From: Sediminibacterium sp.
Lineage (GTDB): Bacteria; Bacteroidota; Bacteroidia; B-17B0; Aurantibacillaceae
Length of the DNA stretch: 64,000 nucleotides
Reading direction: 5' to 3'
NCBI GenBank assembly: GCA_030054095.1
Contig: JASGCO010000004.1
Location: 129,114 to 193,113 of the forward strand
In this document: positions 1 through 64,000 of the stretch, piece by piece
Layout: each line of letters opens with the position of its first letter
How positions within the stretch are numbered: the first letter of the stretch is position 1
The notes under the pieces: model-generated
Told to the model about the DNA's origin: nothing
Database searches by the model: none
The model's input: only the letters and a program-made list of their open reading frames with translations
Made by a program: the position numbers and the translations under genes

Positions 1-3000
1 CGGTACATATTGTTTGAGAGGACGCGCTGATAACAGGTATCGCGTTTACTGATACGGTTACAACGGCTGTATTAATACTTACACAGCCCTGAGCGCTGGT
101 TCCTGTTACTGAATAACTGCTGGTTGTTGCAGGACTAACAACCGCGCTACCGCCGGAATATGTATAAGTAGCTGCTCCAGATGGGGTAATCGTAAAACTC
201 TGGCCTGAACAAATGGATCCGCTAAGTGCTGATACTGTTGGGGTTGTATTAACGGTTACTACTCTTACAGCACTTACAGAGCAAGTATTTGCATCCGTTG
301 CAACAAGTGTGTAATTGGTGTTTACTATTGGGGATACCACTATAACAGAATTAGTTGCGCCTGTACTCCAGGAATAGCTTATTACTCCCGTACCTCCACC
401 CGCGCTTCCTGTAAGCGTGCCGGAATTACCTGAACACAATGTTAAAGATGGAGGAGAGACAGTGACAGTTAATGCTGCTGGTTGTGTTATAACAACCGTA
501 TTAGTTGCTGTACATCCATTTCCATCGGTCACCGTAACGGTTCTTACACCGGTATTTAATCCAATTATAACGGAAGTAGTCTGCGCAGATGACCATAAAT
601 ATGTATAGGCACCGGCGCCGCCAGAAGCCGTAACTGTAGCTGATCCTGTACTACCACCATTACATAACACATTGGTTACAGCTGTAGTGGTAATAATTCC
701 TGAAGCAGGTTGTGTAATTGTAACAGTGTTAGTTGCTGTACATCCATTTCCATCTGTAACCGTAACGGTTCGTACACCGGCATTTAAGCTACTTATGACT
801 GAAGTAGTCTGTGCAGATGACCATAAGTAAGTATAAGCACCTGATCCACCAGAAGCTGTAACTGTAGCAGATCCTGTACTATTCCCAAAACACAATACAT
901 TGGTTACCGCAGTGGCTGTTGCTAAAGCGGAACCGGGTTGCGTAATAACAGCCGTATTAATTGCTGTACATCCATTTCCATCTGTTACTGTAACAGTTCG
1001 TACACCAGCGTTTAATCCGCTGATTACTGAAGTGGTTTGCGCGGATGACCATAAGTAAGTATAAGCACCTGATCCACCAGAGACTGTGACAGTTGCCGAT
1101 CCTGTACTATTTCCAAAACATGACACATTAGTTACAGCTGTGGCCGTGTTCAGAACAGGTGGTTGGGTAACTATAACGGTGTTTGTCGCTGTACAACCAC
1201 CGGCATCGGTCACCGTAACAGTTCGCACACCGGCATTTAATCCACTTATAACGGAAGTAGTTTGCGCAGATGACCATAAATAAGTATAAGCACCGGCACC
1301 GCCAGAAGCCGTAACTGTAGCTGACCCCGTACTACCACCATTACATAACACATTGGTTACAGCTGTAGTGGTAATAATTCCTGAAGCAGGTTGTGTAATT
1401 GTAACAGTGTTAGTTGCTGTACATCCATTTCCATCTGTAACCGTAACGGTTCGTACACCGGCATTTAAGCTACTTATGACTGAAGTAGTCTGTGCAGATG
1501 ACCATAAGTAAGTATAAGCACCTGATCCACCAGAAGCTGTAACTGTAGCAGATCCTGTACTATTCCCAAAACACAATACATTGGTTACCGCAGTGGCTGT
1601 TGCTAAAGCGGAACCGGGTTGCGTAATAACAACCGTATTAGTTGCCGTACATCCATTTCCATCTGTTACTGTAACAGTTCGTAGACCAGCGTTTAATCCG
1701 CTGATTACCGAAGTGGTTTGCGCGGAAGACCATAAGTAAGTATAAGCACCTGATCCACCAGAAGCCGTAACAGTTGCAGATCCTGTACTATTTCCAAAAC
1801 ATGACACATTAGTTACCGCTGTGGCCGTGTTCAGAACAGATGGTTGGGTAATAGTAAATGTTTGCGTGAGGGTACAACTATTTGCATCCATCACTGTACA
1901 ACTCCATGTACCAGCTACAAGACCTGTAACATTGGTGGTTCCGTCTCCTGTTGGATTACCAGGTGTCCAGTTATACGTATAGCCACCGGCACCACCTGAA
2001 GCAGGATTAACGGATGCAGCACCATTATTTCCGCCATTACAGGACACATTCGTTTGTGATAAAGGAGTTAAGGTTAAAGCTGACGGCTGGGTAATAGTAA
2101 ATGTTTGGGTACGGGTACAACTATTAGCATCCATTACTGTACAACTCCAGGTGCCGGCTATAAGGCCGGTAACATTAGTAGTTCCATCTCCCGCCGGATT
2201 ACCCGGGGTCCAGTTATACGTATAACCACCGGCACCACCAGACGCCGGATTAACCGATGCCGCACCATTATTTCCGCCATTACAGGACACATTCGTTTGT
2301 GACAAAGGGGTTAAGGTTAAAGCTGCCGGTTGGGTAATAGTAAATGTTTGGGTACGGGTACAATTATTAGCATCCGTTACTGTACAACTCCAGGTACCGG
2401 CTACAAGGCCGGTGACATTGGTAGTTCCGTCTCCCGCCGGATTACCAGGTGTCCAGTTATACGTATAACCACCTGAGCCGCCAGACGCTGGATTAACCGA
2501 TGCCGCACCATTATTTCCTCCATTGCAGGATACATTCGTTTGTGATAAAGGTGATAGATTGAGTGTTGGTGGTGCAACAATATTAAATGTCTGAGTACGG
2601 GTACAACTATTAGCATCCGTTACTGTACAACTCCAGGTGCCAGCTACAAGACCGGTAACATTGGTAGTTCCGTCTCCCGGCGGATTACCCGGGGTCCAGT
2701 TATACGTATAACCACCTGCGCCGCCAGATGCAGGATTAACCGATGCCGCACCATTATTTCCTCCATTGCAGGACACATTTGTAGATGATAACGCTGTAAG
2801 TATCAGCGCCGGAGGCTGCGTTATGGCAACAGTAGTCGTAGCAGTAGCACCGCAACTATTAGTTACCGTGCAGGTATAATTTCCGGCACTTAATGCGGTA
2901 GCGGATGCAGCATTACCACCACTTGGCGACCAGGTATAGGTATAAGATGGTCCACCACTTGCTGTAACTGCCGCGCTTCCGGTTGATGCGCCATTACATA

Positions 3001-3643
3001 ATACATTTAAACTGGATGCTACATTTAGTGTTGGGGTAATGCAGGGGGCTATAGCCGTTGCAACTGTAATATCCAGCATAAAAAGATTTCCCTGAGCTGA
3101 CGCGTTCGTAGGAACAACTCTAAACTCATCTATATTATTGAATGCCGCATTATTGGTAAAGGTAACTGTAATGCCATTTGTTACTCCCGTTACCGCTATT
3201 GGTGCCGATGTAAGCGAAGCTCCGGCCACAAGTGCGCCATTTCTATATCCATTAAATACATAACCAAAACCCGTCATTGGTGCCGACGTTGTCGCTATAT
3301 TCAACTGCTCCAGTTTAAATTCACTTCCATCTACCGATCCATACGTAACACCAAGCCATTGAAACCCTCCGGGGGTAGCATTTGTATTAATGTGACCGTC
3401 AGTTCCAGCTGCTGCCCCCACCCAAATAATAGCACAATTACTGCTTGAAGCCACAGACAAACTCCATCCGGCAGCAGAAGCCGTTTTGGAAGGCACACAG
3501 GGTCCGGATGTTGCCAGAGTGGTATTAGTAGGGTTCGCAAAGGTAGTAATCCCAGTTACAGGAAATGTTACGCCTGCTTGCGAAAACATATCGTTTATAC
3601 ATAAAAGCAGTACAACATTTAAAAGTAGTAATATTCGTTTCAT
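1..3643 (-). CDS. Giant secreted SprB-repeat adhesin-like protein (partial, C-terminus off window)
   Basis: An open frame runs without a stop from an ATG at 3643 through base 1, at least 1214 codons. It begins with a signal peptide (MKRILLLLNVVLLLC...FSQ, cleavage before or after Gln typical of Bacteroidota). A non-repetitive beta-rich domain follows (about residues 25-200), then one SprB-like unit (3035-2820), four 81-residue units, six 76-residue units, and diverged Ig/PKD-like modules down to the edge. The units carry C-N-G-G/C-F-G-N, G-S-A-T-V-T-A-S-G-G, Y-T-Y-x-W and T-V-T-D-x-N-x-C-T motifs, as in SprB repeats of gliding-motility adhesins and other large T9SS cargo. The C-terminus, which would carry the sorting domain, lies outside the window, so T9SS export is inferred. 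Probable role: surface attachment or motility adhesin. Confidence 0.88.
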   Translation of the reverse strand, partial: MKRILLLLNVVLLLCINDMFSQAGVTFPVTGITTFANPTNTTLATSGPCVPSKTASAAGWSLSVASSSNCAIIWVGAAAGTDGHINTNATPGGFQWLGVTYGSVDGSEFKLEQLNIATTSAPMTGFGYVFNGYRNGALVAGASLTSAPIAVTGVTNGITVTFTNNAAFNNIDEFRVVPTNASAQGNLFMLDITVATAIAPCITPTLNVASSLNVLCNGASTGSAAVTASGGPSYTYTWSPSGGNAASATALSAGNYTCTVTNSCGATATTTVAITQPPALILTALSSTNVSCNGGNNGAASVNPASGGAGGYTYNWTPGNPPGDGTTNVTGLVAGTWSCTVTDANSCTRTQTFNIVAPPTLNLSPLSQTNVSCNGGNNGAASVNPASGGSGGYTYNWTPGNPAGDGTTNVTGLVAGTWSCTVTDANNCTRTQTFTITQPAALTLTPLSQTNVSCNGGNNGAASVNPASGGAGGYTYNWTPGNPAGDGTTNVTGLIAGTWSCTVMDANSCTRTQTFTITQPSALTLTPLSQTNVSCNGGNNGAASVNPASGGAGGYTYNWTPGNPTGDGTTNVTGLVAGTWSCTVMDANSCTLTQTFTITQPSVLNTATAVTNVSCFGNSTGSATVTASGGSGAYTYLWSSAQTTSVISGLNAGLRTVTVTDGNGCTATNTVVITQPGSALATATAVTNVLCFGNSTGSATVTASGGSGAYTYLWSSAQTTSVISSLNAGVRTVTVTDGNGCTATNTVTITQPASGIITTTAVTNVLCNGGSTGSATVTASGGAGAYTYLWSSAQTTSVISGLNAGVRTVTVTDAGGCTATNTVIVTQPPVLNTATAVTNVSCFGNSTGSATVTVSGGSGAYTYLWSSAQTTSVISGLNAGVRTVTVTDGNGCTAINTAVITQPGSALATATAVTNVLCFGNSTGSATVTASGGSGAYTYLWSSAQTTSVISSLNAGVRTVTVTDGNGCTATNTVTITQPASGIITTTAVTNVLCNGGSTGSATVTASGGAGAYTYLWSSAQTTSVIIGLNTGVRTVTVTDGNGCTATNTVVITQPAALTVTVSPPSLTLCSGNSGTLTGSAGGGTGVISYSWSTGATNSVIVVSPIVNTNYTLVATDANTCSVSAVRVVTVNTTPTVSALSGSICSGQSFTITPSGAATYTYSGGSAVVSPATTSSYSVTGTSAQGCVSINTAVVTVSVNAIPVISASSQTICT
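470..1840 (-). repeat. Six tandem 76-residue SprB-type coding repeats, including a 681-bp duplicated block
   Basis: Equivalent positions (anchor gcagatgacc or variant) fall at 585, 813, 1041, 1266, 1494 and 1722, a spacing of 228 bp with one 225-bp step. A higher-order period of 681 bp (three units) is superimposed: about 611-1190 and 1292-1850 are nearly identical at the DNA level, while neighbouring single units differ much more. This points to a recent in-frame duplication of a three-unit block. Confidence 0.85.
1850..2821 (-). repeat. Four tandem 81-residue SprB-type coding repeats
   Basis: The anchor cagttatacgt recurs at 1968, 2211, 2454 and 2697, exactly 243 bp apart. The encoded unit has C-N-G-G-N-N-G, a central G-G-x-G-G-Y-T-Y-N-W, then a T-W-x-C-T-V-T-D motif. 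It is a different subtype from the six units further along the protein, so the protein was built by two separate amplification events. Confidence 0.85.
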
Positions 3644-3808
3644 TTTATATATTTAAAAAGCTTTCGCTTTTATCATTTCCGATTTAAAAAAATCTGCCAT
3701 TAATGGCTTGTGAAAATAGGTCTGTTTTAACGTCGTTTAGTATCCGCAAAAATATACCTTTTGTTTTAATTTTTTACTTACATTTTTATTTGTTTTTCAT
3801 TCCTAACA

Positions 3809-3851
3809 AAACCAAAGCGCCCGATTTTTTATTCCGGACGCTTTTGGTTGG
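3809..3851 (-). terminator. Rho-independent-type terminator for the tail-collar gene pair
   Basis: Arms aaccaaaagcgtccg and cgggcgctttggtt (read on the minus strand) form a stem of about 13 bp with one bulge, followed by a T-rich run. It lies just after the stop of the gene ending at 3860 and before the adhesin start. Confidence 0.6.
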
Positions 3852-3859
3852 TGAGTTTT

Positions 3860-4513
3860 TTAGGGTCTTGATGGATACACCCCGCTCCATGCTATAATGT
3901 ACTGCATAGCCACATAAGGCGGAACCGTTGGTACAGGCGATGGACCACTTCCCCATGGCGTAAGGGTAAGTCCTGTTGGATCAAACGTTAATGTATTATT
4001 AACTGTTGAGTTTATACCTCCCAGATTTATATTAGCTGGCTGATTGTTATAAACGCCAACATCGGTACCAGCGCTTGACAAATCCGTTACTTTACCAAGT
4101 GTATTACCTGCGGCAGGCGTTGTTGTTGAACCTGTACTACTGGCATTGGCGCTAAGTGTTGTTGCAACTGTTATACTTCCCTGCAGATTAGTTCCTGGTC
4201 CTTTTATTATACTGTGCGTATGAGGCGGCACATTAACAGATGTGATTGTATAACTCTGATTTCCTCCTATTTGTCCGTACGCGTATGTTCCACCTAGGTG
4301 TGGGCTGCTAATGTTTGTACACTGTGTAGGAAATGCTCCACGCAAATCAGGTAATTTAAACGTTTGAATACCATCACCACCATAAGTTGTTCCAAGTAGT
4401 GAAAATAAAGCACTGTACTGTGAAATAGCCAATGTTTGGCCTTCGCAGGTAAACCAGCCTTTTGGAGCAAAGTTTCCTGCAAACATTTTAATTTCTCCTA
4501 ATATAGGTTCCAT
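3860..4513 (-). CDS. Phage tail-collar / microcystin-dependent-like protein, copy 2
   Basis: 217 residues. The N-terminal half is a tail-collar domain: M-E-P-I-L-G-E-I-K-M-F-A-G-N-F-A-P-K-G-W, then C-E-G-Q-x-L, G-T-T-Y-G-G-D-G and F-x-L-P-D-L-R-G. The tail is the family's P-P-Y-V-A-M-Q-Y-I-I-A-W-S-G motif. The middle is Ser/Thr/Ala-rich. It is a close paralog of the gene just upstream (same length, mostly identical), separated by 37 bp, so the two are one transcription unit ending at the hairpin at 3809-3851. Proteins of this family occur as stand-alone bacterial genes outside phages; their function is not established and may involve surface or extracellular assemblies. No other phage genes are nearby. 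Confidence 0.85.
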   Translation of the reverse strand: MEPILGEIKMFAGNFAPKGWFTCEGQTLAISQYSALFSLLGTTYGGDGIQTFKLPDLRGAFPTQCTNISSPHLGGTYAYGQIGGNQSYTITSVNVPPHTHSIIKGPGTNLQGSITVATTLSANASSTGSTTTPAAGNTLGKVTDLSSAGTDVGVYNNQPANINLGGINSTVNNTLTFDPTGLTLTPWGSGPSPVPTVPPYVAMQYIIAWSGVYPSRP

Positions 4514-4550
4514 ATTATTTTGTTTTTAATGTTTGAGTTAGTTTTAAATC

Positions 4551-5204
4551 TTAAGGATGCGAAGGATAAATCCCTTCATAAGCAATGATATATTGCATGG
4601 CCACAAAAGGCGGAACAGTTGGTACCGGCATAGGACCACTCCCCCAAGGCGTAAGGGTTAATCCGGTAGGGTCAAAAGTAAGTGTATTATTTACAGTTGA
4701 GTTAACTCCACCCAACGCTATATTGGCTGGTTGGTTGTTATAAACCCCAACATCGGTACCTGCACTTGACAAATCTGTTACTTTTCCCAGTGTATTTCCG
4801 GCTGCAGGTGTTGTCGTCGAACCTGTACTGCTGGCATTGGCACTAAGTGTCGTTGCAACCGTTACACTACCTTGCAGATTTGAGCCCGGACCTTTCACTA
4901 TAGAATGGGTATGAGGTGGCATGTTTATTGAGGTAATTGTATAACTCTGACTGCCTCCCATCTGACCATACGCATAAGTTCCTCCAGGATGAGCGCCTCC
5001 TAAATTTGTACATTGAGTAGGAAAAGCACCACGCAAATCAGGCAATTTAAACGTTTGAATACCATCTCCGCCATACGTTGTCCCTAAAATAGAGAATAAA
5101 GCGGTGTTCTGTGCAATAGATAATAGTTGGCCTTCGCAGGTGTACCACCCCTGTGGGGCAAAGTTACCGGCAAACAATTTGATTTCTCCAAGTAAAGGTT
5201 CCAT
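4551..5204 (-). CDS. Phage tail-collar / microcystin-dependent-like protein, copy 1
   Basis: 217 residues, first gene of a tandem pair. It has the same layout as its neighbour: an N-terminal collar domain with W-Y-T-C-E-G-Q-L-L and G-T-T-Y-G-G-D-G-I-Q-T-F-K-L-P-D-L-R-G, a variable Thr/Ser-rich middle, and the C-terminal P-P-F-V-A-M-Q-Y-I-I-A motif. Differences between the copies cluster in the first 30 residues, the region after H-x-G-G-T-Y-A-Y-G-Q, and the last ten residues, as expected for an old duplication that is still under constraint. There is no signal peptide. A strong Bacteroidota promoter lies 77 nt upstream. The family name comes from cyanobacterial microcystin-associated homologs; no toxin role is implied. 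Confidence 0.85.
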   Translation of the reverse strand: MEPLLGEIKLFAGNFAPQGWYTCEGQLLSIAQNTALFSILGTTYGGDGIQTFKLPDLRGAFPTQCTNLGGAHPGGTYAYGQMGGSQSYTITSINMPPHTHSIVKGPGSNLQGSVTVATTLSANASSTGSTTTPAAGNTLGKVTDLSSAGTDVGVYNNQPANIALGGVNSTVNNTLTFDPTGLTLTPWGSGPMPVPTVPPFVAMQYIIAYEGIYPSHP

Positions 5205-5280
5205 AATGTTTAATTTTAGGTTTGGATTAGTTTAGTTTTTAGCATTCTTGAATTTTGTATAGTAAGGCGCGTTACTCTGA

Positions 5281-5310
5281 CAAAGTTAGATCCTCAATAT
5301 TCTTCCGCAA
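5281..5310 (-). promoter_or_regulatory. Bacteroidota sigma-A-type promoter of the tail-collar pair
   Basis: On the minus strand TTG (5310-5308), exactly 19 nt, then TAACTTTG (5288-5281) fits the TTG-N19-TAnnTTTG consensus. The predicted transcript start is near 5275, giving a leader of about 70 nt. The rest of the 5205-5619 gap shows no gene or clear structure. Confidence 0.72.
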
Positions 5311-5619
5311 TAGGTATAAATACCTGTTTTTAATGCCAGCGATTTTTACCGCTTATTCTGACGCTTTTACACAACTGTAATACCAGATAATCAAGCATCC
5401 TTTTACAAATAGTTCATCAGTATCATTAGCCATAAAACAGGTTACCGTTCAATCTATTATTATACGTTTGAACAGATGAAATACTGCAAACACCTTGCAA
5501 CTGATTATACTCTTAAAATCAGCCTATTCATCAGGCATCTGCCAGAATACGAATGGAAAAACAATTTGGCTAGGTGATTATACTATGAAATACAGTATGA
5601 GAGTCATCATTACTCCCTT

Positions 5620-6318
5620 TCAAAGACTCTTTTGCCTTTTTGGAGTAGCAAAGAAATAGGGTTTCAGATAAGCCGGTTCCGCATAAGCCACATCCGAAAA
5701 AAGCCTCAGGCGTATTTTCTCGGAGATTAAATCCACAGCATACATAGGAAGCGGTAGTATGTTTTCAATAAAACGGGCGTCTGATAACTGCAGGACATCC
5801 CTGCTCTTAGGCATTCCATTCCCGAAAAAATAAACAGGACTACCTGATGGCAGTGCTTGTTTCCAGTTATCGTCAACAACTACGGCTGATGGCGGATTAA
5901 TTACTTCAAGATTTTGATTGTAAATAGTAGTATATACCTCCATTCGTCTGGCGTCCAGCATGGGAGAGAGTAAAAACGGATCTGATTCGTTGTTAAGTTG
6001 TTGTTTTACACCGTTAGCCATAATAGCCAGCGTAGAGCACAAAACAAGTGGTTTATTCAATGCAAAGGCCAGACCTTTTGCCGCACTGACTCCTATACGC
6101 AATCCGGTATAAGAACCAGGCCCTTCGCTAACAGATATTGCCGTAAGCTCGCCAGGCTTGATACCAGCCTCTCTCAGTACATCTTCCATAAAAACATGCA
6201 ATTTCTCCGCATGATTCATTCCTTCTGTATCTAAACGCTCGGTAAACAGTTTACCATTCCGGAACAAAGCCACGCCACATAAGCTGGTGGCTGTTTCTAT
6301 GTGTAGTACAAATTCCAC
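5620..6318 (-). CDS. tsaB: tRNA threonylcarbamoyladenosine biosynthesis protein TsaB
   Basis: 232 residues of the Kae1/TsaD-like ASKHA fold. TsaB is the non-catalytic partner that pairs with TsaD and TsaE to make t6A37 on ANN-decoding tRNAs. Diagnostic motifs: H-I-E-T-A-T near the start, the G-M-N-H-A-E-K-L segment, and S-E-G-P-G-S-Y-T-G-L-R-I-G around residues 64-77. The start is GTG at 6318, whose G is also the last base of the upstream gene's TAG stop, so translation is probably coupled. Its partner tsaE is encoded 20 kb away (26106-26525). tsaD is not in the window. Confidence 0.95.
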   Translation of the reverse strand: MEFVLHIETATSLCGVALFRNGKLFTERLDTEGMNHAEKLHVFMEDVLREAGIKPGELTAISVSEGPGSYTGLRIGVSAAKGLAFALNKPLVLCSTLAIMANGVKQQLNNESDPFLLSPMLDARRMEVYTTIYNQNLEVINPPSAVVVDDNWKQALPSGSPVYFFGNGMPKSRDVLQLSDARFIENILPLPMYAVDLISEKIRLRLFSDVAYAEPAYLKPYFFATPKRQKSL

Positions 6319-7673
6319 TACTTCAACTTATAAAGTTCACTTTTTTGTACAACTTTTACGTTAGTCCCATCTTTCAAACTCTTTGATACAGCACTGTATG
6401 GCCCACTGATTACCTCATCGCCTTTTTGTAACCCTGACAAAATTTCAATATAATCGTTATCCTGAATGCCAGTGGTAACAACCTTCTGTATCGCTTTGCC
6501 ATCTTGTATCAAAAACACCAGTTCTTTCAGTTCCTCTTCCTCAGCATCCTTTTTTTCTTTTTCTTCCAGATCATTTTTTACCTGTAATTCCGGTGGGCCA
6601 AACTCATCTCCTCGTGTTGCATCCGCATTTAAGCTATCTTTATTACGGGTTGTTACCGCCTGTATTGGAATTGCTACAACATTACTGACTCTTTTGGTTT
6701 GTATATCCACAGCTGCACTCATTCCCGGGCGAAACGGTACGGGGTTACTTTCATTCACCAGAAACGCATACGAATCACGCAACAATCGCACTTTTACCAC
6801 AAAATTAGTCACCTGATCGACCGATATTCCGTTAGTGTTGGCTGAGTTGGCTATTTCAGTAACAATTCCCCGGAATTTCTTATCCATGTACGCATCAACT
6901 TCTATAATAGCCGTATCATTACGATGTACTTTAACAATATCATTCTCGTTAACTTCTACACTCACTTCCATTTCGTTCAGGTTCGCTAACCGGAGTATTT
7001 CTGTTCCCTGCAATCCGGTAACACCAGAAACCCGTTCTCCTTTTTCCACATTCAACTTTGATACGGTTCCGTCAACAGGAGCGTAAATATATGTTTTATC
7101 AAGATTGGAACGCGCTTCTTTTAAACTGGCTTCTGTCCCTTTTACATTATACGCGCTTGCATTAATACTTGCCTCTATGGCGCTCACGTTTGCCTTTGCG
7201 CTCTCGTATTGTGCTCTTGCCGCATCGTACTCCTGTTGCGACAATACATTCTGATCAAATAATTTTTTACTCCGTTCAAACGAAGCCTGCGCGTTAATGA
7301 GGTTCGACTTGGCTTGTTCCAACTGTGCTTTGGTCGTATTCAGATTAGCCATACTGCTTTTAACACTGGCATCCACACGATCAATGGCGCTTTCATACAA
7401 ATCGGGTTTTATACGGCATAGTAGCTGTCCTTTTTTAACCTGATCCCCTTCTTTAACCAATAATTCCGTTATTTCGCCACTTACATCACTGGTAATTTTC
7501 AATTCCGCTTCCGGTTGAATTTTACCGGTAGCGCTAACCACTTCAATGATAGTGCGCAGTGAGGCCTTTTCTACCACCACATCAGTAGGTTGGGCACCTT
7601 TCATAAATTTAAACAGCAGTAAACTACCAATTAACAGTATGCCCGCAATGATGATCCAATAAACACGTTTCAT
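6318..7673 (-). CDS. RND/ABC efflux periplasmic adaptor (membrane fusion protein, MacA-like)
   Basis: 451 residues from the ATG at 7673. A longer frame to 7877 exists, but its extra 68 residues look non-coding, whereas the chosen start gives a normal N-terminal membrane anchor (M-K-R-V-Y-W-I-I-I-A-G-I-L-L-I-G). Order: biotinyl-lipoyl half-motif (E-L-L-V-K-E-G-D-Q-V-K-K-G-Q), alpha-helical coiled-coil hairpin (about residues 90-180), second lipoyl half (Y-A-P-V-D-G-T-V-S-K-L), beta-barrel, and a charged K/E-rich insert near residues 375-395 before the membrane-proximal domain. Such adaptors join an inner-membrane pump to a TolC-type channel. No pump or channel gene is adjacent, so the partner is unknown; it overlaps tsaB by one base. 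Confidence 0.88.
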   Translation of the reverse strand: MKRVYWIIIAGILLIGSLLLFKFMKGAQPTDVVVEKASLRTIIEVVSATGKIQPEAELKITSDVSGEITELLVKEGDQVKKGQLLCRIKPDLYESAIDRVDASVKSSMANLNTTKAQLEQAKSNLINAQASFERSKKLFDQNVLSQQEYDAARAQYESAKANVSAIEASINASAYNVKGTEASLKEARSNLDKTYIYAPVDGTVSKLNVEKGERVSGVTGLQGTEILRLANLNEMEVSVEVNENDIVKVHRNDTAIIEVDAYMDKKFRGIVTEIANSANTNGISVDQVTNFVVKVRLLRDSYAFLVNESNPVPFRPGMSAAVDIQTKRVSNVVAIPIQAVTTRNKDSLNADATRGDEFGPPELQVKNDLEEKEKKDAEEEELKELVFLIQDGKAIQKVVTTGIQDNDYIEILSGLQKGDEVISGPYSAVSKSLKDGTNVKVVQKSELYKLK

Positions 7674-7999
7674 AATAGAGGAATAAAGGTAAACATTTAG
7701 GAAACAGGTTTTGATAAGGGGGGAAATTATATTAGATAACAATTCCCGGACTTTGTCAAAATTTACCCTTGACACACTAAGTATTAAGAATATTAAACTT
7801 AATGCATAAAACAGTTCACATTCCATACGAAAACTAAACTGTAAGCTAAGTTTATCAGGAAAACTGTTCAATCTCAACTATAAAAAGATTAAAATGGCGT
7901 TTTTATCCCGAAGAAGAATTGAAATTTTCCAGATGGATTCTGCCCGTGTAATCAGTTAACATAAAAAACCTATGCCGTGTTTTTAGTACTTTTAACCTC
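7674..7999. other. Divergent intergenic region
   Basis: 326 bp between divergently transcribed genes, so it should hold promoters for both. On the plus strand a partial -7-like TACTTTTA lies about 10 bases before the start at 8000. No clear -33 partner, hairpin or small gene is visible. Confidence 0.4.
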
Positions 8000-10027
8000 A
8001 TGAAATTTACCAACGCCCTTATACACGAAACAAGTCCTTATCTTTTACAGCACGCCCACAATCCGGTTAACTGGGTGCCGTTTGGCCCCGAAGCTTTTGA
8101 TCAGGCCCGGCGTGAACATAAAATGGTTTTAATCAGTATTGGTTACAGCGCCTGCCATTGGTGCCACGTGATGGAGCATGAAAGTTTTGAAGATGAAGAA
8201 ATAGCCAAAGTCATGAACGCGCATTTTGTATGTGTAAAAGTAGATCGTGAAGAACGTCCGGATGTAGATATGCTGTATATGCAAGCGGTACAATTAATGA
8301 CCGGACAAGGCGGATGGCCCTTAAATTGCTTTACACTTGCCGATGGACGTCCTGTATATGGAGGCACGTATTTTCATAAACCCAAATGGCTTCAGTTATT
8401 GAATAATCTGCAACACCTGTTTCACCAACAGCCGGAAAAAGTATTAGAATACGCGGAAGAACTTACTGCGGGTCTTAAACAAAGCGAGCGTATTTTGCAA
8501 TCCAACACATACGACACTGACATTCAGCGTTCACATTTGGAGACTATGCTAAACCGGTGGAAACAGGGTTTTGATACAATTCATGGTGGCCCCAACCGGG
8601 CGCCAAAGTTTCCCCTGCCCTCTAACTATTTATTTTTATTACGCTACGCTCACCTAAGCGGAGATGATTCATTAATGGATCATGTTACACTTACATTGCG
8701 TAAAATGGCGCATGGTGGATTATACGATCAGTTGCACGGCGGTTTTGCCCGCTACAGTACCGATATATATTGGAAAGTGCCGCATTTTGAAAAGATGCTG
8801 TACGACAATGCCCAGTTGGTGAGTTTATACGCGGAAGCCTGGCAATGGCATAAAAATCCGTTGTATTTACGTATTGTAAATGAAACCCTGCAATTTATTG
8901 AAACCGAATGGATGGGTACCGAAGGCCAGTTTTTTAGTGCTTTAGATGCCGACAGTGAAGGAGAAGAAGGAAAATACTACGTTTGGGAAAAAGAAGAACT
9001 CGAAGATTTGCTGGGCGAGGATGCTCCATTGTTTATGGACTACTATTCCGTTAATGATACAGGCTATTGGGAACATGGTAACTTTATTTTGATGCATACC
9101 GACGATGTGGCCGGCTTACTTTTCAAATATCAGTTAAATGCGGTACAACTGGAGGAAAAAATAACCTTACTTAAAAATAAGCTTAAAACAGCCGCAAAAC
9201 AACGCGTAAAACCCGGACTCGATGATAAAACCCTCACCGCATGGCAGGCACTTTGCTGTAAAGCATTCACCGATGGGTATCTTATTAGTGGAAACGTTCA
9301 CTACCTGACAATTGCCAAAAAAGGTATAGACTTTTTATGTACTACCCTGACACAAAAAAAGGGTGGACTTTACCGCACTTATAAAAACGGGCAGGTGAAA
9401 ATAAATGCCTTTTTAGACGATTACGCTTTTAGTATTGAAGCGCTGATTTCCCTTTATAAAGCCTGTGCAGACGAAAGTTACCTGCTAACGGCCAATACGC
9501 TTTGCGAATATGTTCTGGAACATTTTGGTGACGCGCACAGCGTGTATTTCCATTACACTCATAAGGCAGATAAAGACCTTATTGTACGGAATACAGAGGT
9601 GTCAGACAATGTCATCCCCTCCTCTAACTCTCAAATGGCCATTAATTTATGGCAACTGGGGCATTACTTTGGCAATGCCGGTTTTATGGAAAAAGCCCTT
9701 AATATGTTACGGGCAACAGCCGGAGATATGGAAAAATACGGTCCTGGTTACAGTAATTGGGGCAATCTGGCATTACAGGTACTTTTCCCTTTTTGCGAGG
9801 TGGCGATTGTTGGTAAACGTGTTGATGAAAAAATTCTGGAATGGCATCAACATTACGTTCCAAACACGATTTTAGCAGTAGCAAGGCACCCTTCGGAACT
9901 GGCACTGACAAAACATCGCTGGCAGGAATCGGACACATTGATTCATGTATGCCGCAATAACACTTGTCAGTTACCCGTTAATTCGGTAAATGCCGCGCTG
10001 CAACAATTTGAAAAACTGGCTGTATAG
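8000..10027 (+). CDS. DUF255 thioredoxin-like / YyaL (spermatogenesis-associated 20) family protein
   Basis: 675 residues, normal full length for the family. The N-terminal domain (about 1-165) is a thioredoxin fold with the conserved start N[18 protein letters not shown] and the C-H-W-C-H-V-M motif at about residues 51-57, followed by [10 protein letters not shown] and G-G-W-P. The rest is an (alpha/alpha)6-type barrel resembling glycosidase or epimerase folds (for example [15 protein letters not shown] and [13 protein letters not shown]). The biochemical role is not settled; a redox link is inferred from CxxC. The gene downstream overlaps its end by 38 bp. Confidence 0.92.
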
Positions 10028-11021
10028 TTCAATTTTAGTACTTGTATTCTCTTTTTTGAATGCTCAGGTACTTTTGCCTGGTTATGAATCGGCCTTTGAA
10101 AAACAACATGCGTTTAACCGGAACGTGATAAAAAAACACGCTATAAAACGCATCACTTTTGACATTATTGATAAAAAAGACTTTGAAGTAGCAGTTGATA
10201 AAAACCTGACGGAAGTTTATGAATTTAACGACAGCGCCCTCTTAAGCCGCTATTATTATACAGATATAGCGAGGGCTCACGAAAAAGAATACTTCACTAA
10301 ACCAGTGTACCATCGCCGGCGATTAATTAAACCCGCTGTTCGTTATACAAAAACTGAGTATTTTTTCGATACCATTAATACAATTTATCTGTATAATGCC
10401 AGTAATCAATTATTGGTGAAACGCTACTCTGACGGAAGTGGGGTTTATCAGGGTTACTATTATTTATATAATGAAAAAGGAGAGATACAGAGCGAGCGGC
10501 GAATGCGGGAAACCAACGCATCCAATGACAAATCTGTTTTTATTCTGGGAAATCAGATTGTATTAAGCATTGATAGTTTCCGGCACCAAACATTAAATCC
10601 GGTGCAAAGCAAGCAGCTTTTCTACAATAACGAACATCGCGTGTATAAAGAACGCGTTATTATCAAAAAAGACAGTGTACATGTAAGCGATATCCAGGAA
10701 AATTATGTGGCAGCCTGGCTGATACAAAAACACCATTTTGAATATACAAACGGTAAATTACGTTTTGCTGAATTTATCGGAAATGCCAATGGCGATATTT
10801 CCCTTAAACGTGAGTATGCTTATGATGATAAAGGTGAACTCCTTACTGAAAAGCAGTTTAAAAATAGTTTACAAACACAAGAGATCAGTTATATTACGGA
10901 TGCATCTTCTGGTTTACTGACTTCCTTTATAATACGTGACTTAATCAACAAATCCATACGGATTGTTAAATTAAAGTACGATTTCAGGCACCTGCCAGAT
11001 GAGTTAAACTCGGTGAAATGA
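9990..11021 (+). CDS. Secreted protein of unknown function
   Basis: 343 residues. The start at 9990 overlaps the preceding gene by 38 bp in another frame; starting there gives a credible signal peptide (hydrophobic [15 protein letters not shown] then Gln). The mature part is rich in Tyr, Lys and Asn with short repeats of the form Y-x-Y-x-x-x-G-x-L, reminiscent of the YD/MORN-like or 'toxin_15-like' beta-hairpin repeats found in many Bacteroidota secreted proteins. No catalytic motif, lipobox or T9SS tail is seen. Translational coupling suggests co-expression with the DUF255 protein, but no shared function can be named. Confidence 0.72.
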
Positions 11022-11186
11022 TTTTGTAAACAACCCTATTACCAACAAAAACCTTATTACCCTACCGTACTTTTACCTTAATCACTGATTTTCAGTTATT
11101 TAAAAACAATCGCTTGTTTTTAACATAAAAACGAACTAAAAATAAACATGGAATTACAAAAAAAAGGGAGATATTGATCTAAAAAA

Positions 11187-11227
11187 GCGCGGCTAGTGAA
11201 TACACAACCAAAAATTCCCAGCCGCGC
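11187..11227 (+). terminator. Hairpin, probable terminator of the 8000-11021 unit
   Basis: Arms gcgcggct (11187-11194) and agccgcgc (11220-11227) are perfect complements with a 25-nt loop, followed by gtgtttttctttt. A nine-codon frame, ATG at 11149 ending at the TGA at 11176-11178, sits just before it. The rest of 11022-11415 holds no gene. Confidence 0.45.
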
Positions 11228-11371
11228 GTGTTTTTCTTTTCTGTTTGCGATAACAAATATCGGTATTTATTTGGGATTAAAAATTTAGCATCCCCGTTTT
11301 TTTCACATTTTATTCAGATCAGCACCCATTATTAGACCAACGGGGTTTTTTACGTGACTAAACAACAAAAC

Positions 11372-11389
11372 ACCCGGTAAATACCGGGT
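11372..11389 (-). terminator. Short palindrome after the DUF2071 gene, possible terminator
   Basis: acccggtaaataccgggt is a near-perfect palindrome, followed on the minus strand by a T-rich stretch (gttttgttgttt). It lies 27 bp past the stop of the DUF2071 gene. Confidence 0.45.
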
Positions 11390-11415
11390 ATACACCCCCT
11401 CTTTTATTCCGTATA

Positions 11416-12120
11416 TCACTCAATTATTCTTCTAGCTAATACAGAAATTTCACTTCCTTCAGCTAAAAGCACTGAGTATGGCTTTTCCGTATTCAGAAAA
11501 TCAAACATGGGGCCATAAACCAATCCAAAATCAAAATTCAGCAAGCTTTCCTGAACCGGGTAATGCATCCACACCGGATGAGTAACCTCGTACTCAGAAG
11601 TGCGCCTTTCTGAAAGCCGTGTATATCCGAAGTAATGCTCTGTTATAAATCCCACATCTGAGTTTTGCAGAATCGGCCTCGGATCAGCAATATAACGAAC
11701 CTGAAACCGTTGCCAGCTACCCTTCTTTTGCAAACCGTATGCTATTTGGTCTGATGTGTGACTATGCTGCATGGGCAATGTAACATAATGCTCTCGGTAA
11801 AACAGATTCGCCACCCAGGTAACAGCGGCTTTAGGTACCACCTCCTTAATAAACACGGTTCCTCTGCGCCAGGTGCCATCAGGCATTAAGCGTTTTACGT
11901 AAAAACGGAGGTTTACCTCCTCAAATGTATGATAAAACGGAATTTTAATGCCTTTTAAACGGGTATCCTTAAACAAAAAGCCAACCAGACTAATAATATG
12001 CTTCCCATTCAATGTATCCAAAACAGTATGTGCCGGTAAAAACGGCACTACTAATTGCTCCGGTATCTCGTAATTAAAAAACACCAGTTTTCGCCATTCT
12101 GCGGTTAAAAACACACTCAT
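11416..12120 (-). CDS. DUF2071 (YqjF-like) family protein
   Basis: About 234 residues of the DUF2071/COG2071 family: F-L-T-A-E-W-R-K-L near the start, N-Y-E-I-P-E-Q-L-V-V-P-F-L-P, and Y-F-Y/R-E-H-Y-type motifs around residues 120-130. The function is unknown; members are soluble beta-rich proteins. An upstream in-frame ATG at 12144 lies inside the rplS terminator stem (12135-12164), so the internal ATG at 12120, which begins M-S-V-F-L-T-A-E-W, is chosen. The gene follows rplS on the same strand but is separated from it by that terminator, so read-through or a weak own promoter must supply its transcript. Confidence 0.82.
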   Translation of the reverse strand: MSVFLTAEWRKLVFFNYEIPEQLVVPFLPAHTVLDTLNGKHIISLVGFLFKDTRLKGIKIPFYHTFEEVNLRFYVKRLMPDGTWRRGTVFIKEVVPKAAVTWVANLFYREHYVTLPMQHSHTSDQIAYGLQKKGSWQRFQVRYIADPRPILQNSDVGFITEHYFGYTRLSERRTSEYEVTHPVWMHYPVQESLLNFDFGLVYGPMFDFLNTEKPYSVLLAEGSEISVLARRIIE

Positions 12121-12134
12121 AATTGCAAAAATAA

Positions 12135-12164
12135 AAAAGGTCATAGACTTATCTATGACCTTTT
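12135..12164 (-). terminator. Strong Rho-independent terminator of rplS
   Basis: A perfect 13-bp stem (aaaaggtcataga / tctatgacctttt) with a 4-nt loop, followed on the minus strand by a run of six T. It begins 25 bp after the rplS stop and decides the start of the following gene. Confidence 0.85.
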
Positions 12165-12188
12165 GTTAAACTAGAACAACAGACGCTG

Positions 12189-12557
12189 TTACGCGTTATT
12201 TTTATTATTTTGAATCTTTTCGCGGATACGTGCCGACTTACCGGTACGCTCACGTAAGTAGAATAATTTAGCGCGGCGAACCACACCTACTTTATTTAAT
12301 ACAATACTGTCAATAAACGGTGATGCAACAGGGAAGATACGCTCTACACCTACACCATTACTCATCTTACGAACAGTAAATGTAGCTGTAGCATTTTCAT
12401 TTTTGCGTTGAATTACCACACCGCTGAATTGCTGAATACGTTCTTTATCGCCCTCTTTAATCTTGTAAGATACTGTTACTGTATCTCCTGCTTTAAACTT
12501 AGGGTGCTTGGTTTCAGCAGTTAATTGCTTTTTTACGTAATCTAATAATAAGCTCAT
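12189..12557 (-). CDS. rplS: 50S ribosomal protein L19
   Basis: 122 residues. L19 sits at the 30S-50S interface. The family signature is clear: P-x-F-x-x-G-D-T-V, [25 protein letters not shown], and [14 protein letters not shown] near the C-terminus. It has its own promoter (12631-12660) and terminator (12135-12164), so it is monocistronic here, unlike the rpsP-rimM-trmD-rplS operon of many bacteria. Confidence 0.97.
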
Positions 12558-12630
12558 TTTTAATAGATTTTAAGTTTAAATTTAAAAGCATTCTTTACCT
12601 CGTGTAAACAGCGGCTTTTAAATGAGGCTG

Positions 12631-12660
12631 CAAATATACAGCTTTTTTTATATTATTCAA
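12631..12660 (-). promoter_or_regulatory. rplS promoter
   Basis: Minus strand TTG (12660-12658), 19 nt, TATATTTG (12638-12631): a perfect Bacteroidota TTG-N19-TAnnTTTG promoter, with the -7 element 73 nt ahead of the rplS ATG. It lies between the stop of the ferredoxin gene and rplS. Confidence 0.75.
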
Positions 12661-12667
12661 GTCTTTT

Positions 12668-13018
12668 TTAAAGGTGTAAGGAGGCTTTTTTAGCCAATAA
12701 TTGCTCCTCGGTCTCCACATGATCGTCATCTTTTATACAACAATCTACCGGGCAAACAGCCGCGCACTGAGGCTCATCATGAAAACCAACACACTCTGTA
12801 CATTTATCCGTTACAATAAAATAAACATCCATGCTTTTAGGCACCTGAGGATCAGAAGCATCCGTTTCCAGTCCGCTATTAGCTCCTTTAAATTGGCCTT
12901 TAAGGCTCGTTCCATCGGCAAAGCGCCATTCAGCCCCGCCTTCATAGATCGCATTATTAGGACATTCCGGTTCACAGGCTCCGCAATTTATACACTCATC
13001 TGTTATCTTAATCGCCAT
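12668..13018 (-). CDS. 4Fe-4S dicluster ferredoxin
   Basis: 116 residues. The first cluster motif is [12 protein letters not shown] at residues 9-20; the second is [19 protein letters not shown], with the extra spacing seen in the Bacteroidota/Chromatium-type (YfhL-like) dicluster ferredoxins. A roughly 35-residue insert lies between the clusters. It transfers electrons at low potential; the partner cannot be named, but in Bacteroidota this gene is often next to the acyl-CoA reductase found divergently at 13062. The TATATTTG element 27 nt upstream is the likely promoter. Confidence 0.93.
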
Positions 13019-13025
13019 TTTTACT

Positions 13026-13053
13026 TAGCTTTGTTAAATTTTACGCAAATATA
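13026..13053. promoter_or_regulatory. Overlapping divergent promoters (ferredoxin / acyl-CoA reductase)
   Basis: TATATTTG on the minus strand (13053-13046) faces the ferredoxin gene. TAGCTTTG on the plus strand (13026-13033) faces the reductase. The two elements lie within 28 bp; clear -33 TTG partners are not seen for either, so strength is uncertain. Confidence 0.5.
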
Positions 13054-13061
13054 CGAAGTAT

Positions 13062-14090
13062 ATGGTTTTAAAACAGCGAAAAGCGGCCTTTGTTCAAGTA
13101 GGAATGTTTCTGGAACGGCATTATTCAACAAAATTTAACGCCGGAGAAGAAAATTACCACCTGGCACTTAATGCGCTTATTGACTCTGCTTTTATTCACA
13201 ACGGCTGGTTTACGCGTTCAAATGTTGATTTTGCGCTGCAATCATGGGCTAAACAACTAAACGATTCCGATCTGAGTATTTTCTGTCAAGATGTGCCGGA
13301 TACAACTTCTCCAAAAACGGTTGCGGTCATTTGTGCCGGAAATATTCCAATGGTAGGCTTCCACGATGTGGTGTGCGTGTTATTGAGCGGTCATCATCTC
13401 CTGCTAAAACTATCCGCCGATGACAATGTACTGATCCCGTTCTTTATTAAACTACTTTGCCATTATGAACCGGCATTTGAAAAGCGGCTGTTTTTTACAG
13501 ATAATAAACTCAGTAACTTCGACGCTGTTATTGCCACCGGCAGTAACAACACCTCCAACTACTTTCAGCATTACTTCTCAAAATACCCGAATATTATCCG
13601 TAAAAACCGCAGCAGTGCCGCTGTTATTACCGGCTCAGAAACAGAAGCTGAACTAAAAGCGCTGGGAACAGACATTTTCACGTATTTCGGTCTCGGTTGC
13701 AGAAATGTTTCTAAACTATTTGTGCCTGCGGATTACAATTTTTCTGCTTTTTTTGAAGCCATTTTTCCGTTTAAAGAGGTGATTGATAATAAAAAATACG
13801 CCAATAATTATGAATACAATCGCGCTATTTACCTGATGGGAAGTATTCCCTTACTCGACAATAATTTTTTATTACTGAAAGAAGATGAATCTCTGCATTC
13901 GCCGGTTGCGGTACTACATTATCAATACTACACTTCTAACGACGAATTAAACACTTTAATAGCCAAACAGTCTGAATCGCTGCAATGCCTTACCGGTAAG
14001 AATTATATTCCTTTTGGTAATTCACAGCAACCTGTTATAAGTGATTTTGCGGATGGCGTAAACACATTGGATTTTTTAGTACATTTATAA
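13062..14090 (+). CDS. Acyl-CoA reductase (LuxC-like) family protein
   Basis: 342 residues, related to the NAD(P)H-dependent LuxC acyl reductase within the aldehyde dehydrogenase superfamily. Visible are V-I-C-A-G-N-I-P-M-V-G-F-H-D (nucleotide-binding entry, about residues 88-101), V-I-A-T-G-S-N-N-T-S, and F-T-Y-F-G-L-G-C-R-N-V-S-K-L (about 205-218), whose Cys is the expected acyl-thioester nucleophile. It is somewhat shorter than Vibrio LuxC, as is usual for Bacteroidota homologs. There is no luciferase operon here, so a role in fatty aldehyde/alcohol or lipid metabolism is inferred. The next gene starts 6 bp after its stop. Confidence 0.85.
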   Translation: MVLKQRKAAFVQVGMFLERHYSTKFNAGEENYHLALNALIDSAFIHNGWFTRSNVDFALQSWAKQLNDSDLSIFCQDVPDTTSPKTVAVICAGNIPMVGFHDVVCVLLSGHHLLLKLSADDNVLIPFFIKLLCHYEPAFEKRLFFTDNKLSNFDAVIATGSNNTSNYFQHYFSKYPNIIRKNRSSAAVITGSETEAELKALGTDIFTYFGLGCRNVSKLFVPADYNFSAFFEAIFPFKEVIDNKKYANNYEYNRAIYLMGSIPLLDNNFLLLKEDESLHSPVAVLHYQYYTSNDELNTLIAKQSESLQCLTGKNYIPFGNSQQPVISDFADGVNTLDFLVHL

Positions 14091-14096
14091 AGCTAT

Positions 14097-14936
14097 ATGA
14101 TTTTACGCGGAATTGTTTTACTACTGTCTGTATTTGCTTTATCCGGAATGGCGCAGCTTCCAACGGCAAGCATTACCGTTCCTTCTGCCACATTATGTAC
14201 CGGAAAACCGATTCGTTTTAACAGTGTAACTACGAATACCCCTACTTCTTTCTCCTGGTCGGTAACGCCCGCTTATAACGGTACCCTTACCCCAAATAAC
14301 AGTGGCACCTTTATTGATTATACGTTTTCGAATGCCGGCGCTTATGTTATAAGATTGGTTGTTGCCAATACTACAGGTAGTGCGGTTGCTACACGAACCG
14401 TAGTGGTTACACAAGCGGCACAGGCCTCATTTAACGCCAGTCTGGTCACACAGGGTTACCCAAGCCAATTACAACTCACCAATTTTTCAAGCGGAAGTTT
14501 TAAAAACTATTGGATATTTAGCGACATTACCCCAAAAGACAGCAGCGTAAACACCGTTAAAAGTTATAGCACCAGCGGTAATTACACCGTAAATCTTGTT
14601 GCTTTGGGAACGGGTGGCTGTAACGACACGCTGTCCTACCGTTTCAGAATCGCTGATTCTTCAGGCGTTACGTTACCAAATATTTTTTCGCCTAATGAGG
14701 ATGGTGTAAATGACATCTTTAAACCCATCACCGCAGGACTTACCGCACTTAAACTCAGTATTTTTAACCGTTATGGTAATTTGGTTTTCTTTAGCGACCG
14801 GCTGAATGGTTTTTGGGATGGGCGCACCACTAGTGGCGAGCCCTGTTCACCGGGTGTTTACTTTTATGTAGTAGAAGCCACTGGCTTTGATGGCAAAAGC
14901 TACAACCTGAAAAACACACTTACTTTAATACGTTAA
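14097..14936 (+). CDS. Secreted PKD-domain protein with gliding-motility-type (T9SS type B) C-terminal domain
   Basis: 279 residues. A signal peptide (I-V-L-L-L-S-V-F-A-L-S-G-M-A-Q) is followed by two PKD/Ig-like domains (for example F-S-W-S-V-T-P and Y-T-F-S-N-A-G-A-Y-V-I-R-L-V-V). The C-terminal 85 residues are the gliding-motility-associated/CHU-type module: L-P-N-I-F-S-P-N-E-D-G-V-N-D-I-F-K-P, then I-F-N-R-Y-G-N-L-V-F, W-D-G-R and P-G-V-Y-F-Y-V-V. This module directs export through the T9SS. The protein is short for the class and consists mainly of sorting and spacer domains. It is in the same transcription unit as its neighbours. Confidence 0.9.
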   Translation: MILRGIVLLLSVFALSGMAQLPTASITVPSATLCTGKPIRFNSVTTNTPTSFSWSVTPAYNGTLTPNNSGTFIDYTFSNAGAYVIRLVVANTTGSAVATRTVVVTQAAQASFNASLVTQGYPSQLQLTNFSSGSFKNYWIFSDITPKDSSVNTVKSYSTSGNYTVNLVALGTGGCNDTLSYRFRIADSSGVTLPNIFSPNEDGVNDIFKPITAGLTALKLSIFNRYGNLVFFSDRLNGFWDGRTTSGEPCSPGVYFYVVEATGFDGKSYNLKNTLTLIR

Positions 14937-14939
14937 GTT

Positions 14940-15914
14940 ATTTTAAACCTTGTTAATATAGGCTTTAATTACCCGCAACAAACCCGCTTTAAAGGCCTGC
15001 GTCGTATTTCTTTTCAACTGAAAGAAGGGTCGTTTTTGTCACTTCTTGGTAAAAGCGGAAGTGGTAAAACCACTCTTATTAAGTGCATTTATGGTTTAGA
15101 GGATTTGCAGGAAGGAAGCATTACATTTAACGGACACAAAGTATTAGGGCCGGCGTTTCATTTAATTCCCGGGCATGAATCTATGAGTTTGGTGAGTCAG
15201 GATTTTTATGTACTGGATAATCACACCGTACGCGAAAACATCTGGGATAAACTGATTGGTTACACGGATGAATACAAAGCACGACGCAGCCAGCAATTAC
15301 TGAAATTACTGGATCTGGAAAATCTGAAAGATGTAAAAGCCAAACAACTCTCTTCCGGTCAGAAACAGAGGGTTGCCATTGCCCGTGCGCTGAGTAGCAT
15401 TCCGCCATTATTACTGTTAGATGAGCCTTTTAACAATCTGGATAAACTCATGAAAGATAAACTCTTTCATTTTATCCGTCGCGAAGTACAAACGAAAAAC
15501 GCCGCCGTTATCATGATTACCCATATACCGGAAGAAGCGCTTAAATACAGCGATTATATTGGCATCATGGAAGACGGGCAACTGATTCAGTACGGAAAAA
15601 CAGAAACGGTTTTTTATGCCCCGAAAAATCAGAAAATTGCCGGACTATTAGGCGATTATTTTATCATGCATCAGAGCGATGTTGTACATCCGGATAAACA
15701 TTTAAAGCCCAAAACACTTGTCCGCCCGCACGTATGGCAGATATCGGAAAATGCCCGTAAAAACTACATACCGGTAACCGTTCAATCCGCCTTCTTTAAC
15801 GGAAAGTGTTTTGAAATACTTACCGAAACACAAAATGGGAAAGCCTTACTCTTTTACCATTCCGAAAGTCTGCAAAGTGGGATCCGGCTGAAGTTAACCC
15901 AACGTTTCATTTGA
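14940..15914 (+). CDS. ABC transporter ATP-binding protein with apparent ATT start
   Basis: About 325 residues if read from ATT at 14940, three bases after the preceding stop. The in-frame TTG at 15036 would delete the first beta-strands and begin only eight residues before the Walker A Lys. Read from 14940 the protein opens (I/M)-L-N-L-V-N-I-G-F-N-Y, exactly where an ABC domain should start. Walker A is G-K-S-G-S-G-K-T-T, the signature is L-S-S-G-Q-K-Q-R, and Walker B is L-L-L-L-D-E-P-F-N-N-L-D, with the switch His in I-T-H. A C-terminal extension of about 90 residues resembles the TOBE-like tail of importer ATPases. No permease is adjacent, so substrate and direction are unknown. Confidence 0.82.
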   Translation: MLNLVNIGFNYPQQTRFKGLRRISFQLKEGSFLSLLGKSGSGKTTLIKCIYGLEDLQEGSITFNGHKVLGPAFHLIPGHESMSLVSQDFYVLDNHTVRENIWDKLIGYTDEYKARRSQQLLKLLDLENLKDVKAKQLSSGQKQRVAIARALSSIPPLLLLDEPFNNLDKLMKDKLFHFIRREVQTKNAAVIMITHIPEEALKYSDYIGIMEDGQLIQYGKTETVFYAPKNQKIAGLLGDYFIMHQSDVVHPDKHLKPKTLVRPHVWQISENARKNYIPVTVQSAFFNGKCFEILTETQNGKALLFYHSESLQSGIRLKLTQRFI

Positions 15915-15922
15915 TTTAATAT

Positions 15923-16399
15923 ATGCAATTGCTCGAACAACAAATAGTGGAAACATGGTACATCAACCATCGTTGCAACCTGCTTTTATTAAACGCGCTG
16001 AGTAACGACGCTCTGGAATTAACCACTTCCAAACGTGGGGGAGGAAGTGTGGGCCATCAGTTGGCACACCTGTACAATGTGCGATACTGGCGTTTGGAAG
16101 TGTATAATAAAAAACTGATTGCCAATCTCGCCACTGTTAAATCGGAAGATGAGAAAACCATTGACTTTCTTAAAAATCTGCATGAGGTTTCGGCCGAACG
16201 TATTGCTGTTATGTTAAAAGAAAGCATAGAAAAGGGAGGGGTTTTAAAAGGCTTTAAGCGAGGGCTTATTCCGTTTCTGGGTTATATACTTTCGCACGAA
16301 GCGCATCACCGCGGTAATATTTTACTTACGCTCAAAAATTTCGGTTATAAATTACCGGAATCCATGAAATTTGGGCTTTGGGAGTGGAATAAGATATAA
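15923..16399 (+). CDS. DinB-like four-helix putative metalloenzyme
   Basis: 158 residues of the DinB/YfiT superfamily. The expected metal-binding histidines are present: H-Q-L-A-H-L-Y-N-V-R at about residues 45-54 and S-H-E-A-H-H-R-G-N-I near residues 129-138. Bacillithiol/mycothiol transferases and DNA-damage-induced proteins share this fold; which substrate this one uses cannot be told. It starts 8 bp after the ABC ATPase stop and ends directly against the convergent pentapeptide gene with no gap. Confidence 0.82.
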   Translation: MQLLEQQIVETWYINHRCNLLLLNALSNDALELTTSKRGGGSVGHQLAHLYNVRYWRLEVYNKKLIANLATVKSEDEKTIDFLKNLHEVSAERIAVMLKESIEKGGVLKGFKRGLIPFLGYILSHEAHHRGNILLTLKNFGYKLPESMKFGLWEWNKI

Positions 16400-16969
16400 T
16401 CAATCCTCTACCCTTATATCAAACGCCCCCACTAACCCTTTTAGTCCCGTACTTGAAAACCGGGCTTTTTTAATCCGGTTGGTTACAGGGTTAATAACGT
16501 AATTAAACGCGCTTCGGAAATCCGCTTTATCCAGTTTGGTATTATCAAAAACAGATCCTGCCAAGTCACTGCCACTAAAATCGGCTTCCGAAAAATCACT
16601 ATCCGAAAAATCAGTTTCGTGTAACACGCAATTCCTGAATAAGGTCTTTTTCAGACTTAATTTATAAAACGTAGCGTGTTGCAATAAACACTTCTCAAAA
16701 ATCACTTCCAAAGCAAAAGGATTACATTGCTCAAAACGCCAGCCCAGTAATTTGCAATTCACAAACCTTACGTTACACAATCCTGTTTTAAAAGTCTTTA
16801 CTAAACTCAGGTTGCAATCGTTAAAGGTGCAATCCACAAATTTGTAACTGGAAAAATCGCCATCCGATAAATCCAATCCTGAAAACGTACAATGATCATA
16901 CTCCGCTTTCACAATGTCTGTGCGTTTAGCGTCGCCAGCCTTAAATACCGTATCTGTGATTATCATCAT
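16400..16969 (-). CDS. Pentapeptide-repeat protein
   Basis: 189 residues forming a right-handed quadrilateral beta-helix from A/C-x-[LF]-x-x repeats: F-S-G-L-D-L-S-D-G-D-F-S, F-V-D-C-T-F-N-D-C-N-L, then a second run T-D-F-S-D-S-D-F-S-E-A-D-F-S-G-S-D-L-A near residues 120-140. The break in the middle and the overall length recall Qnr/AlbG/McbG topoisomerase-protecting proteins, but the same layout occurs in many proteins of unknown function, so a quinolone-resistance role should not be assumed. There is no signal peptide. It is convergent with, and directly abuts, the DinB-like gene. Confidence 0.85.
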   Translation of the reverse strand: MMIITDTVFKAGDAKRTDIVKAEYDHCTFSGLDLSDGDFSSYKFVDCTFNDCNLSLVKTFKTGLCNVRFVNCKLLGWRFEQCNPFALEVIFEKCLLQHATFYKLSLKKTLFRNCVLHETDFSDSDFSEADFSGSDLAGSVFDNTKLDKADFRSAFNYVINPVTNRIKKARFSSTGLKGLVGAFDIRVED

Positions 16970-17059
16970 TCAAAATTAGTATTTGCTTTGTATATAGCCT
17001 TCTTCTTATCCCAGATTATGACAGAAAACGTATCCTGATACGGTTTACCGTTTAATTGC

Positions 17060-17067
17060 TATATTTG
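17060..17067 (+). promoter_or_regulatory. -7 element upstream of the T9SS cargo gene
   Basis: TATATTTG, 17 nt before the ATG at 17085, implies a short leader of about 10 nt. No good TTG lies 19-20 nt upstream. A small inverted repeat (cgtatcctgatacg, 17029-17042) sits where an upstream regulator could bind. Confidence 0.5.
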
Positions 17068-17084
17068 ATAGACAACTTCATCCC

Positions 17085-19169
17085 ATGAAAAACTGTTTAG
17101 TAGTTACCATTTTCCTTTCGCTTGCTGTTTCGCTTCAGGCACAGCAAATTACCCGTAATCAAATCAGCGGCGTCCGCTCTGTTAAAACACTCATCAAAAA
17201 GAGATTTCAGGAACCGGAGCCTTCGGCTGCCAAAACACTCATCACTCCGCCCACAGCGGCAGAAACAGAGGCTGCTAAATCCAATGCCGCTATTACCGCC
17301 ATGCTGATCAGTTCTTCCATGAACGCTTTTGGGGTTTTAAACCCGAATCAGCGCCCATTATTATGGAACGACAACATTGATGCCATTTCATTTATACATC
17401 GTCAAAGCCCAACCTATAATGCTGTAGGAGCCAATGCCAACGGAAAATCGGGGACTATGGTAGCCATGCTATCGAACAACATGGGCGTAACCTGGGACAG
17501 CACCTGTATTTGGGTTAATAATGTTAATCGTGGGCGCTACCCGCAAGGTGGATTGTACAGTGCTCCCGGAAATAATAATTGGTCGAATGCTTATGTTGTA
17601 GGATGCGGTGTAACAACAGATGGCGGCGGCTGGACCGGCAGTTGGTTTGCCAGTAAAAGTGTTACTTTAAGTCCTAAAAACGCGCCAGGACCCGATCAGC
17701 AGTTTATTTCCAACACAGCGCCCTTTCCTCCAGGAATGGGGCAAGTTGATTTTGCCAGCTATGGTTTTTCAGTTACCGACGACGGCCTCATTCGCACCGT
17801 TGGCGGCATTTACGGCGATGTAAATAATAACGCCGGTTACAGAGGCGGGCAAGTCGTAAAAGGAACATTTAATGCCGGCGCGTTTGTATGGAGTTCCGAT
17901 TCGCTGATTCCACCGGTTATTCAGGAATCAGGGGGTGAATTATCGCTTTGGAGCGAAGCCCGTATGGCATGGAACGAACAGGGGACTGTTGGATATGTGG
18001 TATTTATTGGTTCGCGTACCGGGCAATCCGGATCAAACAGCGGCTGGCAACCCATTGTGTACAAAAGCACAAACAGTGGCGCAAGCTGGACATTACTGAA
18101 CGGGATAGATTTTAATACGCCTGCCATGCAAATTGTAAAAAACAGAATAGCCGGTATTACTACCAACAGCAACCTTAAAATTCCGTTTTTTAACGTAGGG
18201 GATGGATACGATGTTTCGGTGGATGGCATGGACAATTTGCACATTGGCACCACCGTAATGAGTTCCGCCTCACAGCACCCCGACTCCATGTCGTTTAACA
18301 GCGAATTCGGAGCAGAGCAAACCCGCTGGAGTTACACCAATAACTCCTACCCTTACATTTACGATTTTGTGCATGTTTCCAATACCAGCAACTGGCAGGT
18401 ATTTACCGTGGACACCATGATGACTGAAATTCCCGGCGCAATTTCCGGCACGGGTGGCTTTACGGTAAATCCGTTTACACTAGACGCGTTCGGCGAAAAA
18501 GTAAGTTCCGGAAACCGTCTGCAACTTTCCAGAGACGTTTCAGGAGCAAGAATTGCATTTATATGGGCCGATACCGACACCAGTTTAACCAGTTCCAAAT
18601 ACAATATCTATCCCGATCTGAAAGTAAGGGTGCTTTGCGCCAACCTTTCAATCCCCGCAAATATCGCCGTTCTTTCTAACCGAACAGAACAAACCAAAAC
18701 ACTTGTCAATTCATCCATCAATTTGAGAATAAAAGGCAAAGCCTATTTCCATTATGCATCTCCGAAAATGAAAACCACTGGAGGACTTCTTCAAATACCA
18801 ATAACAGTCAGCAACAACACCACGCTCGATCAGGATATTACCATTGACCATTTTTTTATTAGCGGCGAAACACCACTACCACTTTGCCTAAGTGGTGGAT
18901 TAAACAGCATTACAAACACCTCACCCTTTGTTACCACCTACCCTAACCCAGCGCACGATCAGGTAACACTTACTATCGAAAAAGGAAATACAAACAGCAC
19001 AGCAATACGTATTCTCAATCTTCAGGGGCAATTACTCATGAAGCATTTTGTAACCGAAGCGCAACAAAGTGAACAACTAACACTGCCTCTTCAATTACAG
19101 CCAGGTATTTATATTCTGGAGGTTAAAAACGGGGAACAGGTGTTTACCAACAAACTGGTTATTGAATAA
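17085..19169 (+). CDS. Secreted T9SS (type A sorting) protein with sialidase/BNR-like repeats
   Basis: 694 residues with signal peptide (F-L-S-L-A-V-S-L-Q-A-Q). The body carries Asp-box-like beta-propeller motifs (for example M-G-V-T-W-D-S and S-T-N-S-G-A-S-W-T-L-L), as in sialidase/exo-alpha-type or photosystem stability factor-like propellers, without a recognisable catalytic set. The last 75 residues are a type A T9SS sorting domain: T-Y-P-N-P-A-H-D-Q-V-T-L, I-L-N-L-Q-G-Q-L-L and L-Q-P-G-I-Y-I-L-E-V-K-N-G. It should be exported across the outer membrane by the T9SS, of which porX (27186) is a regulator. It is the first gene of a probable three-gene unit with the lipoprotein and hydrolase downstream. 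Confidence 0.9.
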   Translation: MKNCLVVTIFLSLAVSLQAQQITRNQISGVRSVKTLIKKRFQEPEPSAAKTLITPPTAAETEAAKSNAAITAMLISSSMNAFGVLNPNQRPLLWNDNIDAISFIHRQSPTYNAVGANANGKSGTMVAMLSNNMGVTWDSTCIWVNNVNRGRYPQGGLYSAPGNNNWSNAYVVGCGVTTDGGGWTGSWFASKSVTLSPKNAPGPDQQFISNTAPFPPGMGQVDFASYGFSVTDDGLIRTVGGIYGDVNNNAGYRGGQVVKGTFNAGAFVWSSDSLIPPVIQESGGELSLWSEARMAWNEQGTVGYVVFIGSRTGQSGSNSGWQPIVYKSTNSGASWTLLNGIDFNTPAMQIVKNRIAGITTNSNLKIPFFNVGDGYDVSVDGMDNLHIGTTVMSSASQHPDSMSFNSEFGAEQTRWSYTNNSYPYIYDFVHVSNTSNWQVFTVDTMMTEIPGAISGTGGFTVNPFTLDAFGEKVSSGNRLQLSRDVSGARIAFIWADTDTSLTSSKYNIYPDLKVRVLCANLSIPANIAVLSNRTEQTKTLVNSSINLRIKGKAYFHYASPKMKTTGGLLQIPITVSNNTTLDQDITIDHFFISGETPLPLCLSGGLNSITNTSPFVTTYPNPAHDQVTLTIEKGNTNSTAIRILNLQGQLLMKHFVTEAQQSEQLTLPLQLQPGIYILEVKNGEQVFTNKLVIE

Positions 19170-19188
19170 TACGGAAATAACCAGATAG

Positions 19189-19878
19189 GTGCTTTTACGG
19201 AACTATACAATTTTAAAATACCTGCTCGCATTACCAGGACTAATAGGGCTACTTGGAACAGCTTGCAGCAGCAGTCGCTTTGTAAAACCCTTAAATGCGA
19301 AACAACGGGCCATTCAGGCTGATATGGGCGGTCCGCTGATCCGCTTCGCCGGCGCGGCCATTCCCATTCCGTTTAGTACACTGGCCTATGGATATGGCGT
19401 AACCGGAAATGTAAGCGCTTACGGCAGCTTACACACAACGTCGCTGTTGTTTGGCAACCTTCAGCACGACATTGGTATTTGTGCCAACCTTTGGAAAGCC
19501 CCGAAAAACTGGGCAATTTCCACTTCACCCGCCTTACAGATAGCCTATAACCTGCGTAACCAGAGCGGTTTCAGAATATGGCCCAGCCTTGACCTGAATC
19601 TGAGATACGAACAAACCAATGGTAAAGGCTTTTGGTATGCCGGGGCCATGAGTTGGTTTGAACTATCCGCGAAAAAAGCACATGGACGGGTGCAGCAGCG
19701 CCACGCCATGCCTAACCTGCATTTAGGATACACTGTAACACGAACACTTAACCGCCATCAGTTCGAATTAAAATACCTGGGCGTTGGCGTACCTTCAAAA
19801 CCCGGCGTGGTAGATTATATCGGCATACGGCAAAAAGGAAGTTTTGGCATTTATTACACATTAACACGCACCTTCTGA
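19189..19878 (+). CDS. Outer-membrane lipoprotein, beta-barrel-like, unknown function
   Basis: 229 residues from a GTG at 19189, chosen because it gives a complete lipoprotein signal with lipobox L-L-G-T-A-C-S-S-S (Cys near residue 26). The mature part has alternating hydrophobic and aromatic segments and ends in ...G-I-Y-Y-T-L-T-R-T-F; a terminal Phe is common in outer-membrane beta-barrels. The family is not recognised. It sits 20 bp after the T9SS cargo gene and overlaps the next start (TGATG), so all three are probably one operon. Confidence 0.7.
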   Translation: MLLRNYTILKYLLALPGLIGLLGTACSSSRFVKPLNAKQRAIQADMGGPLIRFAGAAIPIPFSTLAYGYGVTGNVSAYGSLHTTSLLFGNLQHDIGICANLWKAPKNWAISTSPALQIAYNLRNQSGFRIWPSLDLNLRYEQTNGKGFWYAGAMSWFELSAKKAHGRVQQRHAMPNLHLGYTVTRTLNRHQFELKYLGVGVPSKPGVVDYIGIRQKGSFGIYYTLTRTF

Positions 19879-20798
19879 TGATGAAAAAAAGCAACATGGT
19901 ATATAAACCGTTATCCGTCGCATTCATCTGTTTTAGTGTTATTTTCAGTTCCTGTCTTAAACTGGATGATAATCTGTTTAACAACACCGAAAAAATAAAC
20001 GAATACCGTTTCGATAACTATACCGGCGAACAGGACTTCATTCTTGATGCGTCCTATCAGATTCCCGCCAACCGCGTTACCCTGTTCGATCTCGAATCCA
20101 TGGCCCCCGGCGAAAAACAAAGCACCACCATTAAAGCCCTTTACATTGGCGACATGGCAAAAATTAGTACCGATACGGTTATTGTTTATTGTCATGGCAA
20201 TAAATGGCACATGGATTTTTACTGGCAAAGAGCCAAATTACTGGCCTATACCGGTGGCAAAAATCATTACGGTATATTAATGATGGATTACCGGGGCTAT
20301 GGTCTGAGTAAAGGCAAGCCCACCGAGGCCGGATTATATGCCGATGTAAACGCCTGCCTGCAATGGTTAAAAGACCGGGGACTCAGCTCTCAACGCCTCA
20401 TTATATATGGATTTAGTCTTGGCAGCGCCCCCGCCTGTGAGTTAAGCGCGCATCCCAGCGTTTTAACGCCCTCAAAAATTATTCTGGAAGCTCCCTTTGG
20501 TAGCGCGGCCGTTATGGTACAGGATGCCTCACAGTTAAATTTACCCGCAGCCTATTTTACCGATCTTAAAATTGATAACGCCGAAGAAATTAAATTATGC
20601 GCGCAGCCTTTACTTTGGCTACACGGCTTAAACGATAATTTTCTGAGTTATACCACCCATGGCAAACCGGTTTACGATAATCACAACGGCGCGTTTAAAG
20701 AACATGTTGCCGTTAACGGAGCCGATCATGGCGAAGTACCACTGAAGTATGGCTTTGGTGCCTATCTGCAAACTCTGGAAGCATTTATAAAACGCTGA
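19878..20798 (+). CDS. Alpha/beta-hydrolase lipoprotein (ABHD13/BEM46-like)
   Basis: 306 residues. The N-terminal lipobox V-I-F-S-S-C (Cys about residue 25) predicts a periplasmic or outer-membrane lipoprotein. The hydrolase core shows an oxyanion-hole segment Y-C-H-G-N, D-Y-R-G-Y-G-L-S-K-G, nucleophile elbow Y-G-F-S-L-G-S-A (Ser), acid L-H-G-L-N-D-N-F and base N-G-A-D-H-G-E. The full catalytic triad is therefore intact. Substrate unknown. Its start overlaps the stop of the upstream lipoprotein gene. No terminator is visible before the convergent LytTR gene 23 bp further on. Confidence 0.86.
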   Translation: MMKKSNMVYKPLSVAFICFSVIFSSCLKLDDNLFNNTEKINEYRFDNYTGEQDFILDASYQIPANRVTLFDLESMAPGEKQSTTIKALYIGDMAKISTDTVIVYCHGNKWHMDFYWQRAKLLAYTGGKNHYGILMMDYRGYGLSKGKPTEAGLYADVNACLQWLKDRGLSSQRLIIYGFSLGSAPACELSAHPSVLTPSKIILEAPFGSAAVMVQDASQLNLPAAYFTDLKIDNAEEIKLCAQPLLWLHGLNDNFLSYTTHGKPVYDNHNGAFKEHVAVNGADHGEVPLKYGFGAYLQTLEAFIKR

Positions 20799-20821
20799 TA
20801 CACGAAACAGCAAAGGTAAAA

Positions 20822-21565
20822 CTATCTCAACATTCCTTTTAATTTAGCATGACCCGACCGGCTTAAGGGAATCCGGGTTCCATTTTTTAAAATGGCCATA
20901 TAATTTGTTTTATCAGTGGGTTCAATACGGGTCAGTTGTTCCAGATTTAATATAAACGAACGGTGTACCCTCACAAACTGCGATGGATTTAATAGATCTT
21001 CGTAATACGCCATGGTGCGTTTTTTCAGGAAAAACGTTTTGGCGTTAAATATCTTCACGTAATCATCATACGCTTCTATATGGGTTACCTCACTTACCGG
21101 TAAAATAACAATCTGACTGCCGTCTTTAACTACAATCCGGTGTTGCTCATCATGGTGTTTAGGCACCGGAGCGTTCAGTAATGCTTCCACCTGAACCTGC
21201 ATTTGTTTCTGGGGATTCTGCGCCATCCACTTTTTTATTGCTTGCTCAAAACGTTCTTCGCTGTATGGCTTTAAAAGATAATCAACAGCGTGTTGCTCAA
21301 ACGCCTTTAAAGCGTACTCATCAAACGCTGTTGTAAATATGACCGAGGGTTTTTGTTCCAGCAATTCCAACATCTCAAATCCGTTAATTTTAGGCATCTG
21401 TATATCTAAAAAAATAAGATCCGGTTTATGTTCCTGTATCGCCTTTACCCCGGCAAATCCATCATTACATTCTGCCAGAACCTGCATATCCGGATAAGCC
21501 ATCAGGTATTCCTTTACTATACTGCGGGCCAGAGGCTCATCATCTATTATTATTACTCTAATCAT
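20822..21565 (-). CDS. LytTR-family response regulator
   Basis: 247 residues. The receiver domain has the acidic pair I-I-D-D-E-P, the phospho-acceptor Asp54 in L-I-F-L-D-I-Q-M-P, the switch Thr in F-T-T-A-F-D, and Lys in L-L-K-P-Y. The C-terminal LytTR DNA-binding domain carries H-I-E-A-Y-D-D-Y, F-V-R-V-H-R-S-F-I-L-N and the Pro-Leu-Ser-R end motif. It is the cognate regulator of the kinase that starts 5 bp upstream. In the same unit are DUF4288 and LiaF-like proteins, which suggests control of an envelope response. A dyad overlapping the operon promoter is a candidate autoregulatory site. Confidence 0.93.
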   Translation of the reverse strand: MIRVIIIDDEPLARSIVKEYLMAYPDMQVLAECNDGFAGVKAIQEHKPDLIFLDIQMPKINGFEMLELLEQKPSVIFTTAFDEYALKAFEQHAVDYLLKPYSEERFEQAIKKWMAQNPQKQMQVQVEALLNAPVPKHHDEQHRIVVKDGSQIVILPVSEVTHIEAYDDYVKIFNAKTFFLKKRTMAYYEDLLNPSQFVRVHRSFILNLEQLTRIEPTDKTNYMAILKNGTRIPLSRSGHAKLKGMLR

Positions 21566-21570
21566 ATAAA

Positions 21571-22638
21571 TTACACCGAAGGGGTTAAAACATAATGTTG
21601 AGGAATCTGTAACAAACAGGTAAACTGATTGTCTTTGCGCGTAATCGTCAACAAATCATTCCGCCCGTAAATCAGATACAATCGCCGGGTAACAGCGGCC
21701 AGCCCAAAACCTTCACCGTACCGTTGCTGCGCCGTTTGTTCATCATAAGGATTCGTAAGTTCAATTTCCAGATTCTCCTGATTCAGTTTGGCTGTTAATG
21801 TGATCGTAACTGATTCCAGTACATCGTACAACCCAAACTTAATACTGTTTTCGAGTAAAGGTTGAAGCAACAAAGGCGGTAGTTTACTGCCCTCTACCCC
21901 TTCCGAAACATCAATTTGCGTTTGCAAACGATGGCCGAACCTTACCTTTTCAATGGAAAGGTATAATTCAAGTAAGGTAAGCTCTTCGCTCAAAGTCGTT
22001 AATTGATTATCTTCCTTTTTAATGGTTCCTCTCAAAAAATCAGACAAATTCTGTATCATTTTCCGGGCTTGTTTAGGTTCCGATACCACCAACGCACTGA
22101 TAGAATTAAGACTATTGAATAGAAAATGAGGTTGTAACTGTTGCCTCAATTTGTTTAATTCACTTTCTTTAAGGGCTTGCTGGGCTTTCTCCCGTTGCAA
22201 CATTGCTGCCTTCTGTTCCTGAAAGTAATACCACATAGACGTTAACAAGGTAACCAGCAACGTAAATAAAATGGTAACACATACCCTTAAATAAATGTGT
22301 TGCTGAAAAAACGCATCGTACGCCGGATCCGCCAATAAAAAATGAATCAACCACTTTTCCTTAAAAACAATAATAGCGGTAACTGACAACACCCATCCCA
22401 GACGCTGGTAAACATCCTGAAAGTTTGCATTAAACATCCGGAACACCAGAATGGTAAGAATCGAATAGGCACATAAAAGTCCGTTCGAAACAAGTGCGTC
22501 CGCAAACGCGGCTTTCAGGCTAAATCCGTAATCACGCAAAACAGTCACCTGAATAAACGCGCACACGACCCATGCCAGTGATAACCAAAGCATGAGTCGC
22601 GCACGCGATAAAACCTTACCGTTTTTAACTACAGACAT
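21571..22638 (-). CDS. LytS/YehU-type membrane sensor histidine kinase
   Basis: 355 residues. Four hydrophobic segments occupy the first 140 residues, then a short coiled coil (Q-E-Q-K-A-A-M-L-Q-R-E-K), then the His_kinase (PF06580-type) domain with the phospho-acceptor in Q-L-Q-P-H-F-L-F-N-S-L-N-S-I. The ATP-binding N-box is P-P-L-L-L-Q-P-L-L-E-N-S-I-K-F-G, with a G-x-G-L-A-A-V-T-R-R-L motif near the end. It has no extracellular sensor domain, as is typical for intramembrane-sensing kinases, which suits sensing through the LiaF-like protein of the same operon. Confidence 0.93.
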   Translation of the reverse strand: MSVVKNGKVLSRARLMLWLSLAWVVCAFIQVTVLRDYGFSLKAAFADALVSNGLLCAYSILTILVFRMFNANFQDVYQRLGWVLSVTAIIVFKEKWLIHFLLADPAYDAFFQQHIYLRVCVTILFTLLVTLLTSMWYYFQEQKAAMLQREKAQQALKESELNKLRQQLQPHFLFNSLNSISALVVSEPKQARKMIQNLSDFLRGTIKKEDNQLTTLSEELTLLELYLSIEKVRFGHRLQTQIDVSEGVEGSKLPPLLLQPLLENSIKFGLYDVLESVTITLTAKLNQENLEIELTNPYDEQTAQQRYGEGFGLAAVTRRLYLIYGRNDLLTITRKDNQFTCLLQIPQHYVLTPSV

Positions 22639-22704
22639 GGCTTTCCATTTATTTCATCCATTCAAATTACAAAAATCCGCATTACCATTATCAGCATTAC
22701 TCTC

Positions 22705-23049
22705 TTAAACCAGAACCAATTCGCGGCTCTGAATCGTCATGGCCTTCTTCTTAACCGTATTCACATATAATTCTCTATCCTCCGACTCAACAGTAGTCGA
22801 ATACACCTCCATACCATCCTTCAGTTCACCCAACAAATTTATTTCCGGCACATCAATAAACCGCCACTTTACCATCGTATGGCTGGCATTACTAAACGAT
22901 AGTTCTTCCTGTTTACCAATATTTCTAGCTTTAAAATAAGCATCATTGGTATTGCTGGCTTTTATAAGCCGCAGCTGTTCATCAAACTGCGCCTCTGGGC
23001 CCGATTCTATACTAAACACTAATTTAACAATATACCAGTTCATAATCAT
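22705..23049 (-). CDS. DUF4288 domain protein
   Basis: 114 residues matching DUF4288 from memory: N-W-Y-I-V-K-L-V-F at the start, an A-Y-F-K-A-R-N-I-G-K segment, V-K-W-R-F-I-D-V-P-E-I, and G-x-E-V-Y-S-T-T-V-E near the middle. An ATG two codons further in (23043, M-N-W-Y) is equally plausible as start. Function unknown. It lies between the LiaF-like gene (18 bp away) and the kinase gene (66 bp away) on the same strand, so it is probably co-transcribed. Confidence 0.82.
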   Translation of the reverse strand: MIMNWYIVKLVFSIESGPEAQFDEQLRLIKASNTNDAYFKARNIGKQEELSFSNASHTMVKWRFIDVPEINLLGELKDGMEVYSTTVESEDRELYVNTVKKKAMTIQSRELVLV

Positions 23050-23067
23050 TACCTGTTCTTATAACCA

Positions 23068-23871
23068 CTAATAACTTTTAATTTCAATGCCCCCTATAAA
23101 CACATTTCCCTTTAGTACCAGCACTTTCGATGACTGATAAGCACCCGCCGGGCCTGTAGTTGCAGGGCGTTTATCTTCTACTCCCCCCATTACCGTCGTA
23201 ATATCCGACTTAATCTGCCAGTGCGGCGGCACCAGTAATTTCACCCCTCCAAACGTCACATTCATATCCAACACCGCCTCGTTAACTACATCCGCCTGCA
23301 TCAGGTTTATTTCGCAACCACCAAATGTATTATTTACTTCACCCCCTTTAAAATCTTTACTAATCACGTTTTTTTTTACACCTCCGAAAACATTATTAAT
23401 GCTTAAATACTCATCGGTGGTATTAAAAACCGGATCATTAGAATTGGTTCCCTCATAACAATTCCAATGCCCTTTACGGTACTTATACCGGTGGTAATAA
23501 TGGTACTTATTCTTTGGCTTCAAAATCATAACCAATCCGATCACAATTAATAAAACCGGCAGAAAATAAAAACGCAGATTAAGGCCAGGTATAAAATCGG
23601 TCAGCAGAAAAATACCACCTATACTCATCAAAATAAGCCAGGTCCCATTTTTAAAATTGTGTTTAATCCCCGACACCAAACCAATTACAATCAGTAACAT
23701 CTGCCACGAAAAAATCCATCGTGGTATTTCTATTAAACCTGCCTTTTTAAACCAGAATAAGATACCGGCGGCAATAAGTAAAACCCCTCCTATCATTCTT
23801 CCCTTTCGGTGTTTACGTTCCCATTCCTGAAATTGATTATCATTCGGATTTGAATTATCAAGTGTTGTCAT
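23068..23871 (-). CDS. LiaF-like transmembrane envelope-stress protein
   Basis: 267 residues. Four predicted membrane helices lie in the first 120 residues (G-V-L-L-I-A-A-G-I-L-F-W-F; M-L-L-I-V-I-G-L-V-S-G-I; W-L-I-L-M-S-I-G-G-I-F-L-L; L-P-V-L-L-I-V-I-G-L-V-M-I-L). A Tyr/His/Lys-rich linker follows, then a beta-helix-like LiaF C-terminal domain with repeated N-x-F-G-G / T-F-G-G / V-M-G-G / I-G-G turns. In Firmicutes LiaF restrains the LiaRS cell-envelope kinase; the same kind of module here heads an operon with DUF4288, a LytS-type kinase and a LytTR regulator. The regulatory role is inferred from that context. Confidence 0.88.
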   Translation of the reverse strand: MTTLDNSNPNDNQFQEWERKHRKGRMIGGVLLIAAGILFWFKKAGLIEIPRWIFSWQMLLIVIGLVSGIKHNFKNGTWLILMSIGGIFLLTDFIPGLNLRFYFLPVLLIVIGLVMILKPKNKYHYYHRYKYRKGHWNCYEGTNSNDPVFNTTDEYLSINNVFGGVKKNVISKDFKGGEVNNTFGGCEINLMQADVVNEAVLDMNVTFGGVKLLVPPHWQIKSDITTVMGGVEDKRPATTGPAGAYQSSKVLVLKGNVFIGGIEIKSY

Positions 23872-23899
23872 ATTTATCGTTTTAAATTTTAATACACAT

Positions 23900-23945
23900 C
23901 AAAGGTATTGTAAGCCTAAAGCCTTTACAAGCCACTTTAGGTTAC
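23900..23945 (-). promoter_or_regulatory. Promoter of the LiaF-LytTR operon with overlapping dyad
   Basis: Minus strand TTG (23930-23928), 20 nt, TACCTTTG (23907-23900), with the -7 element 29 nt before the ATG at 23871. An inverted repeat, gtaagcctaaag (23910-23921) and ctttaggttac (23935-23945) with one bulged base, spans the spacer and -33 element, which is a good position for a repressor or for self-control by the LytTR protein. Confidence 0.65.
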
Positions 23946-24077
23946 CCGTTAGCATGGATCGGTAAGTGGTAGAAAAAGTCGGTAAATGGGAATACCGTTT
24001 CTGTTCACCCGGTTGTACTACAGTCTTTCAGGAAATCTAACGTATCAGATTTGGCGGCCTCCCGTTTTCTGCGCGCA

Positions 24078-24108
24078 CCTTTTCCAAAGTTCGAAACTTT
24101 GGAAAAGG
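24078..24108. repeat. Perfect 14-bp inverted repeat
   Basis: Arms ccttttccaaagtt and aactttggaaaagg around a 3-nt loop. It is not next to a gene end and has no T-run of its own. It lies at the left side of the dispersed GC-rich repeat. Confidence 0.8.
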
Positions 24109-24260
24109 TTTACCACCTCACCGGGCCGGGCTTTCCGCTGTAGCCTGCTTACCCTTTGCGGCATCGCAGCGGTTTGCGGTGGCTTCTGTAGTCGCCCCCT
24201 CAACCCGTGCGCTGACTCGCAAATGGCCGCGCAGGGCTGCCGCTCCAATCCCTGGCCGGA
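24090..24260 (+). repeat. Dispersed GC-rich intergenic repeat, copy 1
   Basis: Non-coding and notably GC-rich against AT-rich surroundings. It shares collinear blocks with 55345-55530: accacctc; ctttccgct-tagc-tgcttacc-tttgcggc; ggtggcttctg-ggtcgcc; gcgca-ggctgccgct-caat; ggccg. Both copies are in the same orientation. The open frames crossing it have no protein-like content. Confidence 0.7.
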
Positions 24261-24340
24261 GGGGATATGGAACCATTAAAAGTGTGTATATCAAAAGAAG
24301 ATTGTGCCAATTGATAAGCACTATACAGTCTGTCTCCCCT

Positions 24341-24594
24341 TAAACCGTAAATAGACAGTAGATTTTGTAATGAGCGCCAAAAGTTGCAATGGGTTTGAGG
24401 AGCGCAAACTTGAGGACTGTAAGAGGGCATATTGGTTGTACCAATATGAGCCGGAATGCGCGAAAGAACGATATTTTGAAGACCAGGGCAAATGTACAGT
24501 GTACATTTGAGCCGGGATGTGTCGATTGAGCATTCTCAAACGCAGCCGCAAATTTTGGTGCGTAATAAAAATCCTACTGTCTATTTACGGTTAA
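24341..24594. mobile_element. MITE-like element with terminal inverted repeats
   Basis: The ends carry accgtaaatagacagtag (24344-24361) and its exact reverse complement (24574-24591). Weaker inverted similarity extends inwards for about 60 bp (gatttt, a gcgccaaaa/gcaccaaaa block, gtttgag). The interior holds two perfect hairpins, catattggttgtaccaatatg (24429-24449) and caaatgtacagtgtacatttg (24489-24509), each followed by gagccgg[a/g]atg. It encodes nothing credible. Its right end supplies the mqo stop codon region. Confidence 0.62.
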
Positions 24595-26102
24595 ACATAA
24601 TTTAGTCCAAGAATAGATGAGGTTCGTGCTCTTACAGACTCACACAGCGCGGGATCCGCGTTTAAACTTTTCCCATACGATGGAAGCATTTCGATTAATT
24701 TCGTTTGCCAGACAGCACTTTTCATCTGCTCCGGAAAGCACCTGTTCATTACATCCAGCATTACTTTAAGAGACGTAGAAGCCCCCGGCGATGCGCCCAA
24801 CAACGCCGCTATACTTCCATCCGCCGCGTTCACAATTTCAGTACCAAATTCTAGAATACCGCCCTCCTCCTTATCACGTTTAATTACCTGTACCCTCTGT
24901 CCGGCCTCTTCCAGCACCCAGTCTTCCATTTTCGCATCCGGAATAAACTGACGCAACGCTTCCAGCCGGTCTTCCGGCGATTGCCGTACCTGCTCAATCA
25001 GGTATTTGGTAAGTGGAATATTGTGTATCCCGGCCGAAAGCATCGGAACAATATTATCCAGTTCAATGGACTCCAGTAAATCAAAATACGAGCCATGTTT
25101 CAGAAACTTAGTAGAAAACCCCGCGTAGGGGCCAAACAACAACTGTTTTTCGCCATTAATGATCCGTGTATCCAAATGCGGTACCGACATAGGAGGCGCC
25201 CCAATTGCCGCTTTACCATATACTTTGGCATGATGGGTATCTATCAGCCCTTTGTTTTTACAAATCAGCCATTGTCCACTCACCGGGAAGCCACCATACC
25301 CTTCCGCCTCTTCAATATTCGATTTTTCAAGCAGCGGCAGAGACCCTCCGCCCGCTCCAATAAACACAAACGGCGTATGGCAATAATGGTTTTCATCATC
25401 CACCAGATCCTTCACTTTAATTTCCCATCTTCCGTCAGCTGTTCGCTCAATATCCCTCACCTCATACGAAAGATGAATATCTACACCATCCAGATCATCC
25501 AGATACTGCAACATCTGCCGGGTCAGTTCACCAAAATTCACATCCGTACCCATGCTCATCCGTGTGGCGGCAAATTGTTCCTCTCCAGATCGGTTCTGCA
25601 TAACCAATGGCATCCAGCGCTTCAGCGTTTCCGGCGCTTCGGTATAGTCCATCCCTTTAAACAACGCGTGTTGCAGCAACAGTTCATATCGTTGGCGTAA
25701 AAACTGTTTGTTTTCTTCGCCCCAAACCAAACTAATATGAGGCACCGCGTTAATAAATTGCTCTGGTTTGCTCACATAATTCCTTTCCACCAGCCAGGCC
25801 CAGAATTGTTTCGATAATTCAAACTGTTCGGCTATTTTAATGGCTTTACTAACATCAATAGTACCATCTTCCTTTTGCGGGGTGTAATTCAATTCGCAAA
25901 AAGCGGAATGGCCTGTCCCCGCATTATTCAGTGCGTCACTACTCTCCGCCGCAATTTTATCCAAACGCTCATAAATCTGAATGCGCCATTGCGGGTTAAG
26001 CGTTTTTAATAAGATTCCCAGTGTGGCGCTCATTATACCCGCGCCAATTAATACCACATCGGCGATTTGATCGGGTTTATGTGTACGATTAAATAATCCC
26101 AT
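24591..26102 (-). CDS. mqo: Malate:quinone oxidoreductase
   Basis: 503 residues, full length. This FAD-dependent peripheral membrane enzyme oxidises malate to oxaloacetate and reduces quinone in the TCA cycle. FAD-binding G-A-G-I-M-S-A-T-L is at residues 20-28; also visible are E-R-L-D-K-I-A-A-E-S-S, N-N-A-G-T-G-H-S-A, and the late P-S-Y-G-K-S-L-N region. The stop TAA lies at the edge of the MITE-like repeat (24341-24594), so the last codons abut the insertion without visible damage (the protein ends S-S-I-L-G-L-N-Y-V). It starts 3 bp after tsaE and ends the porX operon. Confidence 0.96.
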   Translation of the reverse strand: MGLFNRTHKPDQIADVVLIGAGIMSATLGILLKTLNPQWRIQIYERLDKIAAESSDALNNAGTGHSAFCELNYTPQKEDGTIDVSKAIKIAEQFELSKQFWAWLVERNYVSKPEQFINAVPHISLVWGEENKQFLRQRYELLLQHALFKGMDYTEAPETLKRWMPLVMQNRSGEEQFAATRMSMGTDVNFGELTRQMLQYLDDLDGVDIHLSYEVRDIERTADGRWEIKVKDLVDDENHYCHTPFVFIGAGGGSLPLLEKSNIEEAEGYGGFPVSGQWLICKNKGLIDTHHAKVYGKAAIGAPPMSVPHLDTRIINGEKQLLFGPYAGFSTKFLKHGSYFDLLESIELDNIVPMLSAGIHNIPLTKYLIEQVRQSPEDRLEALRQFIPDAKMEDWVLEEAGQRVQVIKRDKEEGGILEFGTEIVNAADGSIAALLGASPGASTSLKVMLDVMNRCFPEQMKSAVWQTKLIEMLPSYGKSLNADPALCESVRARTSSILGLNYV

Positions 26103-26105
26103 TTT

Positions 26106-26525
26106 TTATAAAGTAAGGCTTAGTACGCGTTGTTCTCCATCAACTGCAAGATTCAAATGAACATACTGATCCGGCAAAAAGGGTTCAGCTAATTCGGGCC
26201 ACTCAATAAATACCCAGGCATTCTGATACAAATAGTCTTCAAAACCCATATCCATCAGCTCCTGCACATCTTTAAGGCGGTACAAATCAAAATGGAAAAT
26301 AAGATGATCTTTCCCCTGATACTCGTTAACGATCGAATAGGTTGGGCTACTAATTCCATCTGTAACCCCTAATAATTGGCAGATTTGTTTTACCAGTGTG
26401 GTTTTCCCCGCACCCATCTGTCCCTCCAGTAGCACAATGGAAGGAGCCGGAAGTACACTCAGTAATGAATGACAGGTAGCTTCCAGTTCTGCGGCGGTAA
26501 ATATATACTGTTCAGTTTTTTTCAA
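26106..26525 (-). CDS. tsaE: tRNA threonylcarbamoyladenosine biosynthesis ATPase TsaE
   Basis: 139 residues. TsaE is the P-loop ATPase that resets the TsaB-TsaD complex during t6A synthesis. Walker A is G-Q-M-G-A-G-K-T-T-L (about residues 35-44), followed by S-S-P-T-Y-S-I-V-N-E-Y, the H-F-D-L-Y-R-L motif and V-F-I-E-W-P-E. It overlaps the upstream thioredoxin-like gene by 14 bp and is followed 3 bp later by mqo, which makes it an internal operon gene. Confidence 0.95.
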   Translation of the reverse strand: MKKTEQYIFTAAELEATCHSLLSVLPAPSIVLLEGQMGAGKTTLVKQICQLLGVTDGISSPTYSIVNEYQGKDHLIFHFDLYRLKDVQELMDMGFEDYLYQNAWVFIEWPELAEPFLPDQYVHLNLAVDGEQRVLSLTL

Positions 26526-27186
26526 GCGCCCCCAAAATTAGGGATTTTAGATTAGTATAGCGCTTTATATCCATTAAACTTCCTAAACCTATCACTCGAC
26601 GGTTTCTATCCAAAACAAACAGAAAAGGGGTACCCATGTTTAAGGTATAATCCTGCTCCTGTTCCTTACTGATAAAACCAAGTTGTACCCTGGCATTATA
26701 CCTTTCATAAAAAACCTCACCATCCACTTTATGATCGGATAGTAACGTTATTACATTAACTGTATGATCCTGAACATACGGCGTAATAAACTCAAGTAGT
26801 GTATCCGTCATATTTAAACACGACTGACAAAACGCGTAATTGTAAACCAGAAACGTCAGATCGCCTTTATAATCACTTAATGCTTTTGCCTCCCCGTTAA
26901 TTGTCTCAAAATACACATCCGGATAATCCTTTCCTTTGGCCAACCGGGCCGTACCCCAGCGTTTCACATAATAGTCATTCGCCAAGCGGTTAAAAGTGTA
27001 CGATTTACCCTCTACAACCGTATCCCGCTCAAACGTTTTAAAATACACACTATCCGAAGACACCTTCACATAATCGGCATGCATCTTGTCCATCATTACT
27101 TTTAAGTCAAAAAACGTCGTATCCCGCTTTTGAGCCAGACCCAGATTTACTAAAAGTACACACCCTATGAGAATAAGACGAGGCAT
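26512..27186 (-). CDS. Secreted thioredoxin-like (redoxin) protein
   Basis: 224 residues with a signal peptide (M-P-R-L-I-L-I-G-C-V-L-L-V-N-L-G-L-A-Q). A thioredoxin-like fold is indicated by Y-N-Y-A-F-C-Q-S-C-L-N (CxxC around residues 119-122) and a cis-Pro loop G-T-P-F-L-F-V-L-D followed by R-V-I-G. The N-terminal 80 residues are family-specific. Likely a periplasmic disulfide or redox protein. The Cys in the signal region is not in a convincing lipobox. It overlaps porX by one base upstream and tsaE by 14 bp downstream, so the genes should be translated together. Confidence 0.82.
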   Translation of the reverse strand: MPRLILIGCVLLVNLGLAQKRDTTFFDLKVMMDKMHADYVKVSSDSVYFKTFERDTVVEGKSYTFNRLANDYYVKRWGTARLAKGKDYPDVYFETINGEAKALSDYKGDLTFLVYNYAFCQSCLNMTDTLLEFITPYVQDHTVNVITLLSDHKVDGEVFYERYNARVQLGFISKEQEQDYTLNMGTPFLFVLDRNRRVIGLGSLMDIKRYTNLKSLILGALEKN

Positions 27187-28742
27187 TAACGTGGTGTAAG
27201 GGTTATATAAGGAATAATGATCTCCTCTAAACTAACGCCCCCGTGCTGAAACGTGTTTTTATAGTAGTTTACGTAATGATTAAAGTTATTCGGATAAGCG
27301 AAAAAACGATCCTCTTTGGCAAACACGTATCGGGTGCTAACATTTTGTTTAGGCAGAAAGGCATCTGCCGGATTTTTGATTTCAAATACTTCCTTAGGAT
27401 TATAGTCCAGCGCCTTCCCCTGCTTATAACGCAAATTGGTATTGACGTTTTTATCACCAAGAATTTTAGTGGGTTCTTTTACATGCACGGTGCCATGATC
27501 GGTAGTAATGACCACTTTTACCTTTTTATCTGCCAGATGCTTTATCATGTCCAACAAAGGTGAGTGTTCGAACCAACTGGTTGTAATACTGCGGTAAGCC
27601 GGTTCATCATCAGCCAACTCGCGGATTACCTCCATTTCGGTGCGGGCATGGCTTAGCATATCCACAAAATTGTACACGATTACATTCAACTTATTCTGAA
27701 GCAGACTGTGTAAACTATCTGCCAGACGTTTGCCCGCATTGAAATTGGTGATTTTATTATAGGACATTTTCACATCTTTCCCCAAACGCTTCAACTGAGC
27801 TTGCATAAACGCTTCCTCGTGCATGTTTTTACCACCCTCATCTTCATCGTTCAACCATAAATCAGGGAAACGCTTCTCCATTTCACTAGGTAATAATCCG
27901 CTAAACAAAGCATTCCTTGCATATTGCGTAGCCGTTGGCAAAATACTGAAAAACAATTCCTCCTTTTCCACCTTATAATAGTTCTGAATAATAGGCTGAA
28001 TCACTTTCCACTGGTCGTATCGCAAATTATCAATAACAATCAGAAATACATTTTCATTTTTATCGAGTTCCGGAATAAATTTGTTTTTCAGGAGGGTATG
28101 GCTCATTACCGGCGGGTTTTCAGTCTTACCATTCAGCCAGTTAACGTAATTTTTTTCAATAAACTTAAAAAACTGAGCGTTGGCATCTGACTTCTGCATT
28201 TTGAGTATTTCCAGCATACTTTTATCGTGCGCGCCATCCATTTCCAGTTCCCAGAACACCAGTTTTTTATATACTTCCTGCCACTCCTGCCAATTCAAAT
28301 TATCGTTAATCGTCATTCCAATCTGGCCGAATTCCTTCCGGTAACCGGTATTGGTCTTTTCGCTTACCAGGCGGCGGTTGTCCAGTATTTTTTTCAGAGA
28401 CAATAAAATCTGGTTCGGATTTACCGGTTTAATCAGGTAATCGGCTATTTTACTACCAATAGCGTCATCCATGATATGCTCTTCTTCACTTTTTGTAATC
28501 ATGACTACCGGCAAATCATTGTTATATTGCTTAATACGCGTCAGAGCGTCCAATCCACTCAAGCCCGGCATATTTTCATCGAGCAACACCACACTAATAT
28601 TGGGATTAGCCTTTACCTGCTCAATCGCTTCGTCGCCACTTACCACTGTTATAACATCGTATCCCTTCCCATTTAAGAATAACACGTGCGGCTTTAATAA
28701 ATCAATTTCATCATCGGCCCATAAAATCTGAATTTTGTCCAT
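27186..28742 (-). CDS. porX: T9SS response regulator PorX (receiver plus PglZ domain)
   Basis: 518 residues. The receiver domain (1-120) has D-D-E, phospho-acceptor Asp55 in V-V-L-L-D-E-N-M-P-G, T-K-S and L-I-K-P-V. A linker leads to the PglZ alkaline-phosphatase-superfamily domain, with metal-site motifs V-I-D-N-L-R-Y-D-Q-W, F-S-G-L-L-P-S-E-M, and T-T-D-H-G-T-V-H-V. PorX acts with the sensor PorY and a sigma factor to regulate T9SS genes; the PglZ domain has phosphodiesterase activity on oligonucleotides in characterised homologs. It is the first gene of a unit porX, redoxin, tsaE, mqo. porY is not in the window. Confidence 0.95.
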   Translation of the reverse strand: MDKIQILWADDEIDLLKPHVLFLNGKGYDVITVVSGDEAIEQVKANPNISVVLLDENMPGLSGLDALTRIKQYNNDLPVVMITKSEEEHIMDDAIGSKIADYLIKPVNPNQILLSLKKILDNRRLVSEKTNTGYRKEFGQIGMTINDNLNWQEWQEVYKKLVFWELEMDGAHDKSMLEILKMQKSDANAQFFKFIEKNYVNWLNGKTENPPVMSHTLLKNKFIPELDKNENVFLIVIDNLRYDQWKVIQPIIQNYYKVEKEELFFSILPTATQYARNALFSGLLPSEMEKRFPDLWLNDEDEGGKNMHEEAFMQAQLKRLGKDVKMSYNKITNFNAGKRLADSLHSLLQNKLNVIVYNFVDMLSHARTEMEVIRELADDEPAYRSITTSWFEHSPLLDMIKHLADKKVKVVITTDHGTVHVKEPTKILGDKNVNTNLRYKQGKALDYNPKEVFEIKNPADAFLPKQNVSTRYVFAKEDRFFAYPNNFNHYVNYYKNTFQHGGVSLEEIIIPYITLTPR

Positions 28743-28844
28743 AGCTTTGCAATATCACAAATAACGTAGTAAATTTAGTTTTAATTGTGATGCCGTTTAA
28801 ATTTAATGAAATGATGCCGGCTTTCTTAACAGATTTTTTGATTT

Positions 28845-30086
28845 ATGACGCAGAACAAACGCAAGATTATTAACGATCCGATTTATGGCTTTGTAACTAT
28901 TCCCGGTGATTTAATTTACGATCTTATTAATCACCCTTACTTCCAGCGTTTACGGCGTATCAAACAATTAGGACTAACAAATCTGGTGTACCCCGGCGCC
29001 CTTCACACGCGTTTCCATCACGCCATTGGCGCTATGCACCTGATGCAGGAAGCACTTTTAAATCTGAAACAAAAAGGTACCGAAATAAGTGAAGAAGAGG
29101 AAACCGCTGCCCTGATTGCTATTTTACTGCATGACGTAGGACATGGTCCGTTCTCACACGCACTGGAACACAGCATTGTAAAAGGTATATCGCACGAAAC
29201 CATCAGCAGCATGCTGATGAACCGCTTAAATTCAGAATTTGAAGGAAAACTAAGTCTGGCGATACAAATTTTTAATAATGACTACAAAAAGAAATTTTTA
29301 CATCAACTGGTAAGTTCTCAGCTCGATATGGACCGGTTAGACTATCTGAAACGGGACAGCTTTTTTACAGGTGTGAGTGAAGGTATTATCAGCAGCGATC
29401 GCATTATTAAAATGCTGAACGTGATAAACGATCAACTTGTAGTGGAAGTAAAAGGCATTTACAGCATCGAAAAATTCCTGATTGCACGGCGCCTGATGTA
29501 CTGGCAGGTGTATTTACACAAAACCGTACTAAGCGCGGAAACACTATTGGTGAATATTTTAAAACGCGCTAAAGAATTGAGTGCCTCCGGCATTACCTTG
29601 TTTGCCACCCCCGTATTACAACAGTTTTTACAAAACAATTATACCTCTGCCGATTTCGAAAAAGATCCGGTTTTACTGGATTTATTTGCACGCCTGGATG
29701 ATTATGATATTATGGCGGCCATTAAGGTATGGAGCACACATCCGGATACCATTTTAAAAAAACTCAGTGAGGGCTTACTGGAACGTAAACTATACCGTAT
29801 TGAATTAGGCCAGCATCCGATACCCGACACGTACAAAACTGAGTTAACAGAAAAAGCCGCCAGATTTTACAACGTATCCCTGAAAGAAGCAGCGTATTTT
29901 GTAATAAGTGACGAAGTAAACAACAGCGCGTATAATTCCTCTGACTTTAAAATTCACATTTTGATGGGGAATGGCACACTGATGGATGTAGCAGAAGCCA
30001 GCGATCAGTTGAACATACAAAGCCTGACACAGCCAGTAACAAAGTACTTTATCTGCTATCCGAAAGATCTGAAATCAACTCATTAA
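28845..30086 (+). CDS. HD-domain phosphohydrolase (dGTPase-like, COG1078)
   Basis: 413 residues. Opening K-I-I-N-D-P-I-Y-G-F, then R-L-R-R-I-K-Q-L-G-L, and the HD metal site: H-T-R-F-H-H-A-I-G-A-M-H-L plus L-L-H-D-V-G-H-G-P-F-S-H, with S-S-Q-L-D-M-D-R-L-D-Y-L-x-R-D giving the final Asp. This matches the SAMHD1/YdhJ-like branch of dNTP triphosphohydrolases. Substrate is inferred from the family. It is divergent from porX (102 bp apart) and convergent with spoIID. Confidence 0.92.
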   Translation: MTQNKRKIINDPIYGFVTIPGDLIYDLINHPYFQRLRRIKQLGLTNLVYPGALHTRFHHAIGAMHLMQEALLNLKQKGTEISEEEETAALIAILLHDVGHGPFSHALEHSIVKGISHETISSMLMNRLNSEFEGKLSLAIQIFNNDYKKKFLHQLVSSQLDMDRLDYLKRDSFFTGVSEGIISSDRIIKMLNVINDQLVVEVKGIYSIEKFLIARRLMYWQVYLHKTVLSAETLLVNILKRAKELSASGITLFATPVLQQFLQNNYTSADFEKDPVLLDLFARLDDYDIMAAIKVWSTHPDTILKKLSEGLLERKLYRIELGQHPIPDTYKTELTEKAARFYNVSLKEAAYFVISDEVNNSAYNSSDFKIHILMGNGTLMDVAEASDQLNIQSLTQPVTKYFICYPKDLKSTH

Positions 30087-30148
30087 CAGTACCGGCTATA
30101 GGTGATTGTCGTTCAAAAGTTTCCATTCACTTTCTTTCGTCCGATAAG

Positions 30149-31315
30149 TTATTCATCTCTGAAGAAACTGAGTTTCTTCATGTCTATTAGCTGAATGTTT
30201 TTGTAATAAAAATTCAAGACATCCTTATAACTATATCCCAGTTTGGTCATTCGCATGGCACCTTCCTGACACATTCCCAACCCGTGCCCGTAGCCTCTGC
30301 CCTTAAACACGATCGTATCTGACGACACAGGATAAATACTAAAAAACGTTGACTTTAGCTGCAAATCCGTTCTTACATTTTTCAATGGTACTTTCACATT
30401 ACTGGCCTCCAGATATACTTTCCGGTGATCCTGTTTAAAATTGAGCGCCTCGGTTCGTGCGGTTTCATTTTCTGTTGGATAATTATGCTTTAGCTTCAGA
30501 TACGTTAACCAATCATCTGCCGGCATTTTCCGTTCCCATCTCGAATTAGGCATTTTTACACTAAAGCTATCGCTGACACTCCTGAGATAAGCGGTATGCG
30601 CGCCCCATACATCTTCGCTGTTAGCCGTTTGTCCGCCACTGTTACTATGGAACGCGGCAACAATCAGATTAAGGTTTTCATCTACCACTACCTTTCCTTT
30701 TGTTTCTTCTATGGCTGTAAATATATTCAGGTCTTTAGGTTTCCCGTAATAGGCCTGACAATGCACCTGATCGCACAAACTAAACCCCTCTGTTACATGC
30801 TTGTTAACATGAGCCAGCGCAAACGTCCGGGCCAGAATTGCCTGTACCTTGTAAAATTCGAGATTTGAACGGCTGCCCGCTTCCGCTTCTGTTACACCGG
30901 CAATGTAATTATCAAGCAATATGGCGTTCAAAATCCGCAAATACCCATTTTCAACCGACACATTAAAATCATTCTGATAAATACGCGGCTTACGATCCGG
31001 ATTAATCAATTTTAGTTTGAGTTCACTTAATGTTTCACCTTTTAACTTAATAAACTTATATCGCCCAATTTTTTCATCCTGTCTTCTTAACTCAATACTA
31101 TCGTTTATATATACCATTTTAAAATTGGCTTCACCTGACGTTTCCGCTACCGGCTGACCATCACCAATAATACTGTATTTACCGGCATTACAGGTAAACT
31201 GAACCGAATTGATTTTCAGGTGCGTGTACACACGAACCGTTAACTCTTCACTTGGCACAAAGTAAAAAGAAACAAACGTGAACGCTAACACTACCAGTAT
31301 AACAACCTTTTTCAA
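30149..31315 (-). CDS. SpoIID/LytB-domain protein
   Basis: 388 residues with an N-terminal signal or anchor (V-I-L-V-V-L-A-F-T-F-V-S-F-Y-F-V). The SpoIID domain is clear: Y-I-A-G-V-T-E-A-E-A-G, F-Y-K-V-Q-A-I-L-A-R-T-F-A-L, Y-Y-G, A-F-H-S-N-S-G-G-Q-T, and the C-terminal G-R-G-Y-G-H-G-L-G-M-C-Q-E-G-A. SpoIID proteins are lytic transglycosylases acting on denuded peptidoglycan in spore formers; in non-sporulating Bacteroidota the role is presumably cell-wall remodelling. Here E-A-E replaces the common E-M-P loop. Its start overlaps the lpxB stop by 4 bp (ATGA). Confidence 0.9.
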   Translation of the reverse strand: MKKVVILVVLAFTFVSFYFVPSEELTVRVYTHLKINSVQFTCNAGKYSIIGDGQPVAETSGEANFKMVYINDSIELRRQDEKIGRYKFIKLKGETLSELKLKLINPDRKPRIYQNDFNVSVENGYLRILNAILLDNYIAGVTEAEAGSRSNLEFYKVQAILARTFALAHVNKHVTEGFSLCDQVHCQAYYGKPKDLNIFTAIEETKGKVVVDENLNLIVAAFHSNSGGQTANSEDVWGAHTAYLRSVSDSFSVKMPNSRWERKMPADDWLTYLKLKHNYPTENETARTEALNFKQDHRKVYLEASNVKVPLKNVRTDLQLKSTFFSIYPVSSDTIVFKGRGYGHGLGMCQEGAMRMTKLGYSYKDVLNFYYKNIQLIDMKKLSFFRDE

Positions 31316-32439
31316 TTTTTTTGGTTTAAATGATTAATAATTCCCTGTGCCAATCGTTTAGAAGCACCTGCTCCTCCCAACCGTTCATAAGCCCTTTCAT
31401 AATCTGCAATCATCGCATCTCTGTAGGATGCGTCTTCAAGCAAGCAATGTAACTCCTTCGTTATTTGTTCAGCATTCATTTCCTGCTGAATAAGTTCTTT
31501 TACTACAGGCTTATCCATAATAAGATTAATAAGACTGATGTATTTTACATTTACAAGGCGTTTGGCAATGGCAAATGTAACTGCGCCGGCTTTGTAGCAA
31601 ACCACCTGCGGCAATTTAAACAATGCCGCCTCCAACGTTGAAGTTCCCGACTTAATTATTCCTGCTCTGGCATACTTTAGCAGCGGGTAAGTTGCGTTGC
31701 TAACCGTTTTAACGCCCCGCTCCCTGATCGCCTTATAATACGCTTCAGGAAATGTAGGAGCACAAGCAATGACAAACTGATAGTCCGGAAAATCAGGCAT
31801 CACATTTAGCATTATCTCTAACATCCGTTCCACTTCCTGTTTCCGGCTGCCCGGTAATACAGCAATAATGGGTTTTTCAGACAATCCATGCGTTTCCAAA
31901 AAGGTGGCTCTTTCAGGCAGTAATCTGGTTTCCTGCTCTATGGCATCCAGCAAAGGATGGCCAACAAACTCTACATCAATAGCATGTCTGGCATAAAACG
32001 CTTTTTCAAAAGGTAAAATCACAAACATACGATCTGTGTAATCTCTGATCGTATTTACGCGGTTTTCTTTCCAGGCCCAGACCGTTGGTGAGATGTAATA
32101 ATAGACATTTAATCCTCTTTCCTTTGCCCATTTGGCCATACGCAGGTTAAATCCCGGGTAATCCACCAATACCAGCGCATCGGGACTAAAATTAAGTACA
32201 GCCCGTTTTATTGTTTTAAAATTCCGGCGGATAGCTCCTGCATTCTTTACAACCTCAACAAAGCCCATAAAAGCCATTTCGTTAATATGCACTACCGGTT
32301 TTATACCTGTTGCTGTTTCGCAATGCTTTCCACCCGTATAAGCAAATACCGCTCCGGGGTCCAGCTCCTTAATGGCCCGTATGCAATTAGCGGCATGTAA
32401 ATCGCCGCTGGCTTCTCCGCATATAAAAAAATACTTCAA
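31312..32439 (-). CDS. lpxB: Lipid-A-disaccharide synthase
   Basis: 375 residues. This glycosyltransferase joins UDP-diacylglucosamine and lipid X to form the lipid A disaccharide at the inner membrane. Family motifs: C-G-E-A-S-G-D-L-H-A-A (residues 7-17), N-E-M-A-F-M-G-F-V-E-V, D-Y-P-G-F-N-L-R, Y-Y-I-S-P-T-V-W-A-W-K, L-P-G-S-R-K-Q-E-V, and the late S-G-T-S-T-L-E-A-A. It belongs to the surE / small membrane protein / lpxB / spoIID unit. Confidence 0.96.
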   Translation of the reverse strand: MKYFFICGEASGDLHAANCIRAIKELDPGAVFAYTGGKHCETATGIKPVVHINEMAFMGFVEVVKNAGAIRRNFKTIKRAVLNFSPDALVLVDYPGFNLRMAKWAKERGLNVYYYISPTVWAWKENRVNTIRDYTDRMFVILPFEKAFYARHAIDVEFVGHPLLDAIEQETRLLPERATFLETHGLSEKPIIAVLPGSRKQEVERMLEIMLNVMPDFPDYQFVIACAPTFPEAYYKAIRERGVKTVSNATYPLLKYARAGIIKSGTSTLEAALFKLPQVVCYKAGAVTFAIAKRLVNVKYISLINLIMDKPVVKELIQQEMNAEQITKELHCLLEDASYRDAMIADYERAYERLGGAGASKRLAQGIINHLNQKN

Positions 32440-32440
32440 A

Positions 32441-32758
32441 TTATCCTATTGAGGGTTCCAGAAAATACGTTATGTAAGCTACCAGTCCCACATACAACAA
32501 TACACTTACGATAATCCCTTTTGTAAACCCATCTATTTTTTTTGTAAGCCCAAAATAAAACAGCAGCAAATTTCCAAGACCACACAACTTAACCACATTG
32601 CTCAATAAGTATCCACCCATCAGGTATTTAATAAATCCCCTTGGAAAGTTTAACTGACTGTGTATAAACAACCAGTAGCAGAAAAAGCAAAATGCAGGAA
32701 ACAAGAGCCCTATTAACAAGCCCTTCCAAAAGGAATCCAGTTTTTCGATCCAGGTCAT
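32441..32758 (-). CDS. Small integral membrane protein
   Basis: 105 residues with three hydrophobic helices (G-L-L-I-G-L-L-F-P-A-F-C-F-F-C-Y-W-L; G-G-Y-L-L-S-N-V-V-K-L-C-G-L-G-N; I-I-V-S-V-L-L-Y-V-G-L-V-A-Y-I). A conserved-looking F-P-A and G-x-x-L-L-F-Y-F-G-L segment is present. No family recognised. It starts 4 bp inside the end of surE and stops 1 bp before lpxB, so it is tightly embedded in the operon and may act in envelope biogenesis. Confidence 0.78.
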   Translation of the reverse strand: MTWIEKLDSFWKGLLIGLLFPAFCFFCYWLFIHSQLNFPRGFIKYLMGGYLLSNVVKLCGLGNLLLFYFGLTKKIDGFTKGIIVSVLLYVGLVAYITYFLEPSIG

Positions 32759-33531
32759 AATGTACTTTCTAAATTTGTTTTACAGGTGTTAATAAACGCA
32801 TGTGCGGTAAGATCAACCTGAGTAGGCACCACACTCACATAGCCCGATTTCAATGCCCATTCATCGGTATCTTCCGCCTTCGGCTCAAAATTGACAAACT
32901 CACCTGTTAACCAGTAATACGAACGGCCGTAGGGATCCTGACGTTCATCAAAACGTTCTACCCAGTTTGCTTTAGATTGCCTTACTACTTTTATTCCTCT
33001 GATCAACTCTGCCGGTAATTTTGGAAAATTGACATTAAAACACGTTCCCTGAGGCAATGGATGTTCAAGCGCGTACCGGATAATCTTTTCTATAAAAGGC
33101 GTAGTTGGTGTAAAATCCGCCTCTATACTGTAATCACACAAACTAAATCCCACACTGCTACATCCCTCTAATGCCCCTTCAATGGCCGCGCTCATAGTTC
33201 CACTATAAATGACATTAATACTACTGTTACTGCCATGATTAATTCCACTGAGAACCAAATCAGGTTTTTCGGGCAGTAAATGATTTACAGCCATCTTAAC
33301 GCAATCTACCGGAGTACCGCTACAGGAATATTCTCTGGGCACATCATGATAATGCGTGCGCTGTAAATGCAACGTGGAGTTAATGGTAATAGCGTGTCCC
33401 ATACCGCTCTGTGGTTTATCGGGGGCCACCACTATCACTTCTCCAAATTGCCGGGCAATAGCCGACAAATGCCGTATTCCCGGAGCATACACACCGTCAT
33501 CGTTTGTAACCAATATTACCGGACGCTTCAT
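32755..33531 (-). CDS. surE: 5'/3'-nucleotidase SurE
   Basis: 258 residues from the ATG at 33531. The in-frame ATG at 33558 adds nine residues that are not seen in the family, while M-K-R-P-V-I-L-V-T-N-D-D-G is the canonical start. Further motifs: V-V-A-P-D-K-P-Q-S-G-M-G-H, S-G-T-P-V-D-C-V, S-G-I-N-H-G-S-N and Y-S-G-T-M-S-A-A-I-E-G. SurE is a metal-dependent nucleoside-monophosphate phosphatase linked to stationary-phase survival. It overlaps the small membrane protein gene by 4 bp and leads the operon. Confidence 0.95.
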   Translation of the reverse strand: MKRPVILVTNDDGVYAPGIRHLSAIARQFGEVIVVAPDKPQSGMGHAITINSTLHLQRTHYHDVPREYSCSGTPVDCVKMAVNHLLPEKPDLVLSGINHGSNSSINVIYSGTMSAAIEGALEGCSSVGFSLCDYSIEADFTPTTPFIEKIIRYALEHPLPQGTCFNVNFPKLPAELIRGIKVVRQSKANWVERFDERQDPYGRSYYWLTGEFVNFEPKAEDTDEWALKSGYVSVVPTQVDLTAHAFINTCKTNLESTL

Positions 33532-33567
33532 ATAAATCACTAAACAAGAATTAGACAAAATACAAAA

Positions 33568-33596
33568 TACCGGTAATAATGACGTATTACCGGGTA
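33568..33596. promoter_or_regulatory. Inverted repeat in the surE leader
   Basis: taccggtaata (33568-33578) pairs with tattaccgggta (33585-33596) with one bulge. It lies 37 bp upstream of surE, between divergent genes, so it is not a terminator between convergent genes. An operator or a leader hairpin is likely. The core resembles the palindrome at 11372-11389. Confidence 0.4.
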
Positions 33597-33787
33597 TCTG
33601 ACTTTTTAAAATTATCGGAAAAAGAATCCTTAAACGATCCCATCTGACATTAGTTACGAAACAAGCCCTGTTAATTACGGACAGACTGAAATCCTGTCAG
33701 GTTTTTAACTAATATTTAACACTGTTACTATGCCTTATGACTTGGTATATACTTTGCGGATACTGCCTGTAACTAATTTTAAAAACT

Positions 33788-34492
33788 ATGTTTGATCTGG
33801 GTTATTTAATTATTGCGGGCATCTTTATGCTGATAGGACTATTGGTAAGTTCCCGCTTGAAAGCAAAATTTCAGCAATACTCCGCTGAACCATTAAGCAG
33901 TGGCTTGAGCGGAAAAGAAGTAGCAGAAAAAATGTTAAGGGATAACGGCATTTATGATGTACGGGTAACTAGTGTTGACGGAACTTTAACGGACCATTAC
34001 AATCCCGCTGACAAAACGGTTAACCTGAGCCGTGAAGTCTATCACGGCCGTCACGTTGCCGCAGCAGCAGTATCGGCACACGAGTGCGGACACGCTGTAC
34101 AGCACGCCACAGCATATAGCTGGCTTGCCATGCGGAGTAAACTGGTGCCTGCTGTTCAGATTTCATCCACCATTATGAACTTTCTGACATTTGGTATGGC
34201 CATTGTGGCATTTAGTATGCCCAAATTAACGAATACCATGTTACTGGTTTTTATTGCTTGTCAGGCAGCTATTACATTGTTTAGCCTGATAACACTTCCG
34301 GTAGAAATTGATGCCAGTCGCAGAGCATTAGCCTGGTTGAACAACGCGCGCTTAACCCGCTCAGAGGAACATGAAGACGCTAAAGACGCTTTACAATGGG
34401 CCGCTTATACCTACATTGTGTCCGCTTTAGGATCTGTAGCTACGCTCCTATACTACATTTGGCGCTTTACCGGAAATAACCGGGAAGATTAA
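33788..34492 (+). CDS. Membrane zinc metallopeptidase, YugP/DUF family
   Basis: 234 residues. An N-terminal membrane helix is followed by a family-typical soluble part (S-G-L-S-G-K-E-V-A-E-K-M-L, L-T-D-H-Y-N-P, N-L-S-R-E-V-Y) and the zinc motif S-A-H-E-C-G-H-A-V-Q-H (H98, E99, H102). Two or three further membrane helices lie around residues 125-180 and 205-228, with E-I-D-A-S-R-R-A giving the third ligand region. It is predicted to be an inner-membrane protease of unknown substrate. It is transcribed alone and ends at a strong terminator. Confidence 0.92.
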   Translation: MFDLGYLIIAGIFMLIGLLVSSRLKAKFQQYSAEPLSSGLSGKEVAEKMLRDNGIYDVRVTSVDGTLTDHYNPADKTVNLSREVYHGRHVAAAAVSAHECGHAVQHATAYSWLAMRSKLVPAVQISSTIMNFLTFGMAIVAFSMPKLTNTMLLVFIACQAAITLFSLITLPVEIDASRRALAWLNNARLTRSEEHEDAKDALQWAAYTYIVSALGSVATLLYYIWRFTGNNRED

Positions 34493-34503
34493 CGGTAATT
34501 CTG

Positions 34504-34536
34504 AAAAAAGCTTAATCGAACGGTTAAGCTTTTTTT
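34504..34536 (+). terminator. Rho-independent terminator of the YugP-like gene
   Basis: Stem aaaaaagcttaa / ttaagctttttt with an 8-nt loop and a T-run of seven, beginning 12 bp after the stop. Confidence 0.85.
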
Positions 34537-34613
34537 GTATCACCTTACAATACCACTTTACACTTGCATGCCATAAATAAAAATCCGAAATTGGTTTATC
34601 AAATTACCCCATT

Positions 34614-35168
34614 ATGAAAGAAACATTAAAAACGCTGGATAAACTGCTAACAGAACTAAGACCGGACTATTATGCTGAATTAAATAAAGGACTGGGTGAT
34701 TTTGATATAAAGGCCATGGAGGAATCCTTTGACATTAAACTCCCCAAAGACCTCAGGGCGCTTTATAAATGGCGGAACGGCCAATCTACCGACAACATGG
34801 AATCGCTCGTTAACAACAGTATGTTTATTCCATTACACGAAGCACTCGAAACCATGCAAGAACTAAATGAAATGATTGGTACCGATTTTGAAGCGGAAAA
34901 CTGGTGGAACGAAGCGTGGATTCCGTTATTCAGTAATGGAAGCGGAGATTACATTTGTTATGATACCGAAGGAATATTCAGTGGACAAAAAGGGCAGATT
35001 ATAGAATTCTGGCATGGCGATAATGACCGTAATGTAATAGCCCCCAATCTGGAAACATTTTTAAATGCGCTGAACACCTACCTTGAAAAAACACCGGAAG
35101 ATGAACTGGATGAATTCTTTGTGATTGACGATGAACTTAAAAGCTATCACACATCTTACCTTGTGTAA
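34614..35168 (+). CDS. SMI1/KNR4 (SUKH) family protein
   Basis: 184 residues. The SUKH fold is indicated by I-K-A-M-E-E-S-F-D-I-K-L-P-K-D-L-R-A-L-Y-K-W-R-N-G (about residues 34-58), then W-I-P-L-F-S-N-G-S-G-D-Y-I-C-Y-D and G-Q-I-I-E-F-W-H-G-D, a conserved late module. It is strongly acidic. SUKH proteins are often immunity partners of contact-dependent toxins, but many are stand-alone housekeeping proteins, and no toxin gene is next to it. Flanking spacing shows it is transcribed on its own; no strong promoter is recognised. Confidence 0.88.
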   Translation: MKETLKTLDKLLTELRPDYYAELNKGLGDFDIKAMEESFDIKLPKDLRALYKWRNGQSTDNMESLVNNSMFIPLHEALETMQELNEMIGTDFEAENWWNEAWIPLFSNGSGDYICYDTEGIFSGQKGQIIEFWHGDNDRNVIAPNLETFLNALNTYLEKTPEDELDEFFVIDDELKSYHTSYLV

Positions 35169-35289
35169 CCGCAACATTCATGTAAGACAACATTCTATTT
35201 AAAACGTACAAGAATTAGTTACAGTTTTTCTAACCGCTCATAACTCCATTTCAACTTTTTGAAGGGATTATGTAATTTTATACTGACAG

Positions 35290-38200
35290 GTGAAAAACTT
35301 TGCAGTTTATAAATCAGGCGCAGGCAGTGGAAAAACGTACACTTTGGTAAAAGAATATCTTCGGCTGGCACTCCAAAATGCGAAAACCGTTGGGTTTGAG
35401 TTCAGGCGGATCAATGCCATTACGTTTACCAATAAAGCTGCCGCGGAGATGAAAAGCCGTATTCTGAAGGCGCTTAAAGAAATCAGCAGCAACGACCCCA
35501 AAGCCAAGCACCTGATTCAGCAACTTAAAACCGAATTGAGTATAAGCGATGAAGACCTTCAGGAACGCGCTTCTCTCCTCTTAAGTTCAATCCTTCACCA
35601 CTACTCCGATTTTGCCATTGGAACCATAGATAGTTTTACCCATAAAATTGTAAAAACGTTCGCGTTTGATTTACAGCTACCGTTGAATTTCAACCTGGAA
35701 ACGGATACCAAAACGTTTTATAACAAAGTTATTTATCAGTTAATGGGGCAGTTGGGGCAGGACAAAGAACTCACCCATTGGCTATCGGAATACGCTTTGC
35801 ACAAAGTAAGTGAAGACGAAACCTGGGATCCGGAACGCCACTTGCTGGATTTTACTAATTTACTCCAGAACGAGCAAAGTGAAAAATACATCGCCCTGCT
35901 GGAACAGTTAAGCCCCGATGCCATTTTACTGGAAAAAGAGAAGATAGACGCGTATATAAAACAATTTAAACAGCAATTAAAACAAAAAGCGGGAGAAGCG
36001 ATACACTTTTTTGAAACGCATCACCTTCGCGATGATGATTTTATTTATAAAAGTTCAGGGCCTCAACGCTTCTTTTATAAATGCCATCAACTGGATCTGA
36101 AAGATAAAAAAGAGTTGATTGGTGCCCGGTTGCCTCAGGCTGTTCAAAGTGGAAAATGGGCCAATGATAAAGCTGACAGCGACAAAAAACAGTTACTGTC
36201 TGAACATGCCGTTTTTCTGGGAAATCTGGCTAAAGAACTTATTCAGTTGCTTGACGAGGGACTGGGGGAATACAAACTATTTTCATTACTTCAAAAACAA
36301 ATTTATCCTATCCTGCTCCTGAAAAAACTACAAGACATCATTCGTCAATTTAAGCAGGAAGAGCAAACCGTTTTTTTGTCCGAGTTTAATCAGCGTATTT
36401 CTGAACTCGTAAAAACAGAACCCACTCCCTTCATTTATGAGCGTCTTGGAGAACGTTACCATCACTTCTTACTAGATGAATTTCAGGACACAGGAGAACT
36501 GCAATGGCAGAATATTTTACCTCTGCTGGATAATGCCCTGGCCGCCGGATTTTACAATCTTATTGTAGGAGATGGTAAACAAAGTATTTACAGATGGCGC
36601 AATGCCAACGTAGAACAATTTGCTGAACTTCCATACATCAAAAACAGTTCAGAAAATCTGCTTCTGAAAGAACGCGAAGCTGCCCTGATCCGTAACTACC
36701 ACGAAGAACAATTAAATACCAACTACCGCAGTACTGAAACTGTAGTTACCTTTAATAACCGTCTGTTTGAAGCCCTTAGTCAACATCTTCTGAGTGAGCA
36801 CCACCGTGGCATTTATGGGCAACAGGCGCAAAAGATCAGTAATTCAGACGAAGGCTATGTAACGTTACTACATCAGGTAAGTGACACCGATGAAAAACAT
36901 GATCTGACACTGGGGCATATTGAAACCCATATTACCGAAGCGCTTCTGGATGGTTTTTCTTACCGCGACATCTGCATCATTACCCGCTATAACCGGTCTG
37001 GAAACGAGATAGCTGAATTTCTCAGCGAAAAAGGCATACCGGTTGTATCGAACGATTCACTGCTATTAAATAGTATTTTCGAAATAAATGTTATTGTTGC
37101 GCTGCTACGTTACCTGAGTCATCGCGAAGACAGTATTTCACCGGCAATGGTATTGCATTATCTGTTCCGTGAACAACGCATCCCATTATCTGTTTACCAT
37201 CAGGCACTATACGACATCAGTCATCATAAAGACCTTTTTTCTGTTCTTCAGTCACTTAATATTCCTCTATTTGAAAAATCCTTGCGGTTAAGTAATATTT
37301 TTGATACGGTATGTACCATCATCAACGCGTTGAACTTAAACCAAAAACACCAGAATGCCTTACGCTTTTTCCTTGATCTGGTAAATGAATTTCTGGTCAG
37401 CCAGTCTTCTAATTTACTGGCTTTCCTGGATTGGTGGGAAGTTAAAAAACGGAACGCTTCTCTTATTATTCCGGATAATGCCGATGCCGTTAAAATCATG
37501 AGCATTCACGCCTCAAAAGGACTTGAATTTCAGGTAGTCATTGCTCCGTTTTGCAACTGGCCGCTGTTTCAATTCGATAATATATGGGTGGATATCAACA
37601 GCGATAAACTAAATCTGAAAGCGGGAGTTGTGAAGGTGTCAAAAGCTCTGGAAGAAGCAGGATTAAAAACCGTACTGGATAAAGAACAACAGTTACAAAC
37701 TCTGGATAACCTGAATTTATTGTATGTTCAATTTACAAGAGCTGTTAGCCGGCTACATGTCATTTCCATATACAGTAAATCGGGACCGCCCAACATAGCC
37801 GGGTGGTTACAAAGCGCCCTTTTACAGCTCAACATGCAGGCAACCGAAAGCGGTTTATACACATTGGGAAAACGGTCACCTGTTTCTGAAAGTACCCACA
37901 CTTTTCCTCTGCCTGTTTTAAACTTACCCCCTCTCACTATTGAACCTGATTCGGACAGTATCCGTTTAAAAGCGGCCTATCAACTCGATGATGAATCAGA
38001 GCAATCGTATGCCCGCGAAAAAGGTATTCTGATTCATCACATACTATCCAAAATTAAATCCAGAGAGGATGTAATAGGTGTTTTAGAAAAAACCGCGCAG
38101 GAGGGTCTGCTAAAATCGCTACAAGCCGAGGATATTAACGCTTCTATCCGGCAAATTGTGATGCATCCAGCATTAGCCGCTTTTTTTGAGCCCGGTGCGG

Positions 38201-38436
38201 AAGTAAAAACCGAAACGGAAATTTTAACCGTCAGCGGAAAAGTATTACGCCCTGACCGATTAATGCTACATGACACCACAGTTACAATATTAGACTATAA
38301 AACCGGAGAACGGAAAGACGAAATCTATGCGCGTCAGCTACAGGAATACGAAGACGCCTGCCGCACATTAGGCTTTAAAACCGTTCATAAATATTTGGTT
38401 TACGTAAATCCGGTCGAAATTGTTAAAATGACCTAA
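35290..38436 (+). CDS. UvrD/AddA/RecB-like ATP-dependent helicase-nuclease
   Basis: 1048 residues from a GTG at 35290. Helicase superfamily 1: motif I S-G-A-G-S-G-K-T-Y near residue 10, Ia A-I-T-F-T-N-K-A-A-A-E-M-K, motif II L-L-D-E-F-Q-D-T, III G-D-G-K-Q-S-I-Y-R-W-R, IV L-N-T-N-Y-R-S, V I-M-S-I-H-A-S-K-G-L-E-F, VI V-Q-F-T-R-A. The last 100 residues are a RecB-type nuclease: H-H-I-L-S-K-I, then L-R-P-D-R-L-M and L-D-Y-K-T-G-E. It should resect double-strand breaks. The usual AddB-like partner is not adjacent, so it probably lies elsewhere in the genome. Confidence 0.93.
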   Translation: MKNFAVYKSGAGSGKTYTLVKEYLRLALQNAKTVGFEFRRINAITFTNKAAAEMKSRILKALKEISSNDPKAKHLIQQLKTELSISDEDLQERASLLLSSILHHYSDFAIGTIDSFTHKIVKTFAFDLQLPLNFNLETDTKTFYNKVIYQLMGQLGQDKELTHWLSEYALHKVSEDETWDPERHLLDFTNLLQNEQSEKYIALLEQLSPDAILLEKEKIDAYIKQFKQQLKQKAGEAIHFFETHHLRDDDFIYKSSGPQRFFYKCHQLDLKDKKELIGARLPQAVQSGKWANDKADSDKKQLLSEHAVFLGNLAKELIQLLDEGLGEYKLFSLLQKQIYPILLLKKLQDIIRQFKQEEQTVFLSEFNQRISELVKTEPTPFIYERLGERYHHFLLDEFQDTGELQWQNILPLLDNALAAGFYNLIVGDGKQSIYRWRNANVEQFAELPYIKNSSENLLLKEREAALIRNYHEEQLNTNYRSTETVVTFNNRLFEALSQHLLSEHHRGIYGQQAQKISNSDEGYVTLLHQVSDTDEKHDLTLGHIETHITEALLDGFSYRDICIITRYNRSGNEIAEFLSEKGIPVVSNDSLLLNSIFEINVIVALLRYLSHREDSISPAMVLHYLFREQRIPLSVYHQALYDISHHKDLFSVLQSLNIPLFEKSLRLSNIFDTVCTIINALNLNQKHQNALRFFLDLVNEFLVSQSSNLLAFLDWWEVKKRNASLIIPDNADAVKIMSIHASKGLEFQVVIAPFCNWPLFQFDNIWVDINSDKLNLKAGVVKVSKALEEAGLKTVLDKEQQLQTLDNLNLLYVQFTRAVSRLHVISIYSKSGPPNIAGWLQSALLQLNMQATESGLYTLGKRSPVSESTHTFPLPVLNLPPLTIEPDSDSIRLKAAYQLDDESEQSYAREKGILIHHILSKIKSREDVIGVLEKTAQEGLLKSLQAEDINASIRQIVMHPALAAFFEPGAEVKTETEILTVSGKVLRPDRLMLHDTTVTILDYKTGERKDEIYARQLQEYEDACRTLGFKTVHKYLVYVNPVEIVKMT

Positions 38437-38503
38437 GGTTAGCGCTCCTTAGTCATAAAGCGTATATTCGTGCGCTTAACACTATTTTATATTATTTCGG
38501 ATA

Positions 38504-40510
38504 ATGAAAAAACATCTATTTCTTGTATCTGTATTGGGAGCTCTAAATGGTTGGAGCCAGATCAGCGGACTTAACCTTTCTAATATGGATACTGGCGCAG
38601 ATCCTAAAAAAGATTTTTATGGCTACTGCAATGGTAATTGGAACAAAACATTTCAATTATCGGCCAGCGATTCGCGTTACGGCAGTTTTAATGAGATACA
38701 TGAAAATAATCTTAAAAAATTTAAAGTTATTTACGCGGATTTAGTGAATGATAAAACGGTTATTCCTAACAGTAACACTCAAAAACTCCGTGATTTTTAT
38801 AAAACAGCAATGGACTCGGTAAGTATCAATAAACAAGGATATACCCCCATTGCCCCCCAACTGTCGCAAATTGACAAAATCAAAACCATCAACGATCTGA
38901 TCGATCTTAAAATTGCGTTTGATAAAATTGGCGTTAGTTTGCTTTTTGAAGGAGGTGTAACTACCGATTTTAAAAACGCGAAAAAACATTCTTTCATTAT
39001 AGGCCAATGCGGTTTCGGTATATCAGATCGTGATTATTATTTTGATGCCAAATTTGAAGATATCCGCAAAGCCTATCTGAGCTTTATCGAAACCAGTTTT
39101 TCATTAGCAGGTCTTTATCCCGAAGGAGCCAAAGCAGCTGCCCAACAAGCTTACGACATAGAAAAGGCTTTGGCCGAACACGCTATTAACCGAACCATGA
39201 TGAGGGATTATGAGAAAGCTTATAACCCTCATACCCGCACCACCCTGCAAGCCTTAACACCTGGTATTAAATGGGATTATTACTTCTCGCAAAAAGCCAT
39301 TCAACACCCTGATACCGTCATTGTAGGCCAACCCGGCTTTATGAAAGGGCTGAACACCCTGCTTGCCAAATTTCCGGTAAGTGCCTGGAAAAACTATGCC
39401 AAATGGCAACTCCTGCAAACCGCTTCTCCTTACCTCAGTCAGGACTTTGTAGATAATGCCTTTGCTTTCAGGGGCAAAGCACTTAGCGGCGCCAAACAAA
39501 TGAAACCAAGATGGGAAAGAGTGCATAACATGTGTGACGTCTATCTGGGTCATGCCTTTTCTGAACTTTATGTAAAAAAACACTTCACGCCAGAAAGCAA
39601 GGCTAAAATAGATGGCTTGATCACAAACCTTATTGGTGCGTACCGCGATCGTATAGCCTCACGCCAATGGATGAGTGCGGCAACCAAAGAACAAGCCAAC
39701 CGAAAACTGGATTTACTGATCCGAAAAATTGGCTATCCTGATAAATGGGACGATTACAGCAGTATGCAAATTAGCACAAATAGCTATTGGGCCAATGTTT
39801 GTGCCGCATCCACTTATCTTCACAAAAAAAACATTGAAAAACTAAAAAAAGCTACCGATCGGTATGAATGGCAAATGACACCTGCTACAGTAAACGCCTA
39901 TTATGATCCTACAACCAATGAAATTACCTTCCCCGCAGCAATCCTTCAGCCACCTTTCTTTAATCCGGAGGCGGATGACGCGTTTAACTATGGCATTATG
40001 GGATCTATTATCGGACATGAGTTAACACATGGATTTGATGACGGAGGAGCCCAGTTTGATGCTGATGGTAATTTAAAAATGTGGTGGACAGAAGAAGACT
40101 ATAAAAACTTTAAAACCAAAACAGAACGGATTGTTCAACAATTCAACAACTACATTGTTATTGACACCTTGCATATTAACGGGGAAATGACCCAGGGAGA
40201 AAATATTGCGGATCTTGGCGGTTTAACCATGGCTTATTATGCCTACAAAAAATCCCTGAACGGCAAACCTTCTCCCAAACTCGATGGATTTACCGGCGAA
40301 CAACGCTTCTTTATTGCCTGGGCTCAGGGATGGAAACACAAAGCCACAGATAAAGAAACCAAACACTTGTTAATGGTAGATTACCATTCACCCGGAAAAT
40401 TCAGGGCATTTGCCCCATTAACCAATATGCCTGAATTTTACGAGGCCTTTAACGTAAAAGAAGGCGATACTATGTTTACACCAGAAACGAAACGCGTCGA
40501 AATCTGGTAA
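38504..40510 (+). CDS. Secreted M13-family (neprilysin/PepO-like) zinc endopeptidase
   Basis: 668 residues with a signal peptide (L-F-L-V-S-V-L-G-A-L-N-G-W-S-Q). The family layout is complete: N-terminal D-P-K-K-D-F-Y-G-Y-C-N-G-N-W, the mid-protein V-N-A-Y-Y-D-P-T-T-N-E-I-T-F-P-A-A-I-L-Q-P-P-F-F, zinc site I-I-G-H-E-L-T-H-G-F-D-D-G-G, third-ligand motif G-E-N-I-A-D-L-G-G, and the C-terminal tail near V-E-I-W in place of the usual C-x-V-W. A tail without the terminal Cys is usual in bacterial members. Predicted periplasmic or secreted peptidase. It ends at a terminator shared with ribH. Confidence 0.95.
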   Translation: MKKHLFLVSVLGALNGWSQISGLNLSNMDTGADPKKDFYGYCNGNWNKTFQLSASDSRYGSFNEIHENNLKKFKVIYADLVNDKTVIPNSNTQKLRDFYKTAMDSVSINKQGYTPIAPQLSQIDKIKTINDLIDLKIAFDKIGVSLLFEGGVTTDFKNAKKHSFIIGQCGFGISDRDYYFDAKFEDIRKAYLSFIETSFSLAGLYPEGAKAAAQQAYDIEKALAEHAINRTMMRDYEKAYNPHTRTTLQALTPGIKWDYYFSQKAIQHPDTVIVGQPGFMKGLNTLLAKFPVSAWKNYAKWQLLQTASPYLSQDFVDNAFAFRGKALSGAKQMKPRWERVHNMCDVYLGHAFSELYVKKHFTPESKAKIDGLITNLIGAYRDRIASRQWMSAATKEQANRKLDLLIRKIGYPDKWDDYSSMQISTNSYWANVCAASTYLHKKNIEKLKKATDRYEWQMTPATVNAYYDPTTNEITFPAAILQPPFFNPEADDAFNYGIMGSIIGHELTHGFDDGGAQFDADGNLKMWWTEEDYKNFKTKTERIVQQFNNYIVIDTLHINGEMTQGENIADLGGLTMAYYAYKKSLNGKPSPKLDGFTGEQRFFIAWAQGWKHKATDKETKHLLMVDYHSPGKFRAFAPLTNMPEFYEAFNVKEGDTMFTPETKRVEIW

Positions 40511-40530
40511 GAATTCCTCCTGAAATTCAT

Positions 40531-40567
40531 AAAAAAACCGCCCTCTCAGATAAGAAAGGGCGGTTTT
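40531..40567. terminator. Bidirectional terminator between the M13 peptidase and ribH genes
   Basis: aaaaaaccgccct and agggcggttttt form a GC-rich stem flanked by A- and T-runs, so it works for both convergent genes. The ribH stop lies at its edge. Confidence 0.8.
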
Positions 40568-41091
40568 TAGTTTGTGATTATCTGTAATAAATAAGCTTCC
40601 TTATCCAGTTTATCTCGTAATGCCAGCATTTTAAGCGCTGTTACAGCCGCCTCCTCACCTTTATTACCATGTTTGCCGCCAGCTCTGTCTAATGCCTGCT
40701 GCTGGTTATCGGGTGTTAATACCCCAAAAATAAACGGAATATTATACTCTATGTTCAGATTAGTAATGCCGTTTGCCACTGCATTACAAATAAAATCAAA
40801 ATGCCGGGTTTCACCTTGTACCACACAACCAATACAAATAACAGCATCCACATCGGTATGTTCTGCCAGATACTGAGCCCCTAACGTAAGTTCAAAACTT
40901 CCGGGTACGGTATAAATCACCAGATCACTTTCCGCTATTTCCTGTTTTATAAGCAAGTCTTTGGCCCCATGCATCAGTGCTTCTGTAATTTCATAATTCC
41001 ATTCCGCCCAAACAATTCCTATTTTATATCCTTTTGCAGATGGCACCGGGCTCCCTTCCACTACTGATAAATTTTTATGTACACTACTCAT
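40567..41091 (-). CDS. ribH: 6,7-dimethyl-8-ribityllumazine synthase
   Basis: 174 residues from the ATG at 41091; the in-frame ATG at 41130 adds 13 residues absent from the family. It makes lumazine from ribityl-aminouracil and dihydroxybutanone phosphate in riboflavin synthesis. Motifs: I-G-I-V-W-A-E-W-N, the V-P-G-S-F-E-L-T-L-G-A-Q loop, C-I-G-C-V-V-Q-G-E-T-R-H-F-D-F-I (His in R-H), P-F-I-F-G-V-L-T, and G-N-K-G-E-E-A-A at the end. No other rib genes are here. Confidence 0.95.
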   Translation of the reverse strand: MSSVHKNLSVVEGSPVPSAKGYKIGIVWAEWNYEITEALMHGAKDLLIKQEIAESDLVIYTVPGSFELTLGAQYLAEHTDVDAVICIGCVVQGETRHFDFICNAVANGITNLNIEYNIPFIFGVLTPDNQQQALDRAGGKHGNKGEEAAVTALKMLALRDKLDKEAYLLQIITN

Positions 41092-41259
41092 ATTTATTAC
41101 TGCATCAAACACCAATATTACGCATTTCAATGGATTTATACGGTAAAGTCATTTCAGTTTTTACATTATTCCCTTATACTCAAACGGTATTAACGTAAAA
41201 GTTAGTTAAATGCTAACAATTTGTCTTAATGTTTTAGGTAAAATATGACAGAAAGGCTT

Positions 41260-41267
41260 TATTTTTG
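41260..41267 (+). promoter_or_regulatory. -7 element of trxA
   Basis: TATTTTTG, 40 nt before the trxA ATG, fits TAnnTTTG. No good TTG at the expected distance. The 41092-41259 stretch shows no other feature. Confidence 0.5.
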
Positions 41268-41307
41268 ACCGGAACAAATTTTGATAAACCTTTATAAAAA
41301 TTTAATT

Positions 41308-41625
41308 ATGGCATTAGAAATAACAGACTCTAACTTTGAAGAGTTAGTTTTAAAAAGCGAAAAACCAGTTTTAGTTGATTTTTGGGCTGAGTGGTGTGGT
41401 CCTTGCCGTATGGTAGGTCCTGTGGTTGAAGAACTGGCTAAAGAATACGACGGTAAAGCGGTTGTGGGTAAAGTAAATGTAGATTTAAACAGCAACATTA
41501 GTGCCCAATACGGTATTCGTAATATTCCTACCCTTTTATACTTTAAAAACGGGCAAGTAGTAGATAAACAAGTAGGCGTTGCCCCTAAAGCTACCTTAGC
41601 CAGCAAACTAAATGCCCACATGTAA
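41308..41625 (+). CDS. trxA: Thioredoxin
   Basis: 105 residues from the ATG at 41308. A start at 41281 would add nine residues that do not fit the family. Active site [11 protein letters not shown] at about residues 26-36, V-D-L-N near 58, and the cis-Pro loop [10 protein letters not shown]. No signal peptide, so cytoplasmic; it reduces protein disulfides, for example in ribonucleotide reductase. It is flanked by its own promoter and terminator, hence monocistronic. Confidence 0.96.
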
Positions 41626-41649
41626 TCCAGTAATTACCTTAATCAATGC

Positions 41650-41679
41650 AAAAAAGCCGCTTGTATAAGCGGCTTTTTT
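41650..41679 (+). terminator. Rho-independent terminator of trxA
   Basis: aaaaaagccgc / gcggctttttt with an 8-nt loop, 24 bp after the stop. Confidence 0.85.
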
Positions 41680-41689
41680 GTTAAAGGTC

Positions 41690-41727
41690 TTGCAAATTAC
41701 TACAAAAAATAGTATATTTGTACTACA
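41690..41727 (+). promoter_or_regulatory. Promoter and putative self-operator of the S24 repressor
   Basis: TTG (41690-41692), 20 nt, TATATTTG (41713-41720). TACTA/TAGTA half-sites alternate across it: tacta (41700-41704), tagta (41711-41715), tacta (41721-41725). The inner pair, tagtatatttgtacta, is a dyad that covers the -7 element, an ideal place for autorepression. Confidence 0.68.
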
Positions 41728-41739
41728 ATAAATAGCAAA

Positions 41740-42516
41740 ATGAGCCGCATCGCCCAAAACATCAAATATCTACGTCAACTTAAAGGATTATCGCAAGAGC
41801 AATTAGCCGAAGAATTACAGGTTACACGTTCCCGCATTGGCGGATACGAAGAGGCACGTAACGAACCCCCCATTGACTTACTCATCCGTTTATCTGAGTT
41901 TTTCCATATTGCCATTGATGCACTTATAAAAGGAGACTTGCGTAAAACCAATCTGGACGGTTTAATGAAAATAGGAAAAAACCGGATTTTATTCCCTATT
42001 CTGATGGATAGTGATGGAAATGACATGGTGGAACTGATCCCTCTCAAAGCCAGTGCCGGTTACCTGAAAGGGTACGCCGATCCTGACTACATGGAACGTT
42101 TACCCAAAATGCAATTACCCTTTTTACCCACCGGAAAGCACCGTGCTTTTCCTATTAAAGGAGATAGTATGCCTCCCATCAGAGAAGGATCGTTTGTCAT
42201 TGCCAAATACGTAGAACGCATTGAAGATATTAAAAATGGCAGCACCTACGTGGTAGTTACCAAAGATGATGGGCTTTCCTATAAACGTTTGATGAACCTT
42301 AATAAAAAAGAAGGTACTGTAGAATGCCATTCGGACAACAAGATGTATGCTCCCTATAAGGTGAAACTAACCGATGTATTAGAACTTTGGGAATACACCT
42401 GTAGCATTAATATGAGTGAGTACGACCAAAGTGAATTAAATCTGGATAGTATCATGAATATGCTAAGGAGTTTGCATGTTGAGATTGAACACATCAAAAA
42501 GAAACAGGTGAATTGA
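41740..42516 (+). CDS. LexA/CI-like XRE-family repressor with S24 self-cleavage domain
   Basis: 258 residues. The N-terminal helix-turn-helix (about 5-62) has L-S-Q-E-Q-L-A-E-E-L-Q-V-T-R-S-R-I-G-G-Y-E. The C-terminal S24 domain shows a cleavable A106-G107 bond (K-A-S-A-G-Y-L), nucleophile Ser143 (K-G-D-S-M-P-P-I) and general base Lys182 (S-Y-K-R-L). The spacings match LexA (A84-G85, S119, K156) closely, so RecA-stimulated autocleavage is plausible. A 30-residue polar/coiled tail follows. Its operator-like dyad sits over its own promoter. It lies just upstream of the RiPP cluster on the same strand, with a 445-bp gap; control of the cluster is possible but unproven. Confidence 0.9.
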   Translation: MSRIAQNIKYLRQLKGLSQEQLAEELQVTRSRIGGYEEARNEPPIDLLIRLSEFFHIAIDALIKGDLRKTNLDGLMKIGKNRILFPILMDSDGNDMVELIPLKASAGYLKGYADPDYMERLPKMQLPFLPTGKHRAFPIKGDSMPPIREGSFVIAKYVERIEDIKNGSTYVVVTKDDGLSYKRLMNLNKKEGTVECHSDNKMYAPYKVKLTDVLELWEYTCSINMSEYDQSELNLDSIMNMLRSLHVEIEHIKKKQVN

Positions 42517-42961
42517 GTATTCTGAATAACCACTACACAGCATTTCATCTTCTTTGGTTATCAATATGCATGTAGTTAGAATGCGAATCAACTTCAATAT
42601 TAAATCAGTATTGAATAGAATAACCTGATTGTACTTGACTGCATTGTATTATCTAAACATTACAAACTGCATTGTTTGCCATAAAGCCCCTCTTTGTTTA
42701 GTTTTTAGTTAAAAGGTAATAATAACTTTGAGATTTTATTAATAAATCATTCTTTAACTACATCAAAAAGAAAGACTTACACGACATAAAACAACAATCC
42801 CAACTCAAACCATATTGACGTTTGTTAAAATAGTTAAAAAATTTGTATTCAGGGACTTAATAACATATCTTGATATTGCTCGGCCAGCAATGTAGTAAAA
42901 CATTACAAAAAACCAAGATAGGCTTGATAACCTACAACCAAATAACCTATAAAACAAAGCC
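42517..42961 (+). promoter_or_regulatory. Long AT-rich regulatory gap before the RiPP precursor
   Basis: No gene is seen. TAACTTTG (42723-42730) is a -7-type element 232 nt before the precursor ATG; the nearest TTTG (42693-42696) is too far for a standard -33. Direct repeats actgcattgt occur at about 42639 and 42666, and acattacaaa at 42657 and 42901. The repressor half-site TACTA/TAGTA dyad seen at 41711 is not repeated here in full (a single tgtagtaaaac lies near 42891). Confidence 0.4.
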
Positions 42962-43255
42962 ATGAAAAAACTTCAAAAACTGGCAGAAAGTAAACTTGAG
43001 AAGTTTGCTTCTAACGAAATCCAAAACACACATCTTGTTTTTGGTGGTAAACAGTACGATACAAAAATTGTTAGTTCAGGTAAATCTGACTCACTAGACA
43101 CGCAAACCTGCGATGGATCTTATGTAAACTGGGGAGATGGTAACGGCTGGCAGCAATGTGACTTTACCACTTATCTCACCGGCAAATATGGCCCAATGCC
43201 TGGTCCTGGAACCCTTAAAAGCGACAAGTTCCCTAATGGGTTAGCTATCGCTTAA
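42962..43255 (+). CDS. RiPP precursor peptide with double-Gly leader
   Basis: 97 residues. The leader is amphipathic (M-K-K-L-Q-K-L-A-E-S-K-L-E-K-F-A) and ends H-L-V-F-G-G at residues 28-29, the cleavage site expected for C39-type exporters. The 68-residue core is rich in Gly, Asp, Thr, Ser, Lys and Pro, has Cys50 and Cys66, and contains W-G-D-G-N-G-W and a late G-P-M-P-G-P-G-T-L-K-S-D stretch. Acidic plus Ser/Thr/Lys residues are the substrates for ATP-grasp macrolactone/macrolactam formation, so the product is probably a graspetide-like crosslinked peptide. Gene order (ATP-grasp, SPASM protein, C39 ABC transporter) supports the call. It is the first gene of the cluster and ends before a hairpin. 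Confidence 0.82.
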   Translation: MKKLQKLAESKLEKFASNEIQNTHLVFGGKQYDTKIVSSGKSDSLDTQTCDGSYVNWGDGNGWQQCDFTTYLTGKYGPMPGPGTLKSDKFPNGLAIA

Positions 43256-43283
43256 TAGATTATAAATAATTGTAATTCAATTT

Positions 43284-43313
43284 GTCATATAGGGGGCAAT
43301 TCCCCTATATGAC
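43284..43313 (+). terminator. Hairpin between precursor and maturase genes
   Basis: A perfect 12-bp stem, gtcatatagggg / cccctatatgac, with a 6-nt loop, 28 bp after the precursor stop. The following ttattattatctta is only moderately T-rich, so it is best seen as an attenuating or mRNA-stabilising structure giving more precursor than enzyme transcript. Confidence 0.6.
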
Positions 43314-43337
43314 TTATTATTATCTTATATAAAGGCA

Positions 43338-44384
43338 TTGAACAGAGATATCATATTTGTCCTTTCACAAAGTTACGACCCTTCTACAGACGATGTACTA
43401 AAATGGATGAAGTACTTTTCCGAAGAAAAACGAATTTTAAGAATATCGGAAAAAGATATCATTCAGGTTTTAGAAATAAACATATCCACCGTTTATTCCT
43501 TTAAATTACTTATCACATTCACTAATCAAACTCAACTTACTATTTCTTCCGATGAAATTTTTTCCTATTGGTACAGGAGAAGTTATTTTCAATTCGGTAT
43601 CCGTTTTAGCAGATACAATAATGAGTTTGAACAAAAATTCCTTACTGCCTTATACGAATTCAATACAGAAGAATCCTTACTCGTCAAAAAATCAATTGAC
43701 CAATTTCTATATAACAACTTTGTATCTGTTAATAAATTCGAACACGTACATACAAGTAAAATAGATAACATCAGAACGGCCTCAAAACTTGGCTTAAAAG
43801 TCCCCCCCTCCCTCCTAACCAGCAATGGTACGGCATTAAAATCTTTTATAGATTGCCATACTAAAGTCATTTGCAAACCATTTAAAGATTACATTGCCAA
43901 ATTTGATTTTGAGGGCAAGGAAATACATTTTGGCTATGCTCCTACCATTATTGAAAAAAAAGATTTAGAAGTTTTTTTCAACGAACCCAATTTTCACCTT
44001 AGTTTTTTTCAGGCATACATTGAAAAACGCTATGAACTGAGAGTTTTTTATTTCCATGGTTCATTTTATACTATGGCCATTTTTTCGCAAAACAATGAAA
44101 AAACAAAGGTAGATTTCAGAAATTATGACTATGACACTCCTAACCGGATTGTACCATTTAAACTACCCAAAACAGTAGAAAAACTACTGGATACATTTAT
44201 GCATACTATTCAAATGAACTCCGGATCAATAGACATGATACTTACACCCGAAAAAGAGTTTGTTTTCCTGGAAGTAAATCCGATTGGACAATTTCAGTGG
44301 TTGTCACATCACTGCAACTATTATATTGAAAAACAAATAGCAAAAAAACTCGTGTATGAAAATAGAGAAAAGACAGTTGCCTGA
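43338..44384 (+). CDS. gwsG: ATP-grasp peptide maturase of the grasp-with-spasm type
   Basis: 348 residues from a TTG at 43338; no ATG is available upstream in frame. The N-terminal third is a family-specific precursor-binding region (I-I-F-V-L-S-Q-S-Y-D-P-S-T-D-D-V). The ATP-grasp core shows V-I-C-K-P-F-K (Lys for ATP), Q-A-Y-I-E-K-R-Y-E-L-R-V-F-Y, and the metal-binding V-F-L-E-V-N-P-I-G-Q-F at the C-terminus. MvdD/PsnB-like homologs join Asp/Glu side chains to Ser/Thr/Lys side chains as esters or amides. The symbol follows the 'grasp-with-spasm' nomenclature for systems with this gene order. It overlaps the next small gene by 29 bp. Confidence 0.85.
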   Translation: MNRDIIFVLSQSYDPSTDDVLKWMKYFSEEKRILRISEKDIIQVLEINISTVYSFKLLITFTNQTQLTISSDEIFSYWYRRSYFQFGIRFSRYNNEFEQKFLTALYEFNTEESLLVKKSIDQFLYNNFVSVNKFEHVHTSKIDNIRTASKLGLKVPPSLLTSNGTALKSFIDCHTKVICKPFKDYIAKFDFEGKEIHFGYAPTIIEKKDLEVFFNEPNFHLSFFQAYIEKRYELRVFYFHGSFYTMAIFSQNNEKTKVDFRNYDYDTPNRIVPFKLPKTVEKLLDTFMHTIQMNSGSIDMILTPEKEFVFLEVNPIGQFQWLSHHCNYYIEKQIAKKLVYENREKTVA

Positions 44385-44583
44385 AAACCAATATGAAGCA
44401 AAAATCAAAGCACTCATTAAAAATCAGCCTGGTGCTTTCCCCGCTTCCAGTTCTGCATGGCAGATAAAAGAAGTAAGCCCAGATACTATAAAACGGGAAC
44501 CAGTCTATTTGAATGATATTGGATCTATTCGTCCCGTTGGATTTCCATTTTATAAAAACATATCACGGATTTTTAAATTATAG
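44356..44583 (+). CDS. Small 75-residue protein of unknown function in the RiPP cluster
   Basis: 75 residues, ATG at 44356, 29 bp inside the ATP-grasp gene. No family recognised. The sequence is charged at the start (M-K-I-E-K-R-Q-L-P-E-N-Q-Y-E-A-K), with a Pro/Ser-rich centre (G-A-F-P-A-S-S-S-A-W) and a basic, aromatic end (F-Y-K-N-I-S-R-I-F-K-L). There is no double-Gly motif, signal peptide or Cys. The overlap and the GTG of the SPASM gene 7 bp later argue for translational coupling and against chance. It could be a precursor-recognition or chaperone subunit, or a second, leaderless substrate. Confidence 0.6.
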   Translation: MKIEKRQLPENQYEAKIKALIKNQPGAFPASSSAWQIKEVSPDTIKREPVYLNDIGSIRPVGFPFYKNISRIFKL

Positions 44584-44589
44584 TTTGCT

Positions 44590-45627
44590 GTGCCCGTGTT
44601 TCTAAAACCCTTTTTTAAACTCTATGCCAATTGCATTCCGGTTAATGGATCGGCCCGGAGTATTATCTGCGATTTACAGAGAAACAACTATGAATACGTT
44701 CCATCTGATCTTATAGCCCTTTTTGATGAAAACCATAAAATAGATTTAAGTCATCTCTCTTCTTTATATGACTCTGAAGATCTGGAAACAATACATGAGT
44801 ACATCACATTTTTACTAGAAAAAGAATTTGGCTTTTATTGCGACCCTGATGAACTGGACTTTTTCCCACTCATACAAACTACCTGGGATTTCCCCGCTCT
44901 GATCACCAATGCTATTATAGATTCAGACGAAGAATCTGAACACGACTTCAGGCTGATTTTTGAAAAATTACAAACTGTACAGTGCCGCCATTTTCAATTC
45001 CGATTCTTCCACAAAATATCACTTGATGAGTTAAAAAGAGTGCATGATATCTTTAAAGACTTTTCGTTCTTGTCAGCAGACTATATTCTCCCTTATTCCG
45101 ATTCGCATACTGATGCAGAAGTACTGATGTGGCTGGGAAAACAGCAAAGCATAAGAGCTATATACTATTTTGGCGCAAACGAAGAATACGTGGTAAAACC
45201 ACTTACAGAAGGAATGACCATGTGCGTAAAATTAAAGGAAGTTATTACCGATGAAACTCACTGTGGCGCCGTTCATCCCTCATACTTTTCGATAAATTAT
45301 GAAAGTTTTTTTGAAGCCCGGCTCCACAATTCATGTCTTAACAGAAAACTATCTGTTGACAAAAGAGGATATGTCAAAAATTGCCCCAGTCAAAAAACGA
45401 AGTTCGGTCATATTCAAAGCGCTAACCTGAAAGAAATTGTAAATCAACCCGCCTTTAAAACACTATGGGGCATCAAGAAAGATCAGATAGAAACCTGTAA
45501 AGACTGTGAATTCCGATATATTTGTACAGACTGCCGGGTATATATAACAGATCCGGAAAGTAACTATTCTAAACCATCAAAATGCAACTATAACCCTTAC
45601 CTTGGCGAATGGACCAATGCTAATTGA
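44590..45627 (+). CDS. gwsS: SPASM-domain peptide maturase of the grasp-with-spasm type
   Basis: 345 residues from a GTG at 44590. The C-terminal SPASM-like domain has C-L-N-R-K...R-G-Y-V-K-N-C (a Cys, then G-x4-C) and C-K-D-C-E-F-R-Y-I-C-T-D-C, the arrangement that holds auxiliary iron-sulfur clusters. There is no CxxxCxxC radical-SAM motif anywhere in the protein, in line with this family, where the SPASM protein pairs with an ATP-grasp enzyme. The central 150 residues still look like a degraded TIM-barrel (for example V-L-M-W-L-G-K-Q-Q-S-I-R-A-I-Y-Y-F). Its stop lies 2 bp before the transporter ATG. Confidence 0.85.
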   Translation: MPVFLKPFFKLYANCIPVNGSARSIICDLQRNNYEYVPSDLIALFDENHKIDLSHLSSLYDSEDLETIHEYITFLLEKEFGFYCDPDELDFFPLIQTTWDFPALITNAIIDSDEESEHDFRLIFEKLQTVQCRHFQFRFFHKISLDELKRVHDIFKDFSFLSADYILPYSDSHTDAEVLMWLGKQQSIRAIYYFGANEEYVVKPLTEGMTMCVKLKEVITDETHCGAVHPSYFSINYESFFEARLHNSCLNRKLSVDKRGYVKNCPSQKTKFGHIQSANLKEIVNQPAFKTLWGIKKDQIETCKDCEFRYICTDCRVYITDPESNYSKPSKCNYNPYLGEWTNAN

Positions 45628-45629
45628 CT

Positions 45630-47822
45630 ATGTTCAGATTCCCGAATTACATACAACACGAAGAAAAAGACTGCGGGCCGACCTGCTTAAAAATTATAAC
45701 AGAATTTTATGGTAAAAAGTATCCTCTAAATTTACTGAAAGAACTCTGTAACACATCACGCTTAGGGAGTTCATTTAAAGACCTAAGTAATGGCGCTGAA
45801 AATATAGGTTTCAGAACCTTACCAGTAAAGGTAACACTGAAAAAAATCTACGAAGAAAAACCATTTCCTTTTATAGCACACTGGAAACAAAATCACTTTG
45901 TTGTTGTGTACAAAATGAACCGTCATTATGTTTGGGTTTCCGATCCGGCAAATGGATTATTAAAATACACACGAAAAGATTTTATAAAATTCTGGATCTC
46001 GAGAGAAGCTGATGAAAACTCAGAAGAAGGAATAGCGCTATTACTAGAACCAACCATTACTTTTTTTGACAAGGAAACACCGAAAGACAAATCGGACAAC
46101 AACCGTGAATTAAACCGTTTCATTAGGATTTACTTCTTGCCGCATAAAAAAGTGATGTTGCAAATCCTGATCACTTTAGTCCTTGGGGCATTCATGCAAC
46201 TGTTTGTACCATTTTTAACTCAAAACATCGTAGATGTTGGCATCAACACGAAAAATATCTCATTCATTTGGATTTTGTTACTTGGACAGCTGATGCTTAC
46301 TATAGGAAACCTTACTCTGGAATGGTACCGAAGCTGGGCATTACTTCTCATAAGTAACAAAATGAACCTATCATTGATCTCCGACTTTTTTGTAAAACTG
46401 ATGCGGCTGCCACTTCGTTTCTTTGATTCCCGTCTATCAGGAGATTTAATGCAACGCATACAGGATCATTCACGTATTCAAAGTTTCTTAACCAACGGTT
46501 CTATCACTATCATTTTTTCCGTGTTTAGTTTTCTGTTATATGGCAGTATTTTGTGTTATTACAGTTTTAAACTCTTTTTGATTTTTTTGACCGGAAGCAC
46601 ATTTTATGTTATCTGGATATTGTTTTTTCTGAAACGCAGAGCAAAACTGGATTACATGCGTTTTCAGGATTCTGGCCAAACAACGTCAAAAGTGATTGAA
46701 TTAATCGGCAGTATGCAGGAAATTAAACTGAATAACGCTGAACAGCAAAAAAGATGGTCATGGGAAAGGGTACAGATAAGGCTTTACAAAACAGCTATAA
46801 AAAGCCTGGCCATTGAACAAATACAAGTTAACGGATCAGGAATTATTAATGAATTAAAGAATATCTTTATTATCATTTTTTCATCTACTCTGGTTATTAA
46901 TGGGGAAATAACATTAGGAACCATGTTGTCAATTAACTACATCATTGGACAATTAAATGCACCTGTTGTTCAATTTGTCGGCATCATTAAAAACTGGCAA
47001 GACGCTAAATTAAGTTTAAATCGTTTAATGGAGATACATTCCAAAGAGGAAGAAAATTATCAGGCCAGCATACCTGTTCCCTCTAACCACACTATCGCGT
47101 TTAAAGATGTATCGTACAAGTACCACCCCAATGATTCTTTTGGACTTAAGCATCTTAATTGTTCTATTCCATTTAAAAAAGTAACGGCCATTGTAGGCGC
47201 CAGCGGCAGCGGAAAAACAACACTATTAAAAATGCTGATGCAGTTCTATAAACCAAATACCGGACAAATAGAAATTGACGGTATAAATTTATCAGAACTG
47301 AATTTAAAAGAATGGCGTACAAAATGTGGGGTTGTATTGCAGGAGGGGCAAATTTTCAATGATACAATCGCTAAAAATATTGCCCTTGGCGAAGATTTAC
47401 CGGATATGGAAAAGGTTATCAACTGTGCAAAATTAGCCAATATACACGAATACATTGTTTCGATACCAATGTCGTATGGAACAAATGTGGGTCAGGAAGG
47501 TATGGGGCTTAGCACCGGTCAAAAACAAAGAATCCTCATTGCCAGAGCCCTATATAAGAATCCGGAAATATTATTTTTTGACGAAGCTACCTCAGCTCTG
47601 GATGCCAAAAATGAACAGGAAATTGTAGAAAAACTGCATCATTTCTTTGTTGGCAAAACGGTTGTTATAATAGCCCATCGCTTAAGTACCGTTATAAACG
47701 CAGACAATATTATTGTTATGGATAATGGCGAAATTGTTGAAGAAGGAAAACACACCGAACTGGTGGAACTGAAAGGACGCTATTATAATTTGATAAAAAA
47801 ACAATTGGAATTAGGAAACTAA
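45630..47822 (+). CDS. C39-peptidase ABC exporter (bacteriocin/RiPP processing transporter)
   Basis: 730 residues from the ATG at 45630; a TTG two codons upstream would overlap the SPASM gene. Peptidase C39 (1-140): Cys15 in E-K-D-C-G-P-T-C-L, His in Q-N-H-F-V-V-V-Y, Asp in V-S-D-P-A-N-G, a full triad that cleaves after Gly-Gly. Six membrane helices follow (about 165-440). The nucleotide-binding domain has G-A-S-G-S-G-K-T-T, signature L-S-T-G-Q-K-Q-R and F-F-D-E-A-T-S-A-L-D. It should trim the precursor at residue 29 and export it together with the HlyD-type protein 2 bp downstream. Confidence 0.93.
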   Translation: MFRFPNYIQHEEKDCGPTCLKIITEFYGKKYPLNLLKELCNTSRLGSSFKDLSNGAENIGFRTLPVKVTLKKIYEEKPFPFIAHWKQNHFVVVYKMNRHYVWVSDPANGLLKYTRKDFIKFWISREADENSEEGIALLLEPTITFFDKETPKDKSDNNRELNRFIRIYFLPHKKVMLQILITLVLGAFMQLFVPFLTQNIVDVGINTKNISFIWILLLGQLMLTIGNLTLEWYRSWALLLISNKMNLSLISDFFVKLMRLPLRFFDSRLSGDLMQRIQDHSRIQSFLTNGSITIIFSVFSFLLYGSILCYYSFKLFLIFLTGSTFYVIWILFFLKRRAKLDYMRFQDSGQTTSKVIELIGSMQEIKLNNAEQQKRWSWERVQIRLYKTAIKSLAIEQIQVNGSGIINELKNIFIIIFSSTLVINGEITLGTMLSINYIIGQLNAPVVQFVGIIKNWQDAKLSLNRLMEIHSKEEENYQASIPVPSNHTIAFKDVSYKYHPNDSFGLKHLNCSIPFKKVTAIVGASGSGKTTLLKMLMQFYKPNTGQIEIDGINLSELNLKEWRTKCGVVLQEGQIFNDTIAKNIALGEDLPDMEKVINCAKLANIHEYIVSIPMSYGTNVGQEGMGLSTGQKQRILIARALYKNPEILFFDEATSALDAKNEQEIVEKLHHFFVGKTVVIIAHRLSTVINADNIIVMDNGEIVEEGKHTELVELKGRYYNLIKKQLELGN

Positions 47823-47824
47823 AC

Positions 47825-48880
47825 GTGAACGAAACAGTGGAAAATAAGGAACAAAAGGCAAAAACTTTACCTGAAGAAAATACTATACTTTTTTCTGAAG
47901 AAGCCAAAGAACTAATGAGTATGCCTGTGAACAAAACACTGTTTGTGGGAGCATTAGTCTATACAGGAATAGTAGCCATTATTTTTATAGTGTGTGCATT
48001 CATAAAATTTCCCGAATTCATTACCACTACTTTCCAAACCGACCTCTTCCCTTCAGGCCGTGCCATATATTCACCTAAAACAGGAACGGTAAAGACTATA
48101 ACTTTACCTACCGATTCTGTGGTGAAAGATGGTATTACCATCATAGAATTTGATGATGAACTAGATTATAGTAATGTACTAAAAATAGAAGATCAAATCC
48201 ATAAAATAGAAACTGTACACTCGGAGCATAACAACTTTTATGCCGCAGTAATGAGTATAAAACAGTACGCCACAAACACTGAAACAAAACGCATCGCATC
48301 AAACATAGCAGACAACTATGTCCTTTTTAATTCATACAATCAATTACAAGACATTAAGAATAGCATCGAATTAAAAAATAAATTTGAAAACAGTATTGCT
48401 GAACTTAAAGAATACCTTTCAAAATGGAAAAGCACTAATACCATTTCCTCGCAATTTAAAAAACCGTCAAAGCTGTTTTTACAACGTGAAATAAAAAACG
48501 GAGACAACTTAAAATACAACGAACCTCTGGGATACCTTTACGAAGAAGATGCCGAAGTAACAGGCTACATTACTCTTAATTATGAAGAATTACTCAAAAT
48601 ACACCGTAACCAGAAAGTATTATTAAGCCTAGATCTTTTTAATCAGAAAACCACATTTCAAACAGAAGGAAGCGTTTCTTCAATAAGTTATCTTCCGGAA
48701 CTAAACAATGGAACAGAAAACGCAAGCGAAAGCTATAAAATTTATGTCACTCTGGATAAAGTGGCTACAAAACTCTATCAGGCCGAACTTAAAAAATACC
48801 CTAAAGTGATCGGAAAAGCCAGAATCATATTGGAAAGCCGAAGCCTTTTAAGCAAACTCATTTTTGAAAACAGAAAATAA
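47825..48880 (+). CDS. HlyD-family secretion adaptor
   Basis: 351 residues from a GTG at 47825. A cytoplasmic N-terminus of about 45 residues, one membrane helix (L-V-Y-T-G-I-V-A-I-I-F-I-V-C-A-F-I), then a beta-rich part with the lipoyl-like R-A-I-Y-S-P-K-T-G-T-V-K-T-I and a second half G-D-N-L-K-Y-N-E-P-L-G-Y-L. A coiled-coil hairpin lies between (about residues 125-200). It links the ABC exporter to the outer membrane. It is shorter than E. coli HlyD and lacks the long RTX-type coiled coil. No outer-membrane channel gene is in the cluster. Confidence 0.88.
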   Translation: MNETVENKEQKAKTLPEENTILFSEEAKELMSMPVNKTLFVGALVYTGIVAIIFIVCAFIKFPEFITTTFQTDLFPSGRAIYSPKTGTVKTITLPTDSVVKDGITIIEFDDELDYSNVLKIEDQIHKIETVHSEHNNFYAAVMSIKQYATNTETKRIASNIADNYVLFNSYNQLQDIKNSIELKNKFENSIAELKEYLSKWKSTNTISSQFKKPSKLFLQREIKNGDNLKYNEPLGYLYEEDAEVTGYITLNYEELLKIHRNQKVLLSLDLFNQKTTFQTEGSVSSISYLPELNNGTENASESYKIYVTLDKVATKLYQAELKKYPKVIGKARIILESRSLLSKLIFENRK

Positions 48881-48918
48881 TACTATCAGGTATAACACAT
48901 AACTCTAAATTTTAATCT

Positions 48919-49818
48919 ATGAAAAAACACATCTTACTTTTACTACTCTCAATATCTTCTCTTTTTATGGCACAAAAAAACCCCGACTACACCGCATATA
49001 ACGACGCAATGCTAAGCATTGAAGCGTGTAATTCACGCGCAAGTTTCGATAGTTCAATAACAAAGTACTATCATCTTTTTAGCAAATACGAACTTGCTTT
49101 TGCAAAAGATGCCTACAATGCCTGTCAGATCGCCGCTTTAAAAAATCACAAGTACTTCCATCATTTCTTCTATAAATGCGCTCAATCTGGTATCACTAAA
49201 ACCAGGCTTTTATCAAACCCTTTGATTAAAACCGCATACATAAGCGATTCGGTCAACTTAAACACACTTTACTCTAAAGGCAATACAGAATATACAAAAC
49301 GAATTGACATGGGTTTAAGGGAAGAAATGCTGAAAAGAGCCGCAAAAGAGCAAGAAAGCAAAGGCAAACAAAATTACGCTCAGGTTTGTACAGATAATTT
49401 CAATAGAATTTTAGAGTTGACCAAGTCAGGAAATTACCCTGGTGAATTTTTAATAGGTGTTAGTGAAGACATTGAAAGTATCATTTTCCCAACCTTTTGC
49501 CATTATCCTTATTCCTATATAGCACTAAGTTCCTATTGGCCAGATGCGCTTAAAAAAGGCCACATTACCCCTTTTTCATTGCTTTACCTTTATGGATTTA
49601 ATCAAACACGCCGAAGTGTTCTTTATGTCGCCGATATTCCCACGGATAGCACACATTTTAAAATACCTTATAATATGCCTTATGGAAATCAGTCTACCGA
49701 TTTTGCAGAAGTAAACAGACAAAGAACCTTGAAAAAAGTTATTTCAATGGCTGTTCAAAATAACTTGCGAAACTTACGCTCAACATACGGTTTGGACTAC
49801 CTGATGGGGTATTACTAG
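48919..49818 (+). CDS. Secreted protein of unknown function at the end of the RiPP cluster
   Basis: 299 residues with a signal peptide (H-I-L-L-L-L-L-S-I-S-S-L-F-M-A-Q). The mature protein is helical, rich in Tyr, Lys and Asn, with several Cys (for example S-I-E-A-C-N-S-R, N-A-C-Q-I-A, Y-K-C-A-Q, Q-V-C-T-D). No domain recognised; a repeat-like N-terminal half is possible. It starts 38 bp after the adaptor gene on the same strand and is the last gene before a solo terminal repeat, so it is probably part of the cluster. Immunity or product-binding roles are conceivable but not shown. Confidence 0.72.
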   Translation: MKKHILLLLLSISSLFMAQKNPDYTAYNDAMLSIEACNSRASFDSSITKYYHLFSKYELAFAKDAYNACQIAALKNHKYFHHFFYKCAQSGITKTRLLSNPLIKTAYISDSVNLNTLYSKGNTEYTKRIDMGLREEMLKRAAKEQESKGKQNYAQVCTDNFNRILELTKSGNYPGEFLIGVSEDIESIIFPTFCHYPYSYIALSSYWPDALKKGHITPFSLLYLYGFNQTRRSVLYVADIPTDSTHFKIPYNMPYGNQSTDFAEVNRQRTLKKVISMAVQNNLRNLRSTYGLDYLMGYY

Positions 49819-49828
49819 TAATGCTTTC

Positions 49829-49885
49829 ACCGTAAATAGACAGTAGTATTTTATTACGCGCCACAATGGTATTCTGTTGCAAATC
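49829..49885 (+). repeat. Solo copy of the MITE-like terminal repeat
   Basis: accgtaaatagacagtag (49829-49846) is identical to both ends of the element at 24341-24594, and the similarity continues with tattttattacgcgcca. No opposite end or interior is present. It lies 11 bp after the stop of the last RiPP-cluster gene. Confidence 0.7.
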
Positions 49886-49944
49886 TTAAGAAACAACTGA
49901 CAACACGATAATCCCTTATAACCCTTATCAGAAAAGAGTCTGCT

Positions 49945-50769
49945 CTACTTACGTTGTCCCGAAACCGCTATAAATTCCGGATTCAATAAGTCCGTTTTAT
50001 TGTAAATAAGCGTTTCCTTAGTATCTAAACGATAAATATTACCGCCACTTTCCTTTAAGATACAATGTCCGGCTGCCGTATCCCACTCCATGGTCTTTCC
50101 AAAACGGGGATACTCATGTGCACAACCCTCAGCCAGTAAACATAATTTCAGGCTACTACCCTTGTGTATCGTGTTTATCTTCTCATTTTTAGTTTCCAGT
50201 TGGCCAATGTATGTTTTCAACGCAAGCCCAGGATGCGAACGGGAAGCTACGACTGTATAAACAGAGGGCAATTCCTGAAGAGGCAGGCGGATAGCAAAGC
50301 TACTCCACATATCCGGTTGCCAGTCCGGAATGAGACTCACTTCCCTCCCTTTTAATTTCCAGGAACCATAGCCCTTCCGTGCAAAATACAAATCGTCTGA
50401 AACAGGCGCGTATATTACCCCTAATACGGGTGAACCGTTCTCTATCAACGCAATATTAATAGTGAACTCTCCATTCCGCTTTACAAATTCCTTGGTGCCA
50501 TCTACCGGATCAACCAGCCAGATTCTATGACTCCCTGAACGGGAAGCAAAATCATGCGCATCTCCCTCTTCACTCACTACTTTAATGCCACTGGCTGCCA
50601 GGCATGCTTCAATGCACTGACTGGCCTTTTGATCAGCCAGAGTTACCGGAGAAAAATCAGCTTTTAACTCTACACTAAAATCTGTGTCGTAAACCGCCAT
50701 TACATCTACTGCCGCATTCATTGCCGCATGCACTGCCATTTGTAATAACGTATAATTATCAATTGCCAT
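49945..50769 (-). CDS. cysQ: 3'(2'),5'-bisphosphate nucleotidase CysQ
   Basis: 274 residues of the inositol-monophosphatase superfamily. Metal-binding motifs: V-S-E-E-G-D near residue 70, W-L-V-D-P-V-D-G-T-K-E-F-V, and the late M-E-W-D-T-A-A-G-H. K-E-F after D-G-T is typical for CysQ, which hydrolyses PAP from sulfate assimilation. It overlaps the upstream alpha/beta-hydrolase gene by 11 bp and ends the ligase/hydrolase/cysQ unit. Confidence 0.93.
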   Translation of the reverse strand: MAIDNYTLLQMAVHAAMNAAVDVMAVYDTDFSVELKADFSPVTLADQKASQCIEACLAASGIKVVSEEGDAHDFASRSGSHRIWLVDPVDGTKEFVKRNGEFTINIALIENGSPVLGVIYAPVSDDLYFARKGYGSWKLKGREVSLIPDWQPDMWSSFAIRLPLQELPSVYTVVASRSHPGLALKTYIGQLETKNEKINTIHKGSSLKLCLLAEGCAHEYPRFGKTMEWDTAAGHCILKESGGNIYRLDTKETLIYNKTDLLNPEFIAVSGQRK

Positions 50770-51424
50770 TAAAAACCTGTTCCAAACACTGATTTACTTC
50801 ATTATAACGCGTAAACACCATAACATGTTCACCATTTGGAATATCAAAGTTAACATTTGAAATATTAGAACGCCACAGAATTTTATCATTAAGACCGTGA
50901 ATACGAACTAGCTCCGGTAAATGGATTCTTCGTTTCCAGTTAACAATGTAATTCATACAATGGTAAAAATACCCTTTGGGCATCTGTCGTAACATTAACC
51001 GGAAATGCGAAGCATAACTCACCGGAAAACCAAGAAAAGGCCGTGTTAAATAACCTATACGGCAAATCAGGTAATCAGGAATAACACGGTGCAAAGGTAA
51101 GTAACGGAACAGCTTAATTGTCCATGGCAATTCCTGTTCATTCTGGCAGGATGACAATAACACTACCTTATTCACCGGAATCATAGATGCCAGTTCCGCA
51201 CAAAGCATCCCTCCAAACGACACTCCCATAAGATTAACAGGAACCGAAGATTTGACCGGCAACTGAGGCATAAAAGCGGCCGCGTACTCCTTCATGGTCC
51301 AACCCGAACGAGGTTCCGGCCACTTCAAGACTTTAACTACATACCCCTTTACCTGTGTATGCGCATATAAATCGCCGGTGGCCCCTAAACCAGGAATTGC
51401 ATAAATTATTTTGTCAGGTGACAT
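50759..51424 (-). CDS. Small alpha/beta hydrolase
   Basis: 221 residues. I-P-G-L-G-A-T-G gives the oxyanion region; the nucleophile elbow is M-G-V-S-F-G-G-M (Ser), the acid is probably H-G-L-N-D-K-I, and the base the His in P-N-G-E-H-V-M. The acyl substrate is unknown. It begins directly (1 bp) after the O-antigen-ligase-family gene and overlaps cysQ, indicating one transcript. Confidence 0.86.
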   Translation of the reverse strand: MSPDKIIYAIPGLGATGDLYAHTQVKGYVVKVLKWPEPRSGWTMKEYAAAFMPQLPVKSSVPVNLMGVSFGGMLCAELASMIPVNKVVLLSSCQNEQELPWTIKLFRYLPLHRVIPDYLICRIGYLTRPFLGFPVSYASHFRLMLRQMPKGYFYHCMNYIVNWKRRIHLPELVRIHGLNDKILWRSNISNVNFDIPNGEHVMVFTRYNEVNQCLEQVFNGN

Positions 51425-52999
51425 TTATCTTTTGGGTAGTAAGCTACGGCTAAAATACGCCATACTTAACAATAGCGTATTAAAATACGCGAAAAAAGTA
51501 AGACCAGTTTGCGACTCCAAAGTGTCCTCAAATAAAAAGGAGAAAACAGCTATACCTAAAAAACAAACGTACAAATAACTCAAACTTCCTCTTAAATAGT
51601 AAAAAGGGAATACCAATGAAAGCAGAAATACCATCAAACCAATCAAACCAAACGCAACTGTAATAGCCAAAAACTGATTATGAGACCGCAGATACCATTC
51701 TTTTGTAAGAGGCGCGTTAAGTTTACGATACGCGCTGTTAAATTTTTTCTGGCTATCACCTGTGCCCACACCAAACACCAGATTATTTCCAATAATATGA
51801 AACGCCGCCTTCCAGAAATAAAACCGCATACTTAAGGAATGCCCTGAAACATCTCTGCTATATTGCAATTCCTGCAATTCAAAAAACAACTCATAAAGCC
51901 GTTTTTTCAATGGATTCCATTTCGGATAAAGATGGTTGGATACTCCAGCTTTAATCAGCTTATAATCTTTAAACCTCAAACTGGCAACACTTGCCGAATC
52001 TTTAGTTAATCCTTTACTGGTTAAATAACGGATCAATGTTTGCCCTATTTCCGGATTATGCGTCTTTGGCACAAAACTAAAGCTATCTTCCGGAAAACGA
52101 CGATTCCATTCGCGTTGAACTTCATAAATTTCAATATTACGGTACACATAAAACCCGTTCTCCAGTTGTGGAAAATCGCCGGGAGGTTCATAAGCCCTCC
52201 CCGATGGGGTTGTTTTCAGAACCTGATTATTAGGGTGATCTGATACATGATAATAATCCTGATAAGCAGTGTACACATAGCCTGTTAACCCCAGTACACT
52301 CGCTGCTAAAAGCACCAGCACCATTCTTTTAGTTATACTGCTCCGCCATTTAAAAACACCATAAATCCCCAATATGATACCCATTAGTACCATTAACACC
52401 AACGCCGTCATTAAGGCCAGTTTTATAATTGTAAAAACAAATAAAACAGGAACCAGCAACAACAACCAACGGTACCGACTATTACGCCATTCCGTAAAGC
52501 ACCAGTAAACAGCACAAAAGGCCATATTTAAAAACAGGCTTAACCGTATGTGACTCATAAAGCGCGATGCTTGCCGTATGGGTTGATTTCCCAGTTTTGT
52601 GTAATAATAAAACAGACACCAGCTAACATTAACCACACACCCGATAATAAATGCCAGTAAAATCCATTTTAACTCACCTCGTGTAATAGCCGGAGATGAA
52701 AAAAATAAAATTGGCAGTAATAATAACGGAATTTTTATCCTTACATCATCCAATCCTGCTTTAAGATCGGAAGAGTAAGCTAGACCTAAAACGTGCCACA
52801 GAAACAAGGTACCTAAAACCCAAAAAACCGGATTAGATTTTAACGCCAGCCACTTTTCGCGGAAGCGTCCCTCCAGCAACCAATTACCCAGTAAAATAAA
52901 CTGAGGAATACTGGTAGGCACCGTTCCCAGCATCATTCCAAATCCTAGTAAGCCTACGCCAATATAATAAATCAGTTTATGTCGTTCCGCCCCTAACAC
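51425..52999 (-). CDS. O-antigen ligase / Wzy-family membrane protein
   Basis: 524 residues from a GTG at 52999. About ten hydrophobic helices, with a large periplasmic loop (about residues 235-385). The Wzy_C-type signature lies after that loop: F-G-V-G-T-G-D, then L-R-S-H-N-Q-F-L-A-I-T-V-A-F-G-L-I-G (His and Arg of the ligase family). It joins or polymerises glycans on undecaprenyl carriers at the periplasmic face. No other polysaccharide genes adjoin it here. It lies 37 bp after the kbl stop on the same strand. Confidence 0.88.
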   Translation of the reverse strand: MLGAERHKLIYYIGVGLLGFGMMLGTVPTSIPQFILLGNWLLEGRFREKWLALKSNPVFWVLGTLFLWHVLGLAYSSDLKAGLDDVRIKIPLLLLPILFFSSPAITRGELKWILLAFIIGCVVNVSWCLFYYYTKLGNQPIRQASRFMSHIRLSLFLNMAFCAVYWCFTEWRNSRYRWLLLLVPVLFVFTIIKLALMTALVLMVLMGIILGIYGVFKWRSSITKRMVLVLLAASVLGLTGYVYTAYQDYYHVSDHPNNQVLKTTPSGRAYEPPGDFPQLENGFYVYRNIEIYEVQREWNRRFPEDSFSFVPKTHNPEIGQTLIRYLTSKGLTKDSASVASLRFKDYKLIKAGVSNHLYPKWNPLKKRLYELFFELQELQYSRDVSGHSLSMRFYFWKAAFHIIGNNLVFGVGTGDSQKKFNSAYRKLNAPLTKEWYLRSHNQFLAITVAFGLIGLMVFLLSLVFPFYYLRGSLSYLYVCFLGIAVFSFLFEDTLESQTGLTFFAYFNTLLLSMAYFSRSLLPKR

Positions 53000-53036
53000 C
53001 TGTCCGTAACGCTGCTATTCTTAAAATAGTGTGTAA

Positions 53037-54224
53037 TCAGGCAATAACTTTTAACTTTTTTCCCACCTTGGTAAAGGCGGCTATCGCCTTATCCAAATGC
53101 TCCTGATTATGAGCCGCGCTTAACTGTACACGAATTCTGGCTTTATCTTTTGGCACAACCGGATAAAAGAAGCCAATCACATAAATACCCTCAGCCAGTA
53201 ATTCATCCGCAAACTCCTGCGACAATTTCGCATCGTATAACATCACCGGCACAATAGCACTATCACCATCTTTAATATCAAACCCAGCAGCTTTAATACC
53301 CTTTTTAAAATAATTTACGTTCCACTCCAATTTATCCCGTAAAGCCGTTGTTTCACTCAACAGATCAAACACCGCCATACTGGCACCCACAATACTTGGC
53401 GCTAGCGAATTACTGAACAAATACGGACGCGAACGTTGACGCAGCAACTCAATAATTTCCTTACGTCCGGTTGTAAAGCCACCCATGGCGCCGCCTAAAG
53501 CTTTACCAAGCGTTCCGGTAATAATATCCACACGGCCCATTACATTTTTAGCTTCAATGGTACCACGGCCGGTTTTCCCGATAAACCCCGAAGCGTGACA
53601 CTCATCCACCATTACCAAAGCATTATACTTATCTGCCAGATCACAAATCTTATCTAATGGCGCTACAAACCCATCCATACTAAACACGCCATCCGTTACA
53701 ATAATACGGTTACGCTGCGCCTGCGCCTTTTTTAATTGCTCTTCCAAATCGGCCATGTCGCAGTTTTTGTAGCGGTAACGCTGTGCCTTGCACAAACGCA
53801 CCCCGTCAATAATCGAGGCGTGATTTAATTCATCACTGATAATGGCGTCGTTTTCATCAAACAAAGGTTCAAATACCCCCCCATTGGCATCAAACGCGGC
53901 AGCATACAAAATCGTGTCTTCCGTTCCTAAAAACGTGGCGATTTTTTGTTCAAGGGTTTTATGAATATCCTGGGTACCGCAAATAAACCGCACACTACTC
54001 ATACCAAAACCATGTGTATCCAGTGCGCTTTTAGCACCTTCAATAACCTTAGGATGCGAAGACAGACCCAGATAGTTATTCGCGCAAAAAATAATAACAT
54101 CTTTTCCGTTTACTTTAACCACCGCGTCCATTGGCGTGGTAATAATCCGTTCCTTCTTAAACAAACCATTGGCTTCAATTTCCGAAAGCGTATTTTGTAG
54201 CTGAGATTGTAATTGACCGTACAT
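53037..54224 (-). CDS. kbl: Glycine C-acetyltransferase (2-amino-3-ketobutyrate CoA ligase)
   Basis: 395 residues of the PLP-dependent alpha-oxoamine synthase family. Motifs: [42 protein letters not shown], and PLP Lys in G-T-L-G-K-A-L-G-G. It cleaves 2-amino-3-ketobutyrate with CoA into glycine and acetyl-CoA (threonine catabolism). The usual partner tdh is not in the window. Confidence 0.95.
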
Positions 54225-54231
54225 AATTTAT

Positions 54232-54260
54232 TAAATTTAGGCTCTTAAATTACTAAACAA
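54232..54260 (-). promoter_or_regulatory. Probable kbl promoter
   Basis: Minus strand TTG (54260-54258), 18 nt, TAAATTTA (54239-54232), a near-consensus Bacteroidota promoter, 8 nt before the ATG codon. The same bases would also form the upstream region of the divergent VOC gene. Confidence 0.5.
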
Positions 54261-54271
54261 TTTCATTCAGT

Positions 54272-55330
54272 ATGTCATATATTATCTCAGGAATTCAACA
54301 AGTAGGTATCGGGGTCGCTAACGTACACGAAGGGTTTAAATGGTACCGCCAGCACTTAGGTATGGATATTCCCATTTTTGAAGAAGCCGCGGAGGCCAAC
54401 CTGATGCTCCCTTATACCGGAGGTAAACCGCAACAGCGCCACGCTATTCTGGCCATCAACATGAAAGGCGGCGGCGGGTTCGAAATATGGCAATACACTT
54501 CCCGTACCCCACAAGCCTGCGCGTTTCAACCACATCTGGGCGATATTGGCCTGTTTTGCGCCAAAATCAAGTCCGACAATGTGGATGCGTCCTTTCAATT
54601 CCTCAAAAGCAAAGGCGTAAAACTACTTTCCGAAGTCACTAAAAATCCCGATGGGAAAAAGCACTTCTTTATCAGCGACGCGTTTGGCAATCTGTTTGAA
54701 ATTATTGAAGATACGGTTTGGTTTGGATCCGGGAAACAACACACCGGTGGTCCGGTCGGGATGATGATTGGTGTTAAAAATACAGAGCGTTCCAAAGCGT
54801 TTTATGCTACTATATTGGGTTACGATAAAGTGATTTACGAAAAAGAAGATACATTCGCCGATCTGGCTGGCTTACCCGGAGGCAGCGTACGTTGTAAACG
54901 CACCTTGCTCACCCACAGCAAATCCCGCGTAGGGCCGTTTTCAAAACTATTCGGCAACAGTTATATCGAATTAATTGAAGCCGTTAACTATACACCCCGT
55001 GCCATTTTCGAAAACCGCTTTTGGGGCGATCTGGGGTTTATTCACCTTTGTTTCGACATTAAAAATATGGCGGGACTAAAAGCCGCCTGCGAAAAAGCGG
55101 GCCATCCTTTTACCGTAGATGGTGGCGCTGGCTTCGAAATGGGAGAAGCCGCCGGGCACTTTACCTATATCGAAGATCCGGACGGTACCCTTATCGAATT
55201 TGTGGAAACCAAAAAAATACCCATCATGAAAAAATGGGGCTGGTACCTCGATTTACGTAAGCGCGCACCCGAAAAACCACTTGCCAACTGGATGCTGAAA
55301 GCCCTCGCTTTTAATCGTGTCAAAGATTAA
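54272..55330 (+). CDS. VOC-family (glyoxalase/extradiol-dioxygenase-like) protein
   Basis: 352 residues built of two vicinal-oxygen-chelate modules. The first is roughly 5-150 (I-Q-Q-V-G-I-G-V-A-N-V; F-I-S-D-A-F-G-N-L-F-E-I-I-E). The second is roughly 165-315 (M-M-I-G-V-K-N-T-E-R-S; F-I-H-L-C-F-D-I; Y-I-E-D-P-D-G-T-L-I-E-F-V-E). The His and Glu of the second module could bind a metal. A possible role is aromatic or lactoyl-thiol metabolism; the exact reaction is not recognisable. It is divergent from kbl and convergent with the MBOAT gene, separated by a dispersed repeat. Confidence 0.87.
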   Translation: MSYIISGIQQVGIGVANVHEGFKWYRQHLGMDIPIFEEAAEANLMLPYTGGKPQQRHAILAINMKGGGGFEIWQYTSRTPQACAFQPHLGDIGLFCAKIKSDNVDASFQFLKSKGVKLLSEVTKNPDGKKHFFISDAFGNLFEIIEDTVWFGSGKQHTGGPVGMMIGVKNTERSKAFYATILGYDKVIYEKEDTFADLAGLPGGSVRCKRTLLTHSKSRVGPFSKLFGNSYIELIEAVNYTPRAIFENRFWGDLGFIHLCFDIKNMAGLKAACEKAGHPFTVDGGAGFEMGEAAGHFTYIEDPDGTLIEFVETKKIPIMKKWGWYLDLRKRAPEKPLANWMLKALAFNRVKD

Positions 55331-55344
55331 GGAATCGTTTTCAG

Positions 55345-55530
55345 GGGCCGTTTTGCCACCTTCACCACCTCCGCTAAAACCGCACTTTCCGCTTTAGCTT
55401 GCTTACCTTTTGCGGCTTTTGCTGCGGCTCCGGTGGCTTCTGAGGTCGCCTCCTCGCTCGCGCAAAATCACGCAAAAGCCCGCGCAAGGCTGCCGCTGCA
55501 ATTGCTCGGCCGTACGCCAATACTGATACT
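55345..55530 (+). repeat. Dispersed GC-rich intergenic repeat, copy 2
   Basis: Homologous to 24090-24260 over several blocks, in the same orientation (ctttccgctttagcttgctt; ggtggcttctgaggtcgcc; gcgcaaggctgccgctgcaa; cggccg). Here it separates convergent genes. It encodes nothing credible. Confidence 0.7.
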
Positions 55531-55550
55531 CTCAAAATAAATGGTAGAAA

Positions 55551-57116
55551 TTAAAACTGGAAATAAATAAACGGCTGCAACTCCCCGCTTCTGAACTGAT
55601 ACGCTATTACAAATAACACAAACGCTACAAGCACCATCACCGGCCAGGCCAATGCACTAAACCGTTGCCTGTACATTTCTTTATAACGCTCCGGAACCCA
55701 GTGAATAGCATAACCAATAATCAACACCCATACGACCTGCTGATAGCCCGCCAATACTTTAAAACACAGATCCAAACTAAAATGATTCCACAGGCGGTCA
55801 AAAATCTGACCTACTGTTTCCATACTATCGCTTCTGAAAAAAATACGCGTAAAACTGATAAACGTTAAGGTCACCAGTACAAACCCTATCTTTACCGGCC
55901 ATTCCACCTCCTTTTTAAACGGCGATACTTTTAACCAGATTTTATGCAACACAATACCTAACCCGTTTAATCCGCCCCAGATAATAAACAACCAGCTACT
56001 GCCATGCCACAAACCACCCAACAACATAGTTACCATAATATTAACGTTCGTGTGCACATAATTTCTTACCGACACTACATACCGCATCAGTAAGGCCATC
56101 CCGGCCGCCAGCACCAACAACCATACCAGCAAAAACAACTTCCCGCTCAACAACACCAGAAACACCGCCAGAACACTTAAACTCACGTACGATCCTATCG
56201 TTCCCTTTTTGTTTCCACCCAATGGAATATACAGGTAATCCTGCAACCAGCTCGATAACGAAATGTGCCAGCGCTTCCAGAATTCGCTGGTGCTTTGCGC
56301 TTTATACGGACTCTTAAAATTTGTTTTTAACCGGAAACCCAGCAGCAAGGCAATACCAATAGCCATATCGGTATAACCGCTAAAATCCATATAAATCTGA
56401 AGCGAATAGCCAAAAATACCCAGCGTTAGCTCAAACCCCGTAAAATAGCCCGGATTATCAAACATACGGTCAATCAGATTAACCGCCAGATAATCTGCCA
56501 TAATTTTTTTCAGATACCCGTTCAGTATCCAGAAAATAGCCATACCAAATTCTGTACGACTTAACTGATACGGTAAGCGTAGCTGATATAAAAACTCATG
56601 TGCCTTAACAATAGGACCCGCCACCAGATGCGGAAAAAAACACACAAAGAATCCGTAATCCAGCACATTGCGTTCCGGCTCCACCCGCCGGCGGTACACA
56701 TCAATGGTATAAGACAAAGACTGAAACGTAAAAAACGAAATTCCGATGGGTAAAATAAGTTGATCCACACGAAACCCCGTATGAAACATGGCGTTGGAAA
56801 AAACAGAAAAATGATTCACATACTCAAAAGAAGTACCAAACAAGCTATTAATACTATTAGTAATAAACAACGCATATTTAAAATAACTCAGCAAAAAAAG
56901 ATTGAGCAAAACGCTTGCGGTCAGGTACAATTTACGTTTACGTTCATCACTGGTCTGGTGCATCAGATGCGCCCAGGTAAAGTCTGACAAAATGGTAAAC
57001 AGTAACAGAAGAATAAATACGCCACCCGTTTTATAATAAAAAAACAAACTCACCGCAAACAGATAAATGTTTCGCAAGGCCTGTTTTTTATACACAAAAC
57101 CATACACGCCCAACAC
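55551..57116 (-). CDS. MBOAT-family O-acyltransferase (AlgI-like)
   Basis: 521 residues from GTG 57116, but the frame stays open and protein-like for 26 more codons up to a CTG at 57194 (...L-T-F-T-D-L-Y-F-W-I-F-F-A-V-V), which looks like the missing first helix of the family; no ATG, GTG or TTG exists there. About ten membrane helices. The MBOAT core has F-Q-S-L-S-Y-T-I-D-V-Y-R, E-F-W-K-R-W-H-I-S-L-S-S-W-L-Q-D-Y-L-Y-I-P-L-G-G, and the catalytic His in L-G-G-L-W-H-G-S-S-W. It transfers acyl groups across the membrane to glycans. The two SGNH genes upstream overlap or closely precede it, as in alginate- and PatA-type O-acetylation systems. Confidence 0.9.
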   Translation of the reverse strand: MLGVYGFVYKKQALRNIYLFAVSLFFYYKTGGVFILLLLFTILSDFTWAHLMHQTSDERKRKLYLTASVLLNLFLLSYFKYALFITNSINSLFGTSFEYVNHFSVFSNAMFHTGFRVDQLILPIGISFFTFQSLSYTIDVYRRRVEPERNVLDYGFFVCFFPHLVAGPIVKAHEFLYQLRLPYQLSRTEFGMAIFWILNGYLKKIMADYLAVNLIDRMFDNPGYFTGFELTLGIFGYSLQIYMDFSGYTDMAIGIALLLGFRLKTNFKSPYKAQSTSEFWKRWHISLSSWLQDYLYIPLGGNKKGTIGSYVSLSVLAVFLVLLSGKLFLLVWLLVLAAGMALLMRYVVSVRNYVHTNVNIMVTMLLGGLWHGSSWLFIIWGGLNGLGIVLHKIWLKVSPFKKEVEWPVKIGFVLVTLTFISFTRIFFRSDSMETVGQIFDRLWNHFSLDLCFKVLAGYQQVVWVLIIGYAIHWVPERYKEMYRQRFSALAWPVMVLVAFVLFVIAYQFRSGELQPFIYFQF

Positions 57117-57195
57117 AACGGCAAAAAAGATCCAGAAATATAAATCTGTAAACGTTAAGGGCTTGTTACCCGACAGATCAAAAATATGTAACAGT

Positions 57196-58410
57196 TTAGC
57201 GATGCGGTTTAAGTTGTTGCTGACGGTTATAACTTTGCATAAATGCCTCGTACATCAGTTGTCCCAGGTACCTGTACCCTGCCCCACTAAAATGCACCCG
57301 GTCGCGTTTGGCATATCCGGCTTTTATCCATTTATTAATTGAACGATAGCCCCCCATCACTTTAAACACATCCCAAACTGCTACGTTATGTTTAGCCCCC
57401 AACTCAAAAAAGGCTTGCTGCGCCAGAATGGTTCGCTTATTGGGCGTTTTACGTTTCACATAATTATCGGTAGTAGTTGTCAGCAAAATGGCTATATCCG
57501 GATTCGCCCGTTTTAATTTAGCAATAAGCGTATCATAATTAGCCTTAAACTCTTCCTTGCTAAACTCTTTCGCCTGCACATCGTTCACCCCTAACGAAAT
57601 AATGGCCATGTCCGGCACCAATGAGTGTAATTGCTGATCAAACAAATTACACTTCAGGTAACTGGAACTGGAAGCCCCATTTACACCCAAACCGGCGCAA
57701 TAAAATCCGGGCTCTGTATTTTCGATACTGAAACCAAACAGCGTAAAATCCTTTTGCAGGGTATCTTTTCTAACAATTTCAATCTGTACCGAATCTACAA
57801 AATGCTCAAAGCCATAATAACTGAATCCCTTATCCGGAAAATCCTGACCTGCTGTTTCCACCCCCTCCTGTTTTACCAATTGCCACTTAAACGATGCGTT
57901 AAAATTATGATACATCTTCAGCATGTTAAACTTACGACACACACTCCGGTCCGTTATACGAATCGTTACACGCACCAAACTATCGTTGGTACTGGCCGAC
58001 ATACCATTAACTCCCAATGGCAGACAATAGTCCTTTTGTACGGCCCTGCACTTTTTCCACGCTCCGCCCGAACTAAAGTCAACATACGGCTGACCATTAG
58101 TGCGCGCAATAGCATAAGGAAAGGCAAAATAACCGCCTCCCTTTGTTTTAAAAGTAGTTTGTAACAACGATAAAAATTCATTGGTCCATATACCCGCCTG
58201 TACATGCGATCCTCCAAAATGCGCCACTCTTACTGGCCTGGCCTCCTTGCCCTGCAAGGCTTTGCACTTATCAAAAAGCTGAGTCCAACAGGTACTATCG
58301 GCGTAATACAAAAACCGGTTAGCCTCCATATCCGCTAAACCCTTTTGGGCACTCACCCGAAAAAAGCCAAACTGCAACAGAACGAATATGAACAAAACCA
58401 AACGCCGCAT
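57196..58410 (-). CDS. SGNH/GDSL-family periplasmic protein (O-acetylation partner), copy 2
   Basis: 404 residues with a signal peptide (L-V-L-F-I-F-V-L-L-Q-F-G-F-F-R-V-S-A-Q). An SGNH-like pattern: R-V-A-H-F-G-G-S-H-V-Q-A-G (block I region, here G-G-S-H), a mid Asn in I-I-S-L-G-V-N-D-V-Q-A, and a C-terminal D-R-V-H-F-S-G-A-G-Y (Asp/His). Such proteins transfer or remove acetyl groups on polysaccharides. It overlaps the upstream SGNH gene by one base (TAATG) and is followed by the MBOAT gene. Confidence 0.85.
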   Translation of the reverse strand: MRRLVLFIFVLLQFGFFRVSAQKGLADMEANRFLYYADSTCWTQLFDKCKALQGKEARPVRVAHFGGSHVQAGIWTNEFLSLLQTTFKTKGGGYFAFPYAIARTNGQPYVDFSSGGAWKKCRAVQKDYCLPLGVNGMSASTNDSLVRVTIRITDRSVCRKFNMLKMYHNFNASFKWQLVKQEGVETAGQDFPDKGFSYYGFEHFVDSVQIEIVRKDTLQKDFTLFGFSIENTEPGFYCAGLGVNGASSSSYLKCNLFDQQLHSLVPDMAIISLGVNDVQAKEFSKEEFKANYDTLIAKLKRANPDIAILLTTTTDNYVKRKTPNKRTILAQQAFFELGAKHNVAVWDVFKVMGGYRSINKWIKAGYAKRDRVHFSGAGYRYLGQLMYEAFMQSYNRQQQLKPHR

Positions 58411-59837
58411 TACTTCTTTTTTAGATACGCATTATAATCGTTAATTAAAGCGGAATACAACAAGGTTGCTATTTTACGGGCTCCCTGTGGGCTAAAATGA
58501 ATATAATCGGAGGCCGCCAGTTTTTGATCTACCCAACTCACCATACTGTTTTTACCTCCCATGCAATCGTACATGTCAAAAAACGCGCAATTACTGTCAA
58601 ACGCTGCTTGTTTAATCGCGTCACGTAAAGGCTCCAGCATAGGATAGGTAACATATTCCGTTTCTTTTTTAATACTCATATCCGCCGGCCCAATAACCAA
58701 TATACTTGCCTGAGGCGCTAATCGTTTTACTATTGCAATCTGTCCGCGTATGTAATCGCCAAAATTCTTTGCCATTGCTTCATCCTTTATTCCCGGTAAC
58801 GTATTACCGCCAAATTGCAGAATAATACATTTCACATTCAAATGATCGTAAAACTGTTTTAACTGTCCATCACTAATCAAATGAAAAAACGTACCTGAAC
58901 TGCCCCGCAACGGAATATTATCCAACATTACGCCGCCCTGCCCTTCTAAGGATAAGGCATAAAAATCCGGGCTGTCTTTTCCCTTGAAAATGAATTTATG
59001 TTGCCCACTCCCCGGTACTACAGAATATTCCCGTATATTAAAATTTCCACCAGCATTCAAGCTATCCGCGCTATTTAACGCTACCCCATCATAAAATTCG
59101 CACCAGGTTTTGGACTGAGCCCCCCCATAAAATAACTTCACCTTAGAATAACTCCCCACCAAAGGGCCTCCACCTTTTGTAGTGGTTACCTGCAACACAG
59201 CTTCTGTTACAGCCAATGTATCCGTCGTCTTCCTGTAAGGTGCAAATCGCGTAAAACTTGCCAGTACACCATAATTTTTGTGCGTTACCCGCTTATCTTT
59301 AGATGTGTAAGTGGCATACCGGTCCCACGAAGCACCGGTGGCGGATAATTTATTACTGATTGTAGCCGACAAAGGCATTAATGACATCAGACCTGGCCCC
59401 TTCCCGCCAAATTGCTGCTGAAGTTTCTGGCGCAGGTAATCGCTGATACGATCCGCTTCAATCTGGCTGTCGCCATAATGCAGAATACGCACCCCTCCAC
59501 CCGCTGGTAATGCGCTTAAAGACGCGTAAAATGATTGTAAACACGATTGATTCTTATACTGAATGGAAAGATTCAGTTTAACCGAGTCGGCAGGCGCTTT
59601 ACTTGTAGCTGTATCCACAGACGTTACTCCCGCTGAATCTAACTGATTTGCCAGATTTAAAATGGCACTAATATCCTTTTTTGGTTCCGGTACAGCAGAC
59701 AACTCCGCTAGTGCCGGAAATTTAATACCTGTACTGTTAAGCGACAACAAATAATTATTACCTGATAAAAATGCAGCGCCGCCAATAACTGAAAACACGC
59801 TTCCGATAAATGCAAGAGTATGCCAGGGCTTAATCAT
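58410..59837 (-). CDS. SGNH/GDSL-family protein (O-acetylation partner), copy 1
   Basis: 475 residues from the ATG at 59837; a TTG one codon upstream is not needed. An N-terminal membrane anchor (A-F-I-G-S-V-F-S-V-I-G-G-A-A-F-L), then an about 80-residue low-complexity linker, then the SGNH core: I-L-H-Y-G-D-S-Q-I-E-A-D-R-I (Ser of block I), I-L-Q-F-G-G-N (block III Asn), and D-Y-I-H-F-S-P-Q-G-A (Asp/His). Two related SGNH genes in tandem plus MBOAT suggests one acyl-transfer pathway. A TATTTTTG lies only 5 nt before the ATG, so the true promoter is unclear. Confidence 0.86.
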   Translation of the reverse strand: MIKPWHTLAFIGSVFSVIGGAAFLSGNNYLLSLNSTGIKFPALAELSAVPEPKKDISAILNLANQLDSAGVTSVDTATSKAPADSVKLNLSIQYKNQSCLQSFYASLSALPAGGGVRILHYGDSQIEADRISDYLRQKLQQQFGGKGPGLMSLMPLSATISNKLSATGASWDRYATYTSKDKRVTHKNYGVLASFTRFAPYRKTTDTLAVTEAVLQVTTTKGGGPLVGSYSKVKLFYGGAQSKTWCEFYDGVALNSADSLNAGGNFNIREYSVVPGSGQHKFIFKGKDSPDFYALSLEGQGGVMLDNIPLRGSSGTFFHLISDGQLKQFYDHLNVKCIILQFGGNTLPGIKDEAMAKNFGDYIRGQIAIVKRLAPQASILVIGPADMSIKKETEYVTYPMLEPLRDAIKQAAFDSNCAFFDMYDCMGGKNSMVSWVDQKLAASDYIHFSPQGARKIATLLYSALINDYNAYLKKK

Positions 59838-59924
59838 CAACCAAAAATAAGGGTATAGTTTTTTGAAAAACGGAATGAAAGGTTGGAGTTAATAACAGAG
59901 TTTATTAACAGCATTTTTTTTGAA

Positions 59925-59956
59925 TTTGGTGGCGCGGTTTTATATCCCTATATTTG
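59925..59956 (+). promoter_or_regulatory. Promoter of the cobalamin-riboswitch operon
   Basis: TTTG (59925-59928), 20 nt, TATATTTG (59949-59956): a strong Bacteroidota promoter placed just before the riboswitch, so the transcript begins near 59963. Confidence 0.75.
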
Positions 59957-59959
59957 CCC

Positions 59960-60135
59960 CGCATTTGGTTCTTTACACATTGTAAAAGATTAAAAGGGAA
60001 TGATGTGAAAATCATCAACAGTACCCGCTGCTGTAATTCTCGTTGGATACTTAACCATTCTGTTGCCACTGAATTTAATTCGGGAAGGCGGTTAAGAAGA
60101 GAAAAGTCAGAAGACCTGCCATTGCAAAACGTTTG
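59960..60135 (+). promoter_or_regulatory. Cobalamin (adenosylcobalamin-type) riboswitch
   Basis: The conserved elements are in order: ggttctttaca (P1/P2 side), aaaagggaa, gtgaaaatc, cagtacccgctgctgtaa, tgccact, gggaaggc, gaagagaaaagtc, and the B12 box agtcagaagacctgcc at 60105-60120. The 60121-60200 stretch would form the expression platform. It lies directly upstream of a btuB-like receptor, so B12 should shut down the operon. Remaining bases 60136-60251 show no other feature. Confidence 0.93.
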
Positions 60136-60251
60136 TAGCTTTCGGGAAGAAAAGCCAGCAAAATACAGTAATGTTTTTGTAAGCCCGTATTGGTGCAAAT
60201 GATTGTTCTTTACTAAGGAATAATTATTTGAAAAGAGAAAAAAAAATAAAA

Positions 60252-62186
60252 ATGAATGGTGCATCAGGCATAGCCTCCTGGGTTATCGTACTTGTATGTA
60301 TAAGTTCTTTCTCTCTAAGAGCCGGAGATTCCCTCAGTATTCGTAAACTGCAAACCGTTGAGGTAAGCACCTCACGCTTGCTATGGAGTCAACTGGGAAA
60401 ACGCGTTATAAAATTTGATTCGCTTATTTTACCACATTACCAGTATCAATCCCTTTCAGATATTCTCAGCACACAATCACCCGTATTTATTAAAAGCTAT
60501 GGGCCAGGTGCACTGGCAAGCAGTAGTCTTAGAGGCGGCAGCGCTTCGCAAACTGCCATACTCTGGAATGGGTTTAACATTAATCACCCCATGTTAGGGC
60601 AAAGCGATTTCAGTCAGATTCCGGTTTTTTTCTTTGACGCGGTAGAAATTGAAATGGGGAGTGCTCCCGCTCTTCATGGCAGCGGCGTAATTAACGGCAG
60701 CATACAACTTAGTAACACCCAACGGTTTCAGAATAGCCTTAAAACCACTTTACAAATTGGATCAGGCAGTTTTGGAATGCGGAAAACCGGAGGCAGCATT
60801 CATTACAGCACCTACCGTTTCAGTTCAACTACCCGTTTGTTTTATCAGCAGAATCAAAATAATTTCCGGTTTTTAAACGATAGTGGCAAAACCGAAACAC
60901 GCACTCACAATTCCTTTGATACCAAAGGAGCCTTGCAGGATTTTAGCTGGCTGATAAACACCAAAAACAAATTAGACGTATCATTTTGGTATAATCAGTT
61001 CGACCGGCAATTACCCAAGCCTCCCGGAAATAAAAGCGAATCAAAAGCTTCTCAGCAAGATAAGAATTTCAGAAGCAGTATCAACTGGACGTATTTTACC
61101 TCGCGCACACGCGTAAACCTACGGCAAGGTATTTTTAGTGACGCGTTAAATTATACCGATTCATTAGCCGGTATTTTTTCAAAAAGCCGTTGCCTCAGTT
61201 CTGTCTCAGAAGTGGAAGCAAACACACAGTTTACCCAATGGTTCCATTTCTTTATCGGCGGGCAATTTTTATTACAAAATGCCGAAAACAGCAATTACGG
61301 CGCACGTCACCAATCGCCAAAACGCGCGGCGCTGGTAGGTGGATTTCAGTTAAATACCCCTAATAAAAAATACCTCTTCAGTTCCAGCATCCGTCAGGAA
61401 TATAGCAGCCTGTTACCAGTTCCTATTACCGGACACATTTCTTTAGAAGCTCATCCGCATAGTACACTGCATTTAAAATGGAACGCGGCACGCGTGTACC
61501 GTTTACCAACTTTAAATGACTGGTACTGGCAACCCGGAGGCAACCCAAACTTAAAACCAGAACAAGGGTACAGTACAGATGGGAGCCTTATTTTCCAATT
61601 ACATCATTCCGCAATTTCGTTTCGTTTTACCGGGAGTCTGTTTTATAAGAACATCAACAACTGGATCATCTGGTTACCCAAAAACACCTATACCAGTCCC
61701 GATAACCTGCTGAATGTAAAAAGCCGCGGCGGAGAAACACAAACGGAATTAGGCTACCGTAAAAAATCGTTTTATGTGCAATTAGCTATTCAAACCACTT
61801 ATGTTTTATCAACAGTAGAAAACAGTTACCTTAAAGAAGATGAAGCCATTGGAAAACAATTAATTTATACACCCCGCTATACCGGCAACGGCAACCTGAG
61901 TATCGGATACAAAAAAGCCTCGTTGTTACTTAATCACAACTACACCGGTTACCGCTTTAACAACAGCGACAATAGCACCTGGTTAATGCCTTATCACGTC
62001 AGTTCTTTAAAACTCCGCTATACTCAGCATTTCAACCGTATCGAACTCACTGTTTACGGCGCCCTGAACAATCTGTTTAATTCCGATTACGAAATTATTC
62101 AGAATTACCCGGTACCGCTTCGAAATTATGAAGCGGGACTTACCATTCACTATGTAAAATCAATTAATAAAAATAAATATGAATAA
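60252..62186 (+). CDS. btuB: TonB-dependent vitamin B12 receptor (BtuB-like)
   Basis: 644 residues from the ATG at 60252; a TTG at 60228 would add eight charged residues before the signal peptide (S-W-V-I-V-L-V-C-I-S-S-F-S-L-R-A). The plug domain follows (L-S-D-I-L-S-T-Q-S-P-V-F-I-K-S-Y-G-P-G; S-L-R-G-G-S-A-S-Q-T-A-I-L-W-N-G), then a 22-strand-type barrel with R-L-P-T-L-N-D-W-Y-W-Q-P-G-G-N-P-N-L-K-P-E-Q-G, typical of TonB-dependent receptors, and a C-terminal barrel strand. B12 is the inferred ligand because of the riboswitch and downstream genes. It overlaps the next gene by 8 bp. Confidence 0.92.
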   Translation: MNGASGIASWVIVLVCISSFSLRAGDSLSIRKLQTVEVSTSRLLWSQLGKRVIKFDSLILPHYQYQSLSDILSTQSPVFIKSYGPGALASSSLRGGSASQTAILWNGFNINHPMLGQSDFSQIPVFFFDAVEIEMGSAPALHGSGVINGSIQLSNTQRFQNSLKTTLQIGSGSFGMRKTGGSIHYSTYRFSSTTRLFYQQNQNNFRFLNDSGKTETRTHNSFDTKGALQDFSWLINTKNKLDVSFWYNQFDRQLPKPPGNKSESKASQQDKNFRSSINWTYFTSRTRVNLRQGIFSDALNYTDSLAGIFSKSRCLSSVSEVEANTQFTQWFHFFIGGQFLLQNAENSNYGARHQSPKRAALVGGFQLNTPNKKYLFSSSIRQEYSSLLPVPITGHISLEAHPHSTLHLKWNAARVYRLPTLNDWYWQPGGNPNLKPEQGYSTDGSLIFQLHHSAISFRFTGSLFYKNINNWIIWLPKNTYTSPDNLLNVKSRGGETQTELGYRKKSFYVQLAIQTTYVLSTVENSYLKEDEAIGKQLIYTPRYTGNGNLSIGYKKASLLLNHNYTGYRFNNSDNSTWLMPYHVSSLKLRYTQHFNRIELTVYGALNNLFNSDYEIIQNYPVPLRNYEAGLTIHYVKSINKNKYE

Positions 62187-63141
62187 AACAATTACTCTAC
62201 TCGCACTAAGTGCTCTTATCAGTGTTTCCGTAAGCGCACAAACCACCGTGGCCGATTTCGAAAATCTGTCGCTACCAACCAACACATTTTATCTGAGCAC
62301 TTCCGGAGCCGACTGGCAAACCGCCAATGCTGAGTTCAGATACGACTACAATACCAGTTTCAATTACTGGAGCGGAGGCTATGCTTACACTAATAAAAAA
62401 GATTCGAGTACAGCAGGCTACACAAATCTTTACGGTTGTAAAGCACTAAACGGGTTCAACAATTCAAACTATTACGTAGTTGCTAAGCCCGGTGCATTTA
62501 TCAAATTGAAAGCGCCTGCTAACGGTGTAAGTGGGTTTTACGTTACCAACTCCACGTATGCTTATAAATCCATGAAAAATGGGGATCAGTTTGCGAAAAA
62601 ATTCGGAGGAGCTACGGGCAATGATCCTGATTACTTTAAGTTAACCGTAAAAGGATATCTGGGTGGTGCCATGAAAACAGACAGTGTGGAATTTTATCTG
62701 GCCGATTTCCGTAATAGTAACAACAATTTAGATTATATCATTGACAACTGGCAATGGGTAAACACGTCTTCCTTAAATCAGGTTGATAGCATTACCTTTA
62801 TTTTGCGTTCCAGTGATGTAGGGCAATTCGGCATGAACACACCTGCGTTCTTTTGCCTGGACAATTTTACCACTATTTCGAATGCGATTGGCTTAACTGA
62901 AATAAGTGCCATTAACACCAAACTTTTATTATACCCTAACCCGGCGCAACACGCGTTTAATGTGAGCGCGGGCGAATCGTCTGTGTTAAAAATAACAGAT
63001 CTGAACGGTCGTGTACTAATAGAACGTGAGCTCGCTGAAGGTGTTCATACTATTGAAATAAACGAATTACCTGCCGGAGCATACATTGTTAGCCTTACTT
63101 CAGATAGCAGTCACAGCATTAATCGCCTGATTAAAAATTAA
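62179..63141 (+). CDS. DUF4465 protein with T9SS sorting tail (putative BtuH-like corrinoid binder)
   Basis: 320 residues. The signal peptide (L-L-A-L-S-A-L-I-S-V-S-V-S-A-Q) is followed by a DUF4465-type domain: F-E-N-L-S-L, W-S-G-G-Y-A-Y-T-N-K-K-D, Y-K-S-M-K-N-G-D, F-A-K-K-F-G-G, and a late L-D-N-F-T. The last 75 residues are a T9SS type A sorting domain: L-Y-P-N-P-A-Q-H-A-F-N-V, I-T-D-L-N-G-R-V-L and L-P-A-G-A-Y-I-V-S-L. Relatives encoded in gut-Bacteroides B12 operons are surface-anchored cobamide binders (recalled, not checked). Its place behind btuB under a cobalamin riboswitch supports the role. Confidence 0.85.
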   Translation: MNKTITLLALSALISVSVSAQTTVADFENLSLPTNTFYLSTSGADWQTANAEFRYDYNTSFNYWSGGYAYTNKKDSSTAGYTNLYGCKALNGFNNSNYYVVAKPGAFIKLKAPANGVSGFYVTNSTYAYKSMKNGDQFAKKFGGATGNDPDYFKLTVKGYLGGAMKTDSVEFYLADFRNSNNNLDYIIDNWQWVNTSSLNQVDSITFILRSSDVGQFGMNTPAFFCLDNFTTISNAIGLTEISAINTKLLLYPNPAQHAFNVSAGESSVLKITDLNGRVLIERELAEGVHTIEINELPAGAYIVSLTSDSSHSINRLIKN

Positions 63142-63145
63142 TACC

Positions 63146-64000
63146 ATGATACATTACCGTTTGGTAAAATACAGTTCCGTTATTTTGGGCTTTATCCTTT
63201 ACGCTTGTGTAAAGGATAAGCCCAATCCTGTTACAAAAACCAATGTTGTGTTAAGCAGCAACGAAAAAGTTTTCGTCATTAACGAAGGACCTTTCAATAC
63301 CGGGAATGGTTCTATTTCGCTTTATGATCCCATCAGTAACAATGTAGTGGAAGATGTATTCTATGAACAAAATGCTCAAAAACTGGGAAACATCGTTCAG
63401 AGTATGTCTGTTGTTAACGGACAGTATTGTATTGTTGTAAACAATTCGAATAAAATTGTATTCTGTAACAAAGACTTTAAAAAAACAGCGCAAATCACTG
63501 GTTTTCATTCTCCCCGGTATGTGCTTCCGGTAAGCAATAAAAAAGGCTATGTTACCGATTTGTATGCCAATGCTATTTCCATTATTGATTTTAATAGCCT
63601 TTCTAAAACAGGGAGTATTCCCTGCAAAGGGAAAACCGAAAAAATTATTTCACTCTACAACAAAGCTTTTGTCACCAATACGGACAAAGAATACGTTTAT
63701 ATCATCAATACCATTACCGACCAGATTACCGACAGTGTAAATGTAGGATTAAATGCTTATGGTCTAGAAGTTGATAAAAACGACGATATATGGATACTTT
63801 CCAACGGTAAAAAAAGTGCGGGTATTCCCGGAAAACTCACGCGTTTCGACGCACTCACGCACACCGTCAAAACCAGTTTCACCTTTAGTTCTCAGGACAG
63901 CCCCGGGCATTTACACATCAATACAACCAAAGATTCGCTGTATTACATAAATACCCACGTTTACCGGCTAAGTATCAACGATGGCGCACTGCCTTCGTCG
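63146..64000 (+). CDS. BtuG-like beta-propeller lipoprotein (partial, C-terminus off window)
   Basis: 285 codons, open to the window end. The lipobox I-L-Y-A-C-V-K-D (Cys about residue 21) predicts an outer-membrane lipoprotein. The rest is a YncE/NHL-like propeller: repeated V-F-V-I-N-E-G-P, S-M-S-V-V-N-G-Q-Y, R-Y-V-L-P-V-S-N, G-Y-V-T-D-L-Y-A-N-A-I-S-I-I-D, A-F-V-T-N-T-D-K-E-Y-V-Y-I-I-N. In Bacteroides, BtuG is such a seven-bladed surface propeller that hands B12 to BtuB. It starts 5 bp after the DUF4465 gene, hence the same riboswitch operon. Confidence 0.86.
   Translation, partial: MIHYRLVKYSSVILGFILYACVKDKPNPVTKTNVVLSSNEKVFVINEGPFNTGNGSISLYDPISNNVVEDVFYEQNAQKLGNIVQSMSVVNGQYCIVVNNSNKIVFCNKDFKKTAQITGFHSPRYVLPVSNKKGYVTDLYANAISIIDFNSLSKTGSIPCKGKTEKIISLYNKAFVTNTDKEYVYIINTITDQITDSVNVGLNAYGLEVDKNDDIWILSNGKKSAGIPGKLTRFDALTHTVKTSFTFSSQDSPGHLHINTTKDSLYYINTHVYRLSINDGALPSS

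Follow-up and report, generated by a model that had tools for sequence, protein, structure and literature searches.

The window, the whole 64,000-nucleotide stretch that was analysed, spanned positions 129114-193113 of contig C3 of a 4.63-Mb genome, and a B12 operon occupied its right end on the forward strand. The features, all on the forward strand, were a Bacteroidota-type promoter found by its pattern (TTTG-N20-TANNTTTG; 59925..59956), a cobalamin riboswitch aptamer (RF00174; 59948..60137) abutted by the -7 box of the promoter, a btuB-type TonB-dependent transporter gene (60228..62186), a btuJ-like gene encoding a 320-aa DUF4465 protein with a T9SS type A sorting domain (62179..63141), and a gene for a btuG-like DUF5074 beta-propeller lipoprotein (63146..64000), which ran past the window end and encoded 346 aa when complete. 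The btuB and DUF4465 genes overlapped by 8 nt and a 4-nt gap separated the DUF4465 gene from the propeller gene, so that the arrangement is as in an operon. The aptamer covered the full model (1-189) at 103.8 bits (E 6.9e-25; gathering score 31.5 bits) and was the single Rfam match within the 64-kb window. With promoter, riboswitch, BtuB, DUF4465 protein and BtuG-type lipoprotein all in place, the sequence-only reading of a riboswitch-controlled B12 uptake operon held.

The promoter pattern alone was not significant in the window (three matches, against 3.44 expected by chance). The promoter call holds because the -7 box sits at the start of the aptamer across the host order: TANNTTTG began exactly at the first aptamer base or one base to either side of it in 70 of the 116 riboswitches with usable flanks, and the chance of TANNTTTG anywhere in a random 115-nt stretch was 7%. 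An MBOAT-like acyltransferase gene (recognised by eye) and two GDSL/SGNH hydrolase genes lay in a row adjoining the operon on the reverse strand (55551-59840). Genes resembling porU2-porV2 of the T9SS (L004:5312-11480, reverse strand) were convergent to the operon; this adjacency was rejected as a meaningful link, the same neighbours being present at no other locus of the order that was read.

The btuB-type gene encoded 652 aa from its TTG start, and an in-frame ATG at 60252 appeared by eye to be the likelier start. The transporter carried the plug domain PF07715 and scored 99 bits with TIGR01779, below the cut-off of 600; its best PDB matches were Bacteroides BtuB chains (8bmx, 4.9e-54; 8p98, 2.1e-53). 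The complete btuG-like protein scored 79 bits with PF16819 (DUF5074), and the part inside the window matched BtuG chains (8p97, 9.8e-41). Its lipobox was LYAC, with VKDKP following it. Across the order a lipobox was present in 60 of 62 BtuG proteins and a T9SS tail in none. The motif C-V-K-D-K-P after the lipobox was common to the BtuG lipoproteins of the order (exact in 38 of 60) and is possibly an export signal of the host order. Compared with C-X-K-(D/E)2, described as a lipoprotein export signal in the available part of PMC5080379, its Lys and first acid fit and its second acid does not. As in the Bacteroides BtuB-BtuG systems (8p97, 8p98, 8bmx), a single riboswitch operon encoded both a transporter and a lipoprotein propeller lid; the locus differed from them in the T9SS-tagged btuJ gene between btuB and btuG and, at 19 of 73 loci of this kind, in the addition of a second T9SS protein.

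The DUF4465 protein contained an N-terminal signal peptide region recognised by eye (residues 1-20; 62179..62238), the DUF4465 domain of the BtuJ-type, B12-binding family (residues 60-230; 62356..62868) and a C-terminal T9SS sorting domain, or Por_Secre_tail (residues 251-318; 62929..63132). The protein scored 157.1 bits with PF14717 (cut-off 25), and its tail scored 43.3 bits with PF18962 (cut-off 27) and 41.6 bits with TIGR04183 (cut-off 23). The first Cys was residue 87; there was consequently no lipobox and the protein cannot be a lipoprotein, which agrees with the earlier proposal that a T9SS tag stands in place of a lipid anchor. Like T9SS type A cargo proteins, it carried the sorting domain above curated cut-offs, but it differs from them in being a predicted protein of vitamin capture whose gene lies behind a riboswitch.

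A structure model of the DUF4465 domain, built with 26 relatives, had a pLDDT of 90.8 and presented the augmented beta-jellyroll fold of BtuJ1. Its best PDB match was the BtuJ1-cyanocobalamin structure 9qpm (Z 27.5, rmsd 1.7 over 204 residues, 35% identity), followed by 9fct and 9hmu; the first unrelated chain had a Z of 9.0. DUF4465 is the BtuJ family, and the domain match together with the modelled fold assigns the window protein to it. Four of five pocket residues of BtuJ1, as named in the accessible text of PMC12751083, had identical counterparts in the window protein (Tyr97, Tyr146, Asn241 and Thr242, corresponding to Y81, Y127, N220 and T221). The fifth, Tyr245, was Phe224, the last residue of the HI-loop motif NTPAF (residues 220-224; 62836..62850), in which the Asn and Thr were kept. 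The window protein thus resembled BtuJ1 and BtuJ2 of Bacteroides thetaiotaomicron (DUF4465, IPR027828) in fold, in these four residues and in sharing an operon behind a riboswitch with btuB and a gene of the btuG type, and differed from them in the sorting domain that replaces the lipobox and in the Tyr245 to Phe change. With Coraliomargarita D5EK51 (9HMU) and the other DUF4465 proteins of PMC13398666 it shared the domain family and the fold (Z 26.0); those proteins come from different host groups, and T9SS is absent from that paper's discussion.

The sequence-only reading had likened the DUF4465 protein to BtuH and had named the lack of any relation to BtuH-type binders as grounds for giving up the idea. 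No such relation was found between the DUF4465 and BtuH profiles (hhalign E 0.24, probability 0.3%), and the DUF4465 domain was rejected as a BtuH relative. BtuH was nevertheless the wrong yardstick, because DUF4465 proteins themselves have been shown to bind B12. Such binding has been published for DUF4465/BtuJ proteins (PMC13398666 and, in the part available, PMC12751083), with eight of eight proteins reported as binders in PMC13398666, Fluviicola F2I9N3 among them.

Tyr245 is conserved in 97% of the family according to PMC13398666 and is described as a hallmark, or universal, in the portion of PMC12751083 that was at hand; the published figure of 97% itself allows exceptions. At this position 59 of the 74 BtuJ-type (J) domains from the host order had Phe and the other 15 had Tyr. 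The other T9SS-tailed domains had Phe in 19 and Tyr in 13 of 32, a count inflated by three loci that duplicate order genomes (L191, L213, L227) and to which L230 and L238 contribute two domains each. All five lipobox domains had Tyr and none had Phe, the five of 34 proteins without PF18962 being taken, from tail length, as the lipobox proteins. Phe was therefore present in 78 of 106 T9SS-tailed and 0 of 5 lipobox domains (Fisher p 0.0019, uncorrected for kinship).

DUF4465 was found in 80 of 87 genomes of the host order and in 11 of 395 genomes of an even phylum sample that included the source genome. At 69 of 84 DUF4465 places of the order, RF00174 preceded the gene on its own strand by no more than 5 kb, a count that leaves out the G402 row, which was below its cut-off; no riboswitch was found within that range and strand at the remaining 15 places. 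The distance from riboswitch to DUF4465 was mostly 2.1-2.3 kb, approximately the length of btuB. Gene order was BtuB-J-BtuG in 40 of the 73 loci read and BtuB-J-T9H-BtuG in 19, T9H being the second T9SS protein. The remaining loci were partial or variant, including one with two J genes and several that stopped at a contig end. J proteins were read at 74 of the 84 places, and 72 carried the sorting domain; this tally is partly circular because 26 of the 29 Pfam-confirmed tails used to train the tail model came from the host order. The two missed by the model were L071, which has a tail but runs on to the contig end, and L116, which scored 10 bits. The scheme of BtuB, T9SS-tagged J and BtuG is a rule across the order and no one-off. 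Because BtuG has a lipobox and J has a T9SS tail within one operon, lid and scavenger appear to use different export roads. The proposal that B12 capture is joined here to a different export route is supported to this extent at the level of sequence. Tandem DUF4465 domains were observed in single T9SS-tagged proteins at L230:8561-10282 and L238:2902-4680.

Outside the order, the Bacteroides-like family of G238 had DUF4465 in 29 of 61 genomes. Among its 28 complete DUF4465 proteins, the same tail model found a sorting domain in none, and 22 had a lipobox. DUF4465 domains also lay within very long frames of 1845-2486 aa in a Bacteroides-like family (G510:C19, G515:C1, G519:C100). Two genomes of another family, G245 and G324, contained T9SS-tail proteins, yet their J proteins had a lipobox; the idea that a genome with T9SS implies a T9SS-tagged J was accordingly rejected, and T9SS alone is not enough to settle the type of anchor. 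In a quick tree built from 86 domains, with five long rows and 25 J domains of the order and without L109-L110, 53 of 54 T9SS-tailed domains fell to one side of a single branch. The label required two changes on this tree, in which 'lipo' denoted a short tail with the lipobox unchecked. The topology suits a single old switch of anchor, in either direction.

The source genome encoded the T9SS translocon SprA (SprA_N, 540 bits) as well as porU2- and porV2-like genes. B12-binding domains matched above cut-off at nine places, and the biosynthesis marker CbiC had no match in the genome, a pattern that fits an organism which uses B12 but has to scavenge it.

The genome contained two cobalamin riboswitches. 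The second lay at C3:63187-63370, approximately 126 kb from the first and approximately 66 kb outside the window, and preceded a short Cys-rich gene and then the gene for the 327-aa T9SS-tagged protein T9H (L005:9827-10807 on contig C3 of the source genome, G000; reverse strand). The intervening Cys-rich gene was of the CWC/DUF5522 type (L005:10804-11190, reverse strand) and was also seen at L142 and L143; at L151 and L171, CWC and T9H formed one open frame. Sixty-one riboswitches of the order lay away from a DUF4465 gene, with T9H downstream of 38, btuB downstream of 12 and neither downstream of 11. T9H was present in 79 of 87 genomes of the order. The strict tail rule was passed by 55 of 60 T9H proteins in the order set and by 70 of 80 in the named set, and nearly all the others scored above 15 bits and ended a few residues early. 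The 80 named T9H records were labelled Flavobacteriales, Bacteroidales, Chitinophagales, Cytophagales, Chlorobiota and others, and 42 of the 80 loci had J, BtuB or BtuG no more than 6 kb away in the same orientation. A phylum search with the T9H profile A1 hit 287 of 390 genomes, which is no count of the family because most of the matches listed covered the sorting domain alone; nine of those listed covered most of the profile. J and T9H were fused at L251:4315-6093 and L257:5946-7607, and each fusion protein ended in one tail region only (by eye).

Pfam accepted no domain in T9H other than the T9SS tail, and phmmer with the T9H protein against the PDB returned nothing. A structure model (from L186, 56 rows) had a pLDDT of 95.5. 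Against the whole PDB its top two chains were BtuH2 (7biz), and BtuG1 with its H domain (8blw) came fourth. VIA-align gave Z 12.9 for 7biz and Z 11.4 for 8blw (residues 392-660), against 10.5 for the best unrelated chain, a modest margin. The BtuH profile found two solved BtuH domains in the PDB, the same 7biz and 8blw. By profile, T9H aligned with BtuH over 37 columns only (E 6.5e-4, probability 28%), and the control of T9H against DUF4465 gave nothing (E 0.42). Of the T9H profiles, A1 matched 7biz at E 0.012 and A3 did not find BtuH2. Among the BtuH2 contacts Gln333, Asn399, His476, Tyr510, Trp511 and Trp577, the aligned part included only Asn399, which contacts the phosphate of B12 according to the available text of PMC8941943; it aligned with an Asn invariant in all 56 T9H rows. 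T9H has a BtuH-like predicted fold. In this predicted fold it comes closest, by VIA-align, to BtuH2 and the BtuG1 H domain, from which it differs in having 19-22% identity, no lipobox and a T9SS tail. The link to BtuH that had been proposed for the window's DUF4465 protein thus failed for that protein, but a BtuH-like partner sits under the second riboswitch.

In gut Bacteroides, B12 is scavenged by surface proteins, and the helpers that have been described are lipoproteins. For the host order we predict, and consider it likely, that scavengers of the BtuJ and BtuH types leave the cell through the T9SS, whereas BtuG keeps its lipid anchor. When B12 is low, the riboswitch would presumably permit expression of btuB, btuJ and btuG. 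BtuB and BtuG would act as an outer-membrane pump with a lipid-anchored lid, as in Bacteroides. J and T9H would be exported by the T9SS, probably to the surface, and would catch cobamides outside the cell, the T9SS-tagged BtuH-fold protein being supplied to the same purpose from the second riboswitch. B12 may then be handed over to BtuG. J and T9H may share the fate of Porphyromonas cargo, which according to abstracts on T9SS anchoring is stripped of its tail and attached to A-LPS, or they may be released. The parts of this scheme computed here are the anatomy of the locus, the site of regulation, the fold, most pocket residues, the sorting domain, the conservation across the order and the translocon gene. 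Counting against it is the hallmark Tyr245, which is Phe in the window protein and in 59 of the 74 J domains of the order. The lipobox J proteins of G245 and G324, and the 15 J places at which the riboswitch was not found upstream, also weigh against it. We know of no member of the T9SS-tagged DUF4465 clade that has been assayed for B12 binding.

That Phe lends itself to another reading, in which members of the T9SS-tagged clade no longer bind the original ligand, or bind a different one: another corrinoid, for instance a cobamide that is incomplete or carries another base, or some other nutrient. The skew of Phe towards T9SS-tailed domains favours this reading, but the remaining named contacts are kept, a cobalamin riboswitch still heads the operon, to which btuB and btuG still belong, and a Phe could still pack on the corrin ring; we regard this reading as unlikely. 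Less likely still, and in our view highly improbable, is that the DUF4465 protein is periplasmic and its C-terminal domain a sorting signal that does not work. In the family paper of 2026 (PMC13398666), members that are not lipoproteins are described as 'bearing periplasmic targeting signals', but the words T9SS, type IX and sorting are absent from it. Against a silent tail also stand the PF18962 and TIGR04183 scores above curated cut-offs, the retention of the tail in nearly all relatives read, SprA in the genome, and the two J-T9H fusions, which retain one C-terminal tail region.

Beyond the order, T9SS-carrying Bacteroidota may possess a general extracellular layer of B12 capture, in which BtuJ- and BtuH-type domains, sometimes two per chain, would be exported by the T9SS under cobalamin riboswitches and held on LPS or released as 'cobalophores', apart from the lipid-anchored BtuBG pump. 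T9H would then be a B12-binding family of environmental Bacteroidota that is absent from the literature searched. We advance this only tentatively, at clearly less than an even chance. It competes with a plain exchange of anchors, by which BtuJ arrives at the same place by another route and works like a lipoprotein, the T9SS adding nothing new to B12 capture; this exchange would leave the main explanation of T9SS export untouched. Operon, fold and partners are all the same, and the position of all but one of the T9SS-tailed domains in the tree on one side of one branch is as from one old change, both of which favour the exchange. It accounts less well for the BtuG of the same operon, which retains its lipid anchor so that the two routes are kept apart, and for the pocket, which differs as well (Tyr to Phe). 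We consider a plain exchange a serious possibility, somewhat short of even.

It was already known that DUF4465 proteins bind B12 and that btuB, btuG and btuJ occur together in riboswitch operons; what is new is the predicted export by the T9SS, together with the T9H family and the Phe variant. T9SS delivery had no mention in the available text of the DUF4465/BtuJ family papers, and a link between T9SS and B12 capture was not found in the open-licence literature searched; further sources drawn on, each available in part, were PMC10404256, PMC9723704 and PMC12578637. The analysis names T9H as a second candidate family of B12 binders and calls into question the Tyr245 rule for the DUF4465 family. 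If T9SS export of these proteins by the host order is the true reading, the non-lipoprotein DUF4465 members of Bacteroidota would reach the outside of the cell through a different machine, and this would change the site at which B12 is captured and also whether that B12 can be shared or stolen.
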